Of a stretch of 64,000 nt of DNA, positions 1-64,000 are shown piece by piece. The notes below the pieces were generated by a model. It did not search any database. It was not told where the DNA came from and worked only from the letters and a program-made list of their open reading frames with translations. Origin of the DNA: Vibrio halioticoli NBRC 102217 (GTDB lineage: Bacteria > Pseudomonadota > Gammaproteobacteria > Enterobacterales > Vibrionaceae); contig NZ_BAUJ01000008.1 of assembly GCF_000496695.1 (NCBI RefSeq), positions 1 through 64,000 on the forward strand, read 5' to 3'. The translations under genes and the position numbers were made by a program. Numbering within the stretch: the first letter of the stretch is position 1; each line of letters starts with the position of its first letter.

Positions 1-1
1 A

Positions 2-127
2 ATGAGCAGTTATCTAGTACGATTGGTAATAGTAGAGTGTTTGTTGTTTATATTGATGATTTTTATCTGCGCCTCTCATACTAATCTTAATGCCCCATCT
101 AGATTGAACTATCCTTTCTATGACTAA
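2..127 (+). CDS. Possible short reading frame at the window edge
   Basis: An ATG-started frame of 41 codons (MSSYLVRLVIVECLLF...) ends in TAA. Its first two thirds are hydrophobic and could form one membrane helix. The frame is open at the window start, so it could instead be the tail of a longer gene. No ribosome binding site can be judged and I do not recognise it. It may be chance. Confidence 0.2.
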   Translation: MSSYLVRLVIVECLLFILMIFICASHTNLNAPSRLNYPFYD

Positions 128-221
128 ACTTCATTTCAATACATGCAGCAATGCGTACAACAACGCATACAATTAATGCAATTTGTCATCAATTCACTCT
201 CCAAAATAAGAAGGATCTTGT

Positions 222-2027
222 GTGATAAAACAAGACGTTGGCACTGCGCCAACACTCAATAAGCAGTGGCTATATCAACAAGCATTAAAACATAAAAAAA
301 TGCTTATCTACGCCAATGTGGTGGCTTTTCTAGCTACGTTAATCAGTGTACCTATACCGTTACTGCTACCGCTTATGGTGGATGAAGTGTTACTGAATAA
401 ACCCGCACAAGGGTTAGCGTTTCTTAATAGTTTCTTGCCGCAAAGCGTACAAACCGCCTCAGGATATATAGTCACTGTACTGCTGATGATCATTGCGATG
501 AGAATCGTTAGCCAAGCACTGAATATCTTGCAAACTCGTCAATTTACTTTGGTTTCAAAGCGTCTCACTTGTCAGCTTCGACAATGGATTTTGGACAAGT
601 TGGGTCGCGTATCGATGCAGCAATATGAAGAAAAAGGCAGTGGCGGGCTCACATCTCACTTAGTCACCGACATTGAAACTATAGACAAATTCATTGGTTC
701 AACACTGAGCCGATTTGTCATCAGTGTATTAACGGTTATCGGGACTGGTGGGATTTTATTGTGGCTCAATTGGCAGTTAGGCTTGTTCATTATTTTGATG
801 AACCCCGTGGTTATTTATTTGTCTCGCCACCTTGGACAACGAGTTAAACACCTTAAAAAGAAAGAAAACCAAGCATTTGAACGCTTCCAGCAGCGACTAG
901 TGGAAACTTTAGATGGCATCTATCAGTTGCGAGCGGCGAATCGAGAGCAAGAATATTTAGGGCGATTAAAACAAGACGCAGAATCGATTCGAGTGGATGC
1001 GGATAAATACGCATGGCAATCCGATGCGGCCAATCGTTTGTCGTTTTTAATGTTTCTGATTGGTTTTGAGATTTTCCGAGCGGCGGCCATGTTAATGGTG
1101 TTGTTTAGCGATTTGAGCATAGGACAAATTTTTGCGGTGTTTGGTTATTTATGGTTTATGTTATCGCCAGTGCAAGAACTGCTCAGTATTCAATATTCTT
1201 GGTATAGCGCATCAGCGGCAATGAAACGCTTAAATGGCATACTGGAAATGCCCGAAGAACATCGACCACAAGCCAGCGTCAATCCGTTTACTAAAGGCGA
1301 ACCGATAGAGATTGAATTTAAAAACGTTAGCTTTGCGTATGACTCAGAGCGAAATATCCTCAATGATTTTTCACTGACTATTCCAAAAGGGAAGCGTGTC
1401 GCATTAGTCGGTGCTTCTGGCGGAGGGAAATCGACCTTAATTCAACTTTTATTAGGGATTTACCAGAAAGACAGTGGCCAAATATTAGTCAATGGACATA
1501 GCATTGAAGCGGTCAGTTATGAAGCATTGCGCCAAGAGTTAGCGGTAGTGCTGCAGCAACCGATGATTTTCAATGATACTTTACGCCAAAATTTAACCTT
1601 AGGTAGGGACTACCATGAAGATGAGCTATGGAGCGCACTAGAGGTGGCACAACTTAACGATTTACGACATACGTTACCTAATGGTTTAGATTCGCATATT
1701 GGTCGACAAGGGGTGCGTTTATCCGGCGGTCAGCGACAAAGGCTGGCCATTGCAAGGATGGTATTGAGTAATCCTGAACTGGTTATTTTAGATGAAGCCA
1801 CTTCGGCGCTGGATACGTCAACAGAAGCGCAATTGCATACGGCATTAAATCGTTTTTTAAAAAACCGCACTACCTTGATTGTGGCACATCGTTTGTCAGC
1901 TGTGAAACAGGCCGATCTTATCTATGTACTAGAAGATGGCAAAGTCATTCAGTCAGGTACGCATTTAGATTTGATTGAAACGGATGGTTTATATCAAACT
2001 TTATATGGCAGTTTACAAGCGGGATAA
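222..2027 (+). CDS. ABC transporter, fused membrane and ATPase domains
   Basis: A 601-residue half-transporter of the exporter type, expected to act as a dimer in the inner membrane. Residues about 25-310 carry the hydrophobic six-helix transmembrane region. The nucleotide-binding domain follows from about 365, with Walker A GASGGGKST at 397-405, signature LSGGQRQR, Walker B LVILDEATS and the switch histidine in IVAHR. The start is GTG at 222, supported by AAGAAGGA 8 bases upstream. There is no N-terminal peptidase domain. The substrate cannot be read from sequence; lipid, peptide or drug export are all possible for the MsbA/LapB-like superfamily. The gene ends just before a hairpin terminator and stands alone on this strand. 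Confidence 0.85.
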   Translation: MIKQDVGTAPTLNKQWLYQQALKHKKMLIYANVVAFLATLISVPIPLLLPLMVDEVLLNKPAQGLAFLNSFLPQSVQTASGYIVTVLLMIIAMRIVSQALNILQTRQFTLVSKRLTCQLRQWILDKLGRVSMQQYEEKGSGGLTSHLVTDIETIDKFIGSTLSRFVISVLTVIGTGGILLWLNWQLGLFIILMNPVVIYLSRHLGQRVKHLKKKENQAFERFQQRLVETLDGIYQLRAANREQEYLGRLKQDAESIRVDADKYAWQSDAANRLSFLMFLIGFEIFRAAAMLMVLFSDLSIGQIFAVFGYLWFMLSPVQELLSIQYSWYSASAAMKRLNGILEMPEEHRPQASVNPFTKGEPIEIEFKNVSFAYDSERNILNDFSLTIPKGKRVALVGASGGGKSTLIQLLLGIYQKDSGQILVNGHSIEAVSYEALRQELAVVLQQPMIFNDTLRQNLTLGRDYHEDELWSALEVAQLNDLRHTLPNGLDSHIGRQGVRLSGGQRQRLAIARMVLSNPELVILDEATSALDTSTEAQLHTALNRFLKNRTTLIVAHRLSAVKQADLIYVLEDGKVIQSGTHLDLIETDGLYQTLYGSLQAG

Positions 2028-2053
2028 AGAGTTAATTAAGTCACAGTGAAAAC

Positions 2054-2079
2054 GCAAGGCTAAAAGAAATTAGCCTTGC
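2054..2079. terminator. Hairpin terminator between convergent genes
   Basis: A perfect 10-bp stem GCAAGGCTAA/TTAGCCTTGC with a 6-base loop lies between the ABC transporter and the convergent lipoprotein gene. Short T runs follow on both strands, so it probably serves both. Confidence 0.7.
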
Positions 2080-2090
2080 TTGTCTGCAAA

Positions 2091-2636
2091 TTATTGAGCT
2101 TGTGGCATCTCTTTAAGCATTGAATCTACGTAGCCTTTTATTTGCTGAGTACCTCTTTCTTGGCCAGCGCCTGCTTGAGCAAGAGAGCGCCAACGCAGTT
2201 CCATTAATGGGTAACTGTACATAGCGATGACAATTGTTCCTTTTTGCTCACTATTACCGAAATCTTGCGCAGGAATGCCCGTTGCAAGGTGAGTTTTATT
2301 AAAAATCTCATCGTCACTCAGCTCGGACTCAATGGCAACGCCGTATCCTACCAGGAAGTTTGGTTGTTGCGACATTGGTACTCGAATATAGCCTTTCTCG
2401 GCAAGGCTTTTACCTATAGCCTCGTTAAACATAGTTTGCACTGAGTTTTTATCCGCATCCTCGTCCACATACGCTTGTCCAGATTTAGGATGCCATGCAT
2501 AGGTTTTTGCACCAGACTGAATAAATTGAAAGTCACCACTGCTCACCATGCCAATGGCAAAGTTATTATTATGCTGTGGGGTAGTGGTACAGGCAGATAA
2601 AAACAGGACAAAAACAATTGCAAAAAACCACTTCAT
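2091..2636 (-). CDS. DUF4136-type lipoprotein
   Basis: A 181-residue protein starting MKWFFAIVFVLFLSACTT, a classic lipoprotein signal with lipobox LSAC, so the mature protein should be lipid-anchored in the envelope. The body (YAWHPKSG..., PNFLVGYG..., then MELRWRSLAQA) resembles the DUF4136 family, whose function is unknown. The frame extends 98 codons upstream, but the ATG at 2636 has AGAGGT at correct spacing and begins a proper signal peptide, so I chose it. It is single and convergent with the ABC transporter. Confidence 0.8.
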   Translation of the reverse strand: MKWFFAIVFVLFLSACTTTPQHNNNFAIGMVSSGDFQFIQSGAKTYAWHPKSGQAYVDEDADKNSVQTMFNEAIGKSLAEKGYIRVPMSQQPNFLVGYGVAIESELSDDEIFNKTHLATGIPAQDFGNSEQKGTIVIAMYSYPLMELRWRSLAQAGAGQERGTQQIKGYVDSMLKEMPQAQ

Positions 2637-2771
2637 GAACACCTCTAAGCGTTTTAAAAAACATTCTATATGCACAAGGGTGCACTGCATGGAAACAGCA
2701 TAAACGAGCCAGTAACAAAAAGTCCAGATAAGATGATATTTTGTGCAGTTAAAAGAGCGTGGTTTGCGCAT

Positions 2772-2804
2772 AAAAAAATGGCTCATGCCAGTAGCATGAA
2801 CCAT
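2772..2804 (-). terminator. Rho-independent terminator of the 49-residue gene
   Basis: On the minus strand an 11-bp stem (ATGGTTCATGC/GCATGAGCCAT, one G-T pair) with loop TACTG is followed by seven T. It lies just after the small gene ending at 2834 and before the lipoprotein gene starting at 2636, so the two are separate units. Confidence 0.8.
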
Positions 2805-2833
2805 TGCTTGTTTAGGTTTGAGAAAAAATGGAA

Positions 2834-2983
2834 TTAAAAGAAATGTCCCAAACCATGTAGTGAAGATATGATGCTCGGTAATGCAACCAAGCCTAATTTT
2901 ACGGCTATGATGATTCCTACAAATCGCCAAATGTTATGGGTGGCAGCTTTGTTGATCTCTTCTGCATGTTGGCTATAGATCAT
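2834..2983 (-). CDS. Small membrane protein, 49 residues
   Basis: An ATG frame (MIYSQHAEEINKAATHNIWR...) with one strongly hydrophobic segment at about residues 19-41 and a His/Gly-rich tail ending HGLGHFF. A good ribosome binding site (TGAGGTG) lies 7 bases before the start, and a strong terminator lies 30 bases after the stop. Together these make it a convincing stand-alone gene. I do not recognise the family. A single-pass inner-membrane peptide is the likeliest reading. It runs in a different frame from the upstream extension of the DUF4136 gene. Confidence 0.7.
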   Translation of the reverse strand: MIYSQHAEEINKAATHNIWRFVGIIIAVKLGLVALPSIISSLHGLGHFF

Positions 2984-3081
2984 AATAACACCTCAGGAGT
3001 TAATGAATATGTGTACAATTTACTCTCTATTTTGATCATAAAAAGAGCAGTAGAGTAAAAGTATGAGCTAGGTCTACGGCG

Positions 3082-3252
3082 ATGTATGGTTTTATGATGC
3101 CAACCACACAATGTAAAAACATGCGCGATAATACATTATGGGTTAAGTTTCATATTTTTGCTGTTATTTTATGGCTATTTCGGTGTACAAAAATTGAATG
3201 TGAGGTGGATGACATTACTGGCAAATACTGTAGTTGTGGCTTAAACGGTTAA
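3082..3252 (+). CDS. Possible Cys-containing small protein
   Basis: A 56-codon frame starting MYGFMMPTTQCKNMRDNTLW, with a hydrophobic stretch (FHIFAVILWLF) followed by a polar tail with cysteines (CTKIEC...KYCSCG). The composition looks protein-like, but the ribosome binding site is weak (AGG 9 bases upstream) and other in-frame ATGs at 3097 and 3121 could serve. It lies in the leader of the helicase gene and could be non-coding. Confidence 0.3.
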   Translation: MYGFMMPTTQCKNMRDNTLWVKFHIFAVILWLFRCTKIECEVDDITGKYCSCGLNG

Positions 3253-3406
3253 CTTAGAGCGGCTAAATACCTAATTGAACGTAAATTTGTCACCATAGCG
3301 ACTAATATTCATCTATAATCATCCACCATATTTTTGGTCAGCCGCTGTTTGTGTTCTTTCATTTGGGAAAGTGTGCACAATAGCCAACTGCTATTAGGAA
3401 CAAAGA
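3253..3406. other. Leader region of the helicase gene
   Basis: AT-rich sequence upstream of the DEAD-box gene. No clear operator was found. A long leader is common for cold-regulated helicases, but nothing here proves it. Confidence 0.3.
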
Positions 3407-4699
3407 ATGTCATTTTCGTCACAAGGTTTTTCATCTGATATTGTGCGCGCACTCACTGAGTGTAGTTACGAAAAACTCACTCCGATCCAACAACAAGCTA
3501 TTCCGCACATTCGTCGTGGTGATGATATCCTTGCGCATGCACAAACAGGTACAGGTAAAACCGCTGCGTTTTCTTTACCGATCATTCAGAAGTTTGTAGA
3601 CAATCCTAAGCCACATAGCCGAGCGAACATACGCGCATTAATTTTAGCGCCTGCCCGTGAACTGGCTGACCAAATTGCTAATAACATCCAGAGCTTTGCT
3701 AAGTATACCGAGGTGTCTGTTGCCGCTGTTTATGGTGGGGCAAAGATGTCATCTCAAGAGCGTAAATTGCAAGGTGGTGTGGACATTTTAGTAGCAACAC
3801 CAGGGCGCCTAATTGAACATCTAGAGTTAGGTAATGTAAGCCTAGCGAATTTAGAAGTGCTAGTCTTTGATGAAGCTGACCGTATGCTAGATATGGGCTT
3901 TATCGGCGCTATACGCACTATTATGAACGCTCTATCGTCGCACCCGCAAACTATGTTGTTCTCGGCAACATCATCAGCACAAATGAATACGCTGACTCAA
4001 GAATATTTGCGTAAACCTAAGCGTGTTATCGTCAATGCAGAAAACTCGACCGCTTCTACGGTTGCACACGTTGTTTACCCAATTGAAGAAGAGCGCAAGC
4101 GTGAATTGCTTTCTGAACTGATCGGTAAAAAGAACTGGAAACAAGTGCTGGTCTTTGTGAACTATAAAGAAACTGCGAATGAAGTGGTTAAAGAGCTTAA
4201 ATTAGACGGTATTAAAGCGGTGTTGTGTCACGGTGATAAGGCGCAAAGTGCTCGTCGTCGCGCCCTTGATGAATTTAAAACCGGTAAAGCGAGAGTGTTA
4301 GTGGCAACAGACGTTGCAGCGCGAGGCTTAGATATTCAAGGCCTGCCACACGTTGTTAACTACGATATGCCATTCTTAGCTGAAGACTATGTACACCGAA
4401 TTGGTCGTACAGGGCGTGCAGGGCAACAAGGCCATGCGGTTTCGTTTGTCAGTCGCAAAGAAGAGCTGACACTGGTGCAAGTTGAAAAACTGATTCAGCA
4501 TCGCATACGCCGCGTGGTATTAGAAGGTTATGAGCCAGAGAGTCGTGATGCGCTGCTAGTGAAGATGCACAGCAAGCCTGCTTACAAAAACCGTCAAGGT
4601 CGCACTAACAACGCCAATGAAAGTAGCGCTGAAAGCCAAAGTAGCGCCGAAGGTCGAGTTCGTCTAATGCGCGCATTAAAGCGCAGAACCAAAAAATAA
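3407..4699 (+). CDS. DEAD-box RNA helicase, RhlE-like
   Basis: A 430-residue ATP-dependent RNA helicase. Visible motifs in order: Q motif with TPIQQQAIP, motif I AQTGTGKT, PARELA, TPGRLIE, DEAD in VFDEADRMLDMGF, SAT, VATDVAARGLDI and HRIGRTGRAG. A basic, Ser/Asn/Gln-rich tail of about 50 residues follows. The helicase core matches the RhlE branch, which acts in rRNA/ribosome remodelling and RNA decay, often in the cold. AGGAACAAAG precedes the ATG. It is a single gene with its own terminator. A second, related helicase lies at 24032. Confidence 0.88.
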   Translation: MSFSSQGFSSDIVRALTECSYEKLTPIQQQAIPHIRRGDDILAHAQTGTGKTAAFSLPIIQKFVDNPKPHSRANIRALILAPARELADQIANNIQSFAKYTEVSVAAVYGGAKMSSQERKLQGGVDILVATPGRLIEHLELGNVSLANLEVLVFDEADRMLDMGFIGAIRTIMNALSSHPQTMLFSATSSAQMNTLTQEYLRKPKRVIVNAENSTASTVAHVVYPIEEERKRELLSELIGKKNWKQVLVFVNYKETANEVVKELKLDGIKAVLCHGDKAQSARRRALDEFKTGKARVLVATDVAARGLDIQGLPHVVNYDMPFLAEDYVHRIGRTGRAGQQGHAVSFVSRKEELTLVQVEKLIQHRIRRVVLEGYEPESRDALLVKMHSKPAYKNRQGRTNNANESSAESQSSAEGRVRLMRALKRRTKK

Positions 4700-4747
4700 C
4701 GACACTAGGTTGGTATGACCTAAATAAAACAATAAACATAAAAATAA

Positions 4748-4778
4748 CAAACCCAACGCATTACGTTGGGTTTGTTTT
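4748..4778. terminator. Terminator after the helicase gene
   Basis: An 11-bp perfect stem CAAACCCAACG/CGTTGGGTTTG with a 5-base loop is followed by TTTT on the plus strand and A/T-rich sequence on the other. It lies between the helicase and the convergent nap operon and may serve both. Confidence 0.8.
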
Positions 4779-4818
4779 AGTTCCGGTTCTGTTCCAGATG
4801 TTACTTTTGATTATTCGT

Positions 4819-4959
4819 TTAGTTGGTTTCTTCTTTATCAGCTGTGATAGACAATAGCCAGATACAAATTACCGCCACGGCAGCAAAACCCCCTAAGATA
4901 ATCACTGGCATCGCACTGTAGCCCAGAACGTGCCAAATGATGGATTCTAATTGACTCAT
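4819..4959 (-). CDS. Nap-linked small membrane protein (TIGR02808-like)
   Basis: A 46-residue protein (MSQLESIIWHVLGYSAMPVI...) that is almost entirely one membrane helix (about residues 14-38) with a charged tail DKEETN. AAGGGAG precedes the ATG and it starts 9 bases after the napC stop, so it is the last gene of the nap operon. From memory, this size, sequence style and position match TIGR02808, a family of about 46 residues reported near nap genes in Vibrio and Photobacterium. The function is unknown. It might support NapC or quinol access, which is inference from position only. Confidence 0.75.
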   Translation of the reverse strand: MSQLESIIWHVLGYSAMPVIILGGFAAVAVICIWLLSITADKEETN

Positions 4960-4968
4960 AATTCTCCC

Positions 4969-5541
4969 TTACCAACCTTCTACGCCATGCATGTCGGGTA
5001 ATTTGTGTGCAATACCTTTGTGGCAATCTACGCAGGTTTTATCACCTGAAGCCAGTGCTGTCGAGTGTTGTTTGACACTGCGTTCGCCTTGCTCAGAAAA
5101 GTCCATATAATCGAACTCGTGACAGTTACGGCACTCAAGAGAATCATTAGCTTTTAAGCGCGCCCACTCACGTTCAGCAAGATGACCACGACGAGCTTGG
5201 AACTTTTCATCAGTATCAATGGTACCTATGATATGTCCAAATACCTCTTTAGATGCCTGAACCTTGCGGACAATTTTATCTGTCCATTTATGTGGAACGT
5301 GGCAATCAGAACAGATGGCTCTTACACCAGAGCGGTTAGAGTAGTGTATTGTTTCGCGGATCTCTCTGACAATTGGCTCATGACATCCAGCACAAAACTC
5401 TTCGCTGTTGGTGTACTCCATTCCTGTATTGAATGCGCCCCAGAAGAGAAGACCCCCAGCAAACCCCATAAAAAGAACGATCCCTGCGGCCGCCTTACTA
5501 GGTGTTGAGAGTCTTTTCCAAAACGCTTTTAAAAATTTCAT
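4969..5541 (-). CDS. napC: Periplasmic nitrate reductase, tetraheme cytochrome NapC
   Basis: A 190-residue NapC/NirT cytochrome that passes electrons from membrane quinol to NapB-NapA. An N-terminal anchor helix lies at about residues 17-36. Four CXXCH heme sites are visible: CAGCH, CSDCH, CRNCH and CVDCH. The length is normal for the family. The start at 5541 has AGAGGC upstream. It lies between napB and the 46-residue membrane peptide in the napFDABC order. Confidence 0.95.
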   Translation of the reverse strand: MKFLKAFWKRLSTPSKAAAGIVLFMGFAGGLLFWGAFNTGMEYTNSEEFCAGCHEPIVREIRETIHYSNRSGVRAICSDCHVPHKWTDKIVRKVQASKEVFGHIIGTIDTDEKFQARRGHLAEREWARLKANDSLECRNCHEFDYMDFSEQGERSVKQHSTALASGDKTCVDCHKGIAHKLPDMHGVEGW

Positions 5542-5573
5542 AAATAGCCTCTTATGGTAACAACTAGCAAAGC

Positions 5574-6128
5574 TTATTGAAGTGAATCAACACGTTTGAA
5601 TTCGTTCTCTACCAGTGGTTTAGCATTGGCTTGAGGGACGTGACACTGCAAACAGAAATAACGTCTTGGCGATACATCCGCAAGCACCGCATCTTCACGA
5701 CTCACATAGTGAGTCACACTGACTTTTGTTGCGCCCATCTCTTTAGCATTTTTCCAGCTATGACACGCCAGACATTTGTTGGCATTGAGTGACACTTCAT
5801 AACCACGGATGTTGTGAGGAATAAGCGGTGGTTGATAAACATAATCACTGCTTAGTGCTTGTTCTCTTGGGTATTTCTTAAAATCATCAGCAGCGCGTGT
5901 TGCTTCAAGCTCACTTACGCCACGTAAAGAGTGAACGCCCCCAATGCCACCAGGGTTATACTGTTCAGCTTGCGCTACACCTGCGTTTTCAGCTTTTTCT
6001 AAATCTGTTTGTTCAAGCATGCCATCGTCAATTTCGTGAGATTGATGGCTGACGCCTTCAACCTCAGTTTGTGCAATTGCTACACCTATGGCACTAATTG
6101 ATAACAGAGCAATCAATAGCTTTTTCAT
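5574..6128 (-). CDS. napB: Periplasmic nitrate reductase, diheme subunit NapB
   Basis: A 184-residue periplasmic cytochrome with a signal peptide (MKKLLIALLSISAIGVAIAQ) and two heme sites, CLACH and CLQCH. NapB relays electrons from NapC to the NapA catalytic subunit. GGAG lies before the ATG. The stretch at residues 20-60 is acidic and polar, as in other NapB proteins. It sits 69 bases after napA in the same operon. Confidence 0.95.
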   Translation of the reverse strand: MKKLLIALLSISAIGVAIAQTEVEGVSHQSHEIDDGMLEQTDLEKAENAGVAQAEQYNPGGIGGVHSLRGVSELEATRAADDFKKYPREQALSSDYVYQPPLIPHNIRGYEVSLNANKCLACHSWKNAKEMGATKVSVTHYVSREDAVLADVSPRRYFCLQCHVPQANAKPLVENEFKRVDSLQ

Positions 6129-6197
6129 TATTATTTCTCCGCCTATTGGCTAATTAGTAGGGGCTATGGAGCTAGCCCCAAATAACGGTCAAAGGCC

Positions 6198-8687
6198 TTA
6201 GGCCACTTTAGTGATTTTAACTGGACACTTCTTAAAGTCGGTCTGCTTCGACAGTGGATCTGTTGCGTCCAAAATCAGTTTATTGATGAGTATCTTCGCA
6301 TCAAAGAACGGGATAAACACCAAGCCTTTAGGTGGACGGTTACGACCGCGAGTTTCTACGCGGACACGAATTTCGCCACGTTTGTTAGAAACCAGCACTT
6401 CTTCACCGCGACGTAGATCTTTCGCTTTAGCATCAGCAGGGTGCATGTAACACACGGCATCTGGCACCGCTTTATAAAGCTCAGGTACACGACGAGTCAT
6501 AGTACCTGTGTGCCAATGTTCGAGTACGCGACCCGTACAAAGCCACATATCAAACTCTTGATCTGGCACCTCTGGTGGCGCTTCATACGGAGCGGATATA
6601 ATCCACGCTTTACCATCAGGTTTACCGTAAAAGTCCCAGTCAGTGCCTTTTTTCGCGTAAGGATCTGAGCCTTCTTTAAAGCGCCATAGGGTTTCTTTGC
6701 CATCGACAACCGGCCAGCGTAAGCCGCGAACAGTATGATAAGTATCGTAAGGGGCTAAATCGTGCCCGTGTCCACGACCGAACGAGGCGTACTCTTCAAA
6801 GAGACCTTTTTGCACATAGAAGCCTTGTGCATGCGCATCGTCGTTAAGCTCTTGCGCTTCAGTGATAGGGTATTTATCGACGTGTCCGTTCTTAAATAGG
6901 ATGTCGTACATGGTTTTGCCACGAAACTCAGGTGCTTTGGCAAGCAAATCTTCAGACCATACATCTTCAATCTTAAAGCGTTTAGAAAATTCCATGATTT
7001 GCCAAAGATCCGATTTAGCGTCACCGATAGCTTCAACTTGTTGATACCAAGCTTGAGTTCGACGTTCAGCGTTACCGTAAGCACCTTCTTTTTCTACCCA
7101 CATCGCGGTAGGGAGAATAAGGTCGGATGCTTGAGCTGTTGCGGTAGGGTACGGGTCTGAACAGACAATGAAGTTTTCAGGGTTACGGTATCCCGGTAGA
7201 CGTTCAGTATTAATATTTGGACCGGCTTGCAGGTTGTTGTTACACATTACCCAATAAGCATTAAGCTTGCCGTCGTGAAGCATACGGTCTTGAACAACCG
7301 CGTGGTAGCCCGGTTTTGCAGGAATAGTGCCTTCTGGAAGTTTCCAGATTTTTTCAGCTTTAGCACGGTGTTTAGGGTTCGCTACGACCATGTCAGCAGG
7401 AAGGCGGTGTGAGAATGTACCCACTTCACGCGCCGTACCACAGGCCGATGGCTGACCTGTAAGCGAGAACGGCGAGTTACCTGGAGTCGAGATTTTACCT
7501 AACAACAAGTGAATGTTGTAAATCAGGCTGTTCATCCATACACCACGAGTATGCTGGTTAACACCCATAGTCCATAGGGACATTACTTTGGTGTTTGGAT
7601 CAACATATTGCTCAGCTAACTGAATCAAATGCTCTTCAGAAACACCAGAGATTTCACTGGCTTTAGCGGCAGTATAAGGCGCAACAGATTTCGCATATTC
7701 TTCAAAGCTAATGCCAGACATTTTGCCTGAGTTTGGATGAGCTGCGGCTTTTTGTATCGGATCATCGTCACGCAGACCGTAACCGATATCAGTTTCAGCT
7801 TGTTTAAAGTGAGTGTGCTTATTCACAAACTCAGTGTTTACTTTGTCATTTTGAATGATGTAGTTAGCAATAAAGTTGGCAATCGCTAAATCACTTTGCG
7901 GATGGAAGATATAGCCATGGTCTGCCAATTCAAAAGAACGGTGATAATAGGTCGACAGAACATTTACTTTCACGTGCGGGTGGCTTAATCGGCGGTCAGC
8001 GATGCGTGTCCATAATACCGGGTGCATCTCTGCCATATTTGATCCCCAAAGGACAAATACATCGGCATTTTCGAAATCGTCATAACAGCCCATAGGCTCG
8101 TCAATGCCGAAGCTACGCATAAAACCACCTACCGCAGATGCCATACAGTGACGAGCGTTAGGATCGATGTTATTAGAACGGAAACCGGCTTTCATTAACT
8201 TAGAAGCGGCGTAACCTTCCATTACGGTCCATTGGCCTGAACCGAACATGCCTACGCTAGTAGGACCACTTTTTTTCAAAGCCGCTTTAAATTTTTCGGC
8301 CATGGTATCAAATGCAACATCCCAAGAAACTGGTGCAAAATCACCATTTTTGTCGTACTTACCATTGGTCATTCTGAGTAATGGCTGCGTAAGACGGTCT
8401 TGACCGTACATGATCTTGGATAGGAAATAACCCTTAATACAGTTAAGGCCTTTATTTACTGGCGCTTCAGGGTCACCTTGTGTAGCGACTACTTTGCCGT
8501 TTTGCGTACCGACCAGCACAGAACAACCAGTACCACAAAAACGACAAGGGGCTTTATCCCATTTGATTTTTGTTTGGTCCGAACTTGCGATGAGATTGGT
8601 CGCAGAAGCGGGAAGTGAAATTCCGGCTACAGCAGCAGCTGAAGCAGCCGCATTTGCTTTCACAAACTCGCGTCGTGTCATTTTCAT
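6198..8687 (-). CDS. napA: Periplasmic nitrate reductase catalytic subunit NapA
   Basis: An 829-residue molybdoenzyme reducing nitrate to nitrite in the periplasm. A twin-arginine signal ([13 protein letters not shown]) explains export in folded form. The [4Fe-4S] ligands are C48, C51, C55 and C83 (CRFCGTGC...GLNC). The molybdenum-ligand cysteine is at about 181 in [11 protein letters not shown]. The C-terminal half carries the cofactor-binding domain ([13 protein letters not shown]). The length matches NapA. Its start overlaps the napD stop by four bases (ATGA), showing translational coupling to its chaperone. It needs bis-MGD cofactor, which the nearby moeA-moeB genes help make. Confidence 0.97.
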
Positions 8688-9013
8688 AATGTGTCCTCTT
8701 GCGGGGTCGGTGTACCGATGCTGGCATCGGTCGTAGCCGTTGCATGTATGTCGGTGTCAAGGGTGTCAATATCAGTTTCGATTTGGTGATAAACTAAAGC
8801 CGTATTAATGACTTCGGGGTGTTCGTTTATCTCGTCAATGGTAGAGGTGATAAAACCTTGGTCTTGCGTTTCCATAACCACAACAAACTTGCCGTCTGAC
8901 TCGGCATAGATTTCTGTAGTAGAAAAGCTGTTTATCTTGTCTCGAACACTATCCATAGCATTTGGAGAACAGTAGATAATAAAACTTGAAATATGAACTT
9001 CACTGGCTGGCAT
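8684..9013 (-). CDS. napD: NapA maturation chaperone NapD
   Basis: A 109-residue NapD-family protein that binds the NapA twin-arginine signal before export. The core [13 protein letters not shown]...[12 protein letters not shown] fits the ferredoxin-like fold. The tail from about residue 78 is Asp/Thr-rich ([14 protein letters not shown]) and longer than in the E. coli protein, probably unstructured. It overlaps napF by 14 bases and napA by four. Confidence 0.9.
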
Positions 9014-9518
9014 TGCGATCCTCGTTGCAGTCAGTCATCGATATAGCTGTGACGGGGCAAACACTCAAACAAGCTCCACATCCGTTACACAACTGAGAGT
9101 CTAATTTTGGCTGGGCAACATGCCCCACCGAAAATGTAAATTGTATTGCTGTCAGCCCGCATTCATCTGAGCAAGTACGACACTCAACATTTTGCGTGGC
9201 AAGACACGTATCATTAATTCTAGCCGTAATCTCCCAAGCCACCTCTTTAGTCGAGCGAAAAATATCTTCTGGGCATGCTTCAACACACTTTTGACAAAAG
9301 GTACATTCCCCTTTATTAAAGTCTATTGTTGGAAATCCGCCACTACCATTAATGATGATGTTTGTTTCACAAGCTTGCATACATTGACCACATTGGGTAC
9401 AACCATCAATAAAGGTTGCATCAGTTTTGGCCCAAGGTAGGCGTTGCCCTGTTTCATAAACCAAGCGTGTTTCGGGAGTGCGTCTGGTGAATAACCTGCG
9501 CTTTGATAAGTCTACCAA
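9000..9518 (-). CDS. napF: Ferredoxin-type protein NapF
   Basis: A 172-residue cytoplasmic iron-sulfur protein involved in NapA maturation. Cysteine clusters visible are CTQCGQCMQAC, CTFCQKCVEACP, an irregular CRTCSDEC and CNGCGACLSVCP. I chose the TTG start at 9518 because AAGGA lies five bases upstream and the resulting N-terminus (VDLSKRRLFTRR) matches the usual NapF beginning. An in-frame ATG at 9575 would add 19 residues that do not look like the family. It is the first gene of the nap operon. Confidence 0.88.
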   Translation of the reverse strand: MVDLSKRRLFTRRTPETRLVYETGQRLPWAKTDATFIDGCTQCGQCMQACETNIIINGSGGFPTIDFNKGECTFCQKCVEACPEDIFRSTKEVAWEITARINDTCLATQNVECRTCSDECGLTAIQFTFSVGHVAQPKLDSQLCNGCGACLSVCPVTAISMTDCNEDRNASQ

Positions 9519-9637
9519 TTTCGTCCTTGAGTCAAAAAATGCTGAGCCATATGATGCATACACATCTATACACACACTAAGTCTAGGTGAATAAAATGTA
9601 TTCGATATAACTCGAAAGGGTTAAACTTGTGCGTAAC

Positions 9638-9651
9638 TTGTTTTAGATCAA
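9638..9651. promoter_or_regulatory. Candidate FNR box for the nap operon
   Basis: TTGTT-TTAG-ATCAA matches the FNR consensus TTGAT-N4-ATCAA with one mismatch. It lies about 120 bases upstream of the napF start and only 10 bases before narQ. Activation of the leftward nap operon is therefore more plausible than activation of narQ. A TTATAT hexamer at 9604-9609 (minus) could be the -10. Confidence 0.45.
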
Positions 9652-9660
9652 TTAGTTATT

Positions 9661-11415
9661 ATGACCAAGTTCACAGATTCATTAATGGGAAGAGAAGTGA
9701 AAAATAAATCGGCGCAATCCGTATCCTTTACCATAGGCGGGGCGGTGTTTTTGATGGTGATCCTATCTGCGTTAACCATTATGGTTGCAGTAGCCACCGT
9801 CTATTCAACTTATGATGATGCTGAAGCGGTAAATGTGTCCGGTTCGATGAGGATGCAAAGTTATAGACTCGCTTACGATACAGAAACTCATGCCAGCAAT
9901 ATAAACAAACATATTCAACGATTTGAAGTTTCTTTGTACTCCTCTTCTATGCAAAATTTAATGCAATGGAATGTACCATCTGATATTCAAGAAGATTACC
10001 AAGCTATCATTGAGCGCTGGCAGATCATGAAGAATTTGTTGCTCACAAAGCAATATGTCGAGTATCAACAACACGTACCAATTTTTGTTTCTCGAATTGA
10101 TAAGTTTGTTCTGAAACTACAGCTAAATACTGAGAAAAAACTATTAGATATGGTGGTTTTTTGTGGTTTTGGTTTAACTTGTATAATACTGATTTCATTA
10201 GTAATAATGCGTTTTGTTCGATTGAAAGTACTGCATCCATTGCAAGCCTTAGTACGTGCTAGTCGCAAAGTAGAATCACAAAACTTTGACGTGGTGCTCA
10301 ACGATTCCGTTGATAATGAATTAGGCGCAGTAGCATCGACATTTAATGGTATGACTCGAAAGCTAAAAGATCATTATGAGCGTCTAGAAGCTATGGTTGA
10401 ACACAAAACGGAAGAGCTCCGACACGCCAACAGTTCTTTGACTGTGCTGTATAAAAGTACCCAGCAATTGTCTGCATCACGATTGAGTCCGGCGCATTTT
10501 CAGCAGATCATCGACAACATGTCTTCGATTGACAATATTGAGGCGGTGAAGCTGATTATTGATGACAGTGCAGGGCAACCGACAGAGTTAGTATCTGGCG
10601 AGATATCCAAGGGAGCTTGGGTAGATAAAGCGCTAATCTTGGATGAGGTAAGGCTAGGGAGCCTTCGTTTACAAATTACTTCACAATTTTCAGAACAAGA
10701 ACTGATCGATAATATGTCTTATATTTTAGCGCGTGGGATTTACTATAATCAGGCACAAAAGAAATTTGAGCAGTTATTGATTTACGGAGAGCGCAGTGCA
10801 ATTGCGCGTGAGTTGCATGACTCACTGGCGCAATCGCTATCATTTTTAAAAATTCAAACTAGCTTGCTTAAACGCTCTATGAAGCAAGAAGGGCCTGCGG
10901 ATAACATGCCAAAATCTTCGATTATTGTGCAAGAGATCGATGATGGTTTACGTGAGGCCTATACTCAACTTAGAATCCTGCTTAGTACCTTTAGGTTTAG
11001 CATTGATGAAGCAAACTTTAGTGATGCGTTAAATGTATTGTTAGAGAAGCTTCAGACCACCACAGACGCAGAGATTGAAGTTGAAAACAAGCTATCTTCG
11101 ATTTTACTAGAAGCGCATCAGCAAGTGCATTTATTGCAAATTATTCGTGAAGCCACTAATAATGCGATTAAACATGCGAATTCCACATTAATTCGTGTAC
11201 AGTGCCTGCAGAATAAAGAACAGATCACTGTTTCTATTACAGATAATGGATGCGGATTCGATACTGATATTGAGAAAACAGGTCACTATGGCTTATCTAT
11301 TTTAAATGAGCGAAGTCAGTACCTTAATGGAAAATTAACGATAGATAGTGAGCCCAATCAGGGGAGCACAATAAGAATTACCTTTAACTGTAAGGATGAA
11401 TCGGACAGTGAGTAA
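9661..11415 (+). CDS. narQ: Nitrate/nitrite sensor histidine kinase NarQ
   Basis: A 584-residue inner-membrane kinase. TM1 lies at about residues 24-47. The periplasmic P-box, GSMRMQSYRLAYDTE at about 61-75, is the nitrate-binding signature of NarX/NarQ. TM2 is at about 160-182, followed by HAMP (about 183-235), a signalling/GAF-like region, and a HisKA_3 domain with phospho-acceptor H386 in ARELHDSLAQS. The ATPase domain ends with DNGCGFD and GLSILNER. It has no obvious cysteine-rich module, unlike NarX. It is divergent from nap and overlaps narP by 20 bases, so the pair is co-translated. Confidence 0.93.
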   Translation: MTKFTDSLMGREVKNKSAQSVSFTIGGAVFLMVILSALTIMVAVATVYSTYDDAEAVNVSGSMRMQSYRLAYDTETHASNINKHIQRFEVSLYSSSMQNLMQWNVPSDIQEDYQAIIERWQIMKNLLLTKQYVEYQQHVPIFVSRIDKFVLKLQLNTEKKLLDMVVFCGFGLTCIILISLVIMRFVRLKVLHPLQALVRASRKVESQNFDVVLNDSVDNELGAVASTFNGMTRKLKDHYERLEAMVEHKTEELRHANSSLTVLYKSTQQLSASRLSPAHFQQIIDNMSSIDNIEAVKLIIDDSAGQPTELVSGEISKGAWVDKALILDEVRLGSLRLQITSQFSEQELIDNMSYILARGIYYNQAQKKFEQLLIYGERSAIARELHDSLAQSLSFLKIQTSLLKRSMKQEGPADNMPKSSIIVQEIDDGLREAYTQLRILLSTFRFSIDEANFSDALNVLLEKLQTTTDAEIEVENKLSSILLEAHQQVHLLQIIREATNNAIKHANSTLIRVQCLQNKEQITVSITDNGCGFDTDIEKTGHYGLSILNERSQYLNGKLTIDSEPNQGSTIRITFNCKDESDSE

Positions 11416-12034
11416 TACCCATCGCATTATGATTGTGGATGACCATCCACTAATTAGACGAGGCATCACACAATTGCTTTCATTCGAAGATGACTTCGAC
11501 ATTGTTTGTGAGGCAACCAGTGGTACAGAGGCGCTCGCGCTCGCCCATCAACATGATTTAGATTTGATTTTGCTCGACCTTAATATGAAAGGGCTATCGG
11601 GGCTTAATACCTTACAAGCATTGCGTGATGAAGATATTTTAACCAAAGTGGTCATACTTACCGTATCAGATTCTACGGCAGATATTGATGCTATTGTAAA
11701 AGCTGGCGCCGATGGTTATCTCTTAAAAGACAGTGAACCTGACGAGCTGATTGACCATTTGCGTCAAGCGCTCAACGGCGACAAAGTTTATAGTGAAGTT
11801 GTCGCTCAACAAATACGCGACCGCGCAGAAAACCCAAGCTTATTAGACAGTTTAACGGAAAGAGAGCTAGAGATTTTGTCGAAAGTGGCACTAGGGCACC
11901 GCAACAAACAGATTGCCGATGTGTTATTTATCTCAGAATCCACCGTGAAAGTGCACATGAAAAGTTTATTGAGAAAACTGCAGGTAAAATCCCGCACAGC
12001 AGCCACTATTTTGTACTTAGAGCACTATAGCTAA
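11396..12034 (+). CDS. narP: Nitrate/nitrite response regulator NarP
   Basis: A 212-residue NarL-family regulator. The receiver domain has acidic residues D15-D16, phospho-acceptor D61 (LILLDLNMKG) and the conserved lysine in GYLLKDSEP. A LuxR-type helix-turn-helix follows at about 148-205 (LTERELEILSKVALGHRNKQIA). It is paired with narQ by overlap. Expected targets are nap and nrf, both in this window. The start could instead be GTG at 11408. Confidence 0.92.
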   Translation: MNRTVSNTHRIMIVDDHPLIRRGITQLLSFEDDFDIVCEATSGTEALALAHQHDLDLILLDLNMKGLSGLNTLQALRDEDILTKVVILTVSDSTADIDAIVKAGADGYLLKDSEPDELIDHLRQALNGDKVYSEVVAQQIRDRAENPSLLDSLTERELEILSKVALGHRNKQIADVLFISESTVKVHMKSLLRKLQVKSRTAATILYLEHYS

Positions 12035-12064
12035 CGCCGTATTTAACGGTATTTATTTAAGTTG

Positions 12065-12116
12065 CGATATGAAGTGCGATCTTTAGGTACTTCATCATCC
12101 CAGATACTTCATATCG
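12065..12116. repeat. Inverted repeat between narP and dodecin
   Basis: Arms CGATATGAAGT and ACTTCATATCG (11 bp, perfect) are separated by 30 bases, which also contain GGTACTTCAT. It lies between convergent genes and may form a terminator stem, although no T run follows. Confidence 0.45.
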
Positions 12117-12148
12117 ACGCTTGAACTTATTCTAAGGTAAATGCTCAG

Positions 12149-12355
12149 CTAATCTAAAGTAAAACCAATCTTCACCGTCACCTGCCAGTGAGCCACTTTA
12201 CCATCGTCAATATGACCTCTGACTTCCTGCATTTCAAACCAACGCATGTTATGCACACTTTCACTGGCTCGCGCCACCGCATTATTAATCGCATCATCAA
12301 TTCCAATAGAAGATGTACCGACAATTTCCATTTTCTTGTAAGTATGATTTGGCAT
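12149..12355 (-). CDS. Dodecin
   Basis: A 68-residue dodecin-family flavin-binding protein (MPNHTYKKMEIVGTSSIGID...), expected to assemble as a hollow dodecamer storing flavin. The hallmark pattern EIVGTS...AINNAVARAS...HNMRWFEMQEVRG is present, including the conserved Trp in the flavin pocket. The length is typical. AAGGAG precedes the ATG. It is a single gene facing narP. Confidence 0.93.
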   Translation of the reverse strand: MPNHTYKKMEIVGTSSIGIDDAINNAVARASESVHNMRWFEMQEVRGHIDDGKVAHWQVTVKIGFTLD

Positions 12356-12645
12356 TTGCTAGCTCCTTGGATTACACCGTCATTACTGTTTAAAAACTAG
12401 ACTGCGTACTCGGCTATAGCAAGGCGTTAGCGATTGTTTTCTCGACAGGGATAGTGGTTATCTAACGGCACGGAGTTGCTTGTCTTTGTTATTGATATTT
12501 AACAAGAAATTAATGTCTGAGAGTGTTTTATTCTTAGTGTTTTTGTTACATTGAGGATATAAATATTTTTGCATATATCTAAATGTATGTACCGTTAAAA
12601 AGTGCTATTAAAACCACACACTTTCCACAATCAAGAGATTTTAAA
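12356..12645. other. Intergenic region without a recognised gene
   Basis: This stretch holds the divergent promoters of dodecin and the DUF4019-like gene. It is AT-rich, with no strong hairpin or repeat seen. Confidence 0.3.
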
Positions 12646-13008
12646 ATGCTAAATGAACAAACTGCTACTCGACTTGATGTGCAACAGAATGAATCACTGC
12701 AATGGTTAAAGATTGTTGATTTACAGCACTATCAGCAGAGTTGGGAAAAGGCGAGCGATTATTTTCAATCACAAATCTCTCAAAGCGACTGGGTGGATGC
12801 GGTGTCGGCGGTGCGATCTTCAATAGGTGAGCTAGTATCACGTGACATTACTATGTCAAAACCAGTAACACCTTTATCTGATGCTCCAGAAGACGAATAT
12901 AGCCAGTGCCAATATAAATCGACGTTTAGCCAAGGTGAATTTATAGAAACAGTCACTTTGCTCAAAGAGAACAGCGGCTGGAAAGTGGTGGGTTACTTTG
13001 TGAAGTAG
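12646..13008 (+). CDS. DUF4019-like protein
   Basis: A 120-residue protein (MLNEQTATRLDVQQNESLQWLKIVD...) resembling DUF4019, a small alpha/beta family of unknown role. The pattern WLKIVDLQHYQQSWEKAS... and the end GWKVVGYFVK fit it. I chose the ATG at 12646 because AAGAGA precedes it. The earlier in-frame ATG at 12583 lacks a binding site. No signal peptide is seen from this start, although many relatives are secreted. Confidence 0.7.
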   Translation: MLNEQTATRLDVQQNESLQWLKIVDLQHYQQSWEKASDYFQSQISQSDWVDAVSAVRSSIGELVSRDITMSKPVTPLSDAPEDEYSQCQYKSTFSQGEFIETVTLLKENSGWKVVGYFVK

Positions 13009-13057
13009 AAGTGGTAAAACGCTTATGTATTAAAAATAGAGCACGTAATTAGAGTAA

Positions 13058-13083
13058 GGTGGTGCTAAACATTAGGCACCACC
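13058..13083. terminator. Hairpin between convergent genes
   Basis: An 8-bp perfect stem GGTGGTGC/GCACCACC with a 10-base loop lies between the DUF4019-like gene and moeB. No long T run follows, so terminator function is likely but weakly supported. Confidence 0.5.
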
Positions 13084-13091
13084 AAAGTAGA

Positions 13092-13847
13092 CTACTTATT
13101 ATCTCCACAAACCATACACTGCGCCTGCTTAGGCAAAGTAAACTCTTGCCATTTCATGCTTAGCGCATCAAACATCATTAACTTACCTAGTTTATGCTCA
13201 CCTAAATTCGACAATAAGCGCACGGCTTCTAACGCCTGCATACTGCCGATCACGCCGACCACAGGTGCTAGTATTCCAGCTTCAACGCAGCTTAGCTCAT
13301 TAGCACCAAACAAGGTGCTTAGGCACTGGTAGCATGGCTCATCATCTTGGTAGGTAAAGCTGATGACTTGCCCCTCAAGGCGGATTGCGGCGCCTGAGAC
13401 GAGTGGGGTTTTATATTGATGACAAAGGCGGTTGAGCTGATTGCGGGTGGTGAGGTTGTCGCTGGCATCAATGACTAATGAGTGGGTGCGTATTGCCTCA
13501 GTAAGCTCTTGCTCGTCCAAACGACGAGCAATGGAGGTGAGCTGACAATGGGAGTTTAACTGAGCCAAACTTGCTTTTGCTGAGTCCACCTTAAAAGCGT
13601 TTATGTCGGATTCCGTGTGTAAAATCTGACGCTGCAAATTTGACAGTTCCACCACATCATCATCAACAATAGTCAGTGCGCCAACGCCCGCTGACACCAA
13701 ATACGGCGTTGCCGCGCAGCCTAGACCACCTGCGCCAATCACCAGTATTGAGGCTTGTTTTAGCGCCTCTTGGCCTTCAAAATCGAACGAACGTAGGATG
13801 ATCTGTCGATTGTAGCGAAGCATCTCTTGGTCACTCAAAATCTCCAT
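13092..13847 (-). CDS. moeB: Molybdopterin-synthase adenylyltransferase MoeB
   Basis: A 251-residue E1-like enzyme that adenylates the C-terminus of MoaD so that sulfur can be loaded for molybdopterin synthesis. The nucleotide site GAGGLGC and the downstream VDDDVVELSNLQRQ are clear. Zinc cysteines appear as CYQC and CMVC near the C-terminus. The start at 13847 has AGAGGT upstream. A longer frame to 13919 overlaps moeA and is unlikely. It is separated from moeA by 10 bases in one operon. Confidence 0.93.
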   Translation of the reverse strand: MEILSDQEMLRYNRQIILRSFDFEGQEALKQASILVIGAGGLGCAATPYLVSAGVGALTIVDDDVVELSNLQRQILHTESDINAFKVDSAKASLAQLNSHCQLTSIARRLDEQELTEAIRTHSLVIDASDNLTTRNQLNRLCHQYKTPLVSGAAIRLEGQVISFTYQDDEPCYQCLSTLFGANELSCVEAGILAPVVGVIGSMQALEAVRLLSNLGEHKLGKLMMFDALSMKWQEFTLPKQAQCMVCGDNK

Positions 13848-13857
13848 CACACAACCT

Positions 13858-15096
13858 CTAGTACAATGTTGAATTAAACAATTGGATATTGACCGTTTCA
13901 CCCACTTCAACGCGGCCACGCTCTCGCTCTAGAATCACAAAGCAGTTGGCAAGGCTCATTGAACGAAATGCTCCCGAGCTTTGGTTGCCAGTGCTTTGCA
14001 CTTCAAATTGGCCTTGTTCATTGATGGTGTAGATGCCACGCTGATAATCGGCACGTCCGGGTGTTTTCTTAAAAGCAGAATGAGTGGTTGCAGGCAGTGT
14101 CGGTGGACACTTCCATTCACTTTCACCGCTAAGTTTTGCCAGCAGAGGCTGAACCAATATATAAGTGGTCATAAAGGCAGATACTGGGTTACCCGGCAGA
14201 CCACAGAACAGTGCATCCCCTATGTTGCCAAAAGCAAAAGGTTTACCCGGTTTGATGGCCAGTTTCCAAAATCCGATTTGTCCTTTTTGCTCTAAGATGT
14301 CTTTGGTGTAATCGGCTTCACCAACACTTACGCCGCCGGAGGTGACAACAACATCGGCTTGCTGTTTTGCTTCATCAAAGGCTTTGGCGAGCAATTCAAC
14401 GTCGTCAGGGATCACGCCAAGGTCGATAACCTCACAACCAAATTTTTTAAACAGAGGAATGGTGCCATAGCGGTTACTGTCATAAATTTCGCCTTCACCT
14501 AAGGCCGCGCCAACTGGTTTTAGCTCGTCACCAGTCGAGAAGGTGGCAACAATCGGTTTGCGATATACAGAGACTTGCGCCACCCCAAGTGAAGCCAACA
14601 TAGGGAGATCGCGCGCCGTCAGTCGCTTGCCTTTGCTGAGCACCAGTTGCCCAACTTGAATGTCGTCGCCAACAGGGCGAATGTTTTGATTGTGCTTAGG
14701 TGTTGCGCTATCAAATTTAATTCCAGCATCAGTCACCGTAGCCACTTCTTGCATGATCACAGCATCACAACCGGTTGGGATTTTGGCGCCCGTCATAATG
14801 CGGATACAAGTGAGCGGTGGCCATTCATCTTGCAGTGGTGCGCCGGCAAAAGATTGCCCTGCTAATGGCAGCGTAGATTGCTGCTCAAAATCGGCAATAC
14901 GCACGGCATATCCGTCCATTGCCGAATTGTCAAAAGGCGGCACATGAATAGGGGAGGTGATATCACTACAAAGAACACGACCAATGGCTTTATCTAAAGG
15001 TAAAGTTTCAGTTTCGTTGACTGTGAATGTACTTTCGAGAATTTTGGCCATTGCTTGTTCGATTGGCATTAGACCTGGGGCGTCGCAACAATCCAT
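13858..15096 (-). CDS. moeA: Molybdopterin molybdenumtransferase MoeA
   Basis: A 412-residue enzyme that inserts molybdate into adenylated molybdopterin. Visible landmarks are PPFDNSAMDGYAVR, RIMTGAKIPTGCDAV, TGDEL, SGGVSVGEADY and FGLPGNPVSA-like FCGLPGNPVSA. The length is typical. The start at 15096 is preceded by AAGGAA; the frame runs 20 codons further, but that extension is not family-like. Its product supplies NapA. It is divergent from folE. Confidence 0.95.
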   Translation of the reverse strand: MDCCDAPGLMPIEQAMAKILESTFTVNETETLPLDKAIGRVLCSDITSPIHVPPFDNSAMDGYAVRIADFEQQSTLPLAGQSFAGAPLQDEWPPLTCIRIMTGAKIPTGCDAVIMQEVATVTDAGIKFDSATPKHNQNIRPVGDDIQVGQLVLSKGKRLTARDLPMLASLGVAQVSVYRKPIVATFSTGDELKPVGAALGEGEIYDSNRYGTIPLFKKFGCEVIDLGVIPDDVELLAKAFDEAKQQADVVVTSGGVSVGEADYTKDILEQKGQIGFWKLAIKPGKPFAFGNIGDALFCGLPGNPVSAFMTTYILVQPLLAKLSGESEWKCPPTLPATTHSAFKKTPGRADYQRGIYTINEQGQFEVQSTGNQSSGAFRSMSLANCFVILERERGRVEVGETVNIQLFNSTLY

Positions 15097-15264
15097 CGTA
15101 GTTCCTTGTTTGTGCACTGAAAAAAGCACTGTAACACGATGCCTGCATAGAGACACTTAAGTGATTAAATTAGATAGTGTAATTTTGACCAAATCCAAGT
15201 ATTCTCTTTCGCCATCGCATAAATTTTGATCGTGCGATGAGAAGATGTAGAAATGGAGAGACAT

Positions 15265-15918
15265 ATGTCAGCATTAAGCGAATCAGCACTGCTAGTCAAA
15301 CAAGCACTTGCCGATAGAGGTTTAGAAACCCCTATGGTGGCAAACGAGCTTACCGCAGAAGATAAAAAGCGCAAGATTGAACATCATATGCGTGAAGTGT
15401 TGGAAATATTGCAGTTGGATTTAACCGATGATTCTTTGCAAGATACCCCTAAGCGTATTGCCAAGATGTATGTTGATGAAGTGTTCTCTGGTCTAGATTA
15501 CGCTCGCTTTCCAAAGATTACGGTCATTGAGAACAAAATGGACGTCAGTGAAATGGTGCGCGTTAAAGACATTACTTTGACCAGCACTTGTGAGCATCAT
15601 CTAGTGACAATCGATGGTCGAGTAGCAGTGGCGTACATTCCACGTACTAAAATCATTGGTTTATCGAAAATAAACCGCATTGTACGCTTCTTTGCCCAGC
15701 GTCCGCAGGTGCAAGAGCGCATGACTCAGCAAATTTTAGTCGCGCTACAAACGCTACTAGAAAGTGACGACGTAGCGGTAAAAATTGATGCGACTCATTA
15801 CTGCGTTAAATCTCGCGGTGTTATGGATGCGACCAGTGAAACCACTACTACAGCATTGGGTGGCATTTTCAAATCAAACCCAGCCACACGCCACGAATTT
15901 CTGCACGGCCTAAGCTAA
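15265..15918 (+). CDS. folE: GTP cyclohydrolase I FolE
   Basis: A 217-residue enzyme converting GTP to dihydroneopterin triphosphate for folate synthesis. Signature residues are in [14 protein letters not shown] (zinc Cys and His), GLSKINRIV and the second zinc Cys in HYCVKSRGV. The ATG at 15265 has GGAG six bases upstream. The ATG at 15253 is too close to any binding site. It is divergent from moeA, so two pteridine-related genes share one promoter region. Confidence 0.96.
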
Positions 15919-15931
15919 TCGCAACAATGGC

Positions 15932-16909
15932 TTATTGCGGTTTAATCTTCTTATTTTGAGGCTTAAACCGCTCTGGCCAATACATTACTACATATCCTGC
16001 CGATACCCACACCACCAATAGCGTCGCAATCGTTAGCTCAAAGAACCCAAACGTATGCAGCCAATACCAGTTGTCATGATGATATTCAAACCATGTAGTG
16101 AGCTTTGACATGGCAATCGCACTGATCACCGATGGAAAAGTCACCGCTGCAATTGAGGGCTGAAATTTAAGCCTGAGCAAATTAATGTAGCAAAGATAGA
16201 TGAGCAAGGTCATGGTGATGGCAATGCCAGCCAGTGCGCCTGTTAAGATAGGATCTGGGTCTGGAAAGTTCACCAAATAAGCCGCCAGCGTTAAGTTGAT
16301 GGGGGCGGCCATAATTGCCAGTGTCGGACGAGCATTTCGCGGTAATTTACCAAAGAATACCAAGCGATACAGCACCAGTGGCAACATAAAGAAGTAAATC
16401 CCCACACAGGTCATCACTATTGTTTCTGAAAAAACCGTGTGCCCAAACTGAGTCGCGGCGAGCGAGCTACTGATCACTCCCACTGGGTATAAAAACCAAC
16501 TGGGCACTATATTAGACATCTTGAAATTGGCAATTTGATAGCCAAAAAATAAAACCATCATAGTGACATGCAGTAGTACTGACATGACCCACAAAGGGTA
16601 GGCAATATAGGGTGATATTACTGCAAGATAGTCACAGAGGATCAACAGCGCCATGCTCATAGGTGCCATTAGGCTACCTCTAAGCGGGTGTTTGATATCA
16701 GCTTTGAAGGTTGAAATACTGGTCAAGTATTTCATTAATACGGGAGTTAATAGTAGGGCGCCAAAGCATGCAAGAAAAGGTCGAATAGCTTCGCCAATTG
16801 ATGGGATATATAAAGCCCATGCTTGTCCTAAGCCAATAACGCCCAGTGCCAGAGCGGCCTGAGAAGGTGGTACATTTTGATATTGTGTAAAACGTTTCCA
16901 GTCCAACAA
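15932..16909 (-). CDS. TDT-family membrane transporter (TehA/SLAC1-like)
   Basis: A 325-residue inner-membrane protein with about ten hydrophobic segments, the size of the tellurite-resistance/dicarboxylate (TDT) family. Several segments (ALALGVIGLGQAWA, MAAPINLTLAAYLVNF, VTFPSVISAIAMSKL) resemble the TehA/SLAC1 fold. The transported anion cannot be read from sequence. It is convergent with folE, only 13 bases apart. A perfect 14-bp inverted repeat lies 32 bases upstream. Confidence 0.75.
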   Translation of the reverse strand: MLDWKRFTQYQNVPPSQAALALGVIGLGQAWALYIPSIGEAIRPFLACFGALLLTPVLMKYLTSISTFKADIKHPLRGSLMAPMSMALLILCDYLAVISPYIAYPLWVMSVLLHVTMMVLFFGYQIANFKMSNIVPSWFLYPVGVISSSLAATQFGHTVFSETIVMTCVGIYFFMLPLVLYRLVFFGKLPRNARPTLAIMAAPINLTLAAYLVNFPDPDPILTGALAGIAITMTLLIYLCYINLLRLKFQPSIAAVTFPSVISAIAMSKLTTWFEYHHDNWYWLHTFGFFELTIATLLVVWVSAGYVVMYWPERFKPQNKKIKPQ

Positions 16910-16940
16910 GCTTTCCTATTTAAAGATGATACTTCGCTAC

Positions 16941-16976
16941 TTCACTTTTTCCTGCATTTATACAGGAAAAAGTGAA
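16941..16976. repeat. Perfect 14-bp inverted repeat upstream of the transporter
   Basis: TTCACTTTTTCCTG and CAGGAAAAAGTGAA are separated by 8 bases. No T run follows on either strand outside the stem. It lies between the ClC gene end and the TDT start and may be a ClC terminator or an operator for the TDT gene. Confidence 0.6.
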
Positions 16977-17017
16977 AGATCATAGCAAGATCACAGCTTG
17001 TATTGCAAATATGTTTG

Positions 17018-18409
17018 CTATTCGGTCGGAAGATCGTCTTGGCGCAACTTGGTTTTCTTTAGAGTTCTGTTGAGCAGTTGGCTATAGATAGGTTGACCAC
17101 CGAGTAACTGAGCAAAAATAACCGCACCTAAGCTGGTGATGATTAACGGAAGAATCAAGTAATAGTTATTGGTCATTTCGATAACCAATAAGATACCGGT
17201 GATCGGGGCACGAACGGTTGCGGCAAAAAGTGCACCCATTCCGGCAATAGCAAACATGCCTGGAGTAATAGGTAAGTCTGGGAATGCCGCTTGTGCAATA
17301 AGACCAAAAGCGTAACCAAATAGAGTACCTAGCGCGAGCATTGGCGCAAAAATACCCCCTGGCGCACCAGAACCAAAACAAAGCATGGTGGTGATAATTC
17401 TTGCTGCAAATAAAAACAGCAGTAGATTCACACTAAAACCACCGGTAGTGATTGTTGGTATTAATTCAATACCGCCGCCAGTGACTTCAGGAAGATATAA
17501 AAGTATTAATCCGAAGGTACCGCCAATTAAACTACCGGTTAACAGGTAACGGCCACGTTTATTTTGGTGAAGCTTAACAAATGAGTCTTGAGAAAATGTC
17601 ACTAGACGGTTGAATACGACGCCGAATATACCAAACATGACCCCAAGTAATAAAAATAGCCATAATGTTGATAGCTCTGGAGAAGCGTATTGTGGCGTTT
17701 GAATAACGGCATATTGTCCATTCAGAGCGCGGAAAACGATCGTGGCTGAAATAGACGCAATAATAACGGCTCTAATAGAAATTAGGGAGTAACGAAATTG
17801 AGGGCGCATCTCCTCAACAACAAACATAATAGCAGCTAGCGGAGCGTTAAATGCGGCGGCTAAACCTGCCGCTGAACCTGATGCCAGTAAAGAGTGACGA
17901 GTATCATCATCTTTAACACGGAAGATATCGCTGATCATGCGGCCAATTGCACCACCCATTTGCACGGTTGGCCCTTCTTGACCAAGTACCATACCTGAAC
18001 CAAGCGTACCTGTACCGCCGAAGAATTTAACCGGTAATACGCGCCACCAGCGAACAGGTCGCACTCCGTCCATTGCCCCTTCGATTTCAGGAATACCAGA
18101 GCCGGACGCTTCTGGAGCAAATCTATGCACTAGGTAATAACCGACAAAGGCTAACGCCGCACTGATAAGAAACGCAGCTAACCATAGCGGTAATCCGCCG
18201 ATAGAATCTTTGAGCCACTCGGTACGGGTATCCGACACAAAATGGACTGCGAATTCAAATGAGGTCGAAACTAAGCCTGCGAGAACGCCAACGATAACAG
18301 ACATAAATAGTATCGAGATGGAAGTATTGTCGCGAGAGAGAAATTGACTAATGGTATCCTTTGGCACTTTAGCTAATAGGGACCGTGTAATTTTTTCTCT
18401 TTTTGTCAT
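17018..18409 (-). CDS. clcA: ClC-family H+/Cl- antiporter
   Basis: A 463-residue membrane protein of the ClC family. The selectivity motifs are GSGIPE, GQEGP (usually GREGP in bacteria, with the gating glutamate kept) and GAPGGIFAP. The internal proton glutamate in MFVVEEMRPQFR and the central tyrosine in MTNNYYLILP are present, so exchange rather than channel activity is expected. It resembles E. coli ClcA, which aids acid resistance. I chose the ATG at 18409; the upstream 41-codon extension lacks family features. Confidence 0.9.
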   Translation of the reverse strand: MTKREKITRSLLAKVPKDTISQFLSRDNTSISILFMSVIVGVLAGLVSTSFEFAVHFVSDTRTEWLKDSIGGLPLWLAAFLISAALAFVGYYLVHRFAPEASGSGIPEIEGAMDGVRPVRWWRVLPVKFFGGTGTLGSGMVLGQEGPTVQMGGAIGRMISDIFRVKDDDTRHSLLASGSAAGLAAAFNAPLAAIMFVVEEMRPQFRYSLISIRAVIIASISATIVFRALNGQYAVIQTPQYASPELSTLWLFLLLGVMFGIFGVVFNRLVTFSQDSFVKLHQNKRGRYLLTGSLIGGTFGLILLYLPEVTGGGIELIPTITTGGFSVNLLLFLFAARIITTMLCFGSGAPGGIFAPMLALGTLFGYAFGLIAQAAFPDLPITPGMFAIAGMGALFAATVRAPITGILLVIEMTNNYYLILPLIITSLGAVIFAQLLGGQPIYSQLLNRTLKKTKLRQDDLPTE

Positions 18410-18788
18410 TGTTGTGAGCCTTTCGCGCCAATTGTTAAGTGAAATATCTAGTAAAATAGTACGTCTATAAATGAATAACGTTTGAAGAATAGAGCGTATA
18501 TTTTCATTTAGTGTACATGGTTTATATGACAAAAAATCTATCTATTTTGTCATTGTAAACTTGCAGTTTTTATAAACTTAGCCATAGTTAAAGGGTGAGG
18601 TAAGGATTAAATCTTACAGGGAGAACAGGATTGCCTCACTTTGATTAACACATTAGTAATAACGTATAGATAATACATAGTGTAATCGCAACAAAGCTGA
18701 AGAGCTTAAAATACTTTAAAGCTCGTTAAATGTTCTCCGGTTTATTATCCGCGAGATTCGCGAACTCACGATTGAGTAACGAGACCAT
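18410..18788. other. Intergenic region with small inverted repeats
   Basis: No long reading frame is present. There are a stem GAGCTT/AAGCTC near 18700 and a palindromic CGCGAGATTCGCG-like patch near 18750. Together with the hairpin at 18789 this could be a small RNA gene, but no known RNA family was recognised. Confidence 0.25.
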
Positions 18789-18821
18789 AAGGCGCATGCA
18801 AAGTGCGCCTTTGTGTTATTT
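18789..18821 (+). terminator. Orphan hairpin with U-rich tail, possible sRNA end
   Basis: An 8-bp stem AAGGCGCA/TGCGCCTT with a 7-base loop is followed by TGTGTTATTT on the plus strand. No coding gene ends nearby on this strand, so it may end an unrecognised small RNA. A second hairpin, AAGGCG/CGCCTTTTT, lies at 18959-18990. Confidence 0.35.
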
Positions 18822-19025
18822 AGTGTAGTCATAATATCACCGTCTGCCTCATTAATTTTCCGATTATTTATTCCAAAAACGTAAACTTGCTTTTCGATAA
18901 ATCACATCTGTAAATCGTTTGTTTTTCATGCGATAAATGTATAATTCTCAGTCAAATTAAGGCGTTCTGTTGAGTAATTTGATCGCCTTTTTAGTGGTAT
19001 GTTTTGGTTGTGGGTGAGGTTTGTG

Positions 19026-19145
19026 ATGAAAGTAGTCGAGTATGTTTTGATGTCGGGCTTGTTAATTGGCATTTTATGCGCTTTGTTTGGTACTTTTACC
19101 GCTCATGCAGGTGACATTTGGGGAACAGTGCTAGCGATAAAATAG
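19026..19145 (+). CDS. Small membrane peptide, 39 residues
   Basis: An ATG frame (MKVVEYVLMSGLLIGILCAL...) with one hydrophobic segment covering residues 6-27 and a short polar end. GTGAGG lies six bases upstream of the start, a good binding site. A stem with a T-rich end lies just before it at 18959-18990. The family is not recognised. It could be a membrane peptide or an N-terminal secreted fragment. Confidence 0.5.
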   Translation: MKVVEYVLMSGLLIGILCALFGTFTAHAGDIWGTVLAIK

Positions 19146-19328
19146 AGGTCTTCAATGTATCACTTAGCAAATGTATCACTTCACAAATGAGCGACTCAAT
19201 TAGGTTAAGGACAACCTTTGTTGCGTTGATTGTTCTCACCTCTATGTTCTGCGCCTCTATTTTACCTTTCTAGGTGTAAATGAATCTTGTAAACTTCCTG
19301 TACTATTCGTTCGTTCAGGCTTTGCATT

Positions 19329-20321
19329 ATGTCGATTAAAACTCCCACTAATATTATCACTGGCTTCTTAGGCACCGGAAAAACCACTGCGATTTTAAAT
19401 TTATTAAAGAACAAACCAGAAAATGAAAACTGGGCTGTGCTTGTTAATGAGTTTGGGGAGATTGGTATTGATGGCGCATTAATGTCTGAACAAGGTGCTT
19501 TGATCAAAGAAGTTCCGGGCGGATGCATGTGCTGTGCGGCTGGCGTACCTATGAGTGTTGGGATCAATTTATTACTTCGTCAAAAACCGGATCGACTACT
19601 CATTGAACCTACAGGTTTAGGCCACCCTAAACAGGTAATGGCGACGTTAACCTCTGAACAATATCAACCTTATATCGCGCTACATACCACTATCACAATG
19701 ACAGATGCGCGTTATTTTGAAGACGAGAAGTACACTTCAAACGAAAACTTTAAACAGCAACTTGCTGTGGCCGATGTGATCGTGGCAAATAAGACTGAGC
19801 TAGCCAATAAAGTTCAAAATGAAACGATGCAAGTCTGGCTGGCAGAACAAGGGTTCACCTATCGTGTCGAAGCCACTTCAAATGGTGAGTTTGATATTGC
19901 GTTGCTAGATGAAGTGCTTAAGCCAAGTGTTGCGGTAGATATTGAACAACATCACCATCATCATGCGGCTATGGAGCCACAGTTTGCTATTCCGCCCAAT
20001 AAAGCTTTTGTAAGAAAAGAGAACAAAGGGCAGGGTTATTTCAGCTGTGGTTGGCTATTTGGCCCAGAAGTTGAGTTTCCTTTTGATGATGTATTCTCGC
20101 TATTTTCAGATATCACTGCCGAGCGTGTGAAAGCGGTGATCAATACTGATAAGGGCTGCTTTGCATTTAATGTGGCCAATGGCGTTGTGTCGGTGAATGA
20201 AATGTCTTTAGATGGTTTTGAATCACGTCTTGAAGTGATCGACAGTCAGCTTATTCCATGGGATCAGTTGGAAGGTATTCTACTCTCTATCGCGGGCTTA
20301 CCTGCGGACGTGTGCGATTAA
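19329..20321 (+). CDS. CobW/COG0523-family GTPase, putative metal chaperone
   Basis: A 330-residue G3E GTPase. The P-loop GFLGTGKT lies at residues 12-19, the metal-binding CXCC motif GCMCC at 65-69 and the base-recognition NKTE at about 155. A run of five histidines (EQHHHHHAA) joins the two domains, and a CobW C-terminal domain follows. Family members insert or deliver metals, often zinc, using GTP. A specific client cannot be assigned. No Zur-type palindrome was recognised upstream. The stop overlaps the end of a small convergent gene. Confidence 0.85.
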   Translation: MSIKTPTNIITGFLGTGKTTAILNLLKNKPENENWAVLVNEFGEIGIDGALMSEQGALIKEVPGGCMCCAAGVPMSVGINLLLRQKPDRLLIEPTGLGHPKQVMATLTSEQYQPYIALHTTITMTDARYFEDEKYTSNENFKQQLAVADVIVANKTELANKVQNETMQVWLAEQGFTYRVEATSNGEFDIALLDEVLKPSVAVDIEQHHHHHAAMEPQFAIPPNKAFVRKENKGQGYFSCGWLFGPEVEFPFDDVFSLFSDITAERVKAVINTDKGCFAFNVANGVVSVNEMSLDGFESRLEVIDSQLIPWDQLEGILLSIAGLPADVCD

Positions 20322-20479
20322 CCTGATATAAAGTCGTTAAATGCTTTAATGATGTCTTGCGCCCCATCTTGTAAACTGCCGATGGGGTCAACACTGATAA
20401 ATTGCCAGACTTCTTCGCCAAATACGGCAGCAATTAACAAAGCAAGTACTAAAACAGGGGCTAAATAGCGTCTAATCAT
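20318..20479 (-). CDS. Small exported or membrane protein, 53 residues
   Basis: An ATG frame (MIRRYLAPVLVLALLIAAVF...) with a positively charged start, a hydrophobic stretch at residues 6-20 and an acidic amphipathic tail. An excellent binding site, GGAGGAAGGA, lies just before the ATG. Its stop overlaps the stop of the CobW-type gene on the other strand by three bases. The N-terminus could be a signal peptide or membrane anchor. The family is not recognised. Confidence 0.65.
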   Translation of the reverse strand: MIRRYLAPVLVLALLIAAVFGEEVWQFISVDPIGSLQDGAQDIIKAFNDFISG

Positions 20480-20591
20480 GTTCCTTCCTCCGTTGAAGAA
20501 ACTACTCCATTATTGTATGAAATATAGTCGAATAGACGCGATTTACCTATTTTTGGTTCAGTTATGTTTTGACGGAAGTGATGTTTGTTGA

Positions 20592-21536
20592 TTAACGCTT
20601 ATTACGTAAGTAACGTTTACGTCGCTCTAGCTTCTTCTTCGCTTTGGCTTCTTCTTTGCGAGCGGTTTCGATTTCTACTTCGACTAACTCTTCACTGATC
20701 ATTTCTGGCAACTCTAGAGTCACTTGACCCAAAATACCTTGGCGCAGTTCGTGCAGCAGTATTTCTGATGCTTTATGCAGATCCACTCGGCCACCAGAGC
20801 GCAATGCGCCTCGTTTGCGACCAATCGCTTCCATAAGCTCGATTTCTGTTTCTGGCAACTCTTCAAGTTGGTAACGTTCTTTAAGACGTTCAGGATATTG
20901 CTGTGCTAAATACTCAACCGTATAAAAAGCCACTTCGTCATATTCCATCGCCGTATCTTTAATCGCACCGGTTGCTGCTAAACGGAAACCGCTATGCGGG
21001 TTTTCTACTTTTGGCCATAAAATTCCAGGAGTATCAGAAAGAATGACACCGTTTTGCAAGTTAATGCGTTGCTGACGACGAGTGACCGCAGGTTGGTTAC
21101 CCGTTTGAGCAATGGTACGGCCTGCTAAGGTATTGATTATTGTAGATTTACCTACGTTAGGGATCCCCATAATCATAGTGCGAATATTTTTACCCATAGC
21201 TTCACGGTGCGGTGCAAGCTTGCGACACATTTCCATGATCTTATGGATTTCTTGCGGGTTTTCAGTGGTAACCGCCATCGCTTTTACACCATCTTGCAGT
21301 TCAAAATGGTCAATCCAACGCTGAGTTAACTCGGGATCGGATAAATCTCGTTTGTTTAGTACTTTCACACATGGTTTGTCACCTCGTAATTTAGAGATAA
21401 CAGGGTTCTCTGAAGAATAAGGTATACGTGCATCTAAGACTTCAATAATGACATCGATTTGAGGAATTACTTCTTCAATTTCTTTGCTCGCCTTATGCAT
21501 GTGCCCAGGGAACCACTGAATAGTGTTATTAACCAT
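20592..21536 (-). CDS. ylqF: Ribosome biogenesis GTPase RbgA/YlqF-like
   Basis: A 314-residue circularly permuted GTPase with the order G4 (LNKRDL), G1 (GIPNVGKST) and G3 (DTPGILWP) diagnostic of the YlqF/YawG group. The start WFPGHMHKA is typical of YlqF. The C-terminal region is basic (KKKLERRKRYLRNK). The family aids late 50S subunit assembly. I chose the ATG at 21536; the frame runs 60 codons further upstream but is not family-like there. It is a single gene. Confidence 0.9.
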   Translation of the reverse strand: MVNNTIQWFPGHMHKASKEIEEVIPQIDVIIEVLDARIPYSSENPVISKLRGDKPCVKVLNKRDLSDPELTQRWIDHFELQDGVKAMAVTTENPQEIHKIMEMCRKLAPHREAMGKNIRTMIMGIPNVGKSTIINTLAGRTIAQTGNQPAVTRRQQRINLQNGVILSDTPGILWPKVENPHSGFRLAATGAIKDTAMEYDEVAFYTVEYLAQQYPERLKERYQLEELPETEIELMEAIGRKRGALRSGGRVDLHKASEILLHELRQGILGQVTLELPEMISEELVEVEIETARKEEAKAKKKLERRKRYLRNKR

Positions 21537-21672
21537 TTGAAAAATATACCTTTTGATTTGATGCTTGGCAGGAGGGTTGTGGGTGAGGTACTGATGCGTA
21601 CAGAACACAATAGCCCTAGCCGTGGTCACTTTAATGGCATGATCATAGCATTTATGCCGGTTTAGCGGAAAT

Positions 21673-21705
21673 AATACCAATGACTTAATTATGCAAGTCG
21701 GTATT
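21673..21705. repeat. Short hairpin repeat upstream of ylqF
   Basis: AATACC-AAT-GACTT and AAGTC-GGTATT form an imperfect hairpin with an 8-base loop. The ends resemble those of the longer ATACCAATC repeat at 50200, but kinship is unproven. Confidence 0.35.
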
Positions 21706-21762
21706 TTGTTTGCCAAAAGTGTAAAAAGGGAAATTGTGGTTTCTAGTACTATTTATAAACAC

Positions 21763-21792
21763 AAAGGCAGTGACTAAATCATCACTGCCTTT
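21763..21792. terminator. Hairpin terminator
   Basis: An 11-bp perfect stem AAAGGCAGTGA/TCACTGCCTTT with an 8-base loop lies downstream of the minus-strand beta-barrel-like gene. T-rich flanks occur on both strands. Confidence 0.7.
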
Positions 21793-21871
21793 ATAGATAG
21801 GTTTAATCTTAATTATCAATCTCGTTTTGGAGTTTAAACTAGGTTCAGTTCAACACTCGAGATTGAATCAA

Positions 21872-22492
21872 TTAGAATGCGTAACGTACACCCAGCGCCG
21901 CATCCACACCAAAGTGGAAGCTATCAGGGATGTTTACACGCGGTGCCAATGACGCAAAGCCATCCCACTGCGGAGCAAACTGCCAATCAAGACCTAGAGG
22001 TACACGGATACCGTAATCGTTAAAGTGGTTGCTTTCATTTTCTTCCCAGTAACCGTAGTAGCCGTTACCTTCATCACGGTAACCATTGTGCCAATGGTGA
22101 CAATTACCATTGTTATCAAAGCTATCACAGTAGTTATGCGCTGAAGCATATGGATGAGAAACCCAGTGACCATGGTCGCCATGCCATGTTTTATTAAAGT
22201 CATAGAAACCGCCTACCGCTACGTAGTAGGTGAAAGGTAAGTTAGGTGCAAAACGCTTGTCTTTTACGACTTGGTAATCAGCAGAAACACCGTCATTACC
22301 AATGAACGCATCGATAGTATCGTATAGCTCAGCGTTGATACCAAAGCCTTGGTCAAAACCCACACCAAGTTTGAAGTCTGAGTGATTCTCATAGCTACGT
22401 GGTTTTGTGTTTACAGGCGTACCTGGGTTCGCATAAGCAGTAACCGACGTCAACAGCACACCCGCTGCAACCAAAGCTTTAACTTTATTCAT
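21872..22492 (-). CDS. Putative outer-membrane beta-barrel protein
   Basis: A 206-residue exported protein with a clear signal peptide ending TAYA. Alternating polar and hydrophobic strands (FKLGVGFDQGFGINAELYD, FTYYVAVGGFYDF) and the terminal aromatic in ALGVRYAF suggest a small outer-membrane barrel, resembling YfaZ-like proteins. A His/Asn/Tyr/Gly-rich insert with two Cys (NYCDSFDNNGNCHHWHNG) at about 120-160 may be a surface loop. AGGAAT precedes the ATG. The function is unknown. Confidence 0.65.
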   Translation of the reverse strand: MNKVKALVAAGVLLTSVTAYANPGTPVNTKPRSYENHSDFKLGVGFDQGFGINAELYDTIDAFIGNDGVSADYQVVKDKRFAPNLPFTYYVAVGGFYDFNKTWHGDHGHWVSHPYASAHNYCDSFDNNGNCHHWHNGYRDEGNGYYGYWEENESNHFNDYGIRVPLGLDWQFAPQWDGFASLAPRVNIPDSFHFGVDAALGVRYAF

Positions 22493-22760
22493 GTCATTCC
22501 TAGATTTATTGTAATTACATTACGTTGGTTTTCATAACCTTGTGACCATTATCACAATAAAATTTTAAAAAGTTCAATTTAGACAGCGGTATTGGATTGC
22601 AAAAATAATTTCCATAATTGTTGTATGGTTAATAAATACTTTCTTATCAGTAGCTTGCATCTAATGAGCTAATAGAAAATGTCGCGCGAACATTTTAAAA
22701 AACCAGCACAAAAAACCACCAAAAAGTATCCGTATAACCACAGAGATTCATATCAAAAGC

Positions 22761-22783
22761 GGGGTCAGGTCTTGAAATTTGCA
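22761..22783 (+). repeat. Dispersed 23-bp tag, copy A
   Basis: Copy of GGGGTCAGGTCTTGAAAT... ending TTGCA, plus orientation. The copy is identical over 23 bp to those at 22809, 22950, 23819 and 23955. Confidence 0.85.
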
Positions 22784-22808
22784 GGTGATTCTTTCCAGAT
22801 TATGTGGA

Positions 22809-22831
22809 GGGGTCAGGTCTTGAAATTTGCA
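22809..22831 (+). repeat. Dispersed 23-bp tag, copy B
   Basis: Second plus-strand copy, 48 bases after copy A. It faces the inverted copy C across a 118-base spacer. Confidence 0.85.
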
Positions 22832-22949
22832 GATAATTGTTTTCAAACTAGCGCTCTCTAACTAATCAAAATGTTAGCGCAATCGCTCTTCATGTGACGC
22901 TTCTCTTACCTTAGAGTTGGGCTTGTCGTCGTTCGTCGTTGTCAAAGGG

Positions 22950-22972
22950 TGCAAATTTCAAGACCTGACCCC
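22950..22972 (-). repeat. Dispersed 23-bp tag, copy C (inverted)
   Basis: Inverted copy lying about 80 bases upstream of the glutathione S-transferase start. Pairs with copy B. Confidence 0.85.
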
Positions 22973-23053
22973 GCACTTGCTCACTTTAAGGTTGACAATA
23001 ACAACTATGTGGGTATTATAATTGATATTATCAACTTGTATGTAAGGTGCTCT

Positions 23054-23833
23054 ATGCCAATAGTTAAACCAACCAATAAATCAGTAGAAACATTGAAGGG
23101 ATTACATCTCTATCACACGGGGTTTTCAAACTGTGCGATGCGGGTAAGAATTGCTTTAGAAGAGAAAGGGCTAGAATGGGAAAGTCATGCTCTTGATTTG
23201 CAAAAAGGTGAAAACCTAACCGCCGAATATTTTGGTATTAACCCTAATGGTGTGGTACCGACCTTGGTTGATGATGGTGTGGTGATCATCGATTCTGCCG
23301 ACATTATTGATTACATCGATCAGAAGTTTACGCCAAACTCTTTACGTCCAAGCAATGAGTGTGATTTGCAACAAATGTATGAATGGATGTATTTGGCGCG
23401 AGATAATCATCTTTCTATTAAAACCTACATGTACAGCAATGTTAAAAATCCGCAGGGCATGAAGCGTAATGAGCAAGAAATGGCGGATTACCGTGAGAAG
23501 CAGACTTTTGACAGCGCTTTGTTGGCTTTTCATGAACGTTTCAATTCACACAACGGATTTTCTGCGGAAGAAAAAGCGCAGGCTACAGCAATTATTGATC
23601 AATGTTTTTCCAAAATGGATAAGCGTTTAAGCGATCACCAGTGGCTAGTGGGTGAGAATTTTTCTTTAGCCGATATTACGTGGATACCCCAACTCGTAGT
23701 ATTAAAAGCCGCTAATTATCCCTTTGAAAACTACCCAAACTTAGAGCAATGGAAAAATGCAATTATCCAACGACCTAGTTTTGAACGTGCAGTGAAGCAA
23801 TGGTTGGTTTTACCTAGCGGGGTCAGGTCTTGA
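23054..23833 (+). CDS. Glutathione S-transferase family protein
   Basis: A 259-residue GST-fold protein. The N-terminal thioredoxin-like domain (about 17-95) has LYHTGFSNCAMRVRIALEEKGL, with NPNGVVPTLVDDG and the glutathione-contact pair in IDSADIIDYID. The all-helical C-terminal domain has the capping motif FSLADITWIPQL. The substrate is unknown. The ATG at 23054 has AAGGTG upstream. The last six codons and the stop lie inside tag copy D, so the tag supplies the present C-terminus (SGVRS). Tags flank the gene on both sides. Confidence 0.85.
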   Translation: MPIVKPTNKSVETLKGLHLYHTGFSNCAMRVRIALEEKGLEWESHALDLQKGENLTAEYFGINPNGVVPTLVDDGVVIIDSADIIDYIDQKFTPNSLRPSNECDLQQMYEWMYLARDNHLSIKTYMYSNVKNPQGMKRNEQEMADYREKQTFDSALLAFHERFNSHNGFSAEEKAQATAIIDQCFSKMDKRLSDHQWLVGENFSLADITWIPQLVVLKAANYPFENYPNLEQWKNAIIQRPSFERAVKQWLVLPSGVRS

Positions 23834-23841
23834 AATTTGCA
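23819..23841 (+). repeat. Dispersed 23-bp tag, copy D
   Basis: Plus-strand copy overlapping the end of the GST gene and providing its stop codon. It faces copy E across a 113-base spacer. Confidence 0.85.
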
Positions 23842-23954
23842 CGTCTCTAGATCTTGTACTCAATAAACTCTTTTTAGAGAAGATCGCTAAAAGTGTTCTG
23901 AATAAGTGATAATTCACTCCATTTTTACGTTAGTTTTGGTTGACTCAAATTGAG

Positions 23955-23977
23955 TGCAAATTTCAAGACCTGACCCC
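23955..23977 (-). repeat. Dispersed 23-bp tag, copy E (inverted)
   Basis: Inverted copy 55 bases before the second helicase gene. With copy D it forms a 159-base inverted-repeat unit, similar in size to the B-C unit (164 bases), although the spacers do not look alike. Confidence 0.85.
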
Positions 23978-24031
23978 GCAAGTGGGGTGTGGTAATATCG
24001 CTCTCAATTTATTGTTTCTATTAGGTCATCT

Positions 24032-25228
24032 ATGTCATTTTCCAAGCTGGGTTTGAGTGCTCCAATTCTCGATGCGATTAAAAAGGTAGGTTACGATAAA
24101 CCTACTGATATCCAACAAAAAGCAATTCCAATTGTGTTGGAAGGGAAAAACCTTATTGCGGCGGCTCAAACGGGTACGGGTAAAACAGCCAGTTTTGTGT
24201 TGCCTATTTTGGAGATGCTGAGTAAAGGTGAAACGCAACGTAAAAAACGTATTCGTGCGCTTATTGTGGTGCCAACACGTGAACTTGCTATTCAAGTTGA
24301 TGAAAAAATAAAAGAATACGCTGGTGAAACTAAGCTAACCTCCATGGCGATGTACGGCGGGGTTGATTATCAACCGCAGAAGCAAGGCTTAGTTGATGGT
24401 GTGGATGTGTTGGTTTCTACACCGGGGCGTTTGATCGATCTGTATGGTCAAAAAGCGGTGTACTTTGAAGAGGTTGAAGTACTAGTTCTTGATGAAGCCG
24501 ATCGCATGTTGGATATGGGCTTTATTGAAGATATCAACAAGATCATCGCTCGTTTACCGCAAGACATTCAAAACTTGCTCTTTTCTGCAACATTGTCGAA
24601 TCCTGTTCGTGACTTAGCAAAAAGTGCCATTGATGGTGCGGTCGAAATTTCTATCGGTAAGCACAGCGCCTCTAAGTCAAACATCGAGCAGTGGCTAGTG
24701 ACCGTTGATAAAGATAAAAAATCAGCGTTACTTGCCCATATGATCAATGAAAATAAGTGGGAACAAGCACTGATTTTCATTGAAACTAAGCATGGTGCTG
24801 CCAAGCTTGCAGCGCAGTTGGAAAAGCGTGGTATTCATGCCGAAGCATTCCATAGTGGACGTAGCCAACATATTCGCGCGCAACTGCTTGAAGACTTTAA
24901 AGCCGGTAAAATTCAATACATGATTGCCACCGGTGTGGGTGCTCGCGGTATCGACATTCACGATCTACCAAGAGTTATTAACTACGACTTACCTTTCCCC
25001 GCTGATGAGTATGTGCACCGCATAGGTCGTACTGGTCGTGCTGATAAAAATGGTGAAGCTATCTCATTTGTCTCAAAAGATAACTTTAAGAATCTATGCA
25101 TGATTGAAAGCCGTCTCGGGCATTTAATCGAAAGACGTGAAATTGAAGGATTTGCGCCGCGTAAAGAAGTGCCAATATCCATCCTTAATTACGTGCCAAA
25201 ACATAAACGTGAGCCAAAGGATCAATAG
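24032..25228 (+). CDS. DEAD-box RNA helicase, RhlE-like (second copy)
   Basis: A 398-residue RNA helicase with Q motif TDIQQKAIP, AQTGTGKT, PTRELA, TPGRLID, DEAD in VLDEADRMLDMGF, SAT, ATGVGARGIDI and HRIGRTGRAD. It is shorter at the C-terminus than the helicase at 3407 and differs throughout, so the two are distinct paralogues rather than a recent duplication. Motif V reads GVGARGID instead of the usual DVAARGLD. It is single, with its own strong terminator. Confidence 0.87.
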   Translation: MSFSKLGLSAPILDAIKKVGYDKPTDIQQKAIPIVLEGKNLIAAAQTGTGKTASFVLPILEMLSKGETQRKKRIRALIVVPTRELAIQVDEKIKEYAGETKLTSMAMYGGVDYQPQKQGLVDGVDVLVSTPGRLIDLYGQKAVYFEEVEVLVLDEADRMLDMGFIEDINKIIARLPQDIQNLLFSATLSNPVRDLAKSAIDGAVEISIGKHSASKSNIEQWLVTVDKDKKSALLAHMINENKWEQALIFIETKHGAAKLAAQLEKRGIHAEAFHSGRSQHIRAQLLEDFKAGKIQYMIATGVGARGIDIHDLPRVINYDLPFPADEYVHRIGRTGRADKNGEAISFVSKDNFKNLCMIESRLGHLIERREIEGFAPRKEVPISILNYVPKHKREPKDQ

Positions 25229-25287
25229 CAATCGTAGGTTAGATACCCGTTATAATTTTGTTTAGTTAAACCATAATAATGAACATT

Positions 25288-25327
25288 AAAAAAGCTCTAT
25301 AAGGGAAACCTTATAGAGCTTTTTATT
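25288..25327 (+). terminator. Strong terminator after the second helicase
   Basis: A stem AAAAGCTCTATAAGG/CCTTATAGAGCTTTT with a GAAA loop is followed by TTATT. It is perfect over at least 15 bp. The mirrored A tract also allows function on the minus strand. Confidence 0.9.
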
Positions 25328-25379
25328 ATCTGATGTATAAAACTCAAATACAGACAACTCGTGCCCGTTGGGTTTTATA

Positions 25380-25988
25380 TTACGCAGCTACTTGTTTAGC
25401 AGGCGCTTCAGCAGCAACAGTTGCTGAAAGAGTAGGGCGACCTACAGGCAAGATAACACGGCCGTATTCAGCGTTTAGCAGTTGAGCCATTGCAAAGTAG
25501 ATTGCTGATGCGCCACAGAAGATGCCTTCAATACCAGCGATAAAGCCAAGAGTGTGGTTGCCTGTCATTTCGTGTGCTGCAAGTAGGAAGAATAGGATCG
25601 TTAGAGAACCAAAGATAACTTGCTTAGCAACAGGGTAACGTAGTGAACCAATAAACATGAAGCCAGTAAATACGCCCCAAAGAATTAGGTACCAAGCCAT
25701 GAAACCCGCAGGGCTTGCCGCTTGACCCATACCCGGCATGACAACAAGGCCTACTAGAGTCAGCCAGAAAAGACCGTACGAAGTGAATGCAGTTGTTCCA
25801 AAAGTATCGCCACGTTTAAAGCACATAATGCCAACAATTACTTGGCCTAAGCCACCATAGAAGATACCCATCGCTAGGATCATAGAATCCATAGGAAAGA
25901 AACCTGCATTGTGGATATTAAGCAAGACGGTGGTCATCCCGAAGCCCATGAGTCCAAGTGGAGCAGGATTGGCCAATTTGTTTGACAT
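25380..25988 (-). CDS. satP: Acetate/succinate transporter, SatP (YaaH) family
   Basis: A 202-residue six-helix membrane protein of the GPR1/FUN34/YaaH family. The signature [14 protein letters not shown] is at the N-terminus. Later segments include [12 protein letters not shown] and the [14 protein letters not shown] stretch. Family members import acetate and related short acids with protons. AAGGTAAT precedes the ATG. It stands alone between terminators. Confidence 0.9.
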
Positions 25989-26144
25989 ATTATTACCTTA
26001 TTCAAAATAGTGCGTAAAAATTAGCCGTGAATTTTAAAGTAGTGAATCTAATTCGCAAACACTGTATATGAAAACTAAGTTTGCATATATGGCGAGCTTG
26101 AAGGATAAAGAAATAAGGCCGAAAGAGATGAAGAAAAGCACTAT

Positions 26145-26179
26145 AAAAAAAAGGGAACTCGTTATCAACGAATTCCCTT
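26145..26179 (-). terminator. Terminator of the APC permease gene
   Basis: On the minus strand a 13-bp stem (AAGGGAATTCGTT/AACGAGTTCCCTT, one mismatch) with a 3-base loop is followed by eight T. Confidence 0.88.
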
Positions 26180-26202
26180 TAAAGTGAAATCTAAATTAAA
26201 GA

Positions 26203-27564
26203 TCAGTTATTGCGTGGCGTTGACTTCTCATATAGCACGAAGCCAATACAAGCAATCACACATGACAACAAGAACGACGTTGCATGGCTAGGAATAAAGC
26301 CATATAACGCATAACCCGTACCACAAATAGCAAGTATTACAAATAGAGGCAGGGCTGGCACACGAACAAGTCGGTTTGCTTTTGGTTGAGTAAAGCGCAG
26401 TCTCCAAACACCAATAAATAGCAATGCGTAGATGATCCACACGATTGCGATTGGCAAGTCACCGTACAAATCAAAAATGTCTTTATTAACTCCAGTGCCA
26501 ACAAATACAAACCCAACCGTCATATAGATCGCAAGTAGCACAAGCATGGTTACGCCAGAGCGTACAGGTAAGTTGGTTTTTGGCGATACAGAAAGTAAAG
26601 CTTGAGAGCCTTTAAAGTTACGACGCATAGCCAAAGAATATGGCATACGCATACCTAACAGCATCAAACCGTTAAAGCCGCCCAATGCAGAAATAACAAT
26701 GAATAACGATAAAGTTCTACCTAGGCTTTCACCAAACAGTAGATTGGCGACTTGAGACACACCCATTTCACCGTTTACGTACGCAGGGCCTTGAGAAACA
26801 GAAAGCAAACCTAAAGTGAAGGTTACATATACAATTCCGATGATGGCTAAGCCACCAACCATGGCAAGCGGTAAGTTACGTTGTGGATTTTTGATTTCAT
26901 GCGCAATAGTTGTAACGTATATCCAACCATCAAGGGCAAATAAAACCGGAATCAATGCTGCTGCAATAGCCGCGCCAAAACCAACTGTTGTTACAGAGGC
27001 AACAGCATCAGCAGACGCAGTCACAACATCACCTTGATAGAACAAACCAAATACTGCGATAGACAGTAGAGGGATCAATTTGATGATGGTTGAAATACGT
27101 TGTAGCAAGCCACCTAGCGATTCAGCTAAAAGATTCGCACCGGCAAAGACGACAAAATAAAGTGCCGCTAGACCAGCTAATAGTGGTGTAGTCGGTTCAA
27201 CTTGCAGGAATGCACAAGTAAAGATTGTTGAGTAGTACAGAATCACTGACAGAATGAGTGGGATATAAAGTACAGTTTGCACCCATCCAACGAAAAAGCC
27301 GAAGCGCTCGCCCCATGCCGTTTCACTAAATGACATCAGTCCACCGGTTTTAGAACCCATAGACGCGATTTCTGAGATTACAACAGCCGCTATTGTGGTC
27401 AGTAATGCAGCCAGAACCCAAGCGATAACAGCGTAAGTACCGTTGCCACCTGTAGCGCTTAAAACAGGGCCTGTTTTAAAGAAGATGCCAATACCTACCA
27501 CTATACCGACAACCAGTGACACTGCTGTGCCTAAACCGTATTTAGGCTGTAACTTTTCGTGCAC
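26203..27564 (-). CDS. APC-family amino acid permease
   Basis: A 453-residue inner-membrane transporter with about twelve hydrophobic segments. The first helix has the substrate-binding glycine motif VGIVVGIGIFFKTG and helix six has FALDGWIYVTTIAHEIKNPQRN, both typical of the LAT-like branch of the amino acid-polyamine-organocation superfamily. The substrate cannot be assigned. The start is GTG with GAGGTAAT upstream. It is a single gene. Confidence 0.82.
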   Translation of the reverse strand: MHEKLQPKYGLGTAVSLVVGIVVGIGIFFKTGPVLSATGGNGTYAVIAWVLAALLTTIAAVVISEIASMGSKTGGLMSFSETAWGERFGFFVGWVQTVLYIPLILSVILYYSTIFTCAFLQVEPTTPLLAGLAALYFVVFAGANLLAESLGGLLQRISTIIKLIPLLSIAVFGLFYQGDVVTASADAVASVTTVGFGAAIAAALIPVLFALDGWIYVTTIAHEIKNPQRNLPLAMVGGLAIIGIVYVTFTLGLLSVSQGPAYVNGEMGVSQVANLLFGESLGRTLSLFIVISALGGFNGLMLLGMRMPYSLAMRRNFKGSQALLSVSPKTNLPVRSGVTMLVLLAIYMTVGFVFVGTGVNKDIFDLYGDLPIAIVWIIYALLFIGVWRLRFTQPKANRLVRVPALPLFVILAICGTGYALYGFIPSHATSFLLSCVIACIGFVLYEKSTPRNN

Positions 27565-27772
27565 TTTATATTACCTCTATGAAAACCTAGCAAGAAACTC
27601 GAACATAATTGGACCGAGACTATAATTAAAACGAAAGGCGTACGATTAAATTATTCAAATAAAAATGCATACCACACTACCTTCGGCGTTAGCATATAGA
27701 AGCGAAGGCGTGCTTATATTGTGTTAAATCTTAGATTGCATTTATGGTTTGTGCTGAGTTGTTGTGAATAAA

Positions 27773-28408
27773 TTAACGAATGAAGGATTCAGCTTGTTGG
27801 ATGTGACGGATTATCTTAGCTCTATCGACGCCTAAATGGTTGGAATCTAAAATCATAGTCCAATGAGTAATTGCTTGTGAGTAACGCGCACTGAGAAAAT
27901 GATCAGAAGCGATAAGTTGCAGTGCCGTTTCGTTAAAAGGATCTATCTCTAAGGTCATGTCGAGTAGACGTTGTACATTCGGGGTGATGGTTTGAGAGTG
28001 CTGGTAATAAAGTGCACTGGCAAGAGCGGCAAATTGTCCAGCATAAGGCGTTTTAGAAAGCCTTATCGCATAGTCAAAACAGGTGCTGGCAGAATCAAAC
28101 TCGTACTGAAGCATGTACAACTGTCCAAGTTCAAACCAAGCTTGTGGGTCATTGGGAGATGAGGTTAGGTGTTGTTGTGTTTCTTCTAGCAATTCCTCAA
28201 TGGTCTGTGTCTGTTTGCTCACTGGTACGTTAGGCGCAGGGGTATGCACTATTGCCCACAAGCCGAAACTGATAATAAATAGCATGAGACTGCTAATAGC
28301 AGAAAGCTTAAGGCTAGATTTCTGGGGCAACGTTGAACTTAATACAGTGTGAATAATAGCGGTTGCTAGCAATGCCACACCAATGAAAGCCAGATATGTT
28401 GTTAGCAT
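27773..28408 (-). CDS. nrfG: TPR protein NrfG-like, heme-lyase subunit
   Basis: A 211-residue protein with two N-terminal membrane segments (about 5-25 and 37-55) and a periplasmic TPR region (PNDPQAWFELGQLYMLQYEFDSA...). It matches the NrfG/CcmI C-terminal type, which presents apo-NrfA to the NrfE-NrfF heme lyase that loads the CXXCK heme. It lies 60 bases downstream of nrfA, past a strong terminator, and away from nrfEF, which are on the other strand. Confidence 0.82.
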   Translation of the reverse strand: MLTTYLAFIGVALLATAIIHTVLSSTLPQKSSLKLSAISSLMLFIISFGLWAIVHTPAPNVPVSKQTQTIEELLEETQQHLTSSPNDPQAWFELGQLYMLQYEFDSASTCFDYAIRLSKTPYAGQFAALASALYYQHSQTITPNVQRLLDMTLEIDPFNETALQLIASDHFLSARYSQAITHWTMILDSNHLGVDRAKIIRHIQQAESFIR

Positions 28409-28423
28409 TAAATCCCTCGCGTT

Positions 28424-28449
28424 AAAAAGGCTCCGAGATAACGGAGCCT
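28424..28449 (-). terminator. Terminator between nrfA and nrfG
   Basis: On the minus strand AGGCTCCG/CGGAGCCT with a short loop is followed by TTTTT, directly between the nrfA stop and the nrfG start. It should reduce nrfG expression relative to nrfA. Confidence 0.85.
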
Positions 28450-28468
28450 AATGCTTCAATCAAACAAC

Positions 28469-29893
28469 TTAGTAAGTTGCTTCGCGTTTTTTAGCTTCTT
28501 CATCCCATTGTGGCACAAGAGTTTTTAAGAAATGCTCTTTTTCCGCTTTCATTCCTTCCATATCCATACCAAGCACCGCTTGCGCTTTTTCTTTGGTAGA
28601 AATGTCTGGAATTTGAATTGGGTCAGTAATGCCTTTCTTCGCCAGTAAACGAATCACTTTAGTTCGAGCATCAGCCGCTCTATCTACTGCAGTACCAAGT
28701 ACTTCTAGCGCCACTTCAGGAGCATGCATATGAACGCCGTGTGAGGCGATAGCGTAGTCCCAACGCCATTGAGCGTGACGAATATCAGTTAAGATAGGCT
28801 TCATCTCTTCTTCAGTCGCGCCTGCATCCCATGCCGCTTTCGCTTCAAAGTGCGCCGCTACAATTTGTTTCTCTGCGGTTAGCTTCATGCTTAATACTTG
28901 AGCTTTGCGAGTAGACACAATGTTTTGCAGCTGATCTTTGCTCTGGGTATGACAGTTTGCACACGTATCTTCAAAGCGATCAAATGGGTTACCAATCTTA
29001 TGGTCGGTATACACAGTGCCGTCTTCGTTTTCTACTTTAGGCATATGACAGTCAACACACACGACATTATTTTTTCCGTGAATACCGTCTCGCCATGTCT
29101 CATAACCTGGATGCTGTGCTTTTAGCATTGGCGCTTTAGAGACGCCGTGCGTCCAGTCAGCAAAATCGATAGCGTCGAAATAGACTTCCATCTCACCCAC
29201 GGTGGTGCCCATATCCCATGGGAACTTAACTGCATTGTTGGCGTTTTTATCAAAGTAGTATTCAACGTGACATTGTGCGCACACACCGGCTTGCTGATCT
29301 AAGCGTGATTGCTCTTCAAAAGGTTTGCCGATGGCTTTAAACGCACGTTCTGTATAAGGGCGCGTTAAGGCTAGCTCAGGCTCACCATTTTTAAACTTAT
29401 CGCTTTTGGTATTGTGACAGTCAGAACAGCCAATAGGGTTAACCACTTCTGCGCCCAAACGAGCCCATTTGCCGGCAAAATAACCGTCTTCACCTTCTTC
29501 ATCAATCAAACGCGCTACGTCAGGGCTTTTACAGCTCCAACATGCCATCGGCATAGGGCCTGACTCTCCGTCCGTTGGGCCGCCAGTGCGCAAGGTTTCT
29601 CTGAGATCTTCTACCGCATAAAAGTGACCACGCGCTTTATTGTAATCTTTAGCAAAGCCATAGCCTGCCCACAAGATCACCATGTTTGGATCTCCTGCTA
29701 GAGCATCGTCAATTTCTTCACTTTCGCTGGTGGCTTTCCAACTTTGATATTGATCAGGATGAGCCTGTTCAAATGCCGCATTACGCGGATCAAAGCGCTG
29801 TTCTTGTTCTGTTGACGCGTAAGCATTGAGGGTGATTAACCCCAACAAAGCTATGGGCGCTAACACACCGAGTTTCCATTTTTTGTTCGCCAT
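28469..29893 (-). CDS. nrfA: Cytochrome c552 nitrite reductase NrfA
   Basis: A 474-residue periplasmic pentaheme enzyme reducing nitrite to ammonia with six electrons. A signal peptide ends at about NAYAS. The active-site heme has the lysine-ligated motif CWSCK. The other hemes are CSDCH, CAQCH, CVDCH and CANCH. The catalytic region [10 protein letters not shown] carries axial histidines. The length is typical. GGAG precedes the ATG. It is divergent from nrfBCDEF with a perfect FNR box between. Confidence 0.97.
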
Positions 29894-30382
29894 ATTGTCT
29901 CCAAACTTTCATTTTATGAATTGCGTTGTGGGGCAGGTTCCTAAAAAGAATTGGAGGTGATGACCTTATTAAAAATATGCATTAATTCGGCCAACAGTCG
30001 CAGTATAAATGAAAAGATTGATTTCATATTAGCCAAGCATAACTAAGTTGATCCTAATCAATAATGGCTATAGATCGCACTCACACTTATATAATATTCT
30101 GAATTCATGCTTCTAGATGAGATTAATTGCTATTTGTAAATTAATGAATTATCTCGATTTTCTCACAAATATATAAAAAATAATAAACAAGGGGTGGGTC
30201 ACTAATATGAACAATTGGACTAGGGAAGGATGTGATTGAAGGCTATTATTAAATAAAGCGTTGTGGCTTATCCTAAATAAGAATTGATTGCACTTATCCC
30301 GAAATAAATTGGGCTGAGAGTTGTTAATTGATGGTCGAATTATATTTATAAGAAAAATATTTCGATTTAAGGAAAGGATACA
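29894..30382. other. Divergent nrfA/nrfB regulatory region
   Basis: A 489-base AT-rich stretch with no coding frame of note. It holds one perfect FNR box (30048-30061) and a TATACT hexamer on the minus strand at 30003-30008, about 45 bases nearer to nrfA. No certain NarP heptamer pair was found by eye. Confidence 0.5.
30048..30061. promoter_or_regulatory. FNR box, perfect consensus
   Basis: TTGAT-CCTA-ATCAA is an exact match to the FNR consensus. Its centre is 161 bases from the nrfA start and about 330 from nrfB, so direct control of nrfA under oxygen limitation is likely, and of nrfBCDEF possible. Confidence 0.8.
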
Positions 30383-30967
30383 ATGGGCAATATTAAATTG
30401 ACCATAGCCACGATGCTTAAAGCTCTAATCGCATTGTGCCTATTTGGTTATTCTATTAATGCTTTGGCCAATGATGGTGTCCAGAACCATTCAGCGACAT
30501 CCGAACGCTTTAAAGTAGAGTTCACTCGCGACAAAGACTACAAATGTACTCAGTGTCACAAGGATTCTAAACACACTTTAGCTGAATCTCATGGACAAAA
30601 CGTTATTGATAAAGTCGGTAAAGAAGTAAATTGTACCGATTGTCATAGCAACATAGGACCGGATCACAGAGACGGTGCCTCTACCGTCGTCAAATATTCT
30701 GATGCACAGTCTCGCGTTGGGACAGATAAGCATCAGCTACCACCAGAACTGATTCTAGAAGCTAACGCAGCTTGTACTGATTGTCATACGCCGGAACGTT
30801 TGCGCGAAGCCAACTGGACGCACGACGTACATGCTAAGAATCTCACCTGTTCAAACTGCCACACGGTTCATGGAACCGATGCCAAGGTGCTGTCACATGA
30901 CCACAAGGCAATCGTTGGTATGTGTGTGGACTGTCATTCAGACTTCAACCACAAAGCCAAAGAGTAG
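30383..30967 (+). CDS. nrfB: Pentaheme cytochrome NrfB
   Basis: A 194-residue periplasmic electron donor to NrfA. A signal peptide (to about NALA) is followed by five heme sites: CTQCH, CTDCH, CTDCH, CSNCH and CVDCH. This matches NrfB. AAGGAAAGGAT precedes the ATG. It is the first gene of nrfBCDEF; nrfC begins eight bases after its stop. Confidence 0.95.
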   Translation: MGNIKLTIATMLKALIALCLFGYSINALANDGVQNHSATSERFKVEFTRDKDYKCTQCHKDSKHTLAESHGQNVIDKVGKEVNCTDCHSNIGPDHRDGASTVVKYSDAQSRVGTDKHQLPPELILEANAACTDCHTPERLREANWTHDVHAKNLTCSNCHTVHGTDAKVLSHDHKAIVGMCVDCHSDFNHKAKE

Positions 30968-30975
30968 GAGATGAT

Positions 30976-31662
30976 ATGAGTTGTTCTAGAAGAAACTTCA
31001 TAACCGGCGCGGGTGTCGTCATCTTTACTACTGGCGTAGCGGGTACCGCGGCATTATCAAGCCGTCGCTCATTTGCCAGCGGTGAAGAAGAAGCGGCCAT
31101 TAAGTACGGCATGCTACACGATGAAAATGCCTGTATCGGTTGCACCGCTTGTAGCGACGCCTGCCGAGAAGTGAATAAAGTGCCAGAAGGTGTCAGTCGC
31201 TTAGATATCCATCGTTCTGAACCGATGGGCGAATTCCCTGATGTTGAGTATCGCTTTACCCGAAACTCCTGTCAGCATTGTGAAAACGCCCCTTGCGTGT
31301 ATGTGTGTCCTACGGGCGCGGCTTATAAAGACCCTAAAACCGGCATTGTGGATGTGCATAAAGATAAATGCGTAGGTTGCGGCTACTGTTTAGCGGCATG
31401 TCCTTATCAAGTGCGTTTCTTCCATCCTGAAAATAAAGCGGCGGACAAATGTAACTTTTGTCGAGACACTAATCTTGCGCAAGGCAAACAACCGGCTTGT
31501 GTTGAAAGCTGTCCAACGAGCGCCCTTGTTTTTGGTGATTTAAATGATGCAAATAGCACGATTTCTCAGGCGATAAAAAGCAAGCCTGTATATCGTGACA
31601 AAGTAACGTTGGGCACAAAACCTCAGCTTTACAAAGTGCCGTTTGATAAGGGGGAGGTGTAA
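30976..31662 (+). CDS. nrfC: Iron-sulfur protein NrfC
   Basis: A 228-residue periplasmic ferredoxin-type subunit with a twin-arginine signal (SRRNFITGAG). Cysteine clusters are CIGCTACSDAC, CQHCENAPCVYVCP, CVGCGYCLAACP and CNFC...CVESCP, giving four [4Fe-4S] sites. It transfers electrons from NrfD to NrfB. The start at 30976 has AGGAGATG upstream. An 18-codon in-frame extension overlaps nrfB and is rejected. Confidence 0.95.
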   Translation: MSCSRRNFITGAGVVIFTTGVAGTAALSSRRSFASGEEEAAIKYGMLHDENACIGCTACSDACREVNKVPEGVSRLDIHRSEPMGEFPDVEYRFTRNSCQHCENAPCVYVCPTGAAYKDPKTGIVDVHKDKCVGCGYCLAACPYQVRFFHPENKAADKCNFCRDTNLAQGKQPACVESCPTSALVFGDLNDANSTISQAIKSKPVYRDKVTLGTKPQLYKVPFDKGEV

Positions 31663-31663
31663 C

Positions 31664-32611
31664 ATGAGTAGTGCATTTCATTTCGACTCTTTAGTGTGGG
31701 ATTGGATCATCGCGATCTATCTCTTTTTAGCGGGTATGTCGGCGGGCGCTGTCATCGTCGGGTTATATTTAAAACGCAAAGTGATAGAAGGTGATGCGGC
31801 GCAAAATGGCATCATCAAAGCGATCGCTTGGATTGCGCCAATTGGCATTATCCTCGGGCTATTAATACTGATATTCCACCTAACCAAGCCGTTAGACTTT
31901 TGGAAAATCATGATTTACTACAACCCAACGTCAGTCATGTCGATGGGCGTGTTGTTATTCCAAGTGTATATGGCGGTAGTGTTTGTTTGGATTGGCATTA
32001 TATTTAGAAGCCAAATCATGAACTTCTTAGGTGGACGCTTTCAGTTTATTGATGGCGTTTTACTCAAGTGTAAGCGCTTTGAAAATGGCTTAGAGCTGTT
32101 CTTAGGCTTTTTGGCGATTGCCTTAGCTGCTTATACCGGGTTCTTATTATCGGCACTTAAAACCTATCCGATGCTAAATAACCCTGTACTGCCAATTTTG
32201 TTCTTGTTCTCTAGTTTGTCCTCTGGCGTTGCGGCGTGTCTTTTATTTGGCATCTTGCTGTTTAAAGAAAGTGTCTACAGCCCAAGTGTGGCTTGGATTC
32301 ACAGCTTTGAGCGACCAGTAGTGTTGTTTGAATTATTTGTTCTGGTGACCTTTTTTACTGGGCTTATTTTTGCAGGTGGACAACATGAGGCGGCCGCATG
32401 GAACGCCATCGGTGGCGGTTTTTGGTCGAACTGGTTCTGGTTTGGGGTTGTGGGCATAGGAATGCTCTTGCCACTGGCGATGAACTACTTTAGTTCGGCA
32501 ACGACCAAGCATAATCGTGGCTTCATTTTAGTGGTGACGACCTTGAGTTTGATCGGTGTCTTAATGCTGAGAACATTTGTGCTGTACGCAGGGCAAATGA
32601 CGGTAATATAA
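31664..32611 (+). CDS. nrfD: Membrane quinol dehydrogenase subunit NrfD
   Basis: A 315-residue membrane protein of the NrfD/PsrC family with about eight to nine hydrophobic helices. It oxidises menaquinol and passes electrons to NrfC. The start region WDWIIAIYLFLAGMSAGA is typical. GGGGGAGGTG precedes the ATG, two bases after the nrfC stop region, so the two are coupled. It is followed by a 91-base gap before nrfE that holds a loose inverted repeat. Confidence 0.93.
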   Translation: MSSAFHFDSLVWDWIIAIYLFLAGMSAGAVIVGLYLKRKVIEGDAAQNGIIKAIAWIAPIGIILGLLILIFHLTKPLDFWKIMIYYNPTSVMSMGVLLFQVYMAVVFVWIGIIFRSQIMNFLGGRFQFIDGVLLKCKRFENGLELFLGFLAIALAAYTGFLLSALKTYPMLNNPVLPILFLFSSLSSGVAACLLFGILLFKESVYSPSVAWIHSFERPVVLFELFVLVTFFTGLIFAGGQHEAAAWNAIGGGFWSNWFWFGVVGIGMLLPLAMNYFSSATTKHNRGFILVVTTLSLIGVLMLRTFVLYAGQMTVI

Positions 32612-32702
32612 ACCGATACCAAAAATGCCCAAGCAATACCCAATATCGGCTAATAACTGATTGGTATAAATTGAATTTCTTCAATGGCTTGGGCCTATTT
32701 CT

Positions 32703-34736
32703 ATGAGTGAGACCATGCTAGCAAACCTTGGCTTATTTTGTTTGATCCTGACTGCCATAGTCAGTAGCGCAGGTGTTGGTGTGGGTCTCTATACTGTTGC
32801 GCAGTGGCGAGTCTTTCAAACCGATAACACGGGTCAAGCGAATTACTTGTCTGGCAACTCTTCACCACAGCATCGCTTAATGTGGGCTCCTTCTTTAGTA
32901 CGCTCGTTTGCCTTAATTTCTTTTTTGGCATCGATCATTTCTATTTCATTACTTGCCTACGCCTTTGCCAGTGATGATTTTTCACTGCTCTATGTCTCCG
33001 ACAATTCAAACAGTGCCTTAGCTTTGCCATTTAAAATTGCCGCCACTTGGGGCGGGCATCAAGGCTCAATGTTATTTTGGATACTGGTGTTAGCGGGGTG
33101 GGCGGTGTTGGTCTCTAGGCGACACACTAAAGACAGCGATTATCATGCCAGTTGGTTAATGCTATTGCTGGTTGCCATATTTAGTTGGTTTACTTTAATT
33201 GCCTCCAACCCTTTTGTTTTAAATGAGGTTTTGCCACTGCAAGGGCGAGATCTTAATCCCATGTTGCAAGACATCGGGCTGATTATTCATCCGCCACTGT
33301 TGTACATTGGCTATGTCGGCTTTGCTTCGGTATTAGCGCTTACCTGCGGCTATTTATTGGCACTAGATAACCTAGGCGATGTGTTTGAAAGGCTGACACG
33401 ACATGCGTTATTAGCATGGATCTTTTTAAGTGCCGGGATCTTAGTAGGTGCGGCGTGGGCGTATTATGAGCTCGGTTGGGGCGGATGGTGGTTTTGGGAC
33501 CCGGTAGAAAACGCTTCATTGTTGCCGTGGTTAACCGCGACCGCATTACTGCACTCGGTGATGGCAAGTCGCAAGCAAGGTCAGCTAAAAGTGTTTACCT
33601 TTGTATTGGCTATTGTCACTTTCTGTTTAAGTATTTTAGGCACCTTTATTGTGCGCTCAGGGGTGTTAACCTCAGTGCATGCTTTTGCGGTTGACCCGAG
33701 TAAAGGTCTGGCGCTGTTGGCTATTTTAAGTGTGGTATTTATCAGTGCTTATGGCTTGCTGGTGGCGCGAGTACATTATGTAAAATCCAATGCCATTACA
33801 CGTTTTTCTAGTAAAAACTTTTTGATACTAGTGTCGATTAATTTATTGGTGTTAGCCACAGCAATTGTGTTGCTAGGCACTTTTTATCCCATGCTTTATC
33901 AGCTATTTGGCTTAGGTAATATCTCAGTCGGCGCGCCGTATTTCAATTTACTGTTTGGCCCATTAACCATACTGGCACTGGTAGTGATGGGCTTTAGCCC
34001 GCTAGTAAAATGGCAAGCACAATCGGGCGCATTCCCGGTTAAGTTTCTGTTGGGTTCGCTTATCCTTTGCGGCGTATTAAGCGTGCTCTTTTTGCAGATG
34101 TATATCCATAGAAACAGCCACGTCTCTGCCTCTTGGTCTGCTTGGGCTTTATTAACCACATGGGCGGCAATGTGGATGAGCTTTACCCATATTGCGCGCT
34201 GTTTTCGCGTAAGAAAACAGGTGTATAAATACAAAGTGTATCTGGTGTCTATGGCGCATATTGGAGTCGCCATATTGGCATTCGGTGCTAGCATGAACAG
34301 CTTTTATTCTTATGAACTCACCGCAAAACTGGGCCCAAACAGTCAAGTTCAGTTTGGTGATTATCAAATCCACTATCAAAACACCAAGCTGTATATCGCC
34401 AGCAACTATACCGCCGAACAAGGTGTGGTCGAAATTACCGCCCCTAATGGTCAAACGCATATCGCATTGCCGGAAAAACGCTTTTACTCAGTGCGAGTGA
34501 TGAATATGACTGAGCCATCATTAACTCCATTTTTAGATGGCGATGTGTATCTCACCCTTGGTGAAAAACTCGATACTCAGCATTACGCCGTCAGAATGCA
34601 GTTTAAAGCCTTCATCCGCTGGATATTATTAGGCGCAGTATTGACCATCGTCGCAGGAGTAGGGCTACTTGGACGAGGCGTATTAGTGAAGCAATGGTTC
34701 ATCCAACCTAAAGTAGCCAAGGAGTATCAAGCATGA
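32703..34736 (+). CDS. nrfE: Cytochrome c heme lyase subunit NrfE (CcmF-like)
   Basis: A 677-residue multi-helix membrane protein. The heme-handling WWD domain WGGWWFWDPVENASLLPWL lies at about residues 259-277, and conserved periplasmic histidines occur in PPLLYIGY-type and TSVHAFA contexts. NrfE is the CcmF paralogue dedicated to attaching the CXXCK heme of NrfA together with NrfF and NrfG. The binding site before the ATG is weak. It overlaps nrfF by four bases. Confidence 0.93.
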   Translation: MSETMLANLGLFCLILTAIVSSAGVGVGLYTVAQWRVFQTDNTGQANYLSGNSSPQHRLMWAPSLVRSFALISFLASIISISLLAYAFASDDFSLLYVSDNSNSALALPFKIAATWGGHQGSMLFWILVLAGWAVLVSRRHTKDSDYHASWLMLLLVAIFSWFTLIASNPFVLNEVLPLQGRDLNPMLQDIGLIIHPPLLYIGYVGFASVLALTCGYLLALDNLGDVFERLTRHALLAWIFLSAGILVGAAWAYYELGWGGWWFWDPVENASLLPWLTATALLHSVMASRKQGQLKVFTFVLAIVTFCLSILGTFIVRSGVLTSVHAFAVDPSKGLALLAILSVVFISAYGLLVARVHYVKSNAITRFSSKNFLILVSINLLVLATAIVLLGTFYPMLYQLFGLGNISVGAPYFNLLFGPLTILALVVMGFSPLVKWQAQSGAFPVKFLLGSLILCGVLSVLFLQMYIHRNSHVSASWSAWALLTTWAAMWMSFTHIARCFRVRKQVYKYKVYLVSMAHIGVAILAFGASMNSFYSYELTAKLGPNSQVQFGDYQIHYQNTKLYIASNYTAEQGVVEITAPNGQTHIALPEKRFYSVRVMNMTEPSLTPFLDGDVYLTLGEKLDTQHYAVRMQFKAFIRWILLGAVLTIVAGVGLLGRGVLVKQWFIQPKVAKEYQA

Positions 34737-35155
34737 AATGGCGGTTAGGTCTTGGGATTTTGTTAATAACAGCCATGCTTAACGTCAGCATGGCATCAGG
34801 GTATCAATCCATTTCACATCCCGTTGATTTATTTGAGTTTGATTCTGTCTCTCAACAAAAGCAGGCCATTCATCTAGCCAAAACACTGCGCTGCCCAATG
34901 TGCCAAAATCAAAATTTAATCGAGTCCAACTCAGCTGTCGCCAAAGACATTCGTTTAAGAGTGTTTGAGCTAATCAAAGCCGGCAGCAGCGATGCCGAAG
35001 TTAAACAGTACATGGTAGCGCGATACGGAGAGCACGTTTTGTATCAACCCAGTATGAGTTTAAAAAATGCTTTGTTGTGGGGGACCCCGTTGCTACTTGC
35101 AGTCGGGATGTTTGGGTTTATGGTGAGGCATATTCAGCGTTTGGGTAAAGAGTAG
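34733..35155 (+). CDS. nrfF: Heme lyase thiol-redox subunit NrfF (CcmH-like)
   Basis: A 140-residue protein with a signal peptide, the thioredox motif LRCPMCQNQN, and a C-terminal membrane helix (ALLWGTPLLLAVGMFGFMV). It reduces the apocytochrome cysteines before heme attachment. The length is right for NrfF. Its start overlaps the nrfE stop (ATGA), indicating coupling. It is the last gene of the operon, since nrfG is elsewhere. Confidence 0.93.
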   Translation: MKWRLGLGILLITAMLNVSMASGYQSISHPVDLFEFDSVSQQKQAIHLAKTLRCPMCQNQNLIESNSAVAKDIRLRVFELIKAGSSDAEVKQYMVARYGEHVLYQPSMSLKNALLWGTPLLLAVGMFGFMVRHIQRLGKE

Positions 35156-35306
35156 GATGTGCTGATTTATGTTTAGTTATTTCAAATAACGGATTAGCTA
35201 AAATTTCATGCGCACCCCCATTATTTTACCTCAACCAAGAGTGTATGCAGGCTAGTATTCTGACCAACTGCGTGTTATTGCCATTACTCTTTAAAGGGTA
35301 ATTAAT

Positions 35307-35340
35307 CAAACGCCGTTGTCTTATCCGACAACGGCGTTTG
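35307..35340. terminator. Strong bidirectional hairpin
   Basis: A 14-bp perfect stem CAAACGCCGTTGTC/GACAACGGCGTTTG with a 6-base loop lies between nrfF and the convergent DoxX-like gene. Confidence 0.85.
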
Positions 35341-35360
35341 ACGTTTGCGTATAGTCTGTT

Positions 35361-36161
35361 TTAGTTGCCAGATAAGCGCTTGATTAAACGGTTATTTAAC
35401 AAGTTGGTGCTGAATGCGGCATCCAAGGAGATTGGTCCAGCAGTTTTTGGTAGCATAAATGGATACATCACCATAAAGAAGAAGAAACACAGTTCCCAAC
35501 CACCGCCAGGGAGTGCCCATGTGTACCCGACCATAAAGTGACCACTCATCAATTGAGCCGAAATTAGATAGATTGATGCGGCAAAAGCACCGAAACGGCT
35601 TAATAAGCCAAGACCTAGCGAGATGGCGATAGTCAATTCAACTAAACCACCAAAGATGATCACGTAGTGTGCAATGTGTGGTGGAATATCGGCACCAATG
35701 GTGTTGTGGCCAACTACTTGGGAGAAAAAGTTTAATAACCCTTCGTCGTGCTGAGATAAAAATAGCTTTTCAGTACAGTGAGTAAGCCAGTTTAAACCGA
35801 CAAATGTTCTCATTAATGACAACGCAAGAGCCGGACCGCCGTGGTTTTTGTAAGCATCACGAGATAGGACAATTAATTGTAATAACAGCGGGATAAAGGT
35901 TATCGCAGTTAGCCAGCCGATGATTGACCAATCATGTTGGTCAGCATTACGAACCACGATGATGGTCGGGAAAGTGGTTAATAGAAAACCGACGGTAGAA
36001 TGATTTCGGAAACGGTAAGCGAATATTGGGATTAAAGCCGAAAACACGACCATACATACGGTAGACCAAGTGCCATCAAACAGACTGATGTTGCTAATTA
36101 CAGTAACGAAGGACAGTATGCCAGCTAAGGTCGTAAGTAAGAAAAATTTGTTCTTTGTCAT
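35361..36161 (-). CDS. DoxX-like membrane protein
   Basis: A 266-residue membrane protein. The second half (from about residue 115, LMRTFVGLNWLTHCTEKLF..., then FGGLVELTIAISLGLGLLSRFGA and LPGGGWELCFFFFMVM) matches the four-helix DoxX layout. The first half adds three or four more hydrophobic helices, longer than a minimal DoxX. The function is unknown; DoxX relatives are linked to thiol and redox stress. It is divergent from the LysR gene at 36269, which may control it. Confidence 0.7.
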   Translation of the reverse strand: MTKNKFFLLTTLAGILSFVTVISNISLFDGTWSTVCMVVFSALIPIFAYRFRNHSTVGFLLTTFPTIIVVRNADQHDWSIIGWLTAITFIPLLLQLIVLSRDAYKNHGGPALALSLMRTFVGLNWLTHCTEKLFLSQHDEGLLNFFSQVVGHNTIGADIPPHIAHYVIIFGGLVELTIAISLGLGLLSRFGAFAASIYLISAQLMSGHFMVGYTWALPGGGWELCFFFFMVMYPFMLPKTAGPISLDAAFSTNLLNNRLIKRLSGN

Positions 36162-36268
36162 AGTTTTTAACTCAGATGGTAAAATTTGTGCAATTAAAAT
36201 AACTTAATTCATCTAGTAAATAACCTAGCAAACAGTAAAATGATTTTTTAGAAAAACTAAAAAATAGG

Positions 36269-37198
36269 ATGGGCATTGTGAACAAACTGGATAATATGTT
36301 GGTATTTAATACCATCGTTGAACATAAAGGATTGACTGCCGCTGCCCATCACCTCAATACCTCTCCCGCTACCATTACCAGCAAGTTGAAGGCGTTGGAG
36401 CAATACTACGGAGTCAAGTTGCTCAATCGAACAACACGATCGATGAGTCTTACTGATGAAGGTAAAAAGTTCTATCAATTGAGCTGTAATGCTTTGTCGC
36501 ATATTGATGTGATGGAGGAGCAATTTCAAAATAAGTCACAACGGCTTTCGGGGAATTTGCGCATCTCTGCAACTCGCGATCTCGGTAAAAATGTAATCGC
36601 CCCGATGGTGGACGAATTTATTGCCTTACATCCCGATGTTGTACCTCATCTGATACTGAGCGATGAAGTGTTATCCATCCACCGTTATCGACTTGATGCC
36701 ATATTTCGATACTCTCACTTGGTTGATAGCCAGTTAATTTCTCGGCGGTTGCGAGCCTCTAAACGGGTATTGTGTGCGTCACCAGATTACCTTAAGCGTC
36801 ACGGTGTGCCCGATAGCCTGAAAGACCTGCTCAATCATCGATGTATTGGTTCACAACACAACGAAGATATGATTACTCGTTGGCAATTTTTTGTTGATGG
36901 TGAATTGCAATCTATTGCGATTAATCCTTGTCGTCTTTCTAATGATGGCGAGATCATAAAACGATGGGCGATAGATGGTCATGGCATAGCATTGAAATCA
37001 TGGGTGGATATCCGTCAAGATCTCAAAGCTGGGCGGTTAAAAATTGTCTTGCCTTCATATTTGCCAGACTTTTCGGATGGCAGTAAGACGGCTGACTTAC
37101 ATTTAATCTACCCTCATCGTGATTTTCTACCGACTAGAACCCGAGTCTTTATTGAGTTTGTGGTGAACTACTTCAAAAAGGACAATGACAGTCGTTGA
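36269..37198 (+). CDS. LysR-family transcriptional regulator
   Basis: A 309-residue regulator with an N-terminal winged helix (FNTIVEHKGLTAAAHHLNTSPATITSKLKALEQYYG) and a substrate-binding-like effector domain. The pattern LLNRTTRSMSLTDEG is standard for the family. A GTG start at 36278 with AGGA eight bases upstream is at least as likely as the ATG at 36269. It is divergent from the DoxX-like gene and convergent with the sulfatase. The target and effector are unknown. Confidence 0.85.
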   Translation: MGIVNKLDNMLVFNTIVEHKGLTAAAHHLNTSPATITSKLKALEQYYGVKLLNRTTRSMSLTDEGKKFYQLSCNALSHIDVMEEQFQNKSQRLSGNLRISATRDLGKNVIAPMVDEFIALHPDVVPHLILSDEVLSIHRYRLDAIFRYSHLVDSQLISRRLRASKRVLCASPDYLKRHGVPDSLKDLLNHRCIGSQHNEDMITRWQFFVDGELQSIAINPCRLSNDGEIIKRWAIDGHGIALKSWVDIRQDLKAGRLKIVLPSYLPDFSDGSKTADLHLIYPHRDFLPTRTRVFIEFVVNYFKKDNDSR

Positions 37199-37330
37199 TT
37201 AGGTCCGTTAACCTCGCGGCTTTACTCGTGCAAACATTGACCTTTGACACGCCCTTATATCAGTCCCGCGTTACAGTGGTTCTTCTATTGCGTCCTAAAA
37301 GGTCAAGATATTTCCCCTATAAAAAAACAA

Positions 37331-37354
37331 AAAAGCTCAGCCCGAAGGCTGAGC
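37331..37354 (-). terminator. Terminator of the sulfatase gene
   Basis: GCTCAGCC/GGCTGAGC with a tetraloop (TTCG on the minus strand) is followed by T-rich sequence. It is a classic terminator 30 bases past the sulfatase stop. Confidence 0.88.
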
Positions 37355-37384
37355 AAAGGCTCTCTTTAGAGGAAGAGATAAGAA

Positions 37385-38953
37385 CTACTTTTTCATCTGA
37401 TTAATTTGCTGTTGCATGCTGTCAATTTGGTCAAGTTTGGCTTTTACGCCGAGCGAGGTTTGACTGATTGCAGCAGGGTTTAGCACTTGCCCTTGTTGAC
37501 GAGGGTACTGGTCTAGAGTGACAAAGAATTTGCCTAGCTCGTCTTGTACTGGAACAAATAACCACATGTTATCTGCCATCCAACGTAGGTACATGCCTGA
37601 TTCGTGTGGTGCTTTTTCAAATGGGTCTGCACGTAGGTGAATGATTTTTGGCCAGTTCGATTCAAAACGCACCGCATCGGTGATGTTGCCTTCTAGGGTA
37701 GCAAAGTGCAGTTTCCAATCTTCCCAGCGAATGGCGTTTAGCTCACCATTGGCACTAAAATACAGCAGTGAATCACGAGGGCCTTTTTCTTGTTTTCCTT
37801 CAAAGTAAGGCATGAAGTTGTGACCGTCGATGTGGACGCGCCATTCTTTTCCGTTCGCTGTGTAGCCTTTTGCTAGCTTCTCTTTTACATCTGGTACGCC
37901 AGCGGCTGCCATAATAGTTGGTAGCCAATCTTGGTGCGCCATCATGTCGTTGTAGCGAGTGCCGGCTTCAATCACGCCAGGCCAACGGACCAGTTGTGGT
38001 ACGCGCATGCCGCCTTCCCAAGTGGTGCCTTTTTCACCGTGAAATGGCGTTGCGCCACCGTCAGGCCAAGAAACAGTTTCTGCGCCGTTATCTGTTGAGT
38101 AGATGACGATGGTGTTGTCGGCTATTCCTAGTTCATCAAGCTTGTCGAGTAAGATGCCTACATGGTCATCGTGCTCTAACATGCCATCGGCATAAATGCT
38201 GATGCCTGATTTACCTTGGTATTTCTCTTGTAGACGTGTCCAAACGTGCATGCGAGTGGTGTTGTGCCAAATAAAGAATGGCTTGTCGGCTTTTACCGCT
38301 TTTTCCATAAAGGCGAGGGAAGAATCTAAGAACTCTTCATCGGCGGTTTCCATACGCTTACGCGTCATAGGGCCAGTATCTTCAATGCGACCGTCAGCGT
38401 AAGATTTGATTACGCCGCGAGGGCCGTAGTTTTTACGAAACTCAGGGTCTTTTGGATAGTAGTAAGTCTCTGGCTCTTCTTCGGCATTCAAGTGGTACAA
38501 GTTGCCAAAGAACTCATCAAAACCGTGCTTGGTTGGCAAGTGCTGATCTTGGTCGCCTAAGTGGTTTTTACCAAATTGTGCGGTCATATAGCCTTGATCT
38601 TTTAGTAGATCGGCAATGGTTGGAGCCCAATCAGGAATGCCGTGGGTTGAACCTGGCATGCCAATGGTAAGCAAACCGGTACGAAACGGTTCTTGACCGG
38701 TAATGAACGAAGCACGTCCAGCCGTACAAGATTGCTGACCATAGTGGTCGGTAAATAAGGCGCCTTCATTGGCAATACGGTCAATGTTTGGGGTTTTGTA
38801 GCCCATCATGCCTTGGTTATAGGCACCTACGTTCCATATACCTATATCATCGCCAAAGATGGCAAGAATATTAGGTTTGTCGGCGGCTACAGCGGTTGCT
38901 GAAACGGCTAACATTCCTGCTGACATAGCCAGTTTACTGAATTGATTAGTCAT
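37385..38953 (-). CDS. Periplasmic sulfatase (arylsulfatase family)
   Basis: A 522-residue enzyme of the alkaline-phosphatase superfamily with a signal peptide ending VAA. Metal ligands appear in FGDDIG. The sulfatase site is CTAGR at residues 76-80, the Cys-type motif whose C76 must be converted to formylglycine. The usual C-x-P-x-R proline is Ala here, which occurs in anSME substrates. STDNGAE supplies further ligands. The substrate is unknown. The ATG at 38953 has GGAG upstream. It is divergent from moxR; the likely maturase is the radical-SAM gene at 56534. Confidence 0.88.
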   Translation of the reverse strand: MTNQFSKLAMSAGMLAVSATAVAADKPNILAIFGDDIGIWNVGAYNQGMMGYKTPNIDRIANEGALFTDHYGQQSCTAGRASFITGQEPFRTGLLTIGMPGSTHGIPDWAPTIADLLKDQGYMTAQFGKNHLGDQDQHLPTKHGFDEFFGNLYHLNAEEEPETYYYPKDPEFRKNYGPRGVIKSYADGRIEDTGPMTRKRMETADEEFLDSSLAFMEKAVKADKPFFIWHNTTRMHVWTRLQEKYQGKSGISIYADGMLEHDDHVGILLDKLDELGIADNTIVIYSTDNGAETVSWPDGGATPFHGEKGTTWEGGMRVPQLVRWPGVIEAGTRYNDMMAHQDWLPTIMAAAGVPDVKEKLAKGYTANGKEWRVHIDGHNFMPYFEGKQEKGPRDSLLYFSANGELNAIRWEDWKLHFATLEGNITDAVRFESNWPKIIHLRADPFEKAPHESGMYLRWMADNMWLFVPVQDELGKFFVTLDQYPRQQGQVLNPAAISQTSLGVKAKLDQIDSMQQQINQMKK

Positions 38954-39138
38954 TGAGACTCCATCGCTTTTTTCTAAGGAAAAGGAATTCAACGAATCAG
39001 CCCCATGCATTGCTAAGGGAAATATTAAGGCGCTCTTTGCGTGTATTTGAGTTAAATAACTTACAAGAGGGCGATAAACCCGATGCGTTGTGGGGGCATA
39101 GTAAATATTGGGCAAATGCTTTGTCGCTTTATAGACCT

Positions 39139-39155
39139 TATAACCTTTAGTTAAT
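39139..39155. promoter_or_regulatory. Candidate operator TATAAC-N5-GTTA, copy 1
   Basis: TATAACCTTTAGTTAAT lies in the sulfatase/moxR divergent region. The core TAAC-N5-GTTA recurs at 39299 and at 56481. Which regulator binds is unknown. Confidence 0.45.
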
Positions 39156-39264
39156 TTAATACTAACTATTTGATTTTTAGTCTTTATTTGATTGATTAGA
39201 AGAGTTTGATTAGTGAAAAATGTGAGATGGCGCATCGGTTATTACCGTTGGCTATTTAAAACGC

Positions 39265-39313
39265 GCGACTTCCAAATAAGCTATAACGACTTTCCTGTAT
39301 AACCTTTTGTTAT
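39265..39313. promoter_or_regulatory. Shared regulatory block upstream of moxR
   Basis: GCGACTTCCAAAT (39265) is followed by CTATAAC, CGACTTTCC, and the perfect inverted repeat ATAAC-CTTTT-GTTAT (39299-39313), 47 bases before the moxR start. Nearly the same series stands upstream of the sulfatase maturase at 56437. The rest of the 406-base gap (38954-39359) holds no gene that I can support. Confidence 0.55.
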
Positions 39314-39359
39314 GGCGAAATTACATACAATGAGTGGATTCAACGTATGAGGGTCGATT

Positions 39360-40364
39360 ATGAATCAGTCACAACAGGCTATTGCCAATCTAATTTCGCG
39401 AGTAGAACAATCTGTGGTTGGGCAGAGGCATGTAGTTGAATCGTTAGTGCTGGGTTTATTAACCAATGGACATGTCTTGTTAGAAGGCTTACCCGGCACT
39501 GCAAAAACTCGCTCAGTCAAAGCTTTGGTCGATGCGTTAAATACCTCGTTTGGCCGAATTCAATTTACCCCAGATCTTTTACCCTCAGATGTAACGGGCA
39601 CAGAAGTGTATCAAGAGGTTGTGAATGGCTCAGGCAATGCCAAGCCCCAGTTGCACTTTCAAGCAGGCCCAATTTTCAATAGCATCGTGTTAGCCGATGA
39701 AATCAATCGTGCTCCAGCCAAGGTGCAAGCGGCATTGTTAGAAGCGATGGCGGAGGGAACAATTACTGTTGCTGATGAAACGCATCAATTACCTGAGTTA
39801 TTTATGGTGCTGGCCACACAAAACCCGATTGAGCAGGAGGGGACGTACCCATTGCCAGAAGCGCAAATGGATCGTTTTCTTTTAAAAGTGCGAGTGGATT
39901 ACCCAGACGATGATGCCGAGCTAAATATCATGCGCCTTGTGCGTAGTGAAGAGACGCAAGATGATGAGAGTGAGCCTTTAAACGCAGAGCCACTCCCTGC
40001 GATAGATCCTAAATGGGTGTTTCAAGCTCGCCAAGAAATCGCCAAGGTTGAAGTCTCAAGCATCGCTGAGCGTTATATTGTGGCGCTTATCATGGCAACT
40101 CGTCATCCCCAAAGATACCCAAACAGCCATTTACCGCGCTGGATCCAAGTAGGCGCAAGCCCTAGAGCTTCAATCGCCCTAGACAAATGCGCGAGAGCTT
40201 ACGCGTGGCTGCAAGGGCGCAATTTTGTTGAACCTGATGATATTCGCTCGGTGGCCCACAGCGTGTTAGGCCATAGATACACCCCAAGCTTTGATGCCCT
40301 AGCAGAAGGAATTTGCGCCACTGAGATCATTGATGAGTTACTTGATCATGTCGTGATTGGCTAG
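39360..40364 (+). CDS. MoxR-family AAA+ ATPase
   Basis: A 334-residue AAA_3 ATPase with Walker A GLPGTAKT (43-50), Walker B in VLADEINRAPAKVQ, sensor ATQNPIEQEGTYPLPEAQMDRF and the C-terminal lid domain. MoxR proteins act as chaperone-like ATPases with VWA partners. GAGGGTCG precedes the ATG. It is the first gene of a six-gene overlapping operon and is divergent from the sulfatase. Confidence 0.92.
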   Translation: MNQSQQAIANLISRVEQSVVGQRHVVESLVLGLLTNGHVLLEGLPGTAKTRSVKALVDALNTSFGRIQFTPDLLPSDVTGTEVYQEVVNGSGNAKPQLHFQAGPIFNSIVLADEINRAPAKVQAALLEAMAEGTITVADETHQLPELFMVLATQNPIEQEGTYPLPEAQMDRFLLKVRVDYPDDDAELNIMRLVRSEETQDDESEPLNAEPLPAIDPKWVFQARQEIAKVEVSSIAERYIVALIMATRHPQRYPNSHLPRWIQVGASPRASIALDKCARAYAWLQGRNFVEPDDIRSVAHSVLGHRYTPSFDALAEGICATEIIDELLDHVVIG

Positions 40365-40379
40365 CGAGAGGCAGTAAAC

Positions 40380-41318
40380 ATGGTTCAAGTATCCCATGAT
40401 GAACGAATTCATTGTCAATATCAGCGTCTAGTTCAGTTGCAAGGGCAGGTGGGCTCGTTGTCGTTTTTAACGAAATTGAGCGCAGGTACTTTGCTATCTG
40501 GGCGTCATCACTCTTTGTTTCGTGGGCGCGGGCTTAACTTTGAAGAGCTGCGTCATTATCAGCGGGGCGATGACATTCGTAACTTGGATTGGAAGGTAAC
40601 TTTGCGCACTGGCAAGCCCCATGTGCGTGCTTATACTGAAGAGAAAGATCGCAATGTGATTGTGTGCGTTGACCAACGCGCGAGCTTATTTTTCTCTTCT
40701 GCTGAGGTGATGAAATCGGTAGTGGCTGCGGAAATTGCGGCGTTGAGTGCATGGCGAGTGCTAAAAGATGGTGACAGAGTAGGCTTTGTCATCGCTACAC
40801 CGAGCGGGCCGCAGTGGCACAAACCTCAGCGCAGTCGTGCGCATCTTTTACATCATTTAAAGCATCTTGCGGACGCTAATCAAGCGTTAAATGTGCGTTG
40901 TCATGATGGTGAGAGCGCTTCATTTTCCCATCTTATGACAGCCTTGCATCGCAGTGTCACTAAAGGCTCAACGGTGATCATACTCAGTGACTGGCATGGC
41001 GTGAGCCAAATGGATATCGAAGCTCTCAAGCAGCTACAAATTCATAATGATGTGCTTACCGTGATGATTTCCGATGAGTTTGAGCAGAGCTTACCTGCTA
41101 GCACCTCACCGTGGGTACTGGGCGATGGTCAACATCAGCTTAATCTTGGCAGTACTAATCAAATCAATAAAGCCAGTCGCGGTCTAACGCAGCATCAAGC
41201 CATGAAAAAAAGCCAACTAGTGCGCTTAATGACGAGCAAAGGTTTACCTCTGATTTGCTTGGGCACAAAAGGCGATCACCTTGCGCAATTTAAGCGGCAA
41301 ATGGGGGCGGGACGATGA
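40380..41318 (+). CDS. DUF58 domain protein
   Basis: A 312-residue protein with the DUF58 signature GRGLNFEELRHYQRGDDIRNLDWKVTLRTGKPHVR followed by a degenerate VWA-like region (IVCVDQRASLFF). DUF58 proteins nearly always accompany MoxR and may be part of its complex. AGAGG precedes the ATG, 15 bases after moxR. Its end overlaps the next gene by four bases. Confidence 0.88.
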   Translation: MVQVSHDERIHCQYQRLVQLQGQVGSLSFLTKLSAGTLLSGRHHSLFRGRGLNFEELRHYQRGDDIRNLDWKVTLRTGKPHVRAYTEEKDRNVIVCVDQRASLFFSSAEVMKSVVAAEIAALSAWRVLKDGDRVGFVIATPSGPQWHKPQRSRAHLLHHLKHLADANQALNVRCHDGESASFSHLMTALHRSVTKGSTVIILSDWHGVSQMDIEALKQLQIHNDVLTVMISDEFEQSLPASTSPWVLGDGQHQLNLGSTNQINKASRGLTQHQAMKKSQLVRLMTSKGLPLICLGTKGDHLAQFKRQMGAGR

Positions 41319-41875
41319 GCCTACACACTCCACCACAAAGTTATATGTTGCGTGACATAGTGGAAGTTGCGGTCGCGCCTTCAGTAAGCTGGTTGCCACA
41401 GACGATAGGCTGGAAGGTTTTAGCATTCGTGTCACTCGGCGCTTTTTGTGTATGGATGGTTAAGCAATTTAAAATTTGGCGCAGTAACCGCTATCGCCGA
41501 GAAGCGTTGAATACGCTGAACCGTATTGCAAAAGCGTGTCACGGCAGTATTCACGATTCGGCGGCCTTTCGCCGTCAGGTTAGTTGCGATCTTTTTTCGG
41601 TGATGAAAGCGGCGCTGTGCGTGGTAAATCCGCAGAGTGCCAGTTTATACGGCGCCTCGTTTTTACAAGCGTTAGATACTCACCTGCCAGAAAATAGCCG
41701 TTTGTTTGAAGCTAAATGGTCGCACTGGATGCGCGGTTTGATGGACAGCCAATATGTGCTGAGTGAGATTGAATTACTGCTGTTGCTAGAAGATTGCCAA
41801 AGATGGGTAGGTGAACATCACGCCTTTCTTACAAAGAGTAACTGTGAGGTTAACAGCGAGGTACCAAATGTTTAG
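41315..41875 (+). CDS. DUF4381 membrane protein
   Basis: A 186-residue protein with one N-terminal membrane helix (WKVLAFVSLGAFCVWMVKQF) and a cytoplasmic helical domain. The start YMLRDIVEVAVAPSVSWLPQTIGW is typical of DUF4381, a small family found between DUF58 and VWA genes. It overlaps its neighbours at both ends (4 and 8 bases). Its role is unknown beyond this partnership. Confidence 0.8.
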   Translation: MSLHTPPQSYMLRDIVEVAVAPSVSWLPQTIGWKVLAFVSLGAFCVWMVKQFKIWRSNRYRREALNTLNRIAKACHGSIHDSAAFRRQVSCDLFSVMKAALCVVNPQSASLYGASFLQALDTHLPENSRLFEAKWSHWMRGLMDSQYVLSEIELLLLLEDCQRWVGEHHAFLTKSNCEVNSEVPNV

Positions 41876-42890
41876 TTTTGATCTCGAACTGGCGCATCCA
41901 CTTTGGCTGTTGGCTTTGCCTGCACCTTTGCTTATCTACTATTTTATTCCTGCCTATCGCACCAAACAATCAGCCATTAAAGTGCCGTTTTTTGGCTTGT
42001 TGCTAGAGGTGCTAGGTGAGAGCCCAACACAGGGTGCTAGCCAGTTGCGTCCATCACTTTGGCAACGCTGTATTTTAGTATTGTCTTGGTCACTTGTGGT
42101 TTTGGCTATGTCGAAACCGACCGTACTTGGCGCGCCACAAACAAAGCAGCAATTAGGGCGTGACGTGATGGTGGTGGTCGACTTGTCTCAGTCGATGGAG
42201 GAGCGTGATTTTACCTCATTAGATGGCAAAAAAATATCAAGGCTAGAGGCGGTAAAAGAGGTATTACAAAACTTTGTGCAATCTCGACAAGGCGACCGCC
42301 TTGGTTTGATTTTGTTTGGTGATGCGGCATTTGTGCAAACCCCATTTACCGCCGACCAAAGTGTTTGGCTGGCATTACTCGAGCAAACTCAAGTAGGAAT
42401 GGCAGGGGCAAGCACGCATCTGGGAGACGCAATCGGCTTGGCGATAAAAGTGTTTGAACAAACGCCTGCGACAGCGAATGAAGCGCGCGAGAAAGTCGCC
42501 ATTGTCTTAACCGATGGTAACGATACCGGAAGTTTTGTCGAACCCATTGACGCGGCAAAAGTGGCTAAAGCCAAGCAGGTGAAAATTCATGTGATTGCTA
42601 TTGGCGACCCAACAACGGTCGGCGAAAAAGCCCTTGATATGTCGACGATTGAACGTATTGCTTTGGAATCTGGAGGTGAGTCATTCCAAGCGTTAGATAG
42701 ACACTCTTTAACACTCGCCTCTAAAAAAATTGATGCATTAGAGCCAGAGCTTTACCAAAGCACCACTTATCGACCGAAAACTAGCTTGCATGCTTACCCT
42801 ATCATGCTGGTGGTTGCGCTTTATCTGTGCGCTTTTGCTGTTAGCTTGTGGCGTCGCATGCTGAATAATAAGGAGCAAAAGTATGTTTGA
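41868..42890 (+). CDS. VWA membrane protein, BatA-like
   Basis: A 340-residue protein: an N-terminal hydrophobic anchor (HPLWLLALPAPLLIYYF), a second helix at about 65-82, a von Willebrand A domain with the metal-site motif DLSQSMEE at about 105 and TDGNDTG later, and a C-terminal helix (IMLVVALYLCAFAVSLW). It resembles BatA of aerotolerance operons. The ATG at 41868 has GAGGT upstream. It overlaps DUF4381 and the next gene by eight bases each. Confidence 0.88.
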   Translation: MFSFDLELAHPLWLLALPAPLLIYYFIPAYRTKQSAIKVPFFGLLLEVLGESPTQGASQLRPSLWQRCILVLSWSLVVLAMSKPTVLGAPQTKQQLGRDVMVVVDLSQSMEERDFTSLDGKKISRLEAVKEVLQNFVQSRQGDRLGLILFGDAAFVQTPFTADQSVWLALLEQTQVGMAGASTHLGDAIGLAIKVFEQTPATANEAREKVAIVLTDGNDTGSFVEPIDAAKVAKAKQVKIHVIAIGDPTTVGEKALDMSTIERIALESGGESFQALDRHSLTLASKKIDALEPELYQSTTYRPKTSLHAYPIMLVVALYLCAFAVSLWRRMLNNKEQKYV

Positions 42891-44601
42891 TTTTGCCCTT
42901 GTTGAGCAACTGTTTTGGCAACAAATACTGACGCAGTTCCATTTTATAAGACCGTTATGGCTGTTGGCGTTGTTGCCATTGTGTACAGTGATTTATTGGC
43001 GCTGGAAATTAGACACCCAACGCCAAGGCCAAGCCGTTTTTCCTAAGCACTTAATCCAAGCTTTATCCATTGGACAACAAGGGTGGCGAAAGCAATTGCC
43101 ACTTAAATTTTTGTCTGTGGTGATGAGCTTGGCAATCGTGCTCTGCGCAGGCCCCACTTGGCAGCGTGCATCATCACCATTTGGCGAAGACAAAGCCTCA
43201 CTGCTTATTGCGTTAGACACTAGTGCTTCGATGCAAAATGAAGATTTAGCGCCGACACGCTTAACGCGAGCAAAGCAAAAAATTCATGAATTGCTAGAGC
43301 TAAGAGATGGAGGACAAACGGGCTTAGTGGTGTTTGCGGGGACGTCACATTTGGCGATGCCGCTGACTAAAGACCGTCAGGTATTTGCGCCATTTTTGGC
43401 GGCTATTGATCCCGACATAATGCCTGTAAAAGGCAAAAGAGCCGATAGCATTATTGAGAAAATTGAGAGTCAGCTGTCTGAGAAAATGCCCGCTAGCGTA
43501 TTGTTAATCAGTGATGGTGTTACGCCAGATAGTTTAGTGCGTTTGGCGGAGTACTTTACGCAAAGCCCTCATCAATTATTGATTTTAGCGACAGGTAATC
43601 CAAAGCTAAAAAGCAATAATCCAATGGATCTTAGTTCGTTGCAACGCTTAGCTGGTCAAAGTGGCGCAAGTTTAGAAGTGGTCAGTATTGATAATACCGA
43701 TGTGCTGGCGCTAGATAGAAAAATACAAAGGCACATGCAGCTCAATAATGAGTCGGCAATGCCGTGGCAAGATATGGGCTATTACTTATTGTTTCCTATC
43801 GCTTTGCTTTTATTGCTGTGGTTTAGAAAAGGCTGGCTAGTGCAATGGGTTGTTATTGGCTGTGTGATAGCGCCTTGCTATTCAGCATCGGTTATTGCTG
43901 CACCGGTTTATTCTGTTAGCGCTCATCAAGCAGAGAACGTAAGCGCTTTTGAAGAAGTGACTACGTTGGATAAAGTCTCTAGCGCATGGATAAACCTTTG
44001 GCTAACTGCAGATCAACAAGGGCAGTGGCACTTTAATCGACACCGCTATTTGCAAGCTGCCACCCACTTTCAAGATCCCATGCGCAAAGGCATTGCCTAT
44101 TACTACGCCGCAGAATACTCATTGGCTCATTCTGCATTCTTAAATGTAGACTCCGCCAATGGCGCTTTTTATGCAGGCATTGCGCTCGCAAGGCAAAGGG
44201 AATATCTAAAGGCGCGTGACCTGTTTTCTTATTTATTAAGCGAAAAACGCTGGCCGTTAACGGCTGAATTGCGCTCGCAAATCGAGCACAATTTAATGGT
44301 AATGCAAGGCATAGTCGACGAAGTAAACCGTTTGAGTGCTAGCCAAGCAGGAACCACTGATGGAGCGGAGGATTCCATTGAGTTGGGAGATAATCCACAA
44401 ACCGGTGACGGCGCAGAAGACACTGCGGTTGCTGAGATGATGCTAAAAGAGTCGCTCAATGCTAATGAGATTTTAGGCAGTGAAGAGTTGGCTGATAAAT
44501 GGCTACGACGGGTAGAGTCCGATCCCAAGCTCTTTTTGCGCGCTAAGTTTCAAATACAGCGAAGCACACAGCAAGCACAGGAGCGAAATGATGGCCAATA
44601 A
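42883..44601 (+). CDS. VWA-TPR membrane protein, BatB/BatC-like
   Basis: A 572-residue protein joining a BatB-type VWA domain (metal site ALDTSASMQNED at about 110-121, then LISDGV) with two flanking membrane regions (residues 25-90 and about 300-345) and a C-terminal TPR-like region (WHFNRHRYLQAATHF..., AFYAGIALARQREYLKARDLF). Separate batB and batC genes in other bacteria are thus fused here. The tail is acidic. AAGGAG precedes the ATG and overlaps the BatA gene. Confidence 0.87.
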   Translation: MFDFALVEQLFWQQILTQFHFIRPLWLLALLPLCTVIYWRWKLDTQRQGQAVFPKHLIQALSIGQQGWRKQLPLKFLSVVMSLAIVLCAGPTWQRASSPFGEDKASLLIALDTSASMQNEDLAPTRLTRAKQKIHELLELRDGGQTGLVVFAGTSHLAMPLTKDRQVFAPFLAAIDPDIMPVKGKRADSIIEKIESQLSEKMPASVLLISDGVTPDSLVRLAEYFTQSPHQLLILATGNPKLKSNNPMDLSSLQRLAGQSGASLEVVSIDNTDVLALDRKIQRHMQLNNESAMPWQDMGYYLLFPIALLLLLWFRKGWLVQWVVIGCVIAPCYSASVIAAPVYSVSAHQAENVSAFEEVTTLDKVSSAWINLWLTADQQGQWHFNRHRYLQAATHFQDPMRKGIAYYYAAEYSLAHSAFLNVDSANGAFYAGIALARQREYLKARDLFSYLLSEKRWPLTAELRSQIEHNLMVMQGIVDEVNRLSASQAGTTDGAEDSIELGDNPQTGDGAEDTAVAEMMLKESLNANEILGSEELADKWLRRVESDPKLFLRAKFQIQRSTQQAQERNDGQ

Positions 44602-45886
44602 ATGCTTAAATATCGTATTGATAGTGTTGTTATGTTTGCTAGCGATGAATGGCTATGCACAAAGTCATGACAATAAAAGTGCGCCGCCTCAGCCTAATAT
44701 TCAGCTAAAAAGTTGGCTACAAAAGCAGGGCGACACAGCCAATGCGCCACATACGGAGCTTCAAGCACAGGTCAATCAGCCCATTACGCTGTTTGTTGAA
44801 GTATCAACGCCGCGATGGTTTACCGCAGGTACGCAAGTGAGCCTGCCAGAAATTGCCAATGTCATTGTGCAAAAGCCCTCTCAACTTGCGGTAAATTACG
44901 CAGAAAAACGAGCGGGCAGTACTTGGTCAGTGCAGCTTTGGGAAATTCATTTATATCCACAGCAAGAAGGGCATTTTGTTGTGCCGCTTGTACGTGTTCA
45001 AGCGCAAGTCTCGGTGCAGAGTAGGGGCAATGTTCAACGTGAAATGTACACTCAGCCACTTAAATTTAACGCGCAACTGCCAACAGGATTGTTAACTCAG
45101 AGCTCAGCGTGGATCAACAGTCCGCAGGTTGAGGTTACGCAAAAGTGGCAACAATCAAGTGCAGAATTAAAAGCCGGTGATGCGATTACCCGCACTGTGA
45201 CGGTTACCGCTGACAATACTCTGGCTATGCTACTGCCACCGATATTTAATCGTAAGCATGATTTAGCCCCCGATCACTACCAATTGTATTCGCAGCCAAT
45301 CAAGTTATTGGACGCGCAACATCGCCATCAATTTCAGGCGCAAAGAACGGAGCAACAAGTGTATGTATTGCAACATGGCGGGGAGGTAATGCTACCTGAG
45401 CATTCAATACTGTGGTGGAATTCTCGCACACAAAAATTGGAAAAGCTGCAAGTGGAAGCTCGCACTTTTAAAGTCGCACATACACTTACATCGTGGATGA
45501 ACTACTATAAGAATAGCATCGCTATTTTGTTGTTATTTTTGATTGCTTTTTCTATGTTAATCATAGCGATGCGACGATTTTATAAAACTAGGCCACAGCC
45601 TCTGTTTTGGCAATTTTTACAAGTGTTGTATCGCGGTGATACAGGCGAAATTAGAGCAGCTTTATACGCACATTTAAGGCGTTGTTCCAGTGAGTTACAA
45701 ATGAGCAAATTATCTAGCGCAAGCCAATGGCAGATAGTCGCCAACCAGATACAAACTCAGCCAATTTCATTTGTTCAAGGATGGTTGGTGTGGTGCAAAA
45801 TAGCGTTAATGCGCAGGTGCACAATAGGGCAAATAGGCTTGCAAAAAGCATTGCCAGAATTAGACAACATCAATCGCCGTTATTAA
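44588..45886 (+). CDS. BatD-like periplasmic/membrane protein
   Basis: A 432-residue protein with a signal peptide (to about NGYAQ), a large periplasmic beta-rich part with repeated QVNQPITLFVEV and LKAGDAITRTVTVTAD modules as in BatD, a membrane helix at about 310-332 (IAILLLFLIAFSMLIIAM) and a cytoplasmic tail. AGGAGCG precedes the ATG and it overlaps the previous gene by 14 bases. It is the last gene of the MoxR-Bat operon. Confidence 0.85.
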   Translation: MMANKCLNIVLIVLLCLLAMNGYAQSHDNKSAPPQPNIQLKSWLQKQGDTANAPHTELQAQVNQPITLFVEVSTPRWFTAGTQVSLPEIANVIVQKPSQLAVNYAEKRAGSTWSVQLWEIHLYPQQEGHFVVPLVRVQAQVSVQSRGNVQREMYTQPLKFNAQLPTGLLTQSSAWINSPQVEVTQKWQQSSAELKAGDAITRTVTVTADNTLAMLLPPIFNRKHDLAPDHYQLYSQPIKLLDAQHRHQFQAQRTEQQVYVLQHGGEVMLPEHSILWWNSRTQKLEKLQVEARTFKVAHTLTSWMNYYKNSIAILLLFLIAFSMLIIAMRRFYKTRPQPLFWQFLQVLYRGDTGEIRAALYAHLRRCSSELQMSKLSSASQWQIVANQIQTQPISFVQGWLVWCKIALMRRCTIGQIGLQKALPELDNINRRY

Positions 45887-45898
45887 CTCCGGTTAATA
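45881..45898. promoter_or_regulatory. Palindrome TATTAAC-N4-GTTAATA before the LysR gene
   Basis: A perfect 7-bp inverted repeat overlaps the batD stop codon, 49 bases upstream of the LysR start. It may be an operator. It resembles, but has one base less spacing than, the TAAC-N5-GTTA motifs near moxR. Confidence 0.35.
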
Positions 45899-45946
45899 AC
45901 AACCTTGGCGGTTGGTATACAAGTGACGCAAGAGTAACTTTAAACT

Positions 45947-46855
45947 ATGAAAAGCACTGAGCTTAATTTGATTCCTTTCTTTGTCGCTGTGTATGAAGAA
46001 AGCAGTATGTCCAAAGCGGCTAATCGTTTAGGGGTGAGCCAACCTGCGGTAAGTAAAGCCTTAAAACGTCTGCGTGAAATTTACGACGATCCTTTGTTTC
46101 ATCGCAGCCCTGCTGGGGTTAAGCCCACTACTTTTGCCTCTGATATTTACCCTGCGCTGTCGGCGTCGTTTAAAAACTTCACGTCTACATTAACTGCCAC
46201 CAGAGATTTTGATCCTAAGGTATCTGAGCGGATTTTTTCTATCGCTTGCATTCCTTTGGTAGGGTATCGATTGATGCCTGAGCTGCTTTTGAAAATCAAA
46301 AGTTTAGCACCCAATATAGATCTGGATGTTCATCCGCTGTTTACCGAAGACCATGAATTAGATTTAAGACTGCAACGCTATGATTTGGTGATAGATATGC
46401 GCCCAATCGAAAAGACCAGCTTAAAGATAGAAAAGTTAGGTACTGAAAGCGTGCGTGCGATTGTCAGACAAGGGCATCCAAGGATCAGTGACAGTATCAG
46501 CATTGAACAGTTTTTAGCTGAAGAGCACATAGCGGTATCGCGCTGGCAAAGCAGAAGCTCATTTTTATCGAATGATCACTTTCCTGAGCTGAGTAAGCGA
46601 AAAATTGTGTATCGTTCGCCGGGTATTTTAGAAGTGTTGCCTGTGGTATCCAGTACTGACTATATCTCGTTATTTCCGTCATCACTGATAAAGCAAGTGG
46701 GCGGCAATTATCCCATCCAAGTGTTAGAGACGTCGTTTTTAGATATATCAGAAGATTTATGTATGTTGTGGCATCCAAGCCGAACCGCAGAAGCCGGTCA
46801 CAAATGGCTAAGAACTCAAATTCAGAGCGTATCTAAATCGATCTTTAATGATTAG
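45947..46855 (+). CDS. LysR-family transcriptional regulator
   Basis: A 302-residue regulator. The helix-turn-helix is MSKAANRLGVSQPAVSKALK with the following RLREIYDDPLFHRSPAGVKPT typical of the NodD/LeuO-like branch. An effector domain follows. It lies 60 bases after batD in the same direction and is a candidate regulator of the sulfatase/Bat genes, by position only. The ribosome binding site is weak. Confidence 0.85.
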   Translation: MKSTELNLIPFFVAVYEESSMSKAANRLGVSQPAVSKALKRLREIYDDPLFHRSPAGVKPTTFASDIYPALSASFKNFTSTLTATRDFDPKVSERIFSIACIPLVGYRLMPELLLKIKSLAPNIDLDVHPLFTEDHELDLRLQRYDLVIDMRPIEKTSLKIEKLGTESVRAIVRQGHPRISDSISIEQFLAEEHIAVSRWQSRSSFLSNDHFPELSKRKIVYRSPGILEVLPVVSSTDYISLFPSSLIKQVGGNYPIQVLETSFLDISEDLCMLWHPSRTAEAGHKWLRTQIQSVSKSIFND

Positions 46856-46875
46856 AGTAAAGGCGCGGTAACCGT

Positions 46876-46906
46876 CTTGGTATTGTTTTTCCCTTACAAT
46901 ACCAAG
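46876..46906. terminator. Hairpin between convergent genes
   Basis: An 11-bp stem CTTGGTATTGT/ACAATACCAAG with a 9-base loop lies between the LysR gene and the unknown gene at 46926. T runs are short. Confidence 0.55.
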
Positions 46907-46925
46907 AAGGTTTCTAAGCGACAGC

Positions 46926-47255
46926 TTATAGGCTATACCAAGCTTTTCCCGCTTTAAAGCCGATCAGTGATGACATTTGTTCAAGATAAATAGCTGGGAC
47001 TTTTGACAACTCTTTTGGCAATTCTGATTGAGATACAAATTGAGCTAAAAATGACTTGTACGTAGAGAGCATACCTTCATTTGTATCTGTAGCACCTTGT
47101 GCTCTGGCGATTTTACGCGCTTTTTGTGTTAAGTAGCTTTCGATAATGCCCGCTTGGCCACGAAGTAAAGCATGTTTGTTCACCATACCCAGTTCATCGT
47201 TGGCAATATCGTTAGAAATTGTCGTTTTTAGCAGTGTTAGCTTAGATGTATCCAT
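46926..47255 (-). CDS. Hypothetical protein, 109 residues
   Basis: An unrecognised protein (MDTSKLTLLKTTISNDIAND...) that looks wholly helical and soluble, with no signal peptide or membrane segment. I chose the ATG at 47255 because GGGGGAA lies upstream; the frame opens eight codons earlier. It is a single gene convergent with the LysR gene. No function is offered. Confidence 0.6.
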   Translation of the reverse strand: MDTSKLTLLKTTISNDIANDELGMVNKHALLRGQAGIIESYLTQKARKIARAQGATDTNEGMLSTYKSFLAQFVSQSELPKELSKVPAIYLEQMSSLIGFKAGKAWYSL

Positions 47256-47722
47256 TGTTGTATTCCCCCACAGAATCAAAATAAAAGATGAATTCGTGTC
47301 TCATTATTTGCGCACTAAACTAGGCACATAAGCTATGCAAATAAACCATGCACAAAAGGTGTTAAATAATGAACAACGAAAAAAGATGATGCATCCTAAA
47401 TCCAGAATGTTAACTAGTCCACAAAAATCGTATGAATATGTAAGATTGCGAATAAATTAGTTTACTTTTCGCTCTGTTTATGGGTTGAAATTAAGCAATT
47501 TAAAGAGGGTTGTCATTAATTATTAGTACAGTGATCTTTTAAATAAATAGGCGAGATATTAAGGTGCGCAGTATTAATACTAAGTGGATGGACTGTAGTT
47601 TCATGCGTAGTACGACATAATTTACTATGCCTCATAGGAAACACTAATAAACAAGATCTGCATTATAACAAAGACTTACAAGTGATATATCATTTTGGTG
47701 AATATATTTTTTGGAGAGAAAC
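47256..47722. other. Intergenic region without a recognised gene
   Basis: AT-rich, 467 bases. A 41-codon frame starting near 47335 is basic and without a binding site, so I do not call it. No repeat was recognised. Confidence 0.3.
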
Positions 47723-48808
47723 ATGCAGATTGATGGACATCACACTTTAACCTATGTAGTTGCTAGATATGCGGGAATGGATCACTCTCAAGCAGAAAAA
47801 CTGGCTTATTGCGCACAATATGTAGATGAGGCAACAAATTCTGATCCTGTTCATTTCGATAATGGTGCCATGTATAGTCGCGTGGCTTCCGCACACAAAA
47901 TGCTCGACTACCGAAACGCTAGTGATCTGGCAAACCATCTTGTATGGATACCGTTTCATTTTCTACCCGGTAATCAAGGCTTAGAGTCTACTAAAGTACC
48001 TGATGGAGGTTTTGTTCAGCGTTTAGTTTGTACACCCGATAGTCATGTTGCAAGAGATATGCTGCGTATGGTTGCCCAATATAGGCAGACACCATTTGCA
48101 TTACATATGATGGGCATAGCAATGCACGTCTACGCAGATACTTTCGCACATCAAGGCTTTGCGGGTATAAGCCATGAGATAAATGTAGTGGATGAATTAA
48201 CATCTGAAGATTGTGATGCAGGTTTATTCAGTAGGGTTAAAAAGAGTATGCTGAGGTGGAGTATTTCATCAATATCTCCTCTCGGTCATGGTCCAGCGTT
48301 AATATTTCCGGATCTTCCATATCAATCGTGGAATTATGTTGACGGTAACGGGAACAAAGTAGAACGAAATAATACAGAAGACTTTCTGTTAGCCGCGAAC
48401 CAAATGTATAGAGCAATCAAGTGCTTTTTAAATGAAGATAGTTCGATGGATTTGGAGAAACAGGAAGATCTGTCGGAAGAACGAATAAAATGTCTAAGAA
48501 GTATATTAGAAGAGATCAAAGATGATGATGGAGAAAAACGTCATAAAGAATGGTTAACGCGTATTTCTGATGGTTTTTTTGATTTTGGCCCTGATAAACT
48601 AACATTTGAAACTTGTGGTAAAGATAGCTGGAAAGAAATAGCTAGAGGGAAAGCCGTTGCATCCCCATTTTCCAATGGAGCTTCAATTTATAAGTTTAGT
48701 GATAGCTTTTTAACGTCGGATTGGAAGTATTTTCATGATGCTCTAAAAACATATCGATTAGCTATTATTAGGGATGTTCTTCCAAAGTATGATATTTGTG
48801 TAGCTTAA
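47723..48808 (+). CDS. DUF6765-like protein, putative metal-binding
   Basis: A 361-residue protein (MQIDGHHTLTYVVARYAGMD...). His/Asp-rich motifs stand out: GHHTLTY at the start, YCAQYVDEA, and HMMGIAMHVYADTFAHQGFAG at about residues 127-147. The last resembles the helix that holds metal in zinc-dependent phospholipase C-like folds (H-x3-D-x3-H). From memory the whole resembles DUF6765; the function is unknown. There is no signal peptide. GGAGAG precedes the ATG at 47723. Codon use is AT-rich compared with neighbours, which hints at acquisition. Confidence 0.6.
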   Translation: MQIDGHHTLTYVVARYAGMDHSQAEKLAYCAQYVDEATNSDPVHFDNGAMYSRVASAHKMLDYRNASDLANHLVWIPFHFLPGNQGLESTKVPDGGFVQRLVCTPDSHVARDMLRMVAQYRQTPFALHMMGIAMHVYADTFAHQGFAGISHEINVVDELTSEDCDAGLFSRVKKSMLRWSISSISPLGHGPALIFPDLPYQSWNYVDGNGNKVERNNTEDFLLAANQMYRAIKCFLNEDSSMDLEKQEDLSEERIKCLRSILEEIKDDDGEKRHKEWLTRISDGFFDFGPDKLTFETCGKDSWKEIARGKAVASPFSNGASIYKFSDSFLTSDWKYFHDALKTYRLAIIRDVLPKYDICVA

Positions 48809-48864
48809 TAGTTAAAGCGGTCATGTTTTTGATAGGTAACTAATCACTACGAGAAGACACAATT

Positions 48865-48894
48865 CAGAGCCTATAACCCAAGTTACAGGCTCTG
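48865..48894. terminator. Hairpin between convergent genes
   Basis: CAGAGCCT/AGGCTCTG with inner TAAC/GTTA pairing forms a long imperfect stem between the DUF6765-like gene and the SDR. Confidence 0.65.
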
Positions 48895-48923
48895 CAAATA
48901 GCTTAAAACTTACAAGCTATAAC

Positions 48924-49646
48924 TTACAAACGCGCCGTTGCTATTTCGCCACCGTCGATGTGTAATACTTCGCCAGAGATGTAGCTGGCTCTTGTAGAAG
49001 AGATAAAGACGACGGCGTTCGCCACTTCTTGTGGGCTTGCTAGGCGGCCCATTGGGTGGGCGTCTTCTTTGGCTTTAAATTCTGTTGGTGCTGAGATTCT
49101 GTAGCCGTCCCAACCGCCGCCAGGGAAGAGGGTTGAACCGGGTGCGATAGTATTAAAGCGGATTTTTCCTGCGTGCTCTTTTGATAGCGAGTAAACATAT
49201 TGGGTAAGAGCGGCTTTAATTGATGCGTAAGCGCTAGTGCAATCTGTGATAGTCGCGCTAATTGAACCAATGAAAGTGACGGCTGGATTTGGGTTGGTCA
49301 TTGCAGGGATAACCGCTTCGATATTTTTCACAGTGGCAAGCAGGTCAACTTCGATTGAATCTTCCCAGCTGCCACTTAATGCGCTGACGTTCGGAACAAA
49401 TACGTCAACAGCACCAATTTCTGCAATCCACGCTTTAAAGTCGGCTTCTTTAGTGACGTCTAGTTGTTTAGCGAAAACATTGCTGAAATCTTTTAGATTT
49501 TCTAGGGCAAGGTCCAGTTTTTCTTGGCTGCGACCACAAAAGTACACGTTGGCACCTTCTTCTAGAAAGGTTTTTACCATAGTCGCACCAATGCCAGTGC
49601 TACCACCGGTAATTACAATATTTTTGCCTTTGAAATTCAGATCCAT
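48924..49646 (-). CDS. Short-chain dehydrogenase/reductase
   Basis: A 240-residue Rossmann-fold oxidoreductase. The cofactor motif is TGGSTGIG, and the catalytic Ser-Tyr-Lys set appears as GSIS...YASIK. The C-terminal ISGEVLHIDGG is typical of classical SDRs. The usual NNAG motif is replaced by PNVSAL. Arg in FCGRSQEK suggests NADP(H). The substrate is unknown. It is a single gene. Confidence 0.85.
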   Translation of the reverse strand: MDLNFKGKNIVITGGSTGIGATMVKTFLEEGANVYFCGRSQEKLDLALENLKDFSNVFAKQLDVTKEADFKAWIAEIGAVDVFVPNVSALSGSWEDSIEVDLLATVKNIEAVIPAMTNPNPAVTFIGSISATITDCTSAYASIKAALTQYVYSLSKEHAGKIRFNTIAPGSTLFPGGGWDGYRISAPTEFKAKEDAHPMGRLASPQEVANAVVFISSTRASYISGEVLHIDGGEIATARL

Positions 49647-49838
49647 ATCGTCAATATCCTCATTATTTTTAATACTTTAGGTTTGCTTGTCACAACCTAA
49701 TTTTATGATTCTTATAACAGTATATGCTGATCTGCAATCGAAAAGGCAAGGTGTTACTTACTTTGTATTTTTCAAAGGTAATCGTCATATTGAAGCTAGC
49801 AATAACGGCGTGCTTCGGAGTGAATTCGATCGCTTAAT

Positions 49839-50075
49839 TTAGGCTGATGGCGCAGCAGATGAACTCGCCGGGTACTCTATATCGTGTTCAATATAATCAT
49901 CTTCGCTAAACCAAGTTACTGTGCCCACATAATCATTTTCATTTAGTCTGCTATCGATAAGAGCGGCAAAGCGGGCGGTCATTTTGAATAAGCCATTTTT
50001 ATTTTCGAGGCCAGAGAGCAGATCTGCGGCAATGCCTTGTGCTTTGTCGTCCAGTTGTAAGTTCATGTAGTGCAT
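49839..50075 (-). CDS. Hypothetical protein, 78 residues
   Basis: A small soluble acidic protein (MHYMNLQLDDKAQGIAADLL...) with a Ser/Ala/Pro tail. AGGTAAA precedes the ATG at 50075; the internal ATG three codons later is an alternative. The family is not recognised. Confidence 0.55.
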   Translation of the reverse strand: MHYMNLQLDDKAQGIAADLLSGLENKNGLFKMTARFAALIDSRLNENDYVGTVTWFSEDDYIEHDIEYPASSSAAPSA

Positions 50076-50199
50076 CTTTTACCTGTCTATATTTCCTGAT
50101 CTATATTGCCCAAATGGCAAGAGTCTTGCTCCAAGCGCCACAGTATGCAGGTTAGCGTCTCAAGTTGTAAGTGAATTCGTTATTCGGTGAGGGCAGGTG

Positions 50200-50270
50200 A
50201 TACCAATCGTACTAAATAACTGGTCATTTTAACAAGCTAGCTCTGATCACTTACTTAGTGTGATTGGTAT
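50200..50270. repeat. 71-bp imperfect inverted repeat (MITE-like)
   Basis: Perfect 9-bp ends ATACCAATC/GATTGGTAT continue into imperfect arms (about 13 of 18 further bases pair) around a 16-base loop. The form suggests a small non-coding mobile repeat. No full second copy was found in the window. Confidence 0.6.
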
Positions 50271-50286
50271 GAGTTTGTGGAGTGAT

Positions 50287-50320
50287 AAAAAATGCCGCAA
50301 AGCGTACAAGCAATGCGGCA
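50287..50320 (-). terminator. Terminator of the Tricorn-like gene
   Basis: TGCCGCA/TGCGGCA stem with a 14-base loop, followed by six T on the minus strand, 26 bases past the stop. Confidence 0.85.
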
Positions 50321-50345
50321 GATTATTTAAGTGTCAATTCAGCGC

Positions 50346-53300
50346 TTATTTATTGGAAAGCAACTGTTTAACTGCGGTTTCTAGCTGAACATCACGCTGG
50401 TTCGCAATGCTGTCAGGATAGTTATGAACAATCACATCAGGCACTATTTCTTGGTTTTCTAACCAGTTACCGTGTTTGTCTTTCATACCAAGTTGTGGCA
50501 CGCCATAGACAAGCATTGGGTTTTGCTGGTGTTGCCAGTTTACGAAAGTACCAGTCCCTGGAACCGTATCACCGACAACTTTACCTAACTTGTTGTCTTG
50601 ATATAGCTGTGCCATAACCGAAGCGTCAGAATAACAGTAAGAGTTGACTAACAGTACAGTAGGTTTGGTCCAACGTCGGATTGGGAATTTTGCTGCTTGA
50701 TAACCGTCACGACTAACCGCTGTGCCGTATTGAACCGCAGATAATAGGTCAACAATTTGGTCATGCAGATTACCACCAGTGTTAAATCGGATATCAATTA
50801 CTACTGCATCTTTATCACGATTTTCGCCAAACAGTTTATCGACTAACTGCTTATAACTGTCTGAGTCCATTTGCGGTACGTGCACATAGCCAATTTTTCC
50901 TTTTGATAGGGTATCAGCCAGTTTTTCGTTTTTAGCGACCCAGTATTGATAAGAGAGTTTAAATTCTTGTTTATTATCAATAGGGAATACCTGCACATTT
51001 ACCACTTTGTCTGTATCAGGCTTAACAACACCAAGGGTAGTTGGTTTGCCGATAAGGTTGCGTAAGTATGGGTAAATATCATCAGATTTTTGGATAGCTG
51101 TACCGTTAACGGTTTTGATGATGCTACCTGCCACAATGGCAGAGTTAGGTAGATCGGACGGGCCGTTGTCTAACACTGTATCTACGCGCACCCCTTCACC
51201 TTGGTAACTGTCGTCATAAAATACGCCTAAGGCACCTACTTTTTCCCAATCTTGCCCTTGTTCGTAGAACGAGGCGCCAGTATGTGAAGCGTTTAATTCA
51301 CCGACCATCTCACTGAGCAAAATCGCAAAGTCTTGATAGGTGTGAACCGCCGGCAAATGGCGTGCGTAACTGGTTTTTAACCCAGCCCAATCAACGTCGT
51401 GTAACTTGGCGTTGTAAAAACGTTGTTCAGTCAAACGCCATACATGGTTAAAGATGTAATTTCTTTCTTGTGCAAAATCAAATTCAGCTTGTAGATCAAA
51501 AGCTTGAGTCTTTGATTGATGAGTAGCAAGGCTGTAGTTTTCGATAGTGCCATTGCCTAACATAATCAAAGAGCTGCCATCATTACTCAACTGAATTTGC
51601 GATACAGCTGCTGCAGGACGAGTAAATAACGGTGTGAACTCTTGGGTTGCGACTGAGAAAGTGGCAAACACAAGGTTCTCTTTTTGATTGTAAGCGACCA
51701 GTACATCTTTGTTGTCTGGTGACAACGCCGCAAACTCCAAATTAAGTGACAGTGGTGTTAAGCGATGTATGCGCTGAGCAAGTCCTTTGGCGTCCACCTC
51801 AGTTTTAGGTGCGGTTGGTGCTTGTTGTTCATCTTGTTTTTTCGCTTTGCTGTCGTCTTTGTCTTTCGATTTATCTTGGTCACTTGTCGCAGTGAGTGCG
51901 ACGGCATCTTGATGTTTAAACCAGTTGTACTCTGTGAATTTATTTAAAGAAACACCATACACATCAAGCTGTGTTGGTGAGCCATCTAGTTTGGTTACGC
52001 CGTCTTTTGTGGTTAGCCAATAAGCAATTTGACCATCGTTTGAGAAAACGGGCGAGAACTTACCAAAACCACTTTGGCTCAACACGATGCGGCTATCTTT
52101 TTTGTTGCTATCAAACATCACAATTTTGTTTGCGCCAAACAAACTGCCAGTGCGAGATATGACATATTGGCTATCTGGTGACCAGTTGTAGCTCCAATCA
52201 CTCCTAGCATACGAATAAAGCTCAGTAGATTTAACCAACGGTATAATCGATTTATTGGCAAGGTTTTCAACAACTAAGTTATTAATATCAACGCGGTAGG
52301 CGATTTTTTTGTTGTCAGGAGAGAGAACGGGTTGGTACTCATCTTGCGGAGTTTGCGTAATTGCTGTTTCGGTAATAGATGTCGAACCAATAAAGCCTGG
52401 GTCGGTCGCATTCACTTGACTGCGGTAGATATCCCAATTGCCGTTTCGCTCAGAGCTGTAGTACAGAGATTTACCATCATTAGAGAAAGACACGTCTTTT
52501 TCTTGTTGCCCAGTGTGCGTGACGCGAACTACGCTACCACTGTTCATAGAGACGACGAAAATATCACCACGCGCCACAATAGCGGCTTCTTTGCCTGATG
52601 GAGACACGGCAAATTCGGTAGCTTGATATTTAAGGTTAACGTTGCGCTCACCCGCTTGCAGTTCTTGCTTGCGGATATGGATAGCGACTTTATGACTTTT
52701 GGCTTCTTGGCTAGGTTTTATCCAAATATCGCCATCATAACTAAACACTAAATCGTTTTGCTTACTTACTGACAATGAACGCAGTGGGAATGTATCAAAA
52801 AACGTTTGTTGCTCAGGTTTCGCTGAAGGGTTGTTAATCTCTTTACGCCATACATTAAATGAGCCTGAACGTTCAGATAAATAATACATAGCGCTATCGT
52901 CAGCGGACCAATGTGCGTCTCTGTCTTCACCCTTGAAGTAGGTTAGCTGCAGGTGTTTACCGCCTTTGTATAGCCAGATATCACGCGCCGATGCCGAGGT
53001 ATGGTGCTTGCGCCATTCTTGTTCAATAGAAGGTCGGTCGGTATAGAGAAAGCCTTGCGCCGTGTGTGCGCTATCAAAGCTGCTGACCGCATTGCCAAGC
53101 TCTAGGTGTTCTCGTCCGCCTGTGGCATTGACCGAGTATAGGTAGAAGCCGCCGCCAAATAAGCCGTTGCCCATATTGGCTTTGTTGTTACCAATGCGGC
53201 GACTTTCGAAATAAACCGTGCTGCTATCAGGGCTGTATGCGTAAGGGACGTCTTTGCTTGGATGGTAAGTTAAACGCTGTGATTGTCCGCTATTTACATC

Positions 53301-53609
53301 CATAGTAAATACATCACCAGTGCCGAAACGGTTAGAGGTGAAGGCAATGGATTTGCCATTTGGAGACCATACTGGATGACTGCTAAATACTGACTCGCTG
53401 GTTAATGGAAGTGCATCTCCACCAGTGCTTGGCACAAGCCAAAGCTGCCCAGCGTAACGAAAGACAATTTGTGAACCATCGGGTGATACTGCGGCATCGC
53501 GATACCAGTTTGCAGAATTGGCAGTGTCAGTTTGCTGTACTGGGGCGGCAAACACCACCGAAGTAGAAACAGCCAACAGGCCAAGTGTTTGAGTCAGGCG
53601 TTTAAACAC
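50346..53609 (-). CDS. Tricorn-like S41 peptidase
   Basis: A 1087-residue exported protein. The GTG at 53609, with GGGAA upstream, gives a clean signal peptide (FKRLTQTLGLLAVSTSVVFA); an ATG seven codons earlier has no binding site. Two WD40-like propellers follow (repeats such as DAAVSPDGSQIVF, SPDNKKIAYRV). A charged low-complexity linker at about 575-605 (DQDKSKDKDDSKAKKQDE) precedes a Tricorn core/PDZ region and an S41 domain with the likely nucleophile serine in YCYSDASVMAQ. The family degrades peptides; a periplasmic role is likely. It is a single gene. Confidence 0.85.
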   Translation of the reverse strand: MFKRLTQTLGLLAVSTSVVFAAPVQQTDTANSANWYRDAAVSPDGSQIVFRYAGQLWLVPSTGGDALPLTSESVFSSHPVWSPNGKSIAFTSNRFGTGDVFTMDVNSGQSQRLTYHPSKDVPYAYSPDSSTVYFESRRIGNNKANMGNGLFGGGFYLYSVNATGGREHLELGNAVSSFDSAHTAQGFLYTDRPSIEQEWRKHHTSASARDIWLYKGGKHLQLTYFKGEDRDAHWSADDSAMYYLSERSGSFNVWRKEINNPSAKPEQQTFFDTFPLRSLSVSKQNDLVFSYDGDIWIKPSQEAKSHKVAIHIRKQELQAGERNVNLKYQATEFAVSPSGKEAAIVARGDIFVVSMNSGSVVRVTHTGQQEKDVSFSNDGKSLYYSSERNGNWDIYRSQVNATDPGFIGSTSITETAITQTPQDEYQPVLSPDNKKIAYRVDINNLVVENLANKSIIPLVKSTELYSYARSDWSYNWSPDSQYVISRTGSLFGANKIVMFDSNKKDSRIVLSQSGFGKFSPVFSNDGQIAYWLTTKDGVTKLDGSPTQLDVYGVSLNKFTEYNWFKHQDAVALTATSDQDKSKDKDDSKAKKQDEQQAPTAPKTEVDAKGLAQRIHRLTPLSLNLEFAALSPDNKDVLVAYNQKENLVFATFSVATQEFTPLFTRPAAAVSQIQLSNDGSSLIMLGNGTIENYSLATHQSKTQAFDLQAEFDFAQERNYIFNHVWRLTEQRFYNAKLHDVDWAGLKTSYARHLPAVHTYQDFAILLSEMVGELNASHTGASFYEQGQDWEKVGALGVFYDDSYQGEGVRVDTVLDNGPSDLPNSAIVAGSIIKTVNGTAIQKSDDIYPYLRNLIGKPTTLGVVKPDTDKVVNVQVFPIDNKQEFKLSYQYWVAKNEKLADTLSKGKIGYVHVPQMDSDSYKQLVDKLFGENRDKDAVVIDIRFNTGGNLHDQIVDLLSAVQYGTAVSRDGYQAAKFPIRRWTKPTVLLVNSYCYSDASVMAQLYQDNKLGKVVGDTVPGTGTFVNWQHQQNPMLVYGVPQLGMKDKHGNWLENQEIVPDVIVHNYPDSIANQRDVQLETAVKQLLSNK

Positions 53610-53762
53610 GAAATATTCCCATCTAGACAAAAGATAAACGGTAGCAAATTGCGCCTTAGCTTTGGGTTATATTATCGGTAAATTAGCTTTCAATAACCGT
53701 GCTAAGTCTTTGCTAAGCAAAGAATAAGAATAGTTGAGAGCGTGGTGATTTTAAAATAAATA

Positions 53763-53804
53763 GGGCTAAACCTCATCAAAGCTATGTTTGATGCGATTTA
53801 GCCC
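53763..53804 (-). terminator. Long hairpin terminator
   Basis: Arms GGGCTAAA...CATCAAA and TTTGATG...TTTAGCCC pair across a small bulge. T-rich sequence follows on the minus strand. It ends the FGE-like/phosphatase operon. Confidence 0.8.
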
Positions 53805-53836
53805 GATAAAACCATCAGTATTAAATGAATAAACCG

Positions 53837-55558
53837 TTATTTTTTGCTCGCTGTATTGCTCATGGTATTGGTCACTTCATTGAGCACATTACCGGTCGCG
53901 CCACTAGGTAGGGTGATGCCCAATAGGTTAGATAAAGTGGGTGCAATATCATAAGGGGTGATAGCAGTGGTGACTTTTTGCGCGCTGATGTTATGCCCGG
54001 CAAAAATGACAGGTACATGCGTATCATAACGCCACGGCGAGCCATGAGTGGAAGCTACCGTTAAGCCATCCATATCATTAATATAAGTTCTAGGCTCGAA
54101 TACCAAATAGACATCACCGGAGCGATTAGCATGATAATTGTTGCTGATCATGGTATTGAGATAACTATCGGCTAATCGCCCTGTTGCGATATCTTCACTG
54201 GTGACAGCGCTCGCAACGCCTTTTATTTTCATCGCTTCCTCGGCAATAACGGCTTGTAATTGTGCAAGGTCGATGGATTTTTGTTTGATTAACTCGTGAT
54301 TCAAATACACATAAGGCTGAGCATAAAGCCTTATGATCTCTTCATTAACCGCAAACTCTGTGGCAAGTCGTTGTTTGAGGTTGTCGGTGAGTAAATTGGA
54401 TTTATCAAAATACTGGGCTTGTTTTAACCCAAGTGAAGCGGCCACAGGGGAGGCTTCAGGCGCGCCATGATCGGCGGACAATACAATCACGGTGTTGTCT
54501 AAACCCACGTGCTTGTCTATCTCAGCAAACAATCCTTGCAAGGTTCTATCTAAACGAATCAAGTTATCCTCGGCTTCAAGGCTTGATGGTCCATAAAGAT
54601 GCAGCACATAATCATTGGATGAAAAGCTGATCGCTAGAAAATCGGTGACACTGCGACGCCCTAATTGTTCGTCCTTGAGCAAGGTTTTGGCAAAATCTGC
54701 GGTGATTTCATCGCCTGCAGGGCTGATGGTGAGCATGGTCGAATAATAAGGGAAACTTTCTGGCCCATAAGGGTGGGGAAAGGTTCTTTGAAAACCGGCC
54801 AAATCGAATTTGTGTTGCTGTGAGACTTCTTCAAGTGTGTATTTATCCCTTGCTAGAGCAAGTTCCCAACGCTTACCTGAATATTGTGAAGGCATGTTCT
54901 TGTTATTCCACGCCTCGACCCAGTGCGGATAGCGGGTGTAGTAATAATCACTGGTGACAAACTCTGCAGTGGCTTTGGAAAACCAAAAGGCTTTGCCTGT
55001 GTGGCCGGCCAGTGCAATAGCGCCGCGATCTTTAGTGGACACGGCAAACACTTTTGAGCGGCCATTGTTGGAAATTGTCAGCTCATCACCAAAAGTGGAG
55101 ACTAGCATTGGTGCAGGTGAGCGGCCGTCTTGCTTAGCGGTGCGTTGGGTTGGATCAATTTCTGTGGATTGATCAACCCCTGCTTGTTGAGTGAGCATTT
55201 GGTAGTCACCATCTTCAACGTTATACACCAAGCGTTGCAGGGCGCGGTCATACCAAACGTTGCCGACCATGCCATGCACCGAAGGAGGCGCACCGGTGGC
55301 GAGTGAAGCGTGACCGACAATAGTTTCGGTGTTGGCGTGTTGATAATGGGCATTGTTATAATAGACGCCGTTATCCATTAGGTAACGAAAACCGCCATCG
55401 GTGAAATTATGCTTATAACGCTCTAGAAGATCTCCGCGCAGTCCATCGACTGTGATCTGCAATACCAGTTTAGGTTGGGTGTCTTGCGCGTAAGCAAAAG
55501 CACTAAATAGCCCCATACTGGCAAAGCTTAAACCCAGTGCAATTAGTTGTTTTTTCAT
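53837..55558 (-). CDS. Alkaline phosphatase-superfamily hydrolase (PafA-like)
   Basis: A 573-residue exported enzyme with a signal peptide ending AYA. Metal-site motifs are QITVDGLRGD, LSADHGAPEA and STHGSPWRYDTHVP. The probable nucleophile is a threonine in NTETIVGHASLATG, so it should not need formylglycine. It resembles PafA-type phosphatases and nucleotide pyrophosphatase/phosphodiesterases; the substrate is uncertain. It lies 51 bases after the FGE-like gene, probably co-transcribed. Confidence 0.82.
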   Translation of the reverse strand: MKKQLIALGLSFASMGLFSAFAYAQDTQPKLVLQITVDGLRGDLLERYKHNFTDGGFRYLMDNGVYYNNAHYQHANTETIVGHASLATGAPPSVHGMVGNVWYDRALQRLVYNVEDGDYQMLTQQAGVDQSTEIDPTQRTAKQDGRSPAPMLVSTFGDELTISNNGRSKVFAVSTKDRGAIALAGHTGKAFWFSKATAEFVTSDYYYTRYPHWVEAWNNKNMPSQYSGKRWELALARDKYTLEEVSQQHKFDLAGFQRTFPHPYGPESFPYYSTMLTISPAGDEITADFAKTLLKDEQLGRRSVTDFLAISFSSNDYVLHLYGPSSLEAEDNLIRLDRTLQGLFAEIDKHVGLDNTVIVLSADHGAPEASPVAASLGLKQAQYFDKSNLLTDNLKQRLATEFAVNEEIIRLYAQPYVYLNHELIKQKSIDLAQLQAVIAEEAMKIKGVASAVTSEDIATGRLADSYLNTMISNNYHANRSGDVYLVFEPRTYINDMDGLTVASTHGSPWRYDTHVPVIFAGHNISAQKVTTAITPYDIAPTLSNLLGITLPSGATGNVLNEVTNTMSNTASKK

Positions 55559-55609
55559 AGTAATGACCTATTTAGACCTGATTTTAAAACCTGGTTTTTA
55601 AAACGCACA

Positions 55610-56395
55610 CTAATGTGCACTGCGCACTAACCGTAATCCCATATCCGACATGGTGATGGACTGACTGGCGAAGTCTCGTCGAAAGTTCTCCGATTGCTCA
55701 GCGCTATAGGCAAAACTGCCGCCGCGCACGGATTTATGGGCAAGTTTGATGTCAGTGTGCTGGGCGTTATTTGGGTTATCTTGTGGGGAGTTGCGGTAAT
55801 AGGTTTCTTCAAAGGCATCTATGGTAAATTCGCCAACATTACCCGTCATATCATACAGCCCAAGCTCGTTGGGCTTTTTCTGACCAACGCGGTGCGCTTG
55901 ATTGTTGGCATTGCCTGCATGCCACGCCACCTCATCAATATTGTTGGAACCGCTATAGGTGTAACCTTGAGAATAATTGCCTCCTTTGGCGGCAAATTCC
56001 CACTCCGCTTCGGTAGGTAAGCGGTAGTTTTGCCCAGTAACTTCGTTTAAGCGCTGCACAAAAAAGTACGCTTGTTGCCAGCTTAAGTTATTTACTGGCA
56101 CTTGCGGGTCTTGGAAAAAGCTTCGAGAGTGTCCCATCACGTCTTCAAATAAAGCCTGAGTCACTTCATATTTGGTGATATAAAAGCTATTCACTCGCAC
56201 TGTATGTGCCGGCTTTTCTGCCACGTTTGCGGTGGGTGAGTCTGAGCCCATGACAAAGGTGCCACCTTCAACGAGCACCATATCCGCTTCTATTTTCGCG
56301 GTAAGAGGGTGAGGTTCTACAAGAGAACATCCTGTCGTTGTTAACACTAGCGTCCATGCTAAGAGGGAGTAAGAGTTTTTCAAAGGCAGGTTCAT
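55610..56395 (-). CDS. FGE-fold (SUMF1) lipoprotein lacking catalytic cysteines
   Basis: A 261-residue lipoprotein (lipobox TTGC, lipidated C23) with the formylglycine-generating-enzyme/sulfatase-modifying fold: VEGGTFVMGSD, YEVTQALFEDVMG, RLPTEAEWEFAAKGG, DMTGNVGEF, VRGGSFAYSAEQSENFRRDF and MGLRLVRS. The mature part has no cysteine, while true FGE needs a pair near the C-terminus, so oxidase activity is unlikely. A structural or sugar-binding role is possible. It is divergent from anSME and upstream of the phosphatase gene. Confidence 0.85.
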   Translation of the reverse strand: MNLPLKNSYSLLAWTLVLTTTGCSLVEPHPLTAKIEADMVLVEGGTFVMGSDSPTANVAEKPAHTVRVNSFYITKYEVTQALFEDVMGHSRSFFQDPQVPVNNLSWQQAYFFVQRLNEVTGQNYRLPTEAEWEFAAKGGNYSQGYTYSGSNNIDEVAWHAGNANNQAHRVGQKKPNELGLYDMTGNVGEFTIDAFEETYYRNSPQDNPNNAQHTDIKLAHKSVRGGSFAYSAEQSENFRRDFASQSITMSDMGLRLVRSAH

Positions 56396-56436
56396 GCTTA
56401 GTCTCTTTAGAAATCAAAACATAAGCTTATCAAGGA

Positions 56437-56493
56437 GCGACTTTCCAAATGGTTATAAGCGCAATAACAAGCCTTTTGTATAACCAAAAGTTA
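56437..56493. promoter_or_regulatory. Shared regulatory block upstream of anSME
   Basis: GCGACTTTCCAAAT (56437) is followed by GTTAT-N7-ATAAC (56452-56468) and TATAAC-CAAAA-GTTA (56479-56493). The same elements, in similar order, lie upstream of moxR at 39265-39313. It sits in the 138-base gap between divergent genes and could control both. Confidence 0.55.
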
Positions 56494-56533
56494 AAATTAG
56501 GCTGTTTTTGGCAACCAAAATAACGGTATCGAT

Positions 56534-57892
56534 ATGTTGTTGACTCAAGGCCCACAGTTTAATGGTCACCCTTCTAAAAGAATGCACGTAATGGCAAAGC
56601 CGATTGGCGCGGCGTGTAATATTGATTGTAATTATTGCTACTACCTAAGTAAGCAAGACCTTTTACAATACAAAAAAGGCTGTTCACCACAGATGAGTGA
56701 TGACGATCTTGAGTTGTATATCAAACACTATATTGAGGCGCAAAATACCCCAGAGATCATTTTTTCTTGGCAAGGGGGCGAACCAACGTTATTGGGGTTA
56801 GCCTATTTTGAAAAGATTGTAGAGTTGCAGAAAAAGTATCAGCCACAAGGCGTGAGTATTGCCAACGATCTGCAAACCAACGGCACTTTGTTAAACGCTA
56901 AGTGGTGTCAGTTTTTAAAAGCGAATGACTTTTTAGTAGGACTAAGTATTGATGGCCCTGCGATGTACCACGACGCTTACCGCACTAATAGAGCAGGGCG
57001 CGGCACTCATAAACAAGTGATGGAAGCGGTAAAACTGCTGCATGAGTATGAAGTACGTTTTGCTACATTAACTTGCATTAATAACCTGACCAGTCGTAAT
57101 CCGTTAGAGGTGTACCGTTTTTTGCGCGACGAAGTGAAATCGCCACAAATGCAGTTTATCCCAATTGTGGAACAAAAGACGTTCCGCGACACTGCGCCGC
57201 AAACTTGGGCAGCAAACGGTCAACCTCGTCAAGGTGATAAACGCTTGATTCCGGGTGCAAAAAACTCGGTGATGGAATCATGGTGTGTATCAGATGAAGC
57301 GTGGGGGAATTTTTTAATCGCTGTATTTGATGAATGGGCAACCCACGATATCGGCACGGTGTTTGTGCAATATTTTGAAGCCTTTATTGAAACTTGGATG
57401 GGGCGCAAGAATCCGCTTTGTACCTTGAGTGAATTTTGTGGAAAGGGCTTAGCAATGGAGCCAAATGGCGACGTATTTGCTTGCGATCACTATGTGTACC
57501 CTGAATACAAAATCGGTAACTTGCATACGGATAAGTTAGACGAAATGGCATTTTCTAGCCAGCAGCAACGCTTTGGCTTTTCTAAAACTCGCAATTTAAC
57601 CGAGCAGTGTAAGCAATGCGATTACCAGTTTGCTTGTTTTGGTGAGTGTCCTAAAAACCGCTTTATCCGCACACGTCAAGGTGAGCCCGGCCTTAACTAT
57701 TTGTGCGCGGGCTGGCATAAGTTTTATAAGCATGCAGATCGCTCTTTAGCACATATATTGCGCGTGATGGGTTACCCAGTCGCGCACGGTAAATACAGTG
57801 ATTCGGTAATGCGTCAGGCTATGGCACTGCAACAGCCAAGGCCGGTAAAGAACGACATGTTCAATAAAAACGTATTCGGGGCTAAGTTTTGA
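56534..57892 (+). CDS. Anaerobic sulfatase-maturating radical SAM enzyme
   Basis: A 452-residue radical SAM protein of the anSME family. The SAM-cluster cysteines are C28, C32 and C35 (CNIDCNYC). FSWQGGEPTLLG and LSIDGPAMYHD are typical. The C-terminal SPASM region supplies auxiliary cluster cysteines (CTLSEFC, CDHYVYPE with the candidate catalytic Asp, CKQCDYQFACFGECPKNRF). It oxidises Cys or Ser of a sulfatase to formylglycine without oxygen. The likely client here is the CTAGR sulfatase at 37385. No clear binding site precedes the ATG. Confidence 0.92.
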   Translation: MLLTQGPQFNGHPSKRMHVMAKPIGAACNIDCNYCYYLSKQDLLQYKKGCSPQMSDDDLELYIKHYIEAQNTPEIIFSWQGGEPTLLGLAYFEKIVELQKKYQPQGVSIANDLQTNGTLLNAKWCQFLKANDFLVGLSIDGPAMYHDAYRTNRAGRGTHKQVMEAVKLLHEYEVRFATLTCINNLTSRNPLEVYRFLRDEVKSPQMQFIPIVEQKTFRDTAPQTWAANGQPRQGDKRLIPGAKNSVMESWCVSDEAWGNFLIAVFDEWATHDIGTVFVQYFEAFIETWMGRKNPLCTLSEFCGKGLAMEPNGDVFACDHYVYPEYKIGNLHTDKLDEMAFSSQQQRFGFSKTRNLTEQCKQCDYQFACFGECPKNRFIRTRQGEPGLNYLCAGWHKFYKHADRSLAHILRVMGYPVAHGKYSDSVMRQAMALQQPRPVKNDMFNKNVFGAKF

Positions 57893-58938
57893 TGAATCGT
57901 AATTATCTCAATATGGGTCAAATCGTTTTATTACTGACCCTGGCGCTGAGTTTCTCAGTCAATGCCCGTTTAAGTGCTGGTGGAGAAACAGCGGATACAA
58001 GCCATAACCCAAATAGCCATCCGTCAGCTGAGCAGCTTTCGTATATTGCGCAAGACAGAAATAACCCAATTGCAACACGCATTGATGCGCTACAACAACT
58101 GGCGCAGCATCCTAGCCAAAGTGCGCTTATTGCTGTGGCAAGAGGGCTCAAAGATCCCTCGTATGAAATAAGAGTGGCATCGGTGAGCGCAACAGAGCCT
58201 TATCAGTTTGCGCATCGCTGGAGATTATTAGCGCCACTGATGAACGATTTGGTAGTGGATGTACGAATGACCGTTGCGCACAATTTAGTGGTTGAATATA
58301 GCGAAATGAATGCGCTACAAAAACAGCAGTTTGCGAGCGTATTTGACGAATGGATAGCAAGGCTTGAGCAAGCCTCCGATGAAGAGTCGTTAATTAGCAT
58401 GGCGCTAGCGTATGTGCATGTTGAGCGCTATTCACAGGCGAGGCAGGTTTATTTTCGGTTAAAAGATCAATCACAACACAACGTTGAAGCTTGGATTGGT
58501 ATCGCAGAAACTTACCGTTTGGAGCACAATGATTTTCAGGCGTTAAATGTGTTGCAAGATGCCTTGAATGCCAATCCGCAACAGCCGCAATTGTATTACT
58601 CTAAAGCATTGACTTTAGTGCGTTTAGACAGAAAGCCACAAGCGGCGCAGGCAATGGAAAAGGCGGCAACACTGGCGAAAACCAATGCGAATTACTGGTA
58701 TGTAAATGGCATTTTGCACGAAGTGTTTAACCCTATGGCTGCGCAACATTCACTGCAAAAGGCGTACAACATTTCGCGTAATCCACAACATTTGTATGCG
58801 GTGTGCGATTTAAAAATTAGACATGCTGATGTGGGTGCAAAACAGTGTGTGCTAGAGCTAAAAAGCCTAGCACCCGATGAAGTGACTAGTGCATTAATGC
58901 GTCGTATTGACCACGGGGATGACGTTATTACGCACTAA
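57892..58938 (+). CDS. HEAT/TPR repeat protein
   Basis: A 348-residue exported protein with a signal peptide ending at about VNA. HEAT-like repeats (PIATRIDALQQLAQHPSQSALIAVARGL, YEIRVASVSAT) are followed by TPR-like repeats (NVEAWIGIAETYRLEHNDFQALNVLQDAL). The start ATG shares a base with the anSME stop (TGATG), so translation is coupled. It may be a periplasmic scaffold for sulfatase or phosphatase partners, by inference. Its 3' end overlaps the next gene on the other strand by 45 bases. Confidence 0.8.
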   Translation: MNRNYLNMGQIVLLLTLALSFSVNARLSAGGETADTSHNPNSHPSAEQLSYIAQDRNNPIATRIDALQQLAQHPSQSALIAVARGLKDPSYEIRVASVSATEPYQFAHRWRLLAPLMNDLVVDVRMTVAHNLVVEYSEMNALQKQQFASVFDEWIARLEQASDEESLISMALAYVHVERYSQARQVYFRLKDQSQHNVEAWIGIAETYRLEHNDFQALNVLQDALNANPQQPQLYYSKALTLVRLDRKPQAAQAMEKAATLAKTNANYWYVNGILHEVFNPMAAQHSLQKAYNISRNPQHLYAVCDLKIRHADVGAKQCVLELKSLAPDEVTSALMRRIDHGDDVITH

Positions 58939-59193
58939 GGCGCGTTTTACGTTTTTACATAGCTTGCCAAAGCGTCGAATATCATCAAAGTTTGGCGGTG
59001 TACCATCTGAGATGTAGTGCTCCCAATACGAAAGCTCAGTATCCACTAGCTCCATTAATTTCTTTGGACAACCGACGCAGTTGGTTCCCGTACCGCAGAC
59101 AAAAGTCTCATCTTCATAAAGAGGCAATTCGATTTTGGCTTGCTCTATAAGGTTATGCATTGCGGTGAGTCTATCGGGTTTACGTTCGGTCAT
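58894..59193 (-). CDS. Cys-motif hypothetical protein, 99 residues
   Basis: A small soluble protein (MTERKPDRLTAMHNLIEQAK...) with a conspicuous CGTGTNCVGCPKK motif that could bind metal or a cluster, and a further Cys at about 80. It looks real: balanced composition and a well-formed helical N-terminus. The family is not recognised. Its end overlaps the HEAT/TPR gene on the opposite strand. Confidence 0.7.
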   Translation of the reverse strand: MTERKPDRLTAMHNLIEQAKIELPLYEDETFVCGTGTNCVGCPKKLMELVDTELSYWEHYISDGTPPNFDDIRRFGKLCKNVKRALVRNNVIPVVNTTH

Positions 59194-59482
59194 TTCGCTG
59201 AGCCTTGAATTTTAGTCGGGGTATAATAATACAAATTAATCGAATGTATATAGTTCGTTTCATTATTAAGAAATGCCCAGATTAAAAGCAAACCGACTAG
59301 ACAGTCGCTTTGGAAAGTGGCTGCTATGCAGAGGGATTTGTGATGATGAAGTTGATAACTTTTTGGGGTTTTTAGTAGTGTGTCTTTTGGTTTAGCAAGC
59401 TGTTGCCCCAAAGTTTGCTATCACAAGCTCACGGATAATTTATCTTTTGTAGTAATAGGAGCGCTGGAAGCATTTTTCTCTT
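59194..59482. other. Intergenic region without a supported gene
   Basis: Contains the promoter side of the Cys-motif gene. A 73-codon minus frame has an odd composition and no binding site, so it is not called. Confidence 0.3.
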
Positions 59483-59505
59483 TGCAAAATTCAAGACCTG
59501 ACCCC
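59483..59505 (-). repeat. Dispersed tag, variant copy F
   Basis: An inverted variant of the tag at 22761: TGCAAAATTCAAGACCTG then ACCCC, with AAAATT in place of AAATTT and followed by AT rather than GC. Confidence 0.8.
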
Positions 59506-59513
59506 ATTGACAC

Positions 59514-59533
59514 AAAATTCAAGACCTGACCCC
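59514..59533 (-). repeat. Dispersed tag, variant copy G
   Basis: Direct repeat of copy F 31 bases on, starting at AAAATTCAAGACC. A truncated third copy (CTGACCCCATTTTTT) follows at 59542. Confidence 0.78.
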
Positions 59534-59707
59534 ATATGTTTCTGACCCCATTTTTTACGCGTTTTTATATAAAGACAGAATGCAAAATGTGAAGCCTATG
59601 CATTATATTTCAGTAACTTATGATAGATTGAGTGAAACTTAGGTAAGCAGGAAAACGAGCTGGCCTGTTATTCAGAATGATATGCAAACCTCATGCTCGG
59701 GAAGTAT

Positions 59708-60274
59708 ATGAATAAAACTAAAAAGCCTTCCGGTGTAAGTAGGCGACTATTGCAAGCGATTAAGCACTTGTCTTCGAATGATTATGAGGGAGCTTTGGTT
59801 AACCTGTTTCCCGCAATTGATCAGACGGCTAAAAGAAGACGACCTAAAGACGGCGTTGGTAAACGAGTAAAATCCTTTTTAGAGGATGAAGAGAAGCTCA
59901 TTTCTATCGTTGCAACTGGAAACTGTTTTTCTAAGATTGTATGTGATGGAATTAGCGTTACAGACGCTTTGTACAAATTTGGTCGTACGTCAATTGTACA
60001 TGAGGGAGAGCTAGATCCCCGAATACAGTTTAATTTGAATGGGGCTATCGAAATCGGCTCAAACAAATGGAACTTATCAATTGGTTATATTACAGGTATG
60101 TGTGTTGCAGTAATTGTATCGTATGAAAATCATGCAGAATCAATAGAAGAACAACTAGCGATCACGGTTTTTGGTAAACAGTTTCCGATAGAGTCTCTTT
60201 GGGGAAACTCTAGAGAACTTAAGAACCATATATGTAGAGAGTTTAGAGACAGCACGCTGTTTTTAGAAAATTAG
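59708..60274 (+). CDS. Hypothetical protein, 188 residues
   Basis: An unrecognised soluble protein (MNKTKKPSGVSRRLLQAIKHL...). The N-terminal part, LSSNDYEGALVNLFPAIDQTAKRR, resembles the helical start of HEPN-like or abortive-infection-associated proteins, but this is a weak likeness. No signal peptide or strong membrane segment. The ATG at 59708 (GGGAAG upstream) is preferred over 59693. It follows the tag copies and precedes the toxin-antitoxin module, in an accessory-looking stretch. Confidence 0.6.
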   Translation: MNKTKKPSGVSRRLLQAIKHLSSNDYEGALVNLFPAIDQTAKRRRPKDGVGKRVKSFLEDEEKLISIVATGNCFSKIVCDGISVTDALYKFGRTSIVHEGELDPRIQFNLNGAIEIGSNKWNLSIGYITGMCVAVIVSYENHAESIEEQLAITVFGKQFPIESLWGNSRELKNHICREFRDSTLFLEN

Positions 60275-60558
60275 TCTAACAAGTAAGCATAGATGTCATT
60301 AATTATCAGTAGGTTATGTTTTGCGTCTTTGACTTTAGTTAGAGCCAAGCATTCTTCTTTTGTTACGCCTTATGGCTAACTCGGTCGACTTTCTCTACAC
60401 AGTGCGGCTTCGCTCAACATGTTGCTTAAATGGACAGAAAACAGTTGGCTTTTGCGCGATTCTCGCTGTTTTAGCCAATAATTTTCCCCCGCTTATCAAT
60501 GTGTTAGTTTGCATGAATAAACCAACACCCCTGCTATAACTCTAGGGTGAACGTCGTG
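60275..60558. other. Intergenic region before the toxin gene
   Basis: Right after the previous stop comes GTCTAAC, like the outer site of an integron attC, but no matching partner end or attC fold was found. No gene seen. Confidence 0.25.
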
Positions 60559-60858
60559 TTATTTCAGGTGATTCTGGGGTAGCTGTGATTGACCTAAGAC
60601 AGCCACGACTAAGATAAAGTCATCTTCTTTGGTGAAATAAGCTGTGTGTTTTCCAATCGGGAAGTAAAAGCCATTTGGGTATATCTCGTCACAGCTTCTT
60701 CCTAAACTGGGGTTATCAGCTAGCATTTGAAACCCAGTTAGCAGAGTGTTTTTGTAGCTGATCCACTGTAATTCAGAAAAGTTTTCAACCGTGTAGTTTT
60801 TTACTTTGCGCAAGTGAGATTGCGCTAAGTTACTTAGCTTGTATTTGTTCTTTTGCAT
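60559..60858 (-). CDS. RelE/ParE-family toxin
   Basis: A 99-residue protein of the ParE/RelE fold (YKLSNLAQSHLRKVKNYTVENF..., LADNPSLGRSCDEI, GKHTAYFTKEDDFILVVAVLGQS). The layout fits ParE-like toxins, which target gyrase or ribosome-bound mRNA; the target cannot be decided. It lies seven bases downstream of its antitoxin. Confidence 0.88.
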   Translation of the reverse strand: MQKNKYKLSNLAQSHLRKVKNYTVENFSELQWISYKNTLLTGFQMLADNPSLGRSCDEIYPNGFYFPIGKHTAYFTKEDDFILVVAVLGQSQLPQNHLK

Positions 60859-60865
60859 AAGTTAG

Positions 60866-61108
60866 TTACAGCGAATTCAGAAAGCTTTCGCCATCAACTG
60901 CGTTTCCATTGTTCAAGTCTTCTTTAGCTGATTTAAAGCAGTGTTTGAGGTACTCAACTTTCATGGCTTCTAGCTCTTCAAAGTCACGAATGGACATGAC
61001 AACGACAGCATCTTTACTGTTTTTGCTGATTTTTATTGGCTCGCGTTGTGCGTTTAGAAGTAGCTCGCCGAAATTTCGTTTGGCATCATTCGCTGTTAAT
61101 GTATGCAT
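60866..61108 (-). CDS. Phd/YefM-family antitoxin
   Basis: An 80-residue antitoxin. The N-terminal DNA-binding part (LTANDAKRNFGELLLNAQREPIKISKNSKDAVVVMS) is typical of Phd/YefM and the C-terminal helix should bind the toxin. It precedes the toxin gene, as is usual, and likely represses the shared promoter. Confidence 0.9.
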   Translation of the reverse strand: MHTLTANDAKRNFGELLLNAQREPIKISKNSKDAVVVMSIRDFEELEAMKVEYLKHCFKSAKEDLNNGNAVDGESFLNSL

Positions 61109-61137
61109 GGTCAGTTCCCATTTGAGTTTACAGTTAG

Positions 61138-61165
61138 ATTATAATGTACCGCATCAAATGTGCAA
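61138..61165 (-). promoter_or_regulatory. Promoter of the toxin-antitoxin operon
   Basis: TTGCAC (-35, 61160-61165) and TATAAT (-10, 61138-61143) with a 16-base spacer. A near-palindrome TACATTATAATCTA overlaps the -10 and could be the antitoxin operator. Confidence 0.6.
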
Positions 61166-61503
61166 TTTAATTAAATCGTGCGATTTTTAAGGAGTGCAAG
61201 GTAACAAAACTGTACATTAGGGTTGAATGACAATGAGCTTCTTTGCACATAGCAGCAGTGTTAGGTGTTCTTGCCCAAGAATGTGCACTACCACAAGTTT
61301 CAATATCCATATACACGAGTGGCGTATTTGCTATTGTAGTCAGCAGTTTAGCTAGGTTGATACAGCAGAAATGAGGCTTTTATCCCTCAATAGACTCTAA
61401 CTTCTTTGAAAACTGTCGCTACCCAACAAAAATTGCCTTCTGTCTTACTCAACTTATCAGTGGTTTGATAGAGTTATGAATCGATGTGCAAGGAGGGTTT
61501 GAG
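61166..61503. other. Intergenic region without a recognised feature
   Basis: About 340 bases with neither a supported reading frame nor a clear repeat. Confidence 0.3.
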
Positions 61504-61638
61504 ATGGGAACTATAATAGGATTGGTCATTTTAGCTGTGGTAGATTGGTATCTTGTTCGGAAAACAGGACTTCATATACCTCAACTAATTTCCAAAAAGT
61601 ATGCCGAGTATTCGCGTGGCAAAGAACACCACAAATAA
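61504..61638 (+). CDS. Small membrane protein, 44 residues
   Basis: An ATG frame (MGTIIGLVILAVVDWYLVRK...) with one membrane helix at about 2-18 and a basic, His-ending tail (KEHHK). A near-perfect binding site AAGGAGGG lies six bases before the ATG. The family is not recognised, but the signals make it a likely real gene. Confidence 0.6.
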   Translation: MGTIIGLVILAVVDWYLVRKTGLHIPQLISKKYAEYSRGKEHHK

Positions 61639-61699
61639 GATGGCATTGAATACGTTTAAAACTCGTCAAAGTATGACGGCCAAACTTCATCTTGTTCAA

Positions 61700-61734
61700 C
61701 GACACTTATATAGAAACCTAGAATATAAGTGTCG
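61700..61734. terminator. Hairpin between convergent genes
   Basis: A 12-bp stem CGACACTTATAT/ATATAAGTGTCG with an 11-base loop between the 44-residue gene and the DUF805 gene. T runs are weak. Confidence 0.55.
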
Positions 61735-61746
61735 GAATCTATTCAG

Positions 61747-62097
61747 TTAAATGACCGCTGAACCAAAACGGTTGTGTCCGTCACTGCCTTTAAAAAAGCC
61801 AAGATAAATCAACATCAATAGTGAACCAATTAAAGGCACTAGGTTGACCAGCACCCACCAACCTGTTTTATCAAGGTCGTGCAAGCGTCTTACTTGCGTT
61901 GCGATAGACCACCACAGCAATAAGATACTGATTACAAAAGTCACAAACGATGCGATTGGCGAGACACTGTCGGGACTCTGGTGAGATAAATTGCTATCAA
62001 GTGCGAGACGCATGCCTGCGCTTATCACAAAACAGATGACGAACATGAACCAATATGTTTTACGACTGGCGCGTCCTTGAAACGAGAGAATGCCCAT
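61747..62097 (-). CDS. DUF805 membrane protein
   Basis: A 116-residue inner-membrane protein with the DUF805 pattern: GRASRKTYWFMFV at the start, VRRLHDLDKTGWWVLVNLVPLIG, and GFFKGSDGHNRFG at the end. Three to four hydrophobic helices. The function is unknown. AAGGGG precedes the ATG at 62097; the frame opens 19 codons earlier. Confidence 0.9.
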   Translation of the reverse strand: MGILSFQGRASRKTYWFMFVICFVISAGMRLALDSNLSHQSPDSVSPIASFVTFVISILLLWWSIATQVRRLHDLDKTGWWVLVNLVPLIGSLLMLIYLGFFKGSDGHNRFGSAVI

Positions 62098-62255
62098 AAA
62101 TTGACCCCTTTTAGCGATAGAGTTGTAAATTTGATTCAATATAGCACATACCAAAGTGTGTCTAACTCGATGAAGCTAAAGAATTAGAAACACATTTTGA
62201 TATGATACGTTGAGTTTAGGGGGATTCACTTCTTTGTCATCAAAAAATGATGAAT

Positions 62256-62975
62256 TTATGGTTGTTGTTTGGTTGGCGCGAGTGCAATTTCTCTAATGCA
62301 TACATTTTGCGGTTGTTGAAAGGCAAACAACACTGCGCGAGCCACGTCATCAGCGGCCAGTACGCCTCCCATATCTTCTTTCCATGCATCATAACCGTCT
62401 TTTATCTCTTGAGAAGAGGTATGAGAAAGCAATTCCGTTTCTACCGCGCCCGGTGCAATTGTGGTTACTCGTACATTGGCGGCAGCGACTTCTTCGCGAA
62501 CATTTTCGGATATGGCGTGTACCGCAAATTTTGTGCCGCAATAAGCCGCATGGCTAGGAAACGTTTTTCTGCCTGCGATAGAACTTATATTAACGATAGT
62601 GCCACTGTTTCTTGAGATCATTGGCGCGAGTACCGCTTGCATGCCGTTGAGTAGCCCTAATACATTGACATCAAACATGCGTTTCCATTCTGCGGCATCT
62701 TGCGTATCAATGGATCCTAGTAACATAGTGCCAGCGTTATTGACCAAACCTTCAACTGGGCCAAATTGTTGCTCAGCTTTTTTAATGGCAGCGACAAAAG
62801 AATTGGGGTCGGTTACATCAACTTTTTCGCACAGTGTATTAGGAAGCTCTAGAGCTTTTAGTTTTTCAACGCGACGGGCTATCAGTAACAAAGGATGACC
62901 TTGTTCACTAAAGCGACGTGCGATGGCTTCACCTATACCTGAACTTGCACCGGTAATCACGATCAATTTTTTCAT
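62256..62975 (-). CDS. Short-chain dehydrogenase/reductase (YdfG-like)
   Basis: A 239-residue classical SDR: TGASSGIG cofactor motif, NNAG at about 80, catalytic NISSIAG...YCGTK, and IAPGAVETEL. The arginine pair in LIARRVEKL suggests NADP(H). It resembles YdfG-type hydroxy-acid dehydrogenases. AGGAGAAAC precedes the ATG. It is divergent from the methyltransferase/LysR pair. Confidence 0.9.
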   Translation of the reverse strand: MKKLIVITGASSGIGEAIARRFSEQGHPLLLIARRVEKLKALELPNTLCEKVDVTDPNSFVAAIKKAEQQFGPVEGLVNNAGTMLLGSIDTQDAAEWKRMFDVNVLGLLNGMQAVLAPMISRNSGTIVNISSIAGRKTFPSHAAYCGTKFAVHAISENVREEVAAANVRVTTIAPGAVETELLSHTSSQEIKDGYDAWKEDMGGVLAADDVARAVLFAFQQPQNVCIREIALAPTKQQP

Positions 62976-63116
62976 GCTGTTTCTCCTAAATTCATGTTGG
63001 TCGAATCTATTTCGATAGGAGAAGTTTAGCGGTGAACTTATTGTTGATATATATCCCTTTACTTAAAACACTGTTGCTATACTGCAACAATAAGGATTTG
63101 AAACGGAGAAAGTCGC

Positions 63117-63575
63117 TTGGACATTTCATTGCTGAACCATAAAATCCCACCGCCAGTTGTGCTATTGGTATGCGCCTTGTTGGCGGGATACATAGCGGAC
63201 TTTTCTTTTACTGATAATCCGTGTGCATGGCTGATTGCTGTGATGTTGGTATTGATTAGCTTAAGATTGGCCTGGGTCTCTATCGATTCTTTTAAAAAAG
63301 AGAATACAACGGTGAATCCGCTACAACCCTCGAAAACACAGAATTTAGTCACACACGGCGTATATCGATATAGCCGCAATCCAATGTATTTATCCCTGGC
63401 AATATTGCTGGTGGCTTGGGCGTCTCTATTAGCATCGTGGACGGGCATATTCGGTTGTTTGATATTTGTTATGTACATTACTCAATTTCAAATTAAGCCG
63501 GAAGAGCGTGCGTTAATGCACAAATTTCCGCAATCTTATACTGCATACCTCAAACGTGTCAGAAGGTGGTTATAG
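63117..63575 (+). CDS. ICMT/PEMT-like membrane methyltransferase
   Basis: A 152-residue membrane protein with three to four helices and the isoprenylcysteine-methyltransferase-like end: HGVYRYSRNPMYLSLAILL, then KPEERALMHKFPQSYTAYLKRVRRWL. The substrate in bacteria is uncertain. The start is TTG with GGAG upstream; no better ATG is present. The next gene begins three bases after its stop, so the two are probably co-transcribed. Confidence 0.8.
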   Translation: MDISLLNHKIPPPVVLLVCALLAGYIADFSFTDNPCAWLIAVMLVLISLRLAWVSIDSFKKENTTVNPLQPSKTQNLVTHGVYRYSRNPMYLSLAILLVAWASLLASWTGIFGCLIFVMYITQFQIKPEERALMHKFPQSYTAYLKRVRRWL

Positions 63576-63578
63576 TCT

Positions 63579-64000
63579 ATGTTGAATAACATAAATTTAT
63601 CGCTACTTCGCTCATTTGTGCTGATTGCACAGCTGGGGAATTTTACCCGAGCGGCAGAAGCGTTAAAGGTGTCTCGTTCGCATATTTCTCGTCAAATGAC
63701 CGAGTTAGAATCGGAATTAGGCGTGACTTTATTGCTAAGAACCACGCGCACATTAAAGCTAACCAGCGCAGGAAAAACGTTATTTGAACAGTGTCAGCAT
63801 GCGTTAGGACATATTGATCAGGCGTTGCTAGCTGCCATTGATGATGTGCACGAAATGAAAGGACACATAGCAATAAATTGTGTGGGTGGCGTACTTGGAG
63901 AAGAGATTCTCGTTCCCATGCTCAATGAGTTTATGCTTTTGTATCCTGAAGTAAGTGTCAGCTTAGACTTTAGCAGTCACCGCATAGATTTGATTGCAGA
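63579..64000 (+). CDS. LysR-family regulator, truncated by the window end
   Basis: The first 140 codons of a LysR regulator (MLNNINLSLLRSFVLIAQLG...). The helix-turn-helix is FTRAAEALKVSRSHISRQMTELE, followed by LLLRTTRTLKLTSAG and the start of the effector domain. It begins three bases after the methyltransferase gene. A role in controlling the neighbouring SDR is possible by position. Confidence 0.85.
   Translation, partial: MLNNINLSLLRSFVLIAQLGNFTRAAEALKVSRSHISRQMTELESELGVTLLLRTTRTLKLTSAGKTLFEQCQHALGHIDQALLAAIDDVHEMKGHIAINCVGGVLGEEILVPMLNEFMLLYPEVSVSLDFSSHRIDLIA

Follow-up and report, generated by a model that had tools for sequence, protein, structure and literature searches.

Dispersed tags of the TIRtron type look like seams of single-gene loss and gain in Vibrio halioticoli

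Across a 64,000-nucleotide stretch of Vibrio halioticoli NBRC 102217 (hereafter the window, that is, C102:1-64000 of genome G000, which comprises 4.01 Mb in 109 contigs), five identical copies of a 23-bp tag surround a GST gene, and a unit that includes this gene is present here and absent from a sister genome (G159), where a single tag is left. This is one of four precise tag-bounded present/absent units that we observed. We regard it as probable that the five tags are terminal repeats of the TIRtron type served by a group-1 RAYT transposase, and that they act as seams along which single genes are lost and sometimes gained; the kind of repeat is already known (the TIRtron family), and the window offers a clear example of genes gained and lost between such repeats. 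Although RAYTs and the repeats linked to them are widespread, their effect on genomes, and how it comes about, is still poorly shown. The two sister genomes, with about 100 tags each, RAYTs that are 88% identical and flanks about 90–97% identical over most aligned stretches, offer both alleles at defined repeats, so that repeat-driven gene loss and the part played in it by the RAYT become directly testable.

Five tags around a GST gene

The five letter-identical copies of GGGGTCAGGTCTTGAAATTTGCA are arranged as A> B> <C [GST] D> <E at the positions and on the strands given in an earlier note on this DNA, and the units of 164 bp (B–C) and 159 bp (D–E) that it described were likewise recovered, with spacers of 118 and 113 nt that are unrelated in sequence (Table 1). 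Two variant tags near 59.5 kb are additional copies in the window that were absent from that note. Dinucleotide shuffling (100 shuffles) produced zero matches at up to three mismatches. The dinucleotide GC precedes tags A, C, D and E but not B, and A and D share 26 bp (that is, AGC plus the tag). Because the 19 bp 3' of tag B resemble those after A (a 42-nt family, 86% across the tag plus these 19 bp), A and B may represent an old partial tandem duplication. The GST gene ends inside tag D: its TGA stop codon lies within the tag, and the protein closes with ...LPSGVRS, of which GVRS is encoded by the tag.

Table 1 Tags and related features in the window
Feature	Position	Strand	Description
Tag A	22761-22783	+	Exact GGGGTCAGGTCTTGAAATTTGCA; with the preceding AGC, left copy of the 26-bp direct repeat; junction of the G159 allele
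Tag B	22809-22831	+	Exact GGGGTCAGGTCTTGAAATTTGCA
Tag C	22950-22972	-	Exact GGGGTCAGGTCTTGAAATTTGCA; inverted partner of B
Tag D	23819-23841	+	Exact GGGGTCAGGTCTTGAAATTTGCA; orientation as A
Tag E	23955-23977	-	Exact GGGGTCAGGTCTTGAAATTTGCA; inverted partner of D
Variant tag, AATTTT type	59483-59505	-	1 mismatch; adjoins the 1.27-kb tandem duplication of G159
Second variant tag	59511-59533	-	3 mismatches
Present/absent unit, 1058 bp, with B, C and GST	22761-23818		Missing with exact boundaries from G159, where a single tag remains
GST gene, 259 aa	23054-23833	+	Pfam GST_N and GST_C domains
GST upstream region	22986-23053	+	Homologous, from 22986 onwards, to the region preceding the untagged GST in G114

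A tag-bounded unit, present or absent

Homology between the window and G159 runs from 9425 to the last base of tag A (22783) and picks up again at 23816, which is three bases short of tag D; the G159 allele reads flank-A, one tag, the D–E spacer and tag E. The difference amounts to 1058 bp (B, C and GST) that are present in G000 and absent in G159, with the joint inside the 26-bp direct repeat and flanks that are approximately 90% identical; a search of G159 for the GST gave no match at E ≤ 1e-40. An empty site in a relative lacking the gene, which the earlier note had suggested looking for, thus exists in G159, where exactly the interval from A to D is missing and one tag remains.

As to polarity, the genome G114 carries a GST of 85% protein identity beside ylqF, with the order and orientation ylqF – GST – DEAD helicase kept (the helicase lies 9 kb beyond GST), and contains no tag at up to five mismatches in 18 kb around the GST or 4 kb around the helicase. 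Homology between this untagged region and the window begins 14 bp beyond tag C. Since the gene occupies this interval of G114 in the same orientation and has no tags around it there, the GST was probably resident before the tags, and recombination between tags in direct repeat probably removed it from G159; loss through the tags appears more likely than delivery by them, an argument carried by one outgroup species. V. ezurae stands nearer to G000 than G114 does (helicase identity 97% versus 93%) yet has no GST here, so that residency requires at least two losses. Its sequence is collinear with the window up to 22620 and again from 23962, with MerR-like and carboxymuconolactone-like genes (assigned by eye) in between, and, where tag E lies, a sequence that may be a decayed tag (13 of 16 letters agree by eye). 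In G015 the ylqF–DEAD interval has no GST and contains a transposase of 325 aa (L152:9756-10733; NF047646 below cut-off) that belongs to a different RAYT kind, so that the interval attracts different elements.

The opposite course, in which the GST was gained as a tag-bounded cassette (that is, a tag plus the segment from B and C through GST was recombined into, or transposed beside, a pre-existing tag as in G159), seems to us doubtful. It would be in keeping with the G159 allele as an exact empty site with one tag, with the lack of GST here in both V. ezurae and G015, with a second, different GST that lies between doublets in G159 and is missing from the corresponding site of G000, and with a further locus (L049/L252, below) at which the outgroup has neither gene nor tags. 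It is opposed by the untagged GST of G114 in the same interval and orientation, with homologous upstream sequence, and by a four-fold-site identity between the GST genes of G000 and G114 (0.35) that resembles that of the neighbouring genes (0.33–0.44), values that are all saturated and therefore weakly informative, without separating inheritance from transfer. The suggestion that the whole GST gene moved as a cassette between tag pairs consequently holds in one part, the interval from A to D being a clean present/absent unit between G000 and G159, and meets in G114 the finding named beforehand as speaking against it, a GST at the same place in an untagged relative (V. ezurae and G015 having none there). 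The GST was most likely bracketed in place rather than delivered, the bracket being the unit of presence and absence. Orthologues of the gene (E ≤ 1e-40) occur in 9 of 227 genomes of the genus; besides G000 there are eight, and the neighbourhood is common only to G114, the other seven having the gene at different places, which implies that GST moves or is transferred by some route.

The three further units are of the same form. Two zero-spacer doublets in G159 (L246 on C1) bracket 625 nt that code for another GST (201 aa, ending in GVRS), and the G000 counterpart (L039) consists of a single doublet, joined to the outer flanks of the two G159 doublets, and no GST. Tags in G159 (L252 on C2) likewise bracket a 484-aa T5orf172/DUF4041 gene, for which G000 (L049) has one tag with both outer flanks; as V. 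ezurae has neither tag nor bracketed gene at this site, gain is favoured there. The remaining unit lies in V. ezurae (L113), where an integrase fragment and a 104-aa ORF share the 864 nt between two doublets, facing a single doublet in G000 (L037) with flanks that are 97–99% identical. Apart from these units with exact joints at direct repeats, tag-adjacent differences were seen at L040/L245, L079/L278, L081/L300 and L033/L242 and at the 1.27-kb duplication in the window, and other orthologous tag sites are conserved (for example, L034, L042, L047 and the RAYT locus).

The tag across the genome

A tag confined to this locus, which the earlier note took as an outcome that would speak against its reading, is rejected by the genome-wide count: G000 contains 105 tags at up to three mismatches (52 forward and 53 reverse, 80 exact), and the reversed pattern, scanned over the same genome as a control, gave 0 matches. 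Scans by position covered 101 of the 105 tags, including all 80 exact ones. Among these, 35 overlap or lie within 20 bp after the stop of a co-directed ORF (ORFs of at least 90 codons, rather than annotated genes), compared with 4% of random intergenic points. ORFs of G000 of at least 80 codons that enter the outer end of a tag do so in the phase that ends in GVRS and a stop in seven cases and in the other phases in 0 and 2 cases, the corresponding numbers in the G159 stretches being seven, 0 and 1; several tags, that of the GST included, supply the stop codon of a gene (...GVRS).

The base before the tag is C in 62 of the 101, and the one before that is G in 55. We at first assumed GC to be the target site and dropped this idea, as Aliiglaciecola doublets lack it. 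No clean insertion with a target-site rule was found at the tag sites aligned with V. ezurae; tags there mostly accompany replaced intergenic sequence, and the divergence of V. ezurae outside genes is too great for a target to be defined.

Doublet spacers range from 0 to 126 nt in G000, and in Aliiglaciecola seven of the nine doublets listed have a spacer of 6–7 nt. The 18 short doublets of G000 (spacer of at most 25 nt) often have palindromic spacers of unrelated sequence: 11 spacers of at least 9 nt give 57 outer contiguous pairs, whereas 1000 shuffles gave 4.3 on average and 14 at most, and three of these 11 show just 0 or 1 outer pair. By hand count, 11 doublets have at least one variant arm (arms at up to three mismatches), with the same variant on both arms in five and differing arms in six, from which we infer that partial correction from arm to arm across the hairpin may occur. 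At one orthologous doublet (L049:1587-1652 in G000 versus L252:3225-3291 in G159 and L220:10043-10107 in V. ezurae), the palindromic spacer of G000 differs from that of the two relatives and resembles that of a doublet 7 kb away, a difference that we read as conversion or re-insertion of whole doublets. Carriage by phage or plasmid was considered and rejected, given that the exact tag occurs in no viral contig of the collection searched and that the window locus has no match among plasmid records.

A RAYT transposase among the tags

A search with PF01797 found two places in G000, a broken fragment on C89 and one intact RAYT of 281 aa (C105:63211-62369; PF01797 4.7e-14). The intact protein reaches 92.7 bits with NF047646 (REP-associated tyrosine transposase; cut-off 80), has the Y1/HUH motifs NHYHLL and YIVLNP (by eye), and its sole PDB match at E ≤ 0.1 is TnpArep (4er8, E 2.2e-6). 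Its C-terminus gives matches to HTH_23 (6.3e-4, residues 254–275) and MarR (4.2e-4, residues 239–276) that are weak, both below the Pfam cut-offs. The gene has tags on both sides in the pattern > < RAYT > < <, a flanked RAYT of the sort that the earlier note had proposed to look for, and its own stop and last residues (GVRS) lie within a tag.

Among the 227 genus genomes, the tag core is found in 23, the RAYT (E ≤ 1e-40) in 16 and both in 9 (overlap counted by hand), versus approximately 1.6 expected from the product of the two frequencies. The link between tag and RAYT is not strict: 14 of the 23 core-bearing genomes lack this RAYT, and 7 of the 16 RAYT genomes lack the core. Core copies in bulk occur solely in G000 (100) and G159 (101), the next highest number being 11; 1.19 Mb of G159 scanned contain 68 tags at up to three mismatches, 52 of them exact. 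V. ezurae has 13 tags at up to two mismatches (six exact) and no close RAYT (best match 2.2e-4). Exact tags also occur in Aliiglaciecola, a Nitrosomonas bin, an Elusimicrobiota bin and BMS3Bbin08, and the stretches scanned of the latter three contain no RAYT. Near-identical tags flank a RAYT of 57% identity in Aliiglaciecola, where, as in G050, the arrangement is the simple > RAYT <.

A GGGGWSAS motif lies within 700 bp of the RAYT in 8 of 17 loci scanned, at both ends in several, and nine of the 17 (45–56% identity) have none within that distance. Other RAYTs have their own second tag half, GCCTTTTGCC in G036 and GCCTTACATTTGACA in G050. A 5.8-kb stretch of the Nitrosomonas bin (L120) contains ten GGGGTCAG motifs with differing second halves, those of the window's tag and of G050 included.

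Relation to known repeats

For comparison with known systems we draw on parts of PMC3733652, PMC6006769, PMC3116915 and PMC3161906. A single tag folds at -0.3 kcal/mol (z 0.38), which is not better than shuffles and amounts to no hairpin, and two short doublets fold at -23.5 and -44.1 kcal/mol. Lacking a hairpin of its own, the tag does not qualify as a REP as usually understood; it fits the terminal repeats (GGGGWSAS) that define TIRtrons/TIRYTs. Di Nocera in 2013 (PMC3733652) described RAYT-like genes between repeats, several of which have the consensus GGGGWSAS and which also occur as dimers and clusters, and 20 of 26 TIRYT examples in PMC6006769 belong to RAYT subclass 2.1, all with an HTH domain.

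That the tags are instead canonical REPINs, or REP doublets of a GTAG-type RAYT (Bertels and Rainey 2011, PMC3116915), is very improbable, and canonical REPs were rejected as a candidate. The system shares with them the inverted doublets and singlets between genes and one intact cognate RAYT in the genome, as well as the supply of stop codons by repeat ends, which is also described for GTAG REPs (PMC3733652). It differs in having no GT[AG]G foot in the tag or its flanks (101 tags, by eye), no hairpin of the single unit, and spacers too variable for the roughly constant doublet length of GTAG REPs and REPINs. Moreover, a RAYT with an HTH C-terminus is of the kind (subclass 2.1) near which the parts of PMC6006769 considered report no REP-like repeats. 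Of the likeness to RAYT-mobilised REP doublets drawn in the earlier note, the RAYT-linked dispersed repeat therefore stands, with 105 copies and a RAYT among them, and the designation of the tags as REPs does not.

With TIRtrons/TIRYTs (that is, RAYT group 1 or TnpA_REP subclass 2.1; PMC3733652 and PMC6006769) the system appears to share an HUH-Y1 RAYT with a C-terminal HTH (here weak), terminal repeats that fit GGGGWSAS (GGGGTCAG), the occurrence of these as singles, dimers and clusters, and their overlap with the 3' end of the RAYT gene. It is distinguished by its 105 copies, its short doublets with mostly palindromic, unrelated spacers and its repeat-bounded gene presence and absence, three features not met in the parts of the two sources examined; the word Vibrio is absent from the main text of both. 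Literature searches for the string GTCAGGTCTTG returned no paper titled on repeats or transposases, and GGGGTCAG combined with REP and transposase returned off-subject papers only (both judged by title).

Proposed course of events

The explanation that we favour is grounded in the copy number, the RAYT among the tags and the matching tag variants near RAYTs in several other genomes. The tags would belong to a TIRtron-type family as its dispersed terminal repeats, and a single group-1 RAYT (TIRYT), encoded at another place in the genome, would serve them, presumably by cutting at the outer GGGG end and so spreading them. Tags and tag pairs may then settle between genes, often a few base pairs after a stop or in place of the last codons, thereby supplying the stop. 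At the window locus they would have come to flank a GST that was probably already resident, after which A and D could act as 26-bp direct repeats, and recombination, replication slippage or transposase-assisted joining between direct tags would delete the intervening DNA and leave one tag, as in the G159 allele. Both the polarity (loss versus gain) and whatever part the RAYT may play directly in the deletion are inferred, and the 26-bp joint alone fits recombination, slippage and RAYT-assisted joining alike.

Integron gene cassettes are single genes between short recombination sites that are gained and lost as units. It is rather unlikely that tag pairs and RAYT form an integron-like gene-shuffling system, in which promoter-bearing single genes are bracketed, receive their stop from a tag and are gained or lost as units by an HUH transposase; the single-gene units would be shared with integrons, with a Y1 transposase in the place of the integron integrase.

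REP-mediated chromosomal rearrangements were reportedly described by Shyamala in 1990. The tags may, in a possible account that we hold to be on the less probable side and that is compatible with the favoured explanation, have been spread by the RAYT at one time and now be passive, serving as short homology for ordinary recombination and clustering in variable regions. A transposase is not required for direct-repeat joints, E. coli is known to have junctions at REP sequences (PMC3161906), and six of the nine listed breaks in the alignment of the window with G159 lie away from tags (the other three, at 22783/23816, 59508 and 59535, touch them; 59508 by eye); as intergenic regions vary anyway, exact joints weigh more than such counts. 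The use of short dispersed repeats as joints of duplication and deletion is shared with the E. coli case, whereas the alleles here concern one gene or a short unit, differ between species and lie at a TIR-type repeat. Against passive tags stand the 80 letter-perfect copies among 105, though long aligned pieces around tags are 68–99% identical to V. ezurae, and tag-anchored partial tandem copies near RAYTs that are almost unchanged. Four such copies of the 5' part of the RAYT element lie beside the full gene in G036 (L153:2044-4334), all of which begin at a tag and differ in where they end, three of 345–409 bp at 96–100% identity and one of 97 bp at 94%, and a copy of the RAYT 3' part anchored at its tag in G050 (L154:1876-3202) is 99.7% identical.

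Two observations concern larger differences between the sister genomes. Positions 58273-59535 of the window correspond to the tandem duplication of approximately 1.27 kb that G159 has; of its two joints, one coincides with a tag and the other does not. A 5.8-kb block of G000 (L049:1934-7741) that is unmatched in G159 lies between two peptidyl-prolyl-isomerase-like fragments (by eye) and not directly between tags, and we read it as an island with another kind of boundary.
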